A stretch of DNA of 21,073 bases from a virus, in the IMG/VR virus record IMGVR_UViG_3300047471_000692, positions 1 through 21,073 of that record; one strand, written 5' to 3'. Under the pieces are notes generated by a model, which worked only from the letters and a program-made list of their open reading frames with translations, was not told where the DNA came from and made no database searches. How positions within the stretch are numbered: position 1 is the first letter of the stretch; each line of letters begins with the position of its first letter. This document shows, piece after piece, positions 1 to 21,073 of the stretch. The position numbers were made by a program, and so were the translations under genes.

Positions 1-1093
1 GCGCGCGCGCGTGCCAGATATCGTTGGCGCCCGTGATCGGGCTCTCCAGCGTCGGGTCGAGGTGCTTGGCGTAGACGCCGGTTTTTTTGCCGAGCGGGAT
101 CTCGCCGGCCTCGCGCCCTTCGACGTAGGTTTCCGCCTGCTGTCCGGTGCGCACTTTCGCCAGCGGCTTGCCGGCTTCGTAGGCGTTGTGCGCGAGCAGC
201 GAAAATCCAAGATTCGTTTCCGGCGTCGACTGCGACGAGAACAGTGCCTCTTCCTGCGCCAGCGTATGTTGCCGCGCCGGATCGGGACCGGCGATCTCGA
301 CGTTGCCGGCCTGCGCCTTGCGATACCAAGGCGCGCCGGCCAGGCCTTCTTCCACTTGTCGATCGAAGTTGGCACGCGAGGCGGCGAGATCGGCCTGGTT
401 CTGAATCGAATACGGCGCGCCGACAAAACCGCCATCGGGTTTCGGGATGACGTGCGCCTGGCTGCGCGCGATCGCCAGGGCCTCGTCGTAGGGCAGCTCG
501 CGCAGGTTGTTCGACGTGATGCCCATGCGCGCGCTGTTATGACCGATGCCTGGCAGCACGTTGTAATTTGTGGGTTGGTCAATTATCCCGCCGACTTGCG
601 CACGCACGCTTTGCTGCGGTTCTGGCGGCAACCCCCAACCCTCTGGCGCATTTGCCGGTATGCGATTGCGCTCAAGCAGAAAACCTCGGCCAAAATTATC
701 CTTATCGAGTATTCGGCCAAAATTCCCACGACCAAGGATCTTGCTCACCGGTCCAGCTTCGGTGTCGGACGGCATCAGCAGGCCGCCGGCAACCAGCGCG
801 CCGATTTTCACCGGCACACTGAACGGACCACCAAGCGCGTAGGTCGCGACATCGAGCGGCGTTTTCGGAATCATAAAATCGATCATTTTGCCAACGGTGT
901 TGTCACCCTGGCGGCCGAGCAGTGGTCGTTCGGCTTGTCGCGTGCGCAAGGCGGCGCGCTCGAACGGATCGTCGCTCAGATTACCGAGCGTGTCGTAACG
1001 CTGCGCCAGGCCGGCGAGAGAATTATTGCCGATCGGATCCCACGGCGCGGCGCCTTCATCAAACGCGCGGCCGAGCTCGTCGAGCCTAGGCAT
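1..1093 (-). CDS. Phage structural-type protein, 3' end cut by the window edge
   Basis: An open frame starts at ATG 1093 and runs off the left edge without a stop (364 codons seen). Its start overlaps the stop of the upstream gene by 8 bases. Residues near 85-105 form one hydrophobic stretch after a MIPKTPLD segment. The second half contains WYRKAQ, FSSQSTPETNLGF, and GANDIWHAR at the visible end. These resemble, from memory, an uncharacterised phage family with conserved N-rich and DIW motifs (possibly DUF7178); I could not verify this. A short internal duplication (NFGR twice, 11 residues apart) is visible. Its place at the end of the packaging/structural operon suggests a virion or virion-injected protein. 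The reading frame is certain; the function is not. Confidence 0.8.
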   Translation of the reverse strand, partial: MPRLDELGRAFDEGAAPWDPIGNNSLAGLAQRYDTLGNLSDDPFERAALRTRQAERPLLGRQGDNTVGKMIDFMIPKTPLDVATYALGGPFSVPVKIGALVAGGLLMPSDTEAGPVSKILGRGNFGRILDKDNFGRGFLLERNRIPANAPEGWGLPPEPQQSVRAQVGGIIDQPTNYNVLPGIGHNSARMGITSNNLRELPYDEALAIARSQAHVIPKPDGGFVGAPYSIQNQADLAASRANFDRQVEEGLAGAPWYRKAQAGNVEIAGPDPARQHTLAQEEALFSSQSTPETNLGFSLLAHNAYEAGKPLAKVRTGQQAETYVEGREAGEIPLGKKTGVYAKHLDPTLESPITGANDIWHARA

Positions 1094-1613
1094 ATCCGGT
1101 CCCGGTGGGCGGGCGTTGCTGCAGCAGTTGGCCGACGCCGCGATTGGCGCCACCGACCGGCGCGAAACCTTGTCGCTGCGCGCCGAAGGCAAACGGCGTT
1201 TGCGCGCGCGGTCTTTGTGCCGGCGGCAATTCGAAATTGGCGAAGAACCGTTTGAGGAAATTGTTTGCCGGGCTCGGATCCTCGGCGTCAGCCATCTGCG
1301 TCTGCGGAGCTCCGGCCGGGCGCGGCTGCGGTAGCGGCACCGGCAGCGTTCCTGGCGCGGCCGCACCGCCCATTGTCGGCGCACCATAGGCGGGTGACGG
1401 CGGCATCGACTGCGGCGGTGCGAACGGCGGCGGCGCCGTCATGTTCCAGCCGAGCGGGCCGCGATCGGGCGACCAACCGACGCCGGCATTGTCCGGCCGC
1501 AGCTGCTGCCAGGCGCCGAAGCGATCGGCAAAGTTGTCGCCGAGCGCGCTGACCGGCGCGTTGCCGGGGCCTTGATCCTCACCGAGGCTTCCGAGCGTGT
1601 TGTATGGGGGCAT
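1086..1613 (-). CDS. Proline/glycine-rich hypothetical phage protein
   Basis: This gene encodes 175 residues. The ATG at 1613 is chosen over an in-frame upstream codon because GGAGG lies 8 bases before it and the start overlaps the stop of the preceding gene as TGATG. The protein has a low-complexity middle rich in Pro, Ala and Gly (about residues 55-105), a more ordered segment around NNFLKRFFANFELP, and a Gly/Gln-rich tail. No catalytic motif, signal peptide or membrane span is visible. The opening MPPYNTLGSLG is echoed by RYDTLGNL in the following gene, so the two may share a short sequence module. It is likely a minor structural or assembly protein judged only by operon position. Confidence 0.75.
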   Translation of the reverse strand: MPPYNTLGSLGEDQGPGNAPVSALGDNFADRFGAWQQLRPDNAGVGWSPDRGPLGWNMTAPPPFAPPQSMPPSPAYGAPTMGGAAAPGTLPVPLPQPRPAGAPQTQMADAEDPSPANNFLKRFFANFELPPAQRPRAQTPFAFGAQRQGFAPVGGANRGVGQLLQQRPPTGTGYA

Positions 1614-1906
1614 CAGAATCGTCCTCCAAATCCGAGCATCAATCGATAATTTGCCGGCGCACCCGGCCACTGACTGTAGTTGCCGCGCAGGAATGCGTTG
1701 TTGCCAAGCACCGGCAGCGTCATGCCGCCGGCAGCGAAGCCACCGCGGCCGGGCGACTCGAGCTCCTGCAGATTGAATTGCGGCAGCTGCGGCGGCGCGA
1801 CCGGCGGTCGCTGCAATTGCGGTGCATCGCCGAGCGCGCCGAGGGTATTTGCTTGCGCCTTGAGTGCTTCCTGCAGCAGGGCGAGCTCGTCACGCCAATC
1901 GGCCAC
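1613..1906 (-). CDS. Small hypothetical phage protein with beta-rich C-terminus
   Basis: This gene encodes 97 residues and starts with GTG at 1906. AAGG lies about 9 bases upstream inside the end of the preceding gene, whose stop is two bases before this start. The N-terminus (ADWRDELALLQEALKAQ) looks like an amphipathic helix. The middle is Pro/Gln-rich. The C-terminus ends in YRLMLGFGGRF, an alternating pattern with a terminal phenylalanine that resembles a beta-strand. I do not recognise a family. It lies between a small membrane protein and the Pro/Gly-rich protein in the structural operon, translationally coupled on both sides. Confidence 0.7.
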   Translation of the reverse strand: MADWRDELALLQEALKAQANTLGALGDAPQLQRPPVAPPQLPQFNLQELESPGRGGFAAGGMTLPVLGNNAFLRGNYSQWPGAPANYRLMLGFGGRF

Positions 1907-2065
1907 CTAGAAAACCTTGCCGAGGCCACCGATCAATTCAGCGGCGATGTAGAACGCGATCGCTCCCCAGCCGAAGTGCCAGCGGCCGCTCGCCGTCATG
2001 ATGCATGACGCGATCACCGCGAACACGAACGCGAACACGAGCAGGATTAAACCGATGTTGTGCAT
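1907..2065 (-). CDS. Small two-span membrane protein
   Basis: This is a 52-residue protein starting at ATG 2065, inside the last codons of the upstream nuclease-like gene (19-base overlap), with AGGA 7-8 bases before the start. Residues 4-22 (IGLILLVFAFVFAVIASCI) form a clear membrane span, and a second weaker one follows (AIAFYIAAELIGGL). The overlap, ribosome binding site and hydrophobic pattern make it a credible gene. The function is unknown. Size and topology would fit a holin or a virion membrane peptide, but the other lysis genes are 15 kb away, so I do not name it. Confidence 0.65.
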   Translation of the reverse strand: MHNIGLILLVFAFVFAVIASCIMTASGRWHFGWGAIAFYIAAELIGGLGKVF

Positions 2066-2481
2066 GGTGACATCCTTTTGAATTGTTCGACCGGGATGAC
2101 AACGACAGGTTCTTGATCTTCGATGTCGCCGCGATCGACGCGGCCGCGAAATTCGACGCTACGCTCGCGCAGCATACTTGTGTAAGCGTAGCCATCATTG
2201 AACTGGACGACGAACAGGCACGGCAGGCGCGTTACGCCGTACAATCTTTCCGCCGCCATGACTTTTTGCAACGACAAGAACACCGTGGGGTGCTCCGACA
2301 GCGTGCGATAGCGGCGCTTGAGCTCCAGCCAGGCGGTGATTTTATTGTCGCGTGTGACCGCATAATCCAAATTGTAGGCGCGCGGCAATTTGCGCACTTT
2401 GCATTTCCAGATCGGCTCGATCCACGCCGCCATCGATTTTTCGACGGCGATATTTTCCTCGGTTTCGTAGATCGGCCGCAT
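2047..2481 (-). CDS. PD-(D/E)XK nuclease-like phage protein
   Basis: This gene encodes 144 residues from ATG 2481, which overlaps the terminase stop as TGATG. The layout fits the PD-(D/E)XK nuclease fold. An N-terminal helix carries several glutamates (E8, E9, E14), an aspartate sits in a strand (NLDYAV, D39), then ELK (E53, K55) follows in the next strand, and a basic helix comes after (RRYRTLSEH). That is the usual E...D...ExK arrangement. Placed directly downstream of the large terminase, it could trim or resolve packaging DNA or attack host DNA; this role is inferred. The 400-residue frame starting far upstream is an out-of-frame reading of the terminase, so the short form is right. Confidence 0.75.
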   Translation of the reverse strand: MRPIYETEENIAVEKSMAAWIEPIWKCKVRKLPRAYNLDYAVTRDNKITAWLELKRRYRTLSEHPTVFLSLQKVMAAERLYGVTRLPCLFVVQFNDGYAYTSMLRERSVEFRGRVDRGDIEDQEPVVVIPVEQFKRMSPCTTSV

Positions 2482-3986
2482 CACGCAGCCTGCCAGGATC
2501 CGGCCGGCGGCTGACGCATGCGCTTGACTGGTTCGGTTTGCGCGAATCGCAACATCATCAGCGCGTAGCGCGTGGCCGACAAAAGATCGTCGTGCTCCTT
2601 CACCACCTTGCCGTCCTTGCGGTGATAGAGGCGGAATTCTTCGTACCAATCGTTGAGGTGCGAGAACACTTTCAGGCGGCCGGTCTGCATGCGATCGAGC
2701 ATCAGCATCAGTCCGGCTTCGACGCCGGAGGCGCCATCGATGAATGTTGCGCGCTCGGGCAGCATGGCCAAATGTTGGCCGCGGTACTGCGAGGCGAGCT
2801 CGTCGCCACTGCCTTTGTCGGCGGCGAGGCCGTCGTGCGGCCAGGCGATCGGCACCCACTCCGAGCCCCAGGCGCGGATCGCCGCGGCGTGCAGGATCGG
2901 CGTCGACTGTCGCTGGCGGAATGCGCGCGTGACGTAGACGATGTCTTCCTCGCGATCGTGCGTGAGCTCGACGCAAGCGAACGGATGGTCGTAGCCGAAA
3001 TCGAGCCCGCGGATGCGGGCAAATTCGCGCGGGAAGATGCGCGCCGGACAAACGATCTGTTCTTCGGTGATGGGGAAGATGCGGCCGGAGCCGAGGGTGG
3101 GAATTCCTTTGGCGCGCGCTTCGCGCTCGTGCGCGGGATAGCCGGCGATGATTTTTTCGCGGTCTGCGGCCGAGTAGTGCGGCGCGTCGTCGATCGTCAT
3201 GTTGATGTTGATGCGATCGGGCGAGGGTTCGAGCAAAAATCTGCGACACACTTCCGACATGCCGAGCAGCGGCGTGAAGGTCGAATAGACCATGCCGGCG
3301 GTCGACGAAATTCGCGTCAGCGCTTCAGAGTAGATTTCCATCGGCGGCTCTTCGTCGAGCCAGACAAAGTCGACGGTGTCGGCCTGCCACTTGGAGCGGC
3401 CCTGATCGTAGCTCTTGAAGTTTAACGTGCTGCGGCCCTGCTGCACGTCACCGCCACCGCCGTGCAGCACGACGATGCCATCGAGCGCATCCGAAACGCC
3501 GTTGCGGCGCGACCAATCGAGCAGGCATTCCTGCGGCAGCAATCCCGTGCCAAACGCCGACTGATCACGCGGGTTACCGACGATCAGTCGCTGCACCCCG
3601 TCGCGCGTGAGCTCGGCGGATTCTGAGCCGGCGACGGCGCGCAGCGGCCGATCGAAGACGCGGCCTTTCCACCAGGGCGGGTAGCGTCCGGTGAGGTGCA
3701 TGGCCGCCTCGGCGGATCCGGCCAGCGTCTTGCCGATCTGGTTGCCGGCGAGCAAGGCGCGTTCGCGGTAGATGCCGCCGGCATCGTGGAATTCGCGTTG
3801 TTTGGGATAGGGCAGATACTGCGACAGGCGCGAGAGTGAATTGCGCCGCTCGCGTTCACGCCCGAGGCGTTTAGTGAGGAGCTCCTGCGCGGCCAGGCCG
3901 CGGCGCAGCTCGGCGAGTTGTTCGGGCGTGAATCGGTATGTCGGCGTTTTTTTTGCAGCGGATTTTTTCGTCGACTTTTTCGTCAT
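2481..3986 (-). CDS. terL: Terminase large subunit (DNA packaging ATPase/nuclease)
   Basis: This 501-residue packaging motor cuts concatemeric phage DNA and pumps it into the procapsid. The ATPase half has the Walker A-like GNQIGKT (81-87) and the Walker B FVWLDEEP (207-214, catalytic Glu after the Asp). A probable coupling STFTP motif sits near 235-239. The RNase H-like nuclease half has D329 in GLDFGYDHP, a PHDG motif near 385, and a late HDD motif (VKEHDDLLSATRY). This pattern matches P22 gp2-type terminases. The N-terminal 13 residues are very Lys-rich. ATG 3986 is preferred over GTG 3995 because it overlaps the stop of the preceding small gene as TGATG. Length is typical for the family. 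Confidence 0.95.
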   Translation of the reverse strand: MTKKSTKKSAAKKTPTYRFTPEQLAELRRGLAAQELLTKRLGRERERRNSLSRLSQYLPYPKQREFHDAGGIYRERALLAGNQIGKTLAGSAEAAMHLTGRYPPWWKGRVFDRPLRAVAGSESAELTRDGVQRLIVGNPRDQSAFGTGLLPQECLLDWSRRNGVSDALDGIVVLHGGGGDVQQGRSTLNFKSYDQGRSKWQADTVDFVWLDEEPPMEIYSEALTRISSTAGMVYSTFTPLLGMSEVCRRFLLEPSPDRININMTIDDAPHYSAADREKIIAGYPAHEREARAKGIPTLGSGRIFPITEEQIVCPARIFPREFARIRGLDFGYDHPFACVELTHDREEDIVYVTRAFRQRQSTPILHAAAIRAWGSEWVPIAWPHDGLAADKGSGDELASQYRGQHLAMLPERATFIDGASGVEAGLMLMLDRMQTGRLKVFSHLNDWYEEFRLYHRKDGKVVKEHDDLLSATRYALMMLRFAQTEPVKRMRQPPAGSWQAA

Positions 3987-4072
3987 CAGAGCCACCCGAA
4001 AACGATGATGAGCACGACCGCCATCAGGATGATGATGGCGATCGTGAAGGCATTGTTGGCGGTGTAGTTCAC
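3986..4072 (-). CDS. 28-residue single-span membrane peptide
   Basis: A tiny frame starts at GTG 4072, overlapping the upstream stop by four bases (GTGA), and ends in a TGATG overlap with the large terminase. About residues 9-27 (FTIAIIILMAVVLIIVFGW) form a strong transmembrane helix. The two coupled junctions and the hydrophobic pattern argue for a real gene, although it is too short for most gene callers. It is one of three membrane peptides of exactly 28 residues in this window. The function is unknown. Confidence 0.55.
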   Translation of the reverse strand: MNYTANNAFTIAIIILMAVVLIIVFGWL

Positions 4073-4467
4073 CGCTTAGACGGTGTCGGCACCAGCGTGC
4101 CCTCTTTCGGCACGATCACCACCACCCAGCCAGTGGTCGGGGTCCATGCCACGACTTTTTTCCAGCCCAGGTCCGGCTTCGGCTTGGGCGGCAGCACGAT
4201 CGGGTGCTCCGGCCGTACGTAGCCCTCGTCGACATCGATGCCGTAGGCCGGGTCGACCGGCGCGGGGATCTCCGGCAGGGTGTTGTCGGGAACCAAAGGC
4301 GGCAGGACGATCGGGTGGGTCGGGCGCAGGAAGCCGAGCCCGAGGTCGATACCATAGCCGGGATCCACCGGTTTCTCGGGTGGCGGCAGGCCCTGGTCGG
4401 GTTTATCGCCTTCGCGCACCGCGGCGACGAGCACGGTTTCGCCGGCCTTCAATTTGACGACTGACAT
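4069..4467 (-). CDS. Proline-rich phage protein with a two-copy repeat
   Basis: This gene encodes 132 residues starting at ATG 4467 with AGGAG 8 bases upstream. It contains an imperfect tandem repeat at residues 33-57 and 70-94, a 37-residue period. The shared pattern is PVDPxYGID, then G(F/Y)(L/V)RPxHPIVLPP. The C-terminus has WTPTTGWVVVIVP, a beta-like segment. Proteins with repeated HPIVLPP-type motifs followed by WTPxTGWVVV are, as I recall, frequent in phages of Alphaproteobacteria and are usually unnamed virion-associated proteins. It is the first gene after the gene-free region and is cotranscribed with the large terminase. Confidence 0.8.
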   Translation of the reverse strand: MSVVKLKAGETVLVAAVREGDKPDQGLPPPEKPVDPGYGIDLGLGFLRPTHPIVLPPLVPDNTLPEIPAPVDPAYGIDVDEGYVRPEHPIVLPPKPKPDLGWKKVVAWTPTTGWVVVIVPKEGTLVPTPSKR

Positions 4468-4505
4468 TGCAGATCACTCCTTTTGTTTGTTTATGTTAGC
4501 GTTCG

Positions 4506-4523
4506 GGCAACCGGGTGGTTGCC
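4506..4523. repeat. Perfect inverted repeat between divergent genes
   Basis: GGCAACC and GGTTGCC form a 7-base-pair stem around the loop GGGT. It sits in the 61-base space between the leftward gene at 4467 and the rightward gene at 4529. It could be an operator, or a weak terminator for transcripts coming from the right. No run of T follows on either strand, so a classical intrinsic terminator is unlikely. Confidence 0.6.
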
Positions 4524-4528
4524 TCTCC

Positions 4529-4702
4529 ATGAACGCCAATGAGAACCTACGCGCACAAAAATCGGAACGGAAGCGTCTGATCGCGCTGCAGGCCGAAGTC
4601 GAGCGGCTGCGCGAGCGGGTTTCCTACCTGGAGGGCGTGCGCAGGCACCTCGAAGTCGACAATGACGAGCTGCGCGGCCGCCTCCAAGACCTCGAAGGCT
4701 GA
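4529..4702 (+). CDS. Small coiled-coil protein
   Basis: This is a 57-residue protein from ATG 4529 to TGA 4702. It is almost entirely a heptad-patterned helix rich in Arg, Glu and Leu (ALQAEVERLRERVSYLEGV, then DELRGRLQDLE), so it should form a coiled-coil dimer. An in-frame upstream start at 4454 would overlap the divergent gene and its ribosome binding site, so the internal ATG is preferred, though its ribosome binding site is weak (GGTGG at about -12). It is the only rightward gene in the leftward structural block. The function is unknown. Confidence 0.55.
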   Translation: MNANENLRAQKSERKRLIALQAEVERLRERVSYLEGVRRHLEVDNDELRGRLQDLEG

Positions 4703-5107
4703 ATACGTAATCTGTGCATAACGCAATTATGGCGGAGCGAGGCGCCATATGAGAAACGCGCGAAAAGCGGCCGAAAAGGACAGCATTCCTCACTTGACAC
4801 GAGTATAAACATTTAGGTCCGCTACGCGCGCGCGCGGCCTCCCCACCATCTGAAGCTCCGCAAGTGCTGCTCGCCAGAAGCGCCACCGAGATAGCAGAAA
4901 GCCCCGCCTTTCCTCGGTTGTCCGCACACATCCAACACCAGGGTACCACACACATCGGAGGGCGCGCTCGCGCCCGCACGGGAATTCCCCGGATTTCCAT
5001 CGTGCGCGAGAAAGGCACACAGGCCGGGCACTAACGGGAACGTCCCTGCCCATGCTCATGGTGGCCCCAGCGACCGAGTTCTAACCCCGTACTCCGGGGG
5101 GTCCATG

Positions 5108-5136
5108 CTAACCCCTTGATCTAGCAGGGGAATTAG
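5108..5136. repeat. Bulged stem-loop
   Basis: CTAACCCCT pairs with AGGGG and TTAG, leaving a two-base AA bulge and a nine-base loop. It follows a second small hairpin, CCCCG/CGGGG, at about 5085-5100. It lies in the middle of the gene-free region. Possible roles are RNA structure in a leftward transcript leader or a protein binding site. Confidence 0.5.
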
Positions 5137-5174
5137 CGATGTGCACAGGCCTTTGGTGCTCGATCGCATGTACT

Positions 5175-5191
5175 CGTCATACGTTATGACG
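5175..5191. repeat. 17-base palindrome
   Basis: CGTCATA and TATGACG are perfect arms around a three-base CGT centre. The size and symmetry are those of a site for a dimeric DNA-binding protein. It heads a 120-base cluster of palindromes and repeats in the gene-free region. Confidence 0.6.
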
Positions 5192-5226
5192 TGTGCATCG
5201 TTGATATCGTTGACGAATCTGGATCT

Positions 5227-5294
5227 GAGGTACGCCAGAGGTACGCATGTGCAAGGCCTAGGCCTCGATCGAGCGCTTCCCAGGTGCTTCCCAG
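5227..5294. repeat. Cluster of 11-base-spaced direct repeats and palindromes
   Basis: GAGGTACGC occurs at 5227-5235 and 5238-5246, and GCTTCCCAG at 5275-5283 and 5286-5294. Each pair has an 11-base period, about one helical turn. Between the pairs lie the palindromes AGGCCTAGGCCT (5254-5265) and CTCGATCGAG (5264-5273). Repeats on one face of the helix are typical of multi-subunit binding such as small terminase at a packaging site, or of an origin. This reading is inference. Confidence 0.55.
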
Positions 5295-5409
5295 AAGACG
5301 TCAGCCAGGAGCTCGAGTCAATGATATCAATGGCTTAGCGGCAAAGACCTCCTGTCTCTCAAGCAGAAGGTGCAGGAAACGCGGCAGCGGTGTTTAGATA
5401 CTCTCGCAG

Positions 5410-5424
5410 TCTCACTCAGTGAGA
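5410..5424. repeat. 15-base palindrome
   Basis: TCTCACT and AGTGAGA are perfect 7-base arms around a single C. It lies 85 bases beyond the stop of the leftward 28-residue membrane gene. A repressor site or a transcript 3' structure is possible. Confidence 0.5.
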
Positions 5425-5508
5425 ATCAGAGCGCTCGCGGTCGGCCCTTTGCTCGCCCTGGTGAGCCAATTCGCCTGATTTCCCTGCTCTGTCAGATCTC
5501 TCGTAGCG

Positions 5509-5595
5509 TTACGAGGGGTGCGGCCTTCGTGCGCTCCAGAGCACGCAGAGCGGGAGGAAAAGCAGCACGATGCCCCAGAGTTCTGCGCTGGTCAT
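5509..5595 (-). CDS. 28-residue single-span membrane peptide
   Basis: A tiny frame starts at ATG 5595 with a 4-base ATGA overlap with the upstream gene and stops at TAA 5509. Residues 7-20 (WGIVLLFLPLCVLW) form one short hydrophobic span, followed by a basic tail (SARRPHPS), giving a predicted N-out or small toxin-like layout. The stop codon lies within a perfect hairpin, CTCGTA/TACGAG (5500-5515), which may protect or end the transcript. The function is unknown. It is the last gene before the gene-free region. Confidence 0.55.
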   Translation of the reverse strand: MTSAELWGIVLLFLPLCVLWSARRPHPS

Positions 5596-5870
5596 GTGCG
5601 ATCGCGTTTGCCGATGTAGTCCTGCGCCATGAAGACGTCGGCCGGCACCGGCTTGGCGTAGTTAGGATCGTCGAGACCTTTCGCGTCTGCGGTGTTGCCG
5701 AAGCGCTGGCGCCGCTCCTCTTCGTTGCCGGGCTCGATGAGATTGATCAGATCGAGCGCCTCCAGCGCCAGGACGATTTTCTGCGATAGCGACCACTGAC
5801 CGGCGGCCAGGTTCGGATCGCTGTCCGACCAGTACGCCAGGATGCGGGCGACAGCCTGCTCGCGCGTCAT
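5592..5870 (-). CDS. Hypothetical phage protein next to the small terminase
   Basis: This gene encodes 92 residues starting at ATG 5870, overlapping the stop of the small terminase as ATGA. The N-terminus (MTREQAVARILAYWSDSDP) and the segment SLSQKIVLALEALDLINLIEPG look helical, and the C-terminus is charged. I recognise no domain. The tight coupling with the small terminase suggests a packaging accessory or simply operon membership. Confidence 0.75.
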   Translation of the reverse strand: MTREQAVARILAYWSDSDPNLAAGQWSLSQKIVLALEALDLINLIEPGNEEERRQRFGNTADAKGLDDPNYAKPVPADVFMAQDYIGKRDRT

Positions 5871-6235
5871 GAGGGCTCCTGCGTTTCGGGTTCGAGCTCT
5901 ACTGCGCCTTCGATCATCTGTACGGTCTTCGCGCGTACCGCGGCCAGATGCTCTTCGAGCAGCGCGATCTCGTCATCGGTCAAATCGATGAAGGGCGAAT
6001 TCACTTTCTCGGCCTGCTTGGGCAAGAGCGAAACAACCGCATGCAAATAAACGCCCGGCTGACGCTGACGCACGCGCGCGATCGTTTCCTCGCCGTGCTG
6101 CTCGAAATCTGCGTGCAGCATCGCCAAGCATAATTCCTGCAGCTTCGAGCGAGAGCCCTTCGGCCGACCCTTCGGGTTCGCCGATACGCCCGGCTTCCAA
6201 CGAGTCTCGATGAGATGCGCAGCTGTCCGCGGCAT
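5867..6235 (-). CDS. terS: Terminase small subunit-like protein (DUF5681-like)
   Basis: This is a 122-residue protein. The N-terminus carries the hallmark WKPGVSANPKGRPKGSRSKL (residues 13-32), the Gly/Lys/Arg-rich signature of the DUF5681 family found in small terminases and related phage proteins. A helical region follows (ADFEQHGEETIARVRQRQPGVYLHAVVSLLP) and an acidic tail. Small terminases bind the packaging site and recruit the large subunit. Here the large-subunit gene is nearly 2 kb further along and separated by a gene-free region, which is unusual. The ribosome binding site before ATG 6235 is weak. The family assignment comes from motif recognition. Confidence 0.8.
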   Translation of the reverse strand: MPRTAAHLIETRWKPGVSANPKGRPKGSRSKLQELCLAMLHADFEQHGEETIARVRQRQPGVYLHAVVSLLPKQAEKVNSPFIDLTDDEIALLEEHLAAVRAKTVQMIEGAVELEPETQEPS

Positions 6236-6308
6236 AAGTGATCTCTAGCGTGTTTCATCAGGCGAGGAAAGTTAGGAATTCAATCCTCCTCGAGCCGCGC
6301 GGCCAGGA

Positions 6309-6356
6309 GCTCGAGAACTGTTACACTTTTGTTCGTAATGTTGACAGTTCTCGAGC
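6309..6356. repeat. 13-base-pair perfect inverted repeat, 22-base spacer
   Basis: GCTCGAGAACTGT at 6309-6321 is the exact reverse complement of the segment at 6344-6356. The spacer is AT-richer than its surroundings. It lies just past the stop of the gene ending at 6359 and about 75 bases before the small terminase start. There is no T-run on the leftward side, so it may be an operator, a processing site or a translation-control hairpin rather than an intrinsic terminator. Confidence 0.65.
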
Positions 6357-6358
6357 CC

Positions 6359-6778
6359 CTATGGTTTGGTGAAGGCACGCCCGTATTGCTGCACGCCACG
6401 CCCAAACGGTTCGAGAAATGCCGGCAGATCGCCCGCGCCCAGCTGCCGCGCCAAATCGGAATTCTCTGCCGGCCGCGGCTGATTGTAATACTCCTGGAAC
6501 TGCCGATTGCGGATGTCGCGCGGGTCGGTGAACGGATCACGCCAAATGGCCGCCAGGTTTTCCATCGGCGCCCCGCCCATCAGCAGGTTGGTGAGATACT
6601 CGCTGATCGATCGCGGCCGCAGATCCTCCACGTTCTCCGAGCGCCGCATCGGACCAATATCGATGCGCGGCCCAACCGGAAAACGCCCGCTGGTGTCGAA
6701 TTCCTGCAGCCGCTGCGCCATCGCCTGGCCGAGCGTCTGCAGATCGCCACGCTGCGGCCAATAAGGAGATTCCGGCAT
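6359..6778 (-). CDS. Hypothetical phage protein
   Basis: This gene encodes 139 residues from ATG 6778, which overlaps the stop of the upstream gene as TGATG, with AAGGAG-type sequence just inside the coding start rather than before it. The composition is charged and helical with several Pro and Gly turns (SEYLTNLLMGGAPMENLAAIW, DPRDIRNRQFQEYYNQ). No transmembrane segment or catalytic motif is visible. It resembles in style the structural accessory proteins at the left end of the operon, but I cannot assign a family. Confidence 0.75.
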   Translation of the reverse strand: MPESPYWPQRGDLQTLGQAMAQRLQEFDTSGRFPVGPRIDIGPMRRSENVEDLRPRSISEYLTNLLMGGAPMENLAAIWRDPFTDPRDIRNRQFQEYYNQPRPAENSDLARQLGAGDLPAFLEPFGRGVQQYGRAFTKP

Positions 6779-6954
6779 CAGGGTTTCACCAACCCAGTGG
6801 CCAGCGCGATCGCGATCAAAACGATGATGCCCAAGAGTGCGAGTGCCGCGCCGAGCACGTAATCATTCACCGGCCAGCTGTTGCGCTCACGCCGATCGGC
6901 GGCGAGCTCCTCGTCACCTGGCAGCGGGATCTTGTTGGGTCGACGGTGCGCCAT
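6778..6954 (-). CDS. Small C-terminally anchored membrane protein
   Basis: This is a 58-residue protein from ATG 6954. The first 30 residues are charged and hydrophilic (MAHRRPNKIPLPGDEELAAD), followed by one membrane span (about residues 34-54, VLGAALALLGIIVLIAIALATGL). The start lies one base after the stop of the preceding gene (TGAGATG), and the stop overlaps the next start (TGATG). It is not found by length-limited gene callers. The function is unknown. Confidence 0.65.
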   Translation of the reverse strand: MAHRRPNKIPLPGDEELAADRRERNSWPVNDYVLGAALALLGIIVLIAIALATGLVKP

Positions 6955-6955
6955 C

Positions 6956-7147
6956 TCAATAGCTGCGGCTGCGCTTGCCGGTGTGCTCGCGCTTCGGCTT
7001 CGACAGCCCGGCCTCGCTCAGGGCGATAGCCACAGCCTGCGAGCGCTTCTGCACCAGCGGTCCCGTGGGCGAACCACTGTGCAGCTTGCCCTGCTTGAAC
7101 TTGTGTAGCTCCTGCTTCACGCCGGCACGCCCCTTGGCAACAGGCAT
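6956..7147 (-). CDS. DUF6496-like small basic protein
   Basis: This is a 63-residue, very basic protein. The pattern MPVAKG-KxxLHKFKQGKLHSGS, then VQKRSQAVAIALSEAGLSK, matches the DUF6496 family, short proteins common in Proteobacteria and their phages. The function of that family is not established. GGAGG sits about 7 bases before ATG 7147. It is the first gene of the leftward operon, separated by only 67 bases from the divergent rightward operon, and the palindrome at 7161-7175 lies 13-28 bases upstream of its start, where it could affect both directions. Confidence 0.85.
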   Translation of the reverse strand: MPVAKGRAGVKQELHKFKQGKLHSGSPTGPLVQKRSQAVAIALSEAGLSKPKREHTGKRSRSY

Positions 7148-7158
7148 GTTATCCTCCG

Positions 7159-7187
7159 TTGTCAGGTGACCTGACCTCTGCTATGCA
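7159..7187 (+). promoter_or_regulatory. Promoter of the small-gene operon with embedded operator
   Basis: TTGTCA (7159-7164) and TATGCA (7182-7187) are separated by exactly 17 bases. A perfect 15-base palindrome, GTCAGGTGACCTGAC (7161-7175), overlaps the -35 and the spacer. The 13-base core is identical to the one inside the rightward recombination promoter near 14276. Binding there would block polymerase, so the palindrome is best read as a repressor operator. Start ATG 7215 is about 20 bases after the predicted transcription start. Confidence 0.7.
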
Positions 7188-7214
7188 TTGTGCTTCCGCA
7201 ACGAAAGGACAGCC

Positions 7215-7430
7215 ATGCATACCTATTTGCGCACCATGCACAAGGACGGCAAGACCCAGCTCTACACCGTCGGATCCTGGGCGCCGTCGATCGATGACAA
7301 CAAACCCGCCGCACGCTGGATCCCGATCAAAGACTTCAAACGCGAAAAATACGCCGCCTGCTTCGTGTCGTTCCTCAACGGCGGCGAGGCGATCGAGCAA
7401 TTCATGATCACCTGGGACGGTGACCAATGA
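7215..7430 (+). CDS. Hypothetical phage protein, first gene of the small-gene operon
   Basis: This gene encodes 71 residues from ATG 7215, with AAAGGA about 7 bases upstream. An earlier in-frame start would fall at the promoter -10, so the later ATG is chosen. The sequence looks like a small alpha/beta protein (YLRTMHKDGKTQLYTVGSW, then WIPIKDFKREKYAACFVSFL). No known motif is recognised. The stop overlaps the next start by four bases. Confidence 0.7.
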   Translation: MHTYLRTMHKDGKTQLYTVGSWAPSIDDNKPAARWIPIKDFKREKYAACFVSFLNGGEAIEQFMITWDGDQ

Positions 7431-7513
7431 TCGGAGGATATATCGCCGGCTGGCTCAGCATCATCTGCTTCGGCCTCGTCATCGCCTTCCTGCTCGTGGG
7501 GCTCATGCAATGA
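7427..7513 (+). CDS. 28-residue single-span membrane peptide
   Basis: It starts at ATG 7427 and stops at TGA 7511-7513, with ATGA overlaps at both ends. Almost the whole peptide is one hydrophobic helix (YIAGWLSIICFGLVIAFLLV). GGAGG follows the start codon within the gene, and the upstream GGGACGG-type sequence is weak, so translation probably depends on coupling. The function is unknown. Confidence 0.6.
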   Translation: MIGGYIAGWLSIICFGLVIAFLLVGLMQ

Positions 7514-7710
7514 GCACCGCCCTGGAACGCGAACTCGAAGCCATCATCGATAGCCGCGGCATCCACGCCGTGCTCGTCGCCATCGGCCGTGTCTGTGCCA
7601 ATAAATCTGAGCACATCGCCGTCAATTGGCAAGACGCCAGCCTGGCCAAACGCTGGATCAAGCTCACGCACGCGCTCGCACCCATCATCGCCAAGACGGT
7701 CCACCTATGA
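7510..7710 (+). CDS. Small helical hypothetical protein
   Basis: This gene encodes 66 residues from ATG 7510, within the ATGA overlap. The pattern ELEAIIDSRGIHAVLVAIGRVCANKSEHIAVNWQD, followed by a Leu/Ala-rich helix, resembles short uncharacterised proteins I associate with Bradyrhizobium and its phages, in which a KSEHI...NWQD-like motif is common. No catalytic site is evident. It is coupled to the excisionase-like gene downstream. Confidence 0.7.
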   Translation: MSTALERELEAIIDSRGIHAVLVAIGRVCANKSEHIAVNWQDASLAKRWIKLTHALAPIIAKTVHL

Positions 7711-7934
7711 GCAGGAGCTCGCTCAAAGAACGCGCGTATGCCATCCACAGCATGCGCGTGATCTCGCTCAACCAGGCGGCACGCTACTGCGAACTCACCA
7801 GCAAGCAGCTGCGCGCCTTCATCAAGGGCGGCGCCGGCCCGCACGTCACGCGGCTATCAAACAAGCGTATCGGCTTTACGGTGCGTGATCTCAACAAATG
7901 GATGCTTAAACGATACATGGAGGAAAACCCATGA
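7707..7934 (+). CDS. Excisionase/AlpA-like winged-helix DNA-binding protein
   Basis: This gene encodes 75 residues from ATG 7707. The segment MRVISLNQAARYCELTSKQLRAFIK (about 16-40) is a helix-turn-helix of the MerR/excisionase type. It is followed by a wing with a basic stretch (TRLSNKRIGFTVRDL) and a final helix (NKWMLKRYM). Such small proteins regulate excision or act as local transcription factors. No integrase is in this window, so a regulatory role in this operon is as likely as excision. Confidence 0.75.
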   Translation: MSRSSLKERAYAIHSMRVISLNQAARYCELTSKQLRAFIKGGAGPHVTRLSNKRIGFTVRDLNKWMLKRYMEENP

Positions 7935-8089
7935 TGTGGCCGTTCGAACGTCAGGCCGATCGCATCGCTAAACTCGAAGACGAGCTCATCCGCGCCAACG
8001 CAGAAAACACGCGCCTGCATAACAAAATCACCAAGGCCTACGCCGCCATCGGCCAGGCGCTGGCCGCGCTCGATGAGGAGGGACTATGA
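7931..8089 (+). CDS. Small coiled-coil protein
   Basis: This gene encodes 52 residues from ATG 7931, directly followed by a second ATG that could also serve as start. It has a long amphipathic helix (ADRIAKLEDELIRANAENTRL) and an Ala/Leu-rich end. It is linked to both neighbours by ATGA overlaps. The function is unknown; an oligomerising partner for another small protein is plausible. Confidence 0.6.
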   Translation: MMWPFERQADRIAKLEDELIRANAENTRLHNKITKAYAAIGQALAALDEEGL

Positions 8090-8526
8090 CCACACAGATC
8101 GAAGCTTCGCTACGAGAGGCTGTCGAGGAAGTCATTGCTGACGGCGGCCGTGGCCGCATCAGATTAGACAGCGCGTGGCTAGAAAAAGCACAAGCCGCCC
8201 TCATCGCCGCTGCGGAGGTTGGCACTGAAGCGGAGGAAAATCACCGCATGGGATTTGTCAGCGGCACAGCAGCAGATGGTGATAAATGGGATCGTTGGTA
8301 CGGCAGCCTTCCATGCGATCTACGGAGAAAACTATCGCTGCATGACTTTAAACGGCTTGGCGATCTTTTCGACAATGTTGGACAGCCGGAAGATTGGATC
8401 AAGAAGCGAGCTAACATTCGCGCTACTGCCATCGAACGCTGCGCCCAGTGGCTTATAGAGAATTACGGCAACAGCATGCGCTCAGTAGCCCATGACATGC
8501 GCCGTGCGCTGAAGGATAAGCCGTGA
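8086..8526 (+). CDS. Hypothetical phage protein
   Basis: This 146-residue protein is the largest in the small-gene operon. It is mostly helical. The centre has a compact motif (DKWDRWYGSLPCDLRRKLSLHDF), and the end reads like a common phage tail segment (ERCAQWLIENYGN, then RRALKDKP). Its DNA looks richer in A and T than neighbouring genes, suggesting separate acquisition. It shares a 17-base identical segment (GCCGCTGCGGAGGTTGG, 8206-8222) with the next gene in the same reading frame. No function is recognised. Confidence 0.75.
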   Translation: MTTQIEASLREAVEEVIADGGRGRIRLDSAWLEKAQAALIAAAEVGTEAEENHRMGFVSGTAADGDKWDRWYGSLPCDLRRKLSLHDFKRLGDLFDNVGQPEDWIKKRANIRATAIERCAQWLIENYGNSMRSVAHDMRRALKDKP

Positions 8527-8780
8527 AACCAACACCTCCCGACAAAACAGATCGAGGGACCAAGCCAACTCAGGGCGATTACGATAGAGCCGCTGCGGAG
8601 GTTGGGGATAGCAAAGAACGCATTGCGGCAGATCAGGCATGGGTCGATGCTTGTGTCGCCGCCGAACGCGAACGCTGCGTCGAAATCGTCCAGCACTGGC
8701 TCACCGCGATGAACATGCTGCACGACGAAAAGGGCGAGGCTCTGCTGTACAAACTGCGCAAACTGAAGGAGCAACCATGA
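8523..8780 (+). CDS. Hypothetical charged helical protein
   Basis: This gene encodes 85 residues starting with GTG 8523 in a GTGA overlap. A Pro/Thr/Lys-rich N-terminus leads into helices (DQAWVDACVAAERERCVEIVQHW). The pattern AAERERC...I resembles many short phage proteins of unknown role. The segment AAAEVG is encoded by the same 17 bases found in the preceding gene, which hints at local duplication or recombination. Confidence 0.7.
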   Translation: MKPTPPDKTDRGTKPTQGDYDRAAAEVGDSKERIAADQAWVDACVAAERERCVEIVQHWLTAMNMLHDEKGEALLYKLRKLKEQP

Positions 8781-8872
8781 CCACAGACACGCTCGAAGAG
8801 CTGATCGGCTTTGTCCTGTTCCTAGTGCTGATCGCCAGCGTCGCCATGTTCTCAATGCGGGGGATGACATGA
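8777..8872 (+). CDS. 31-residue membrane peptide
   Basis: It starts at ATG 8777 and overlaps by four bases at both ends. After a short acidic N-terminus (TTDTLEEL), one transmembrane helix follows (IGFVLFLVLIASVAMFSM). AAGGAG precedes the start by about 6 bases. The function is unknown. Confidence 0.6.
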   Translation: MTTDTLEELIGFVLFLVLIASVAMFSMRGMT

Positions 8873-9006
8873 CAATCTTGTCGCTGCTGATCGGCTTCGT
8901 CGGCGGGATAGGTTTTATGCTCCTGCTGGCATGGTTCACACGCGACGATTTTCCGACGCTGTTCGTGCCGCGTGATTGGGATTCGCCGCCGTGGGATGGA
9001 AAGTGA
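8869..9006 (+). CDS. 45-residue membrane peptide with aromatic tail
   Basis: It starts at ATG 8869 with an ATGA overlap. An N-terminal hydrophobic helix (LSLLIGFVGGIGFMLLLAWF) is followed by an acidic and aromatic tail (RDDFPTLFVPRDWDSPPWDG). One span with the tail on the other side of the membrane is predicted. The function is unknown. Confidence 0.6.
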   Translation: MTILSLLIGFVGGIGFMLLLAWFTRDDFPTLFVPRDWDSPPWDGK

Positions 9007-9116
9007 TCGACCTCTACATCAAGCTCGTGCAGGCCGCGATCCTCACCACGATTTTGGTCATCCTGTGGGTCGGGCTCTACGTGTTCGTGCGCGGTGTGGA
9101 AATCGTTCTCGACTGA
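9003..9116 (+). CDS. 37-residue membrane peptide, last gene of the operon
   Basis: It starts at GTG 9003 in a GTGA overlap and ends at TGA 9116, five bases before a strong stem-loop. One central membrane helix is predicted (ILTTILVILWVGLYVFV) with a short acidic end. It closes a run of ten genes whose nine junctions are all 4-base overlaps. Confidence 0.6.
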   Translation: MIDLYIKLVQAAILTTILVILWVGLYVFVRGVEIVLD

Positions 9117-9120
9117 GCTC

Positions 9121-9155
9121 GGGCAGCTGCCGTGCCGTGACGCCGGCAGCTGCCC
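9121..9155 (+). terminator. Strong 12-base-pair stem-loop after the small-gene operon
   Basis: GGGCAGCTGCCG and its exact reverse complement are separated by 11 bases. It begins five bases after the last stop. No T-run follows, so it may act as a Rho-assisted terminator or an RNA 3' end protector. Confidence 0.6.
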
Positions 9156-9210
9156 CTCGATCGATCGCGGGCGGGCTGGGAGAGTTGGCCGCGGTCAACC
9201 GGAACGCAAT

Positions 9211-9242
9211 AGCGCCCTGGCGAGGACAGTCACCAGGGCGCT
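9211..9242. terminator. Second stem-loop between convergent operons
   Basis: AGCGCCCTGG and CCAGGGCGCT form a perfect 10-base-pair stem around a 12-base loop. With the preceding stem-loop it fills the 222-base gap between convergent gene ends (9116 and 9339) and could stop transcription from either side. Confidence 0.6.
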
Positions 9243-9309
9243 TACGCTTGTAGCTCCGCAACAGCACCAATACTACAGATATGCATCCGTTCGTCAGTAC
9301 GGTCAAGTT

Positions 9310-9330
9310 GCGAGCCTCAGAGAAGCTCGC
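9310..9330. terminator. Small stem-loop after the leftward unit
   Basis: GCGAGC and GCTCGC form a 6-base-pair stem around nine bases. It lies 9 bases past the stop of the leftward gene ending at 9339. It is weaker than the other two and lacks a clear T-run. Confidence 0.4.
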
Positions 9331-9338
9331 TGGTGCGT

Positions 9339-9617
9339 TTAAACGCTGGCGCCCTCACCATCACGCAGCAAGAGGCCTTCCTGCGCACGAGGCACGCGCC
9401 CCTCGCGAGCCCAACGCCAATCAGCGGCCGACTCCAGCGAGATCCAACGCCGCTTGCCCAGCTGCATCTCGATCGGCCCGAAGCCACTGTTGCGGAGCTC
9501 GTTGTACCAGCTGCGCGACATGCGATGCGCCGCGCAGAATTCGGCGATCGAATAAACCGCCGGAGCAATGGGCAGCGGGCGCTTGCGCGCCCGTGCCTTC
9601 TTTTTGGTTTTTCGCAT
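9339..9617 (-). CDS. AlpA/excisionase-like DNA-binding protein
   Basis: This gene encodes 92 residues from ATG 9617, which overlaps the stop of the preceding gene as TGATG and has GGGGAGA about 8 bases upstream. A basic N-terminus (KTKKKARARKR) precedes a winged helix: YSIAEFCAAHRMSRSWYNELRNS (helix-turn-helix), then LGKRRWISLESAADW (wing and last helix). This is the pattern of AlpA-type regulators and phage excisionases. It is the last gene of a leftward three-gene unit. The target site is unknown. Confidence 0.8.
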   Translation of the reverse strand: MRKTKKKARARKRPLPIAPAVYSIAEFCAAHRMSRSWYNELRNSGFGPIEMQLGKRRWISLESAADWRWAREGRVPRAQEGLLLRDGEGASV

Positions 9618-9784
9618 CAGTGATTCTCCCCTTGCGGATCGATGTACTCGGTTGACCATTGTCGGCACTGCCGACACTGCCATTCGCGCGGATCCTTCCA
9701 GCTGCGCGCCCAGGCATATCGCATGCCCTGGCAGTGCGTGCATTCGTGCAGGTGGTTCATGAAACCATTTATCCCCTGGTTCAT
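9617..9784 (-). CDS. Small zinc-ribbon protein
   Basis: This gene encodes 55 residues from ATG 9784, one base beyond the stop of the preceding gene (TAACATG). Two CxxC knuckles, CTHC (15-18) and CRQC (40-43 approximately), separated by an aromatic basic stretch (MRYAWARSWKDPREW), indicate a zinc ribbon. Such small phage proteins often bind nucleic acid or a host protein. No further family is recognised. GGTGG lies about 6-10 bases before the start. Confidence 0.7.
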   Translation of the reverse strand: MNQGINGFMNHLHECTHCQGMRYAWARSWKDPREWQCRQCRQWSTEYIDPQGENH

Positions 9785-9785
9785 G

Positions 9786-10073
9786 TTACCACCCGCCCAG
9801 CTGCTTGCGCTCGTGCGCGATCTCGGCATCGACCTGGGCCTCGGCGTCCTCTCCGAGGGCGGTCTTGAGTGTGGAGTGCAGTTCGGCGGGGTCGTCGAGC
9901 GAAACGACTGTGATGCCCTTGCGCTCAAGCTCTGACGGCCAGAGCACGCTCGGATGGCAGAGAACCATCATCTTGCCGTTGGCCTTCTGCCTGACCGGAT
10001 AGCCTTGCGCGGCGAATAGGTCGGCGCGGTCGTCTGATACGCAGTACCAGTGTTTGCCTTGACGATGTCTCAT
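9786..10073 (-). CDS. Hypothetical phage protein
   Basis: This gene encodes 95 residues from ATG 10073, chosen because AGGAG is 7-8 bases upstream; the earlier in-frame GTG lies close to the promoter. The N-terminal half looks like a compact beta-rich fold (HWYCVSDDRADLFAAQGYPV, then NGKMMVLCHPS). The C-terminal half is an acidic helix (GEDAEAQVDAEIAHERKQLG). The function is unknown. It is the first gene of the leftward unit from the divergent promoter at 10099-10126. Confidence 0.75.
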   Translation of the reverse strand: MRHRQGKHWYCVSDDRADLFAAQGYPVRQKANGKMMVLCHPSVLWPSELERKGITVVSLDDPAELHSTLKTALGEDAEAQVDAEIAHERKQLGGW

Positions 10074-10098
10074 GTCAATCTCCTGTTGACCAGACACC

Positions 10099-10126
10099 AG
10101 TGTACACAGGTGGACACTCCTGTCAA
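10099..10126 (-). promoter_or_regulatory. Leftward promoter of the zinc-ribbon/AlpA unit
   Basis: On the minus strand TTGACA (10121-10126) is followed after 16 bases by TACACT (10099-10104), giving a consensus -35 and a fair -10. The half-site CAGGTG (10107-10112) lies next to the -10, as in the promoter near 14236, so weak control by the same regulator is possible. Confidence 0.65.
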
Positions 10127-10134
10127 CTTTGCTG

Positions 10135-10163
10135 TTGACACCCCGATGGGCTCGGACTAGGTT
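10135..10163 (+). promoter_or_regulatory. Rightward promoter, back to back with the leftward one
   Basis: TTGACA (10135-10140) and TAGGTT (10158-10163) have a 17-base spacer. The two divergent -35 boxes form the perfect inverted repeat TGTCAAC/GTTGACA (10121-10140), so two polymerases would compete for the same face of DNA. Confidence 0.65.
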
Positions 10164-10188
10164 CCGATCACCGCAACAGGAGACACCA

Positions 10189-10413
10189 ATGCGCGTACAA
10201 ATCCCTGCCTATACCGATCGCTGGATGATGGGCGATCGCTACGGCGAAGTCACACGGACTACTCGCTCACGGATGGCGACTCCCGCCAATGCCGTCCGCG
10301 CAGCCTTATTGACCAAGAACCCCCACGCAGGACAGCGCGAGATCGCCTACGTCAAGCTCGACAAGTCGGGCAAGACCGTCCGCGTCATCCTCGATGACTG
10401 CCAGGAGGTGTGA
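10189..10413 (+). CDS. Small conserved phage protein with IPAYTDRWMMGDRYG motif
   Basis: This gene encodes 74 residues from ATG 10189, with AGGAG 8 bases before it; longer starts would begin inside the promoter. The N-terminal motif IPAYTDRWMMGDRYGEV and the end YVKLDKSGKTVRVILDDC look like a small beta-barrel. Similar short proteins occur, as I recall, in many Bradyrhizobium genomes and phages and are unnamed. It is cotranscribed with the next small gene. Confidence 0.75.
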   Translation: MRVQIPAYTDRWMMGDRYGEVTRTTRSRMATPANAVRAALLTKNPHAGQREIAYVKLDKSGKTVRVILDDCQEV

Positions 10414-10414
10414 G

Positions 10415-10648
10415 ATGGTCGATAAGATCTTAAAAAAGCAGGAAAACCTTCAGCGCATCCGCAACGCGCGTGCGCGATGGTGGAAGAAGCTTTCCAGGGC
10501 GACGCTGGAGATCAACAAATTGAACGATGAGGAGCGCAGGCTCCTCAAGCCGCGCAAGCTTGAGCTCCACGAGATCGCCGAGGTCACCAGCAAGGAATAT
10601 CACAAGATCAGAGAACAGGATTTCGACGACGCGATCCCGCCCTGGTGA
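10415..10648 (+). CDS. Small basic helical protein
   Basis: This gene encodes 77 residues from ATG 10415, one base after the previous stop, with AGGAGG 8-9 bases before it. It is very rich in Lys, Arg and Glu, with long helices (KKQENLQRIRNARARWWKKL, then KLNDEERRLLKPRKLELHEI). This could be nucleic-acid or protein binding. No family is recognised. The stop is followed by a 16-base palindrome (TGTTTCT/AGAAACA, 10652-10667) and then an intrinsic terminator. Confidence 0.7.
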   Translation: MVDKILKKQENLQRIRNARARWWKKLSRATLEINKLNDEERRLLKPRKLELHEIAEVTSKEYHKIREQDFDDAIPPW

Positions 10649-10672
10649 AATTGTTTCTCAAGAAACACTGCG

Positions 10673-10703
10673 CAGCTGCGGCTCACCCCCGCAGCTGTTT
10701 TTT
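10673..10703 (+). terminator. Rho-independent terminator
   Basis: The stem CAGCTGCGG/CCGCAGCTG has a 7-base loop and is followed by TTTTTT (10698-10703). This is a classical intrinsic terminator for the two-gene rightward unit. It also abuts the stop of the leftward operon that ends at 10702. Confidence 0.85.
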
Positions 10704-11124
10704 ATTGCAGGCCGACCCACCGCTGATCGAACTGAGACAGATCCGGCCAGCAGCATTCTTCCTGCACCTCTGGCAGCAGCACGGGCGGTGGCTTGAGCGG
10801 CGCCGCCTCATCGAACGGCCGACGCTGGTACCATGTGACGCCGTCGAGGCCGGTGTCGGCGTGCAGCTGATTGAATAGCGGGTCGCCTTTTATCCGCTTC
10901 GGTTTTTCCTCCGACCAATGCAGCTGTGATTTCGAAACGACACCATGCTCGCCGCGGTACCAGCAGCGCCGGCCGTCGATCTGTCGCCAGGACCAATAGC
11001 TGCCGCCCTCCGGCCGCTCTTTGCATTCGATCGCAGCCGCGAAACCGACGAACACCAAATAGATCGCAAACGCGCACAGCATCACGAGTGCCAGGCGCAG
11101 GCCTTCAAGCGCGACCTCTTTCAT
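10702..11124 (-). CDS. Membrane-anchored or secreted protein of unknown function
   Basis: This is a 140-residue protein. Residues 9-31 (LRLALVMLCAFAIYLVFVGFAAA) are a signal peptide or N-terminal anchor. The exported part begins with a segment rich in Cys and aromatics (CKERPEGGSYWSWRQIDGRRCWYRG), which I recall from many short Rhizobiales proteins of unknown role. The start ATG 11124 overlaps the upstream stop (ATGA). It is the last gene of the leftward replication operon. A superinfection or envelope role is possible but not shown. Confidence 0.75.
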   Translation of the reverse strand: MKEVALEGLRLALVMLCAFAIYLVFVGFAAAIECKERPEGGSYWSWRQIDGRRCWYRGEHGVVSKSQLHWSEEKPKRIKGDPLFNQLHADTGLDGVTWYQRRPFDEAAPLKPPPVLLPEVQEECCWPDLSQFDQRWVGLQ

Positions 11125-11702
11125 TTCAACCCTCTCCCCTTAGCTGACCTGGCGAACGACAGCGTTGCCAGGGCGTCACGGAATCGATCACTGGTGTAGC
11201 GCTGCTTGCGGATGTCGCAGGCGCCGAATAGCGCCAGGGCTGCGATCGAGAACGACGCGCGGTTGCCCAAGATTATCCACAGCAATCGTGTGTCGAGCGG
11301 ACCAACGTGGCGCAGTAGCCAGGTGAGGAAACTGTTGACCTCTCGGGCGCGCTCGAGTCCGACGATGTTCTTGAGCTCGGCCGACGCCTTGCCATCGATG
11401 CGATCGCCCTCGAACCATTGCCCGATGCCGGACACGCGCGACATATTCTCGAACACGAGCTCGACGTCACGGCCCATCTGGAATGACGCTTCGTCGATGC
11501 GGCCGGCGCGCCGCTCGCGATCGAGCAGATCGATGCGCGCCAGAGCTCGCACGCGACGCTGCGGTTCGTAGGCGTCGGTCACCGCGATCGGCACCACATC
11601 GCGTGCGCTGTTGTTCACCGAGCGCGGAGGTGTCGAGTAGCCGCCGGTCGGCTCGGGAACGCGGCGCAGATCGTGCCGGCCTGGACCGCTCGGCCGCGTC
11701 AT
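11121..11702 (-). CDS. DUF6456-like phage protein
   Basis: This gene encodes 193 residues. ATG 11702 is chosen for its TGATG overlap with the upstream gene; GTG 11705 is one codon earlier. After a disordered N-terminus rich in Pro, Arg and Ser, the body has a helical pattern: DLLDRERRAGRIDEASFQMGRDVE, then LERAREVNSFLTWLLRHVGP, then RYTSDRFRDALATL. This resembles DUF6456 proteins, whose role is not established. In the phage context a late-gene activator or other regulator is possible. The domain call rests on remembered patterns. Confidence 0.65.
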   Translation of the reverse strand: MTRPSGPGRHDLRRVPEPTGGYSTPPRSVNNSARDVVPIAVTDAYEPQRRVRALARIDLLDRERRAGRIDEASFQMGRDVELVFENMSRVSGIGQWFEGDRIDGKASAELKNIVGLERAREVNSFLTWLLRHVGPLDTRLLWIILGNRASFSIAALALFGACDIRKQRYTSDRFRDALATLSFARSAKGRGLK

Positions 11703-11926
11703 CACAATCGATCCGCAAATGACAGCTGACCCGGCAGCGGTTTTTTGCCCAGCTCAATCGCGGCCGGGCCTTCGTAATCGGCCGCGATCGCTTGCATCAG
11801 TGCGATCTCGCGCTCGGCCTGGTCTAGCTTCATTTTGCCCATTTCGACCCAGCGCGGGTAGACGCGCTTGCGCATCGCGAGCTCGCGGCGGATGGAAATA
11901 AGCTTCTCTTCTGCTGTGAATGTCAT
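11702..11926 (-). CDS. Small conserved phage protein (MTFTAEEKL-type)
   Basis: This gene encodes 74 residues from ATG 11926 in an ATGA overlap with the methyltransferase gene. The pattern EEKLISIRRELAMRKRVYPRWVEMGKM, then AEREIALMQAIAADYE, is typical of a short helical protein found in many phages of Proteobacteria next to replication or recombination genes. The function is unknown. Confidence 0.8.
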   Translation of the reverse strand: MTFTAEEKLISIRRELAMRKRVYPRWVEMGKMKLDQAEREIALMQAIAADYEGPAAIELGKKPLPGQLSFADRL

Positions 11927-12498
11927 GACCCCTCCCAGGAGATTCTATCGATGGTCGTCGGGCCTTTGTGCGCTCGATCCCACACGTACCAGGCGAAGGC
12001 CATCGCGCTAGTGGCCTTTGGTCCCGTCCAGCCGTCGCGGTGCATCATCGGCAGTCGATTGCGAAATACGTGGATGCGTGCGAGCCCACTATCTTCGAGG
12101 ATGTCGGTGCGCTTGACGCTTTCGTAGAACGGCAAACGCAGCAGCATGATCACGCGCGGGCAGATGTCGATCGCGTGGCGCACGAAGGCCTCGGCCAACT
12201 TAAAGGGCGGGTTCGTGACGATCGCCTCGATTTTGTCTTGCGAACCCTTCGTTAAAAAATCGTGGCCGTAGAAGGTGTTTCTGTGCTTAGAGCCGTAGTC
12301 GATCAAGTCAGTAGCGAGCACCTCATTGCCTCTGGCGCGCAGCACCTTGACGATGTTGCCACGGCCGCAGGCTGGCTCCCATATTCTGAGCCAGGTTGGC
12401 AGTCGCTCGGCGCGCAGCATGGCCTCGACGGCCACGGCCGGTGTCTCGTAAAGATCGTCGCCGCGCTCGGCGTGCTTGTGTCGGAGCTCAAGCATCAT
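11923..12498 (-). CDS. Orphan DNA adenine-type methyltransferase
   Basis: This gene encodes about 191 residues. The start is ATG 12498 or the adjacent ATG 12495, both overlapping the upstream stop. A DLYETP motif (15-20) precedes the SAM-binding motif I EPACGRGNI (41-49), an acidic strand end follows (ATDLID), and the catalytic motif IV is NPPF (96-99), as in N6-adenine DNA methyltransferases. It lacks a large target-recognition domain, and no restriction gene is nearby, so it likely protects or marks phage DNA. A role on RNA or protein cannot be excluded, because NPPF-type motifs are shared. Confidence 0.85.
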   Translation of the reverse strand: MMLELRHKHAERGDDLYETPAVAVEAMLRAERLPTWLRIWEPACGRGNIVKVLRARGNEVLATDLIDYGSKHRNTFYGHDFLTKGSQDKIEAIVTNPPFKLAEAFVRHAIDICPRVIMLLRLPFYESVKRTDILEDSGLARIHVFRNRLPMMHRDGWTGPKATSAMAFAWYVWDRAHKGPTTIDRISWEGS

Positions 12499-13115
12499 TT
12501 GAAATTGTCCGTTAGCTTGTCCCAGGATCCCGGCTGCGCATCGGGCAGCGCGTCCCACTGCTCTTGCGTGATGCCGTGCCTCTCCATCACTGCCTTGGGC
12601 GTGGCCGGCACATGGTCGCCAGCGAAATGAAAGCCGGCGGCGCGGAGCTCGCCCTTGATCCTGGCCACCACCGCTGCGCGCTGCTCGGGCGTTGTCGTCT
12701 TGACCTCGGCCTCGTAGAGCTCGCGCTGGCGCAGCTGCTCGGCCGCGCGCCGATCCCAATCCGCAGCGTAGCTCGATTGCCGCGCGCGCGAGTCGCAGAA
12801 TTCCACGAGCTCGGCGATCGAGGGCGGAAACTTGCATTCGCGCTGGATGCCGGTGATCGGCGATGTCGCCCAGGTGATCGTCGCATCGTCATACTTTTCC
12901 AGCACCGTCAATAGCTGTTCAAGGAAGCCTTCTGGATCCGCGAAGTCATCCTTTCGGTAGGCGCTGAAGATGCGCCTTGCCGCCTTCGTTACCCACGCCG
13001 ACCGGTCGAGGTCCGCTCGTGCCTGGGACGTATTCGCGGACACCGTTTTGGGTGAAGAAGTCGTCAAGCTTGTCGGTGACGTCCAATAGCGATCCAGATC
13101 GTCTTCCATGTCCAT
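12495..13115 (-). CDS. Replication-associated protein (helicase-loader position)
   Basis: This gene encodes about 206 residues from ATG 13115; ATG 13109 has better spacing to the AGGGG site. The first ~50 residues are Ser/Thr-rich and overlap the upstream gene by 170 bases in another frame. The ordered part starts at about AWVTKAARRIFSAYRKDDFADPE and includes FLEQLLTVLEKY and CKFPPSIAELVEFCD, patterns I recall from phage replication-associated proteins. The C-terminus is helical and charged, ending with GITQEQWDALPDAQPG. Position after the replication protein suggests a loader or cofactor, which is inference. A fusion through a frameshift is the alternative. Confidence 0.65.
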   Translation of the reverse strand: MDMEDDLDRYWTSPTSLTTSSPKTVSANTSQARADLDRSAWVTKAARRIFSAYRKDDFADPEGFLEQLLTVLEKYDDATITWATSPITGIQRECKFPPSIAELVEFCDSRARQSSYAADWDRRAAEQLRQRELYEAEVKTTTPEQRAAVVARIKGELRAAGFHFAGDHVPATPKAVMERHGITQEQWDALPDAQPGSWDKLTDNFK

Positions 13116-13506
13116 TGCCCCTGTTGCGGTACGGTGATGAGAGCCAATTGCGCCAGGCAGCGTCCCAGTTGGCGTAGCGCTTGGCATGTGCTGTGCAGTA
13201 GTCGGTGAAGCGAACGAACTCACCCCGGTCCTTCTCTGCGATGATGGGATGCCAATCGGCCGGCATCGTCGTCAGTGCGCGCTTGGTCCGGGCCGGCTTA
13301 GGTGCATCACACAGCTGTAACGTTTCATGTAACGTTACAGGTTTGTTGTTTTTGCTAATCTTTGGGCGCGTAACGTTACGGTAACGTTTCAGTCGCTGAC
13401 GATCGCGCTCACGTCGCGCGGCGAGAGCCTCGAAGGTGTCCACAATTTTTTCGATGATGTCCGCGCGCACGCCCTTCGCCTGGAGCTCGGCAAGCACGTC
13501 GCGCAT
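12946..13506 (-). CDS. Phage replication protein carrying a candidate origin
   Basis: This gene encodes 186 residues from ATG 13506, with GGAGG 9 bases upstream. The N-terminus is helical (VLAELQAKGVRADIIEKIVDTFEAL) and very basic (ARRERDRQRLKRYR). The C-terminal half has MPADWHP...FVRFTDYCTAHAKRYANWDAAWRNWL, a motif found at the C-terminus of many phage replication initiator or DnaT-like proteins. The DNA for the linker (13317-13391) holds four GTAACGTT repeats around an AT-rich stretch, like the lambda ori inside O. The last residues after GTSGPRP are probably not under selection, since the next gene is read there in another frame. Confidence 0.75.
   Translation of the reverse strand: MRDVLAELQAKGVRADIIEKIVDTFEALAARRERDRQRLKRYRNVTRPKISKNNKPVTLHETLQLCDAPKPARTKRALTTMPADWHPIIAEKDRGEFVRFTDYCTAHAKRYANWDAAWRNWLSSPYRNRGNGHGRRSGSLLDVTDKLDDFFTQNGVREYVPGTSGPRPVGVGNEGGKAHLQRLPKG
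13317..13391. other. Candidate replication origin (iteron cluster)
   Basis: Four copies of GTAACGTT start at 13317, 13329, 13370 and 13381. The outer copies extend to GTAACGTTTCA. The inner two are perfect palindromes (TGTAACGTTACA and CGTAACGTTACG). A T-rich, low-GC stretch (about 13340-13364) separates the pairs. Iterons flanking an easily melted stretch inside a replication protein gene is the arrangement of lambdoid origins. This is inferred from the sequence layout. Confidence 0.65.
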
Positions 13507-13635
13507 GAGGTAAGGCCTCCACACAGGCAGGAGAAAGGGCGCCGGTAAGCCTCAGTGTGGCGAGGCAACGGTCATGACTCCGCTGTCCCGGCTAGCGACC
13601 AGCAGACTCGACTGCGGTCGATTCGGTCAAGTCAA

Positions 13636-14046
13636 TTATTGAATCTTTCCCCGCACAACACCCCAGCGCTCCAGATAGCCGAGCGCAGCGTCATAGCCCT
13701 GCGCGAAGGCCCATGTTGCGCCGGCCTCTTCCATCTGCTGCTTAACCTCCAGCTGTTTAGCGCTCGGGTGCTTGCCGAGCATCTTGAGCTCCAGGCCATA
13801 GGCGCGGCCTTTGTACAGGATGATGACGTCAGGCACGCCGGCAACGACGCCGAGGCCCTGCAGGATCGCGCCTTCGTTATTGGTGCGCCAGCCGCCGTTG
13901 GGACAGTGGAATGCAAACACGCCAGGCATGCCGCGCTGGCGGATGTGCGTGAAGATCGCGCGCTGGATCTGCGCCTCGGTCTTCGGCTCAAGTTTCGTCG
14001 GGTTCAATGCCCCAGAGTAGGGGCGAAGCTTCGAAGCCTCGCTCAT
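13636..14046 (-). CDS. VRR-NUC domain nuclease
   Basis: This is a 136-residue PD-(D/E)XK nuclease of the VRR-NUC family. Residue E24 lies in KTEAQIQRAI. Next come FHCPNGG (46-52) and GVPDVIIL (70-77, D73), and ELK at 86-88 provides the metal and catalytic residues. VRR-NUC enzymes in phages often act as structure-specific nucleases or Holliday-junction resolvases. GAGGG lies about 7 bases before ATG 14046. The first 59 bases overlap the end of the regulator gene. About 130 bases without a clear gene separate it from the replication protein. Confidence 0.9.
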   Translation of the reverse strand: MSEASKLRPYSGALNPTKLEPKTEAQIQRAIFTHIRQRGMPGVFAFHCPNGGWRTNNEGAILQGLGVVAGVPDVIILYKGRAYGLELKMLGKHPSAKQLEVKQQMEEAGATWAFAQGYDAALGYLERWGVVRGKIQ

Positions 14047-14188
14047 GCAATGCCCTCGTCATGATCAGGTAGAGTCGCGCCGGAAACTTTTTCTGCGTGT
14101 CGAGCCAGTTGACCAGATTATTGTAGCGTTTGCCGGTGAGCTTGAGCACCGCGGGACGGCCGCCCAGCGCATCGATCACGTCTTCCAT
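13988..14188 (-). CDS. Small HTH (Cro/CI-type) transcriptional regulator
   Basis: This gene encodes 66 residues from ATG 14188; an in-frame ATG 14224 would add 12 residues. The pattern MEDVIDALGGRPAVLKLTGKRYNNLVNWLDTQKKFPARLYLIM is that of short Cro-like phage regulators: helix, turn, recognition helix with N-N-xxNW, then a third helix. The predicted promoter start falls at about 14223, so the 14224 ATG would be leaderless, while 14188 has a 35-base leader. It is the first gene of the leftward replication operon and the obvious candidate to bind the palindromes in 14236-14288 and 7161-7175. Confidence 0.75.
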   Translation of the reverse strand: MEDVIDALGGRPAVLKLTGKRYNNLVNWLDTQKKFPARLYLIMTRALHERGFEASPLLWGIEPDET

Positions 14189-14229
14189 GTCCGCGCACCA
14201 AAGCCGGCGATGCCTTCGAGCCATTAGGC

Positions 14230-14259
14230 CTTATACAGGTGTCCTGCTAAACCTGGCAA
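14230..14259 (-). promoter_or_regulatory. Leftward early promoter with operator
   Basis: On the minus strand TTGCCA (14254-14259), an 18-base spacer and TATAAG (14230-14235) form a promoter for the HTH regulator and replication genes. The imperfect operator CAGGTGTCCTG (14236-14246) abuts the -10. Confidence 0.65.
14236..14246. promoter_or_regulatory. Variant copy of the palindromic operator
   Basis: CAGGTGTCCTG is a symmetric 11-base site that differs from the perfect copies (CAGGTGACCTG) only at one central base. It sits between the -35 and -10 of the leftward promoter, so occupancy would repress that promoter. Confidence 0.6.
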
Positions 14260-14265
14260 GGTCGG

Positions 14266-14294
14266 TTGCCATATGTCAGGTGACCTGATATCTG
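14266..14294 (+). promoter_or_regulatory. Rightward early promoter with perfect operator
   Basis: TTGCCA (14266-14271) and TATCTG (14289-14294) are separated by 17 bases. The spacer contains the perfect palindrome TCAGGTGACCTGA (14276-14288), identical to the core at 7162-7174. The predicted transcription start, about 7 bases after the -10, falls on the ATG at 14301, so the first message may be leaderless. Confidence 0.7.
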
Positions 14295-14300
14295 GAGGGG

Positions 14301-15080
14301 ATGACAAACACCCGCGATCGCTCAAAGAGCATGGGCGGCACTGACATGAAAATCATCATGGACGGCGTCGCCACCAAAATCCATCAGCTGTGGCTGGAGA
14401 AGACCGGCCAGGCCCTCCCCGACGATCTCAGTGGCGTGTGGCCGGTGCGCCGCGGCCAGGCCACTGAGGCCCTCAACATTGAATGGTTCGAGCGCAAACA
14501 ACAGATGTCGGTGTCGCGCCGCGGCGATGTCGTGCGACACCCGCTGCTGCCCTGGGCGACGGTCACGCTCGACGGCTGGGTCGACGCGATCGAATGTCCG
14601 CTTGAGGCCAAAGACGTCGGCGGCCACGAAACGCTAGAGGTCGTCATCATGCGCTACCAACCGCAGATGCAATGGCAGTGCGAGGTGACCGGCGCCGACC
14701 AAGTTGCGATGTCGCTGATCATCGCCGGCCGCGAGCCGGTCGTCGAGTACATCGCGCGCGACGCCGCCTACGCCGACAAAATGATCGAGGTCGGCGAGCT
14801 CTTCTGGAAGCATGTGGTGGATCGCACGCCGCCGGTCGATCTGCCCGTCGTGCCGCCGCCGATCGAGGCGAAGGCCGAATACGATATGACCGGCGACAAT
14901 CGCTGGGCGTCAGAGGCCGCGATTTGGTTGGAGACAAAAGCTTCGGTCGAGAAAAACGAGGCGGCAGCGTTGATGCTCAAAGAGCTCGTGCCGGCCGACG
15001 CAAAAAAATGCACCGGACATGGTGTCTTTATCTCGCGGAATCGCGCTGGCAACCTGTCACTGCGGGAGCTAAAAAAATGA
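14301..15080 (+). CDS. YqaJ-type viral recombinase (exonuclease)
   Basis: This is a 259-residue 5'-3' exonuclease of the YqaJ/lambda-Exo superfamily. The N-terminal SMGGTD (about 10-15) matches the family GGSD motif. LWLEKTGQ follows, then GQATEALNIEWFE (conserved E), TLDGWVD (catalytic D region), LEAKDVG (E-x-K) and RYQPQMQWQCEVTG (Q and Y helix). The C-terminus ends with GHGVFISRNRAGNLSLRE, common in alphaproteobacterial phage versions. GGAGGGG touches the ATG directly, too close for normal use, so either the message is leaderless or ATG 14331 is used; that shorter form would still keep the GGTD motif. Confidence 0.9.
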   Translation: MTNTRDRSKSMGGTDMKIIMDGVATKIHQLWLEKTGQALPDDLSGVWPVRRGQATEALNIEWFERKQQMSVSRRGDVVRHPLLPWATVTLDGWVDAIECPLEAKDVGGHETLEVVIMRYQPQMQWQCEVTGADQVAMSLIIAGREPVVEYIARDAAYADKMIEVGELFWKHVVDRTPPVDLPVVPPPIEAKAEYDMTGDNRWASEAAIWLETKASVEKNEAAALMLKELVPADAKKCTGHGVFISRNRAGNLSLRELKK

Positions 15081-15337
15081 GCTACTACCTGATGCGGATA
15101 CTGAGCCCGCCGGAGCTCGCCGGAAAATTTCTGCGCAGCTTTGATTTTGATGCCGAGGACGGGCGCGGCTACGGCGTGTTCACGATGGACGGCACGCGCG
15201 CCAAAAGGTTTCGCGACGGTCGCGCCGCGATGGAATTCTGGAAAACCATTTCTAAAAAAAGACCGCTGCGCTCGGACGGCAAAGCGAACCGTCCGCTTTC
15301 GGCGAGCACAATCGAAATCGTCAAATTGGGAGACTAA
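15077..15337 (+). CDS. Small hypothetical protein between exonuclease and annealase
   Basis: This gene encodes 86 residues from ATG 15077, an ATGA overlap with the exonuclease stop; longer frames beginning at 14672 are out-of-frame readings of the exonuclease. The sequence looks like a compact alpha/beta protein (FDFDAEDGRGYGVFTMDGT, then MEFWKTISKKRPLRSDG) with a basic end. I recognise no family. Its place between the two recombination genes suggests a partner in that pathway, which is inference. Confidence 0.75.
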   Translation: MSYYLMRILSPPELAGKFLRSFDFDAEDGRGYGVFTMDGTRAKRFRDGRAAMEFWKTISKKRPLRSDGKANRPLSASTIEIVKLGD

Positions 15338-15338
15338 C

Positions 15339-16220
15339 ATGACCACTGAAACCAAGCCGCTCGAAATCATCGAGCCCGCACTCGCAAGTCCGTTGCAGCT
15401 GCCGGCGGTCGCCGACAAGCACGGCGCCGTCGTCGAGAAAAAAGCAGCGCGCAAGCGCGAGGATAAGCCGGCGTCGATCGTCAACATTGCGGCCGCGATC
15501 TCCGGCGTCATCGCCGAGTGCGGTGTCGTCGCCAAGCTCGGCACCAACAAATTTCATAACTACAAGTTCGCGCAGATGCAGGATGTCCTGCAGAAGGTCA
15601 CACCGCTGATCGCCAAGCACGGCCTCATCATCGTGCAAACGGAGGTGGACCGTCAGATGGTCGATGAGGGGAAAGCGGTCGCGGTCGAATACGAGTTCAC
15701 GATCGCACATACGTCTGGGGAGGTTTGGCCGGATCGGCCGAAGCAGACCGGGCTATGCCGGTGCCGCGATAGCAAGGGCGGGTTCGATGACAAGTGCTTC
15801 AACAAAGCACACACCGCCGCCAGGAAATATTTTTTGCTCGCGCTATTCCAGATCGCGACCGGCGAGGAGGATGACGCCGACGAGCATGAAACCGGTCGAG
15901 CACCGCCGCCGCCAAAGCGGCCGGCGCCCAAGCACGATCCTCACACGGGTGAAATTTTTGAATCCGACGCTACTGCGACCCACCAACAATCGACGGCAGC
16001 GAAGGAAGCCGCCCCCGCCGCAAATGGGGGGGCGGAACCTATGAGCCTGGAGAGCATGGCTCGCGAAGCGGCCGCACGTGGCCGTGACGTGTTCCGTACC
16101 TTCTGGCGCAACCGCTCAGCAGCTGAGCAGAAGCAGCTAGAGGCGATCGGAGCGGAACTGAAGACACTGATGGCACAAGCAAAGGACGCGCAGGATGAGG
16201 CAACAGCGACAGGCTACTAA
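15339..16220 (+). CDS. erf: ERF family single-strand annealing protein
   Basis: This gene encodes 293 residues from ATG 15339, one base after the preceding stop (TAACATG), with GGGAGA 8-9 bases before it. The ERF core runs from about residue 40 to 165: ASIVNIAAAISGVIAECGVVAKLGTNKFHNYKFAQMQDVL (read in parts), then PLIAKHGLIIVQTE, VEYEFTIAHTSGEVW, and the signature AARKYFLLALFQIATGEEDDAD. ERF proteins anneal complementary single strands made by an exonuclease; here YqaJ is the partner. The C-terminal 120 residues are a Pro/Ala-rich linker and a final helix, as in other ERF proteins. Confidence 0.92.
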   Translation: MTTETKPLEIIEPALASPLQLPAVADKHGAVVEKKAARKREDKPASIVNIAAAISGVIAECGVVAKLGTNKFHNYKFAQMQDVLQKVTPLIAKHGLIIVQTEVDRQMVDEGKAVAVEYEFTIAHTSGEVWPDRPKQTGLCRCRDSKGGFDDKCFNKAHTAARKYFLLALFQIATGEEDDADEHETGRAPPPPKRPAPKHDPHTGEIFESDATATHQQSTAAKEAAPAANGGAEPMSLESMAREAAARGRDVFRTFWRNRSAAEQKQLEAIGAELKTLMAQAKDAQDEATATGY

Positions 16221-16221
16221 C

Positions 16222-16605
16222 ATGAAAGTCGATGTCGAAAAGGAAATCGAATCCCTCGTGACGCTGGTCAAAGAGCAGAACGAGGCATTGCCCAAGGCGA
16301 GCCCCATAGAAGTCGACATCGGCCTGGCCAACATCGAGAAGGTCGGGAAACTGATGTCGCAAGGACTAGGCGAGATCTTCATCGAGGCCGCGAAGCGATC
16401 GCGTGAGGCTGGGCAAAAAGCGGTCAACGAGGCCGCCGCGTTTAATGCGCGGATGGAAAAGATCGCGGCCGATTGTGAGAAGGCGGCAGCGGAAGCGTCT
16501 AGCGATGTGGAGAAGCGCACCGCTCGTGGACGTGAACTGTGCGAAGGTGCATCAAGGCTGGCGGCGCTGATCACAGCCGCAAGCCAGCTGACGCAGCAGC
16601 GCTAA
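16222..16605 (+). CDS. Hypothetical helical protein ending the recombination operon
   Basis: This gene encodes 127 residues from ATG 16222, one base after the ERF stop (TAACATG as at the previous junction). ATG 16195 would add nine residues and overlap the ERF gene. The protein is almost all helix, with coiled-coil-like stretches (VEKEIESLVTLVKEQNEALP, then AAAFNARMEKIAADCEKAAAE). No family is recognised. It is followed by an intrinsic terminator. Confidence 0.75.
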   Translation: MKVDVEKEIESLVTLVKEQNEALPKASPIEVDIGLANIEKVGKLMSQGLGEIFIEAAKRSREAGQKAVNEAAAFNARMEKIAADCEKAAAEASSDVEKRTARGRELCEGASRLAALITAASQLTQQR

Positions 16606-16625
16606 CGACAAGCACAGAACGTAAG

Positions 16626-16660
16626 CGGCGGCATCGCGCTGGTGCCGCCGTTTTTATTTT
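16626..16660 (+). terminator. Rho-independent terminator of the recombination operon
   Basis: The stem CGGCGGCA/TGCCGCCG (8 base pairs) with a 9-base loop is followed directly by TTTTTATTTT. It lies 21 bases past the last stop. The T-run contains the stop of the convergent leftward lysis gene (16654-16656). Confidence 0.9.
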
Positions 16661-17145
16661 GCCCTCGGCGCCGAGCAGTACGGGCCGAATGAATCACATT
16701 CTTGGAAATCAATTTTCGTCCCGCTGCTCGGCAGCGTCAAAAACGGTACACCGGGCGGCGGTTGATATTTTTGCAGACGCTTCAGCTGCTCTTCGACCAA
16801 TTTGTGATTGGCTTCGCGTTCCATATCGATCGCCTTCTGCATCCGCTCGATGTCTTTCTGCGCGGTCGTCAACATCGTTTCGGTCACGCGCTGAATGTTG
16901 TCGATCACCATTTTGGTGACGTCCTGGCTGACGCAATTGGCCATCAGCTTGTCGGTGTCGCGCTGCCAGGTAATGACCATCTGCGCGGTTTCCTTGCGCT
17001 GTTCGAGCGTCGATGCGTTGGTGTAGAAGAGCAACCCGCACAACACCAAGATGACAACGACCAGCGCGAGGCTGAGCGGTTGGTCCTTGAGCGCATCAAA
17101 AAACGAGCGGGCAGTTTTGCCCGCCTCCTCTGCACCTGGGATCAT
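16654..17145 (-). CDS. Membrane-anchored coiled-coil protein, probable lysis gene
   Basis: This gene encodes 163 residues from ATG 17145, a 4-base overlap with the endolysin stop. One N-terminal membrane span (residues 24-41, LSLALVVVILVLCGLLFY) is followed by a long helix with heptad character (AQMVITWQRDTDKLMANC, then KDIERMQKAIDMEREANHKLVEEQLKRLQK) and a C-terminus with two Cys (ECDSFGPYCS). This topology is that of an inner-membrane spanin or a single-span holin-like protein. Pairing with the endolysin supports a lysis role; which type is not settled. No separate outer-membrane spanin lipoprotein was seen. Confidence 0.7.
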   Translation of the reverse strand: MIPGAEEAGKTARSFFDALKDQPLSLALVVVILVLCGLLFYTNASTLEQRKETAQMVITWQRDTDKLMANCVSQDVTKMVIDNIQRVTETMLTTAQKDIERMQKAIDMEREANHKLVEEQLKRLQKYQPPPGVPFLTLPSSGTKIDFQECDSFGPYCSAPRAK

Positions 17146-18656
17146 GCGATGGCCTGTATACTTTCAATCTGTTTGAGCAGCGCGTCAGTCGTTTTTAGAA
17201 TCTCGATCTCTTTCCGATTGACCGGACCCCAATGCTGGCGTCGCGTGCGCAGGCCGATCGCCGTCACCGTGACCGTGAATAGCGGCGCAAAGCGGGCGAG
17301 CCATTGGTAGCGTGCGCCGTCGCCCGAGCCGTAGCAGGAAAGATTGTTCGCCGTCGGCCAGATGTCCTTGCGGAATTGTTCGAAGCCGCGAGGTGTCTCC
17401 CAAAAATCTTCCAGCAGCTGCGGGATGTCACCGTGCGCGCTGCGGATGTTCCAGCTTGTCTGAAACAAGCCGGCCTCGCACGTGTCACTCTCGACGTTGC
17501 TCGCCGACAGATCGCGGCCCTCCCAACATTTGCCCGAGCTCTCGCGCACGCCGAGCCCGATCATCAGCACGAACAGATGCCGCAGCGTGTCGGTGCCAGG
17601 GAAATCGTTTTTCATGCCGAGCGCTTTGAATTCGTCATGGTACCAGGCGAGCGCATCGATATCGGTTTTGCCGGCGTCAGCCATCGACATCACATCGATG
17701 CAGTCCGGCTGCGCCACGAGCAGGTTGGCGTAGCAGAGACACATGCCTGGCAGGTAGCCTGGCGGCGTCACGCCGCGATCGTTCCAGGGATAGTCCATCA
17801 GCGCCGAGTCCTCGGCGATCTCGATCACCTCGGCGATATGTTTTTCGGTCAGCGCGTAGGTGCTCTCGTCGACACGCTCGTTGAGCTCGAACACCTCGTC
17901 CCATGTCGTCATGCCGACGATGCCGTCGGGTGGGAGATCGGCGGCCGCCTGGAAGGCTTTAACTTGCGTCGCGGTGATCTCGCCGAAATCGCCGTCAGCT
18001 GGGATCCCAAGCGATTCCTGCAGAAAGGCAACGTCCGGTCCTTGCGATCCTTTCTTGAGCACGCGATCGCCAGGCTCCTCGGCCGTGACCGGCGGCTCTT
18101 CGATATCGAGCTCTTCGTCGGCAAGCGCCGAGGCGAGCGCATCACAAATTTTTTCGAAGCGAGCGCGGTACGCATCGCAGTCGATTTTCGCGTCACAAAA
18201 TAGCGCCTCGACTAGCACGGCCGGACAATTCGTCGCGTTCAGAAATTTCAAATCGGATCTTGGCTTGGGTCCGCGATCTGGCAGCTGCGCGGCCGCGGCC
18301 ATCGCCTTGGAAATTCGTGCGGCGAGCTCCTCCTGGGTTTTAAAGCAGCACTCCACGCCCATAGCTTTCGTTGTCGTCGACGAGTAGGCGTTCATGTGAA
18401 TCGAGCAATCGATGTCGTGTTTGGGCGCCGTCAAATTGTGGAAGTCGACTATGCGCTGTAAATTTTCCGACTGTGACGTGCTGACGTCATCCCAGTAGGT
18501 CGTCACGCCGATCCCGCGCGCGCGCAGGAGCTCGGCAGTGCGCGTCGTCATTTTTCTCACCTCGTCGACCTCATCGAGGCCCCAAGGTGTTGCCGACGAA
18601 TAGCCTGAAGCACCTCTCACCTTCAAAGCGTGGCCGGCGGAAATTACGATGTGCAT
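17142..18656 (-). CDS. Modular endolysin: amidase, peptidoglycan-binding, glycosidase-like
   Basis: This gene encodes 504 residues. Residues 1-180 are an Amidase_3-type zinc amidase: H9 (SAGHALK), E29 or E32, H87 (SIHMNA) and catalytic E150 (VLVEALFC). Residues 198-256 are a PG_binding_1 domain (LKKGSQGPDVAFLQESLG, then DGDFGEITATQVKAFQ, then DGIVGMTTW). Residues 265-504 form a third domain with RESSGKCWEGRD (E372) and EAGLFQTSWN, resembling lysozyme or transglycosylase-like modules of rhizobial phage endolysins. Two lytic activities on one chain are thus predicted. GGAGC lies 7 bases before ATG 18656. It has no signal peptide, so it should need a holin. Confidence 0.88.
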   Translation of the reverse strand: MHIVISAGHALKVRGASGYSSATPWGLDEVDEVRKMTTRTAELLRARGIGVTTYWDDVSTSQSENLQRIVDFHNLTAPKHDIDCSIHMNAYSSTTTKAMGVECCFKTQEELAARISKAMAAAAQLPDRGPKPRSDLKFLNATNCPAVLVEALFCDAKIDCDAYRARFEKICDALASALADEELDIEEPPVTAEEPGDRVLKKGSQGPDVAFLQESLGIPADGDFGEITATQVKAFQAAADLPPDGIVGMTTWDEVFELNERVDESTYALTEKHIAEVIEIAEDSALMDYPWNDRGVTPPGYLPGMCLCYANLLVAQPDCIDVMSMADAGKTDIDALAWYHDEFKALGMKNDFPGTDTLRHLFVLMIGLGVRESSGKCWEGRDLSASNVESDTCEAGLFQTSWNIRSAHGDIPQLLEDFWETPRGFEQFRKDIWPTANNLSCYGSGDGARYQWLARFAPLFTVTVTAIGLRTRRQHWGPVNRKEIEILKTTDALLKQIESIQAIA

Positions 18657-18665
18657 CGTGAGCTC

Positions 18666-21073
18666 CTAGAATACGAGGAAGAAACCGTCCTGACCGGCGC
18701 CGACCACAGGCGCGCCGATCGTCGGGCTCGCGACCCAGTTGCCTTGCCCCTGGAAGGTCGCGCGCACCGTCATGCCCTGGCGAAGGCTGGCAGACAGACT
18801 GCCGGCGCCGACGAATTGCGCGCCAAATGTCTGACGCTGCGCCAGCTGTGCTTGAAGGTTACCTGCGCCGGCAAATTGCGCATTGATTGCCTCGCGCATC
18901 CGCAGCGTCGGAACGAAACTGCCAGCGCCGGCAAAGCTCGCATTGATCTGCAGCGGCTGGCCGCTAATTATTAATTGCGCGACCCAATTGCCTACGCCGA
19001 CGAATTGCGCGCCGAAGGCCTGGTTCAGTTGGATCTGCGGAACGAAATTGCCGGCACCGTTGAATGTCGCGCCGAATGCCTGGCCTAATTGAATCTGCGC
19101 GAGGAAATTTCCAGCGCCGGCAAACGTCGCAGCGATCGATTTGAATTTATCGACATTGGCCGACCAGGCGCCCACACCACTGAAGTTGCCGGTGAAGAAC
19201 AACGCCGAGTTGATCCTGGCAGTCCAGGCGCCTGCACCATCGAACCGGGCGGCGATCGCCATGCCCAGATTGATGGAGCTCGACAGCGCACCGCTGCCGG
19301 CGAAAGTCGCAGCGATCGATTTAAATTTACTGACGTCGGCCGTCAGCGCGCCTACGCCGTTGAAGGTGGCCGACATGGCCATCTGCTGCAGCAGCGCCGC
19401 GCTCAGAGCTCCGGCGCCGTCGAAGCGCGCATTGATCGCTTCGTTCAGCCGCATCGTGGCGGTGAGCCCGCCAGCGCCGTCAAAGTTCGCATTGATGGCC
19501 CAGGCGTTGAAGATGCCCGGTATGGTGAGAGTAGGATCGGCCCACAAACCGACGCCGTTGAAATTGGCGCCGATCGCCATGCCCAGATTGACGAAAGCAG
19601 ATAGGCCGCCAGCGCCCTGGAATGTTGCCGCAATCGATTTAAATTTGCTGACGTCGGCAGACCAGGCGCCTGCGCCCTGCCACGCAGCATTGACGGCCAT
19701 GCCTTGGCTGAGCGCCGCCAACAAAGCGCCAGCGCCCTGGAAGCTCGCCGTTAAATTTTTAAATTTGCTGATGTCGGCCGTCAGGGATCCGGCGCCCTGG
19801 AAAGAGGCGAACGTCGACATCTGCTGCAGGAGCACTGCAGTCCAGCCGCCCGTGCCCACCCAGGCCGCCGTGATGTTTTTCGATTTGCTGACGTCGGCTG
19901 TCAGAGCTCCGGCGCCGGCAAACGACGCATTGATAGCCTCGGCCAGATTGACGCTCGCCTGCAGAACTCCGGCTCCGGCAAATGTTGCCGCTAGATTTTT
20001 TATGTTCGAAACATTTGCGGAGAGACTGCCGACGCCGGCCCAGGCCGCCGTGATCTGCCACGCCGTGCCCGTTGAGAATTTAGCAAACGAATACTGACCG
20101 ACCGCATATTCGCCGACCGCGGGCCACCCAGCCCTGCGAACCTTGTCGAGGTTGATAAAAAGTTTGGGAGCAGAAATAGCCCCGGCACCGGCAAACGTCG
20201 CAGCAATCGCGTGAGCAGTGGACCCTGCATAGGTGATAACGATAAGGCCGGCACCACCGGATCCACCCGTGCCATTGCCGGCACCACCACCGCCACCGCC
20301 ATGACAATTCGTGCCAGTTGCACTTCCGCCCGCGCCAGCGCCCGAGCCACCGCCACCGCCACCACCGCCGGTCGACTTGGTGACAACGCTTGTCGTAGTC
20401 CCGTCAGCAAGATGCGTCGACGTCCAGACACCCGTACCGACCGCGGGTGTTACGCCGGCACCAGAACCGCCATCGCCGCCAGGACCGCCGCCGTTGGCGT
20501 TGGTGCCGCCCGCGCCTGCGCTGGTCGTGCCTGTGCCGCCAGTGCCGCCGCCTGTCGATGTGCCAGCTCCCGAGCCACCGCCGCCGCCGAAGTCCTGGCC
20601 CGCCGTCGTGTTGTCGCCGGGGCCGCCCGTTCCGCCTGTGCCACCGGGACCGCCCGCACCGCCACCGCCTCCTCCGGTCAGCGCAGTCGCGCCTCCGAGC
20701 CCACCGCCGCCGCCGTTATTGCCAGTGCCGCCAGTGCCGGTTGAACCGCCAGCGCCGCCGGTCGCAGATGTCGCGGCAATGCCGCCCTGCGCCGACAGCG
20801 TCGCGCCTGCGAATGTTGTGCCGTTCCACCAAGTATTGTTTCCGTTGGTGCCGGCGCCAACGCTCGCAGCGATCGAAACATTGATCGTGCCGGACAAACC
20901 GGCCACGTTGGTTGCCTTGCGATATTGGCCGCCGCCAGATCCACCCGCACCCGCGCCAGCCGCCGTTCGCCCACCGGCACCGCCGCCAATCACCTCAATC
21001 GTATTTGTGGCTGACCAATCTGCGGGAATCGTGAAAGTGGTTGTGCCAGTTGTGAGAAAAATAACCTTAGTGG
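18666..21073 (-). CDS. Repetitive tail (fibre-like) protein, 5' end cut by the window edge
   Basis: The open frame enters from the right edge and ends at TAG 18666 (802 codons seen). The first visible part (VIFLTTGTTTFTIPADW, then NTIEVIGGGAGG) is the typical start of a glycine-rich phage tail domain. A Gly-rich stretch (about 20220-20995) follows, then 23 repeats of about 20 residues of the form hxAxFxGxGxLxAxhxxxxx, and a short non-repetitive end (GAGQDGFFLVF). It is probably a receptor-binding or tail-fibre component. GTG 20993 is not the true start, because the frame is open and family-like upstream of it. Confidence 0.85.
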   Translation of the reverse strand, partial: TKVIFLTTGTTTFTIPADWSATNTIEVIGGGAGGRTAAGAGAGGSGGGQYRKATNVAGLSGTINVSIAASVGAGTNGNNTWWNGTTFAGATLSAQGGIAATSATGGAGGSTGTGGTGNNGGGGGLGGATALTGGGGGGAGGPGGTGGTGGPGDNTTAGQDFGGGGGSGAGTSTGGGTGGTGTTSAGAGGTNANGGGPGGDGGSGAGVTPAVGTGVWTSTHLADGTTTSVVTKSTGGGGGGGGSGAGAGGSATGTNCHGGGGGGAGNGTGGSGGAGLIVITYAGSTAHAIAATFAGAGAISAPKLFINLDKVRRAGWPAVGEYAVGQYSFAKFSTGTAWQITAAWAGVGSLSANVSNIKNLAATFAGAGVLQASVNLAEAINASFAGAGALTADVSKSKNITAAWVGTGGWTAVLLQQMSTFASFQGAGSLTADISKFKNLTASFQGAGALLAALSQGMAVNAAWQGAGAWSADVSKFKSIAATFQGAGGLSAFVNLGMAIGANFNGVGLWADPTLTIPGIFNAWAINANFDGAGGLTATMRLNEAINARFDGAGALSAALLQQMAMSATFNGVGALTADVSKFKSIAATFAGSGALSSSINLGMAIAARFDGAGAWTARINSALFFTGNFSGVGAWSANVDKFKSIAATFAGAGNFLAQIQLGQAFGATFNGAGNFVPQIQLNQAFGAQFVGVGNWVAQLIISGQPLQINASFAGAGSFVPTLRMREAINAQFAGAGNLQAQLAQRQTFGAQFVGAGSLSASLRQGMTVRATFQGQGNWVASPTIGAPVVGAGQDGFFLVF
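18735..20210. repeat. Coding tandem repeat, about 60 bases per unit, 23 units
   Basis: The unit encodes a pattern such as IAATFAGAGALTADVSKFKN. The F/W-x-G-x-G core is nearly invariant, while the last ten residues vary and alternate in part between a SKFK(S/N) type and an NLG(M)A or LQQM type. Two units are longer because of insertions (near 18960 and 19510). The DNA copies are diverged, so the array is old or under selection for diversity. Confidence 0.85.

Follow-up and report, generated by a model that had tools for sequence, protein, structure and literature searches.

A palindrome with the half-site TCAGGT and an odd centre recurs in gaps before genes of this phage and of its sister phages, in a number and at places that are not random. 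It is probably an operator to which a transcription repressor of the phage binds, the most likely one being the small Cro-like HTH protein encoded at 13988-14224. The whole stretch of 21,073 nucleotides that was analysed is referred to as the window.

Copies of the palindrome and the promoters around them

An exact 13-base palindrome, TCAGGTGACCTGA, had been reported from inspection of the window at 7162-7174 and 14276-14288, and both copies were found again. The variant described at 14236-14246 was also recovered: it differs from CAGGTGACCTG at one of the 11 bases originally quoted and at three positions of the 13-mer, and in its full length, 14235-14247, it reads ACAGGTGTCCTGC. At 7161-7175 the dyad extends to a 15-mer. 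A scan of the window allowing up to one mismatch, the tolerance that the original prediction had proposed for a scan of the full phage genome, gave no copies beyond these.

Operator 1 (GTCAGGTGACCTGAC, 7161-7175) is located in a 67-bp gap between an operon of small overlapping genes (7215-9116, plus strand, beginning with the ATG at 7215) and the leftward DUF6496 gene (6956-7147, minus strand), whose start codon at 7147 follows the operator by about 14 nt. The DUF6496 gene opens the leftward structural block, in which the terminase (2481-3995) is found, and the promoter of the small genes sits opposite this first gene. Operator 2 (TCAGGTGACCTGA, 14276-14288) lies in the spacer between the boxes of the promoter that reads rightward into the exonuclease/ERF operon, and its end meets the proposed -10 element. 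The first gene after it encodes a YqaJ/RecE-like recombination exonuclease (14301-15080, plus strand), whose start is backed by N-terminal alignment with its relatives; the same operon encodes an ERF-type single-strand annealing protein (15190-16220, plus strand, start approximate). Operator 3, the weak copy ACAGGTGTCCTGC at 14235-14247, is in the spacer of the promoter that reads leftward into the HTH gene and touches that promoter's -10 sequence TATAAG.

The leftward operon (minus strand) contains, in this order, the HTH gene (13988-14224; 78 amino acids from the ATG at 14224, 66 from that at 14185), a probable endonuclease gene (13636-14046; phrog_93/824), a probable replication gene (12946-13524) weakly matching a family of primosomal proteins, and a DNA methyltransferase-like gene (11923-12501; phrog_799). 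The HTH-nuclease gene order was also seen in L042/L043, where the nuclease was identified by eye. Within the probable replication gene, positions 13316-13391 carry iteron-like GTAACG/CGTTAC repeats, including two perfect GTAACGTTAC palindromes and partial copies, and these likely mark the origin. The sister phage L003 has repeats of the GTCACGTGAC type at the matching place (about L003:8981-9080), and the relative L020 has ten GTAACG/CGTTAC units at 6711-6828, sequence differences that may reflect switches of origin specificity.

The divergent promoters in the HTH/exonuclease gap are mirror-symmetric. The segment TGGCAAGGTCGGTTGCCA (14254-14271) contains back-to-back -35 elements, TTGCCA in either direction, from which one promoter extends leftward (TTGCCA-18-TATAAG) and the other rightward (TTGCCA-17-TATCTG), each carrying one dyad immediately ahead of its -10. 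Palindromic operators in its own and in the divergent early promoter, as at 14235 and 14276, are the arrangement of a Cro repressor, here at promoters that are predicted. The description of these boxes as good -35 and -10 elements was too strong, because at both perfect sites (7162 and 14276) they match the consensus in 8 of 12 positions, a score attained by about one quarter of random 130-bp segments, and a strict consensus scan detected no promoter in either region. The leftward promoter with the 18-nt spacer scored 10/12.

Operator 1 was unchanged in L063, G003, G004, G005, G006 and L081, and operators 2 and 3 were kept in G003. This conservation is not specific to the operators, since the intergenic regions of the sister phages are identical throughout. 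The core of the dyad, GGTNACC, is also the recognition site of BstEII; the window contains eight such sites for 7.0 expected, so there was no sign of selection on the core, and the idea of a restriction site was dropped.

Sites beyond the window and in other phages

When viral contigs were scanned with GTCAGGTNACCTGAC, near-identical or sister contigs were recovered. In G005 and G004 a fourth site, TCAGGTGACCTGT, was found at window coordinate -1464, that is 1.46 kb past the left end; it precedes an 84-aa gene and the portal gene, and its core is also present in L119 and L120. Being outside the window, this site in the structural region was beyond the view of the original prediction. Both exact sites are retained in L003, a sister phage of about 90-95% identity, and a fifth site, TCAGGCGACCTGA, is present there within DNA that is missing from the window. 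This site directly follows a TTGACA-16-TATGGT promoter, and about 25 nt after it comes the start codon of an inserted gene resembling queuine tRNA-ribosyltransferase/DpdA (phrog_887, E 1.2e-30). By our calculation, about 0.03 sites with at most one mismatch would be expected by chance in the 14.7 kb concerned. The insert itself (L003:5012-5869) is a possible DNA 7-deazaguanine modification gene.

Paired operators were found in the contig of L003 alone among the viral contigs, and the motif was not found upstream of the exonuclease in relatives at 40-60% identity. A search for tandem operators yielded only repeats in coding or unrelated DNA, and a scan for tRNAs was empty. The sequence CAAGGTGACCTGA in L004/L005 was considered as an operator and rejected: it overlaps the start codon and is probably a chance occurrence.

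Could the repetition as a whole be accidental, the dyads having no function? Identical 13-bp odd palindromes (spacer 1) occurred at 0.1 pairs per shuffled window, and some identical pair was present in 16% of 27.5-kb shuffles, so that the pair by itself is weak evidence. The case rests on the location of the sites and on the additional sites. In the 27.5 kb formed by the window and its left extension CAGGNNNCCTG was counted five times, against 0.43 in shuffles, and none of 300 shuffles reached five. Four of the five sites fall in the non-coding 7.1% of this DNA as defined by our gene map (binomial P ~1e-4). Together with the extra, independent site in L003, these counts make a chance origin hardly conceivable.

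The single regulon of the original prediction was in part supported. An operator-like dyad is present in several gaps before genes, two of its copies flank the divergent HTH/exonuclease promoters, and it recurs in sister phages and at further promoters.

The 15-mer or its core was also detected in two podophage records, nine copies in G001 and three in G002. Copies of TCAGGNNNCCTGA are located in L065/G001 at 41968-49607 and 5166 and in G002 at 6995, 8022 and 8290, several of them shortly before start codons, and in the zone of its dyads G001 encodes a protein (43562-44380) judged by eye to be XRE-like. Since no protein is common to G001/G002 and the present phage, the dyad might be the site of a host transcription factor used by several phages. 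However, the motif was not enriched in the genomes of two orders, 249 from that of Methylobacterium and 200 from that of Variovorax (three sites in the 449 genomes against six for the reversed control), a result that holds for these two orders, while the host may belong to another. Moreover, we estimate about 16,000 possible 15-bp odd palindromes of this type against 2.9 million contigs, and independent reuse of one dyad by unrelated phages is to be expected. The copies in G001/G002 were taken as independent use of one from a limited number of dyads, and a host factor was judged improbable.

An action at the RNA level was also considered, in which a 5'-UTR hairpin (GUCAGG-UNA-CCUGAC) before the ribosome-binding site would control translation or stability. 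Several copies (14276; 7162 leftward; -1464 leftward; L003 4974) lie 12-25 nt ahead of a start codon and are separated from it by a Shine-Dalgarno-like sequence, several G001/G002 copies are similarly close to start codons, and the CAGG/CCTG stem is intact in every variant. However, at 14235 and 14276 the dyad lies directly upstream of the proposed -10, so that transcripts from those promoters would not include it. In addition, all nine G001 copies keep the T and the A beside the free central base, which a DNA dyad needs and a three-base loop would not, and a scan with Rfam gave no match. The hairpin is thus a very improbable explanation, and the repressor operator is the reading followed below.

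The proposed repressor and its targets

The small HTH regulator was named in the original prediction as a possible controller. The window protein alone stayed below every curated family threshold and had no carph-isopro match. It has relatives in L041 and L042 with 38% identity; these two phage proteins match carph-isopro (NF046037; best 2.4e-8), phrog_35, a family of phage transcriptional repressors, and, weakly, P22_Cro. All three HTH proteins match Pfam YdaS_toxin weakly (E = 0.12 for the window protein), and a profile search for further relatives gave nothing new. The AlphaFold model (pLDDT 85) has a helical HTH core, and the closest solved structure in Foldseek was Xfaso 1 Cro (PDB 3bd1), with a probability of 0.96 but E = 0.28. 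The weak profile matches and the predicted fold suggest that the protein belongs to the Cro/carph-isopro HTH group and is a plausible binder of the dyad. Against its proposed role stand the weak sigma-70 boxes at both perfect sites. The probable recognition helix, KRYNNLVNW, differs from those of the relatives (LPTAVYNW and SRTAVCNW), and the contigs L041 and L042 are without the dyad; this agrees with a private operator specificity and is no proof of it.

Two other DNA-binding candidates are encoded in the window: an excisionase/HTH_17-like protein (7707-7934) within the small-gene operon and an excisionase/AlpA-like protein (9339-9743), the latter recognized by eye and without family match. 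Either of these might bind the dyad in place of the Cro-like protein, as might a repressor whose gene lies in the unseen part of the genome. The first candidate matches phrog_66 ('excisionase and transcriptional regulator') and HTH_17 and is encoded in the operon behind operator 1, and only part of the genome was seen. On the other side, the Cro-like gene directly adjoins the paired operators, the usual position of an autoregulator, and the usual targets of excisionase-type proteins are direct repeats at attachment sites rather than dyads scattered over a genome. Another phage binder was therefore regarded as unlikely.

If the Cro-like protein is the repressor, a dimer would bind the dyad and occupy the -35/-10 spacer or the start site, and RNA polymerase would be blocked. 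At the weak site the HTH protein would restrain its own leftward replication operon, and at the strong site the rightward exonuclease/ERF operon would be held down. The same protein would act at the small-gene promoter (7162) and at the promoter before the 84-aa and portal genes (-1464), and in the sister phages ahead of the DpdA-like gene. As it accumulates it would turn off early transcription.

A further regulatory region may exist. Positions 10071-10144 form an island of 65-74 bp that is 96-100% identical across the sister phages while both flanks diverge. It contains divergent TTGACA promoters, of which the leftward one, TTGACA-16-TACACT, scores 10/12. At 10095-10112 it also has a near-palindrome, CACCAGTGTACACAGGTG, to which a second regulator may bind.

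The original prediction had also described the small-gene operon as an early or lysogeny-linked module. The link to lysogeny is unsupported, because no integrase or CI repressor was recognized in the sequence seen of this phage type, about 35 kb (the window, its left extension and L123, the last by eye only), in which genes for terminase, portal, coat-like and further structural proteins and for endolysin are present together with early genes. The phage may lack integrase and CI genes or have them in the unseen part of its genome. Its terminase resembles that of P22-like phages, and among the closest annotated terminases, with about 60% identity, is that of Rhizobium phage RHph_Y25 (MN988538). 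The related phages include temperate ones, since RHph_Y25 has integrase, repressor C and cro-like genes; it does not have the motif of the present phage.

Comparison with known systems

A literature search for the motif gave no relevant paper, and no description of the regulation of this phage group was found. For a P22-like phage group the analysis provides predictions of an operator and of its regulator, with a list of target promoters, and the phage is a natural example of control of the Cro type in which no lysogeny partner is visible. A more far-reaching interpretation, which we put forward tentatively and think rather doubtful, is that an orphan Cro, in a phage without CI or integrase, acts as a genome-wide timing switch: one symmetric operator would shut the early operons and also govern when the structural operon is entered, while genes such as the DpdA-like one would be added in sister phages by acquisition of the site.

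Apart from the lysogeny repressor, for which no candidate partner was found, the arrangement is ordinary for phages, and it is best read as a system of a known kind whose new part is the operator specificity. As with the Cro repressors of lambdoid and P22-like phages, there is a small HTH protein of Cro-like predicted fold at a divergent pair of early promoters, with operators in the spacers. In contrast to those phages, the divergent partner of the HTH gene is the YqaJ exonuclease and not a cI-type repressor gene, the operators are single dyads and not triple, they are also present at distant promoters, and the recognition sequence is new. The likeness to carph-isopro, YdaS_toxin and P22_Cro proteins comes through the two 38%-identical relatives, the window protein itself being without a carph-isopro match. 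Dispersed operators in which one site is repeated are also a feature of RK2 KorB. In Cluster A mycobacteriophages, stoperators are described as a repressor-type site repeated over the genome, asymmetric and numerous (PMC6550527, PMC9283540). The present phages share with them one repressor-type site repeated beyond the early promoters, and differ from them in that, instead of many oriented copies, there are four or five sites, which are symmetric and all lie ahead of genes in the gaps.

Follow-up and report, generated by a model that had tools for sequence, protein, structure and literature searches.

The window, by which we mean the whole stretch of DNA analysed here, is a linear and complete IMG/VR virus record of 21,073 bases. 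On its minus strand lies a putative replication initiator gene, followed by a candidate helicase loader gene and, two genes downstream in the same module, by a DNA methyltransferase gene (phrog_799). The initiator gene carries four copies of a short word, GTAACGTT, grouped into two pairs around a spacer (Table 1), and its start is most likely the ATG given there.

Table 1. Features of the putative origin region (window coordinates)
Feature	Coordinates	Strand	Basis
Putative replication initiator, 186 aa	12946..13506	-	ATG 13506 behind GGAGG (13520-13516); PHROG matches of relatives
Next gene, candidate helicase loader, in the place of lambda P / SPP1 gene 39	12495..13115	-	Weak similarity to lambda P and SPP1 gp39
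Outer repeat copy TGTAACGTTTCA, near-palindrome, putative initiator-binding iteron	13316..13327	+	
Inner repeat copy TGTAACGTTACA, perfect 12-bp palindrome, putative iteron	13328..13339	+	
Spacer between the two pairs, T-rich (coding strand A-rich), putative unwinding element	13340..13368	.	
Inner repeat copy CGTAACGTTACG, perfect 12-bp palindrome, putative iteron	13369..13380	+	
Outer repeat copy GGTAACGTTTCA, near-palindrome, putative iteron; one base in common with the previous copy	13380..13391	+	

Putative initiator and candidate loader

The initiator protein can be divided into an N-terminal part of predicted helices with a basic stretch (RRERDRQRLKRYR), a linker encoded by the repeats, and a conserved C-terminal domain (PADWHP...WDAAWRNW). 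For the window protein itself, searches of Pfam, NCBIfam and PHROGs yielded no match, nor did tblastn find one in annotated phages, which were reached from it only through a relative. Among 13 aligned family members, seven match phrog_3992 (primosomal; best 1.6e-19) and seven match phrog_1408 (replication-initiation; best 3.3e-14), so that the naming of the gene as a replication initiator comes only through the homology of its relatives. An AlphaFold2 model built from the 13 sequences (mean pLDDT 68) has a short helix at residues 2-10 and a long helix at 15-46 running into the basic stretch, with the confidence dropping toward the end of the long helix (61 at residues 41-50); the repeat-coded linker is of low confidence and the C-terminal domain, at about 81-120, is confident. 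Foldseek returned no solved relative of this model, and the matches were helical ones at chance level.

Read in different frames, the initiator gene and its downstream neighbour share about 165-170 bases, at 12946-13115 in the window and at 3422-3585 in the related locus L003, so the long overlap is kept in both. Regarding the function of the next gene, its family profile reaches SPP1 gp39 (PDB 1no1) at a non-significant E of 0.43, and its model aligns with lambda P in the DnaB-P complex (9oa1_Y) with a VIA-align Z of 5.2 (rmsd 2.9 A, 73 residues), a score slightly exceeded by two unrelated chains and of a size that can arise by chance for helical models. No significant match to the model was found by Foldseek. 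Both leads, with their non-significant scores, point to a loader and fit the position of the gene, which we take as a candidate.

Repeat array in the initiator gene

Exact copies of GTAACGTT start at 13317, 13329, 13370 and 13381 on the plus strand of the window, with start-to-start distances of 12, 41 and 11 bases. These positions confirm what a sequence-only reading of this DNA had claimed, namely four repeats in the same orientation at this spacing, of which the two inner ones are 12-base palindromes. The same reading had seen the repeat nowhere else, and the count over the genome bears this out, the only other exact matches being the two palindromic copies read on the reverse strand. The layout is thus two sites, spacer and two sites, with palindromes centred on ACGT.

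When up to one mismatch is allowed, GTAACGTT has 16 matches against 6.3 +/- 2.6 in shuffled sequences, and none of 100 shuffles reaches 16. Once the low-complexity, glycine-rich gene near 20.3 kb is set aside, no other 8-mer occurs four times inside 120 bases, and more than three copies of any 8-mer within that distance were seen in none of 100 Markov-simulated genomes. Multiple copies of one site word, as they belong to an in-gene iteron origin, are therefore found in the initiator gene beyond chance. The excess of 8-bp palindromes across the gene as a whole is not significant (P 0.12), hence the palindromy rests on the individual sites.

Tandem repeats elsewhere in the window (for example 19008-19130) were rejected as iterons, since they belong to the glycine-rich gene and are not iteron-like. 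This long gene (18666-21071, minus strand) contains repeated AATFAGAG-type motifs, is open at the end of the record and probably encodes a tail or fibre protein.

Related initiator genes

The relatives include contigs and genomes from alphaproteobacteria, mycobacteriophages and Pseudomonas phages, with a Sphingopyxis indica prophage (L143) among them. The closest one found, L003, is 62% identical over the whole protein and contains no GTAACGTTAC; the corresponding part of its gene instead has an AT-rich spacer flanked by four GTCACGTGAC-type palindromes, which are at 3153, 3195, 3206 and 3219. The sequence-only reading had named the absence of the repeats from close relatives as grounds for refutation, and the outcome is an unexpected one: the exact word is missing from the closest relative, yet another palindrome set takes its place. 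The arrangement in L003 is one site, spacer and three sites, against two, spacer and two in the window, and both half-sites have changed in step, AAC/GTT in the window corresponding to CAC/GTG in L003. Further units lie between the basic stretch and the C-terminal domain in other relatives: GTGACGTAAC in L192 and L183, CGTGAC in L013, TCGTACGA in L186, and GTCACGGGACA in L014 and L190.

Among the genes with the shared C-terminal domain, in-gene repeats exceed synonymous shuffles at P <= 0.05 in 27 of 31, against 17% of 233 control ORFs taken from the same loci with antisense frames included, and at P <= 0.02 in 22 of 31, against 14% of the controls; the 31 genes are not all independent, L192/L183 and window/L003 being close pairs. 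No significant in-gene repeats were detected in L188, L163, L175 and L016. The repeats are situated mostly upstream of the shared domain, as in the genes of mycobacteriophage Panchino and Pseudomonas phage LESphi2. This domain occurs in annotated replication initiation proteins of mycobacteriophages and of LESphi2; behind the LESphi2 gene come genes annotated as a DnaC-like loader and a DnaB-like helicase.

The unit is diverse in these genes. The annotated replication initiation gene of Mycobacterium phage Panchino (L216, 1949-2827) has several CTCGCGAG palindromes in two clusters, as well as four tandem GGAACAGG units. The initiator genes of L142 and L200 show strong in-gene repeats whose units contain CACCCCCG or GTTCACCCCCGAA, unlike the ACGT-centred ones. 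A scan of viral contigs for paired GTNACGTNAC was uninformative because of abundant chance matches; among the matches listed, three loci were retained by the gene filter, one of which lies in a 58-aa frame. The scan of genome contigs gave three loci. The gene-filtered set used for repeat testing is without the putative initiator genes of phi2LM21 and phi3LM21, whose description makes no mention of iterons or direct repeats (PMC5537653).

The recurrence of repeats at one place bears on the reading that they are operators, at which the initiator itself or another phage regulator would repress transcription, by autoregulation or as an early-late switch, with no function as an origin. ACGT-centred 12-bp palindromes do resemble, in general form, the operators of dimeric repressors, and a Cro-like HTH gene, provided with a divergent control region of its own, is located about 700 bases upstream. 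However, more than 110 bases of the initiator gene precede the repeats, and no sigma-70-like promoter is found near them. Even distant phages have their in-gene repeats in this same region, a recurrence for which operator function gives no reason. Moreover, the candidate operators of the divergent region are a different, CAGGTGNCCTG-like palindrome. We therefore consider operators as the sole role of the repeats unlikely.

As for the divergent region itself, it separates the small, Cro-like HTH gene (14185-13988, minus strand), which has a weak YdaS match, from a RecE-like gene beginning at 14301 on the plus strand. Two similar palindromes, CAGGTGTCCTG (14236-14246) and TCAGGTGACCTGA (14276-14288), are found in the gap and are likely the operators of the early switch.

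A much less probable reading, itself compatible with an origin, is that the methyltransferase encoded two genes downstream modifies the repeat sites and that replication is regulated by methylation. The gene stands in the same module, and a replication-control role of such enzymes has been proposed, as a hypothesis, for Sinorhizobium prophages (PMC5537653). Against it, the repeat unit differs in L003 despite the closely related protein and next gene, and the phrog_799-type enzyme of the window has no known target specificity.

DNA-level constraint

The copies of GTAACGTT sit in all three codon phases of the minus-strand gene (offsets 1, 0, 2, 2 mod 3) and the peptides that they encode differ (LKRY, RNVT, PVTLH and HETLQ). 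When synonymous codons were resampled with the protein fixed, four copies appeared in one of 20,000 trials. For the whole initiator gene, the number of repeated 7-mers is higher than in any of 2,000 resamplings or 2,000 codon shuffles. Because protein-preserving resampling so seldom gives four copies, the repeat is constrained as DNA and not as protein; together with the use of all three codon phases, this means that the protein does not explain the copies. It is accordingly extremely unlikely that the repeats are a by-product of selection on a repetitive, VT-rich or charged linker which the DNA merely follows: repetitive linkers such as DVTGDVTGD do exist in several relatives, but the copies in the window encode different peptides in different phases, and in most relatives the repeats are above synonymous shuffles.

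Spacer and local signals

The T-rich stretch that the sequence-only reading had placed between the repeats is present: the segment 13339-13370 has 56% A+T against about 39% in the genome, a level reached by about 5% of 32-base windows, and the A+T maximum of the initiator gene falls in the spacer between the pairs. This A+T content is modest and, given the amino-acid sequence, not above synonymous expectation (P 0.56). Of 28 genes compared in this respect, 20 have their highest A+T in the repeat cluster or up to 100 bases after it, a margin that was set after inspection of the data. The GC skew of the window, suggested earlier as a check on the origin, follows gene orientation without a clear switch and is not decisive.

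In some relatives, runs of C tracts on the coding strand (G on the other) occur in or after the repeat cluster of the initiator genes (L191, L190, L192, L183, L173 and L205), in several of them near an AT-rich element such as AATGAAAATAATTCTAAC. These may be an additional element of the origin.

On the plus strand, a terminator scan reported the left pair (13315-13340) as a 10-pair hairpin followed by the T-rich tract GTTTGTTGTT; this terminator-like figure is absent in L003. That the left pair is an intrinsic terminator stopping antisense transcription, its stem followed by this tract, is nevertheless most improbable, for one such site compares with 1.2 expected in shuffles, the right pair has no T tract, and the antisense strand of L003 has no T run after the pair.

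Comparison with known origins

The lambda ori lies inside gene O, where some four iterons, each a 19-bp imperfect inverted repeat, stand beside a single AT-rich tract (PMC7466680). It thus has several palindromic binding sites and an AT-rich stretch within the initiator gene, with the helicase-loader gene next to it (PMC7466680), a layout paralleled in the window by the repeats, their modestly AT-rich spacer and the candidate loader gene. The differences are nevertheless considerable: the unit in the window is of 10-12 bp rather than 19 bp, the spacer stands between two pairs rather than beside a block of four sites, the initiator has no O match in family searches (which distant homology could escape), and the resemblance of the next gene to P is weak. 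The sequence-only reading had matched the layout of the locus to that of lambdoid origins. The part of this claim concerning iterons with an AT-rich stretch inside an initiator gene is retained; membership is not supported, because the 19-bp unit and the one-sided AT tract are not seen and O homology was not found. We thus describe the putative origin as one that would work like a lambdoid origin without filing it as one.

In SPP1, oriL lies inside gene 38 and acts with the loader gp39 (PMC6316719), the set being completed by gp38 as initiator and gp40 as helicase. The next-gene profile of the window extends to gp39, without significance, while no significant sequence match of the window initiator to SPP1 was found; moreover, SPP1 has a second origin, oriR, and none is seen in the window. 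Proteins of phrog_1408 and phrog_3992 (for example Panchino gp57 and LESphi2 P21_22) share with the window protein the C-terminal domain and the in-gene repeats upstream of it. Their N-terminal part is longer and different, with an HTH annotated in Panchino, in contrast to the short helical N-terminus and basic stretch of the window subfamily. In addition, gene fhv_0043 of Francisella phage vB_FhiM_KIRK has been published as the site of a putative in-gene origin, with iterons that lie within an AT-rich region and a G39P-type gene as neighbour (PMC7924643); as annotated, that protein belongs to a different family, and the KIRK origin is also a prediction.

Discussion

The four repeats are, with high probability, the iterons of a phage replication origin located inside the gene of its own initiator. 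The in-gene iteron origin is well supported because three lines of evidence come together: the constraint at the DNA level, the presence of analogous repeats in the same position of related genes, and the annotation of related proteins as initiation or primosomal ones. From these we infer that the initiator binds the repeats and that the segment acts as an origin. The initiator forms a separate family outside the recognised ones, and its probable in-gene origin, although of a kind already known from lambda O and SPP1 gene 38, has a geometry of its own. In the open-licence literature we found no earlier description of these repeats in this initiator superfamily.

By analogy with lambda and SPP1, dimers of the initiator would bind each palindrome through the N-terminal part, and the complexes so formed may bend the AT-rich spacer that separates the pairs and open it. 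The host DnaB-type helicase would then be delivered by the protein of the next gene, as in lambda O/P and SPP1 gp38/gp39. An origin inside the initiator gene would keep a matched protein and site linked through phage recombination.

How the site is recognised is a matter of speculation. In one scenario, to which we give a small chance, this subfamily reads ACGT-centred palindromes in a bZIP-like manner, by a continuous helix with a basic end that is dimerised by the preceding helix; a few residues of the basic stretch, differing between the window and L003, would set the palindrome, and sites in adjacent codons would co-evolve with them. No Pfam bZIP match was seen for the initiator, and to our knowledge bZIP-like DNA reading is not established for phage initiators.

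In view of these results, the in-gene origin design of lambda and SPP1 would extend to a broad and mostly unstudied superfamily of phage initiators. Repeats above synonymous expectation may serve as a simple handle for locating origins in unannotated phage genomes. What is more, pairs like the window and L003, whose proteins are closely similar although their palindromes differ, are naturally suited to finding the residues that set recognition.
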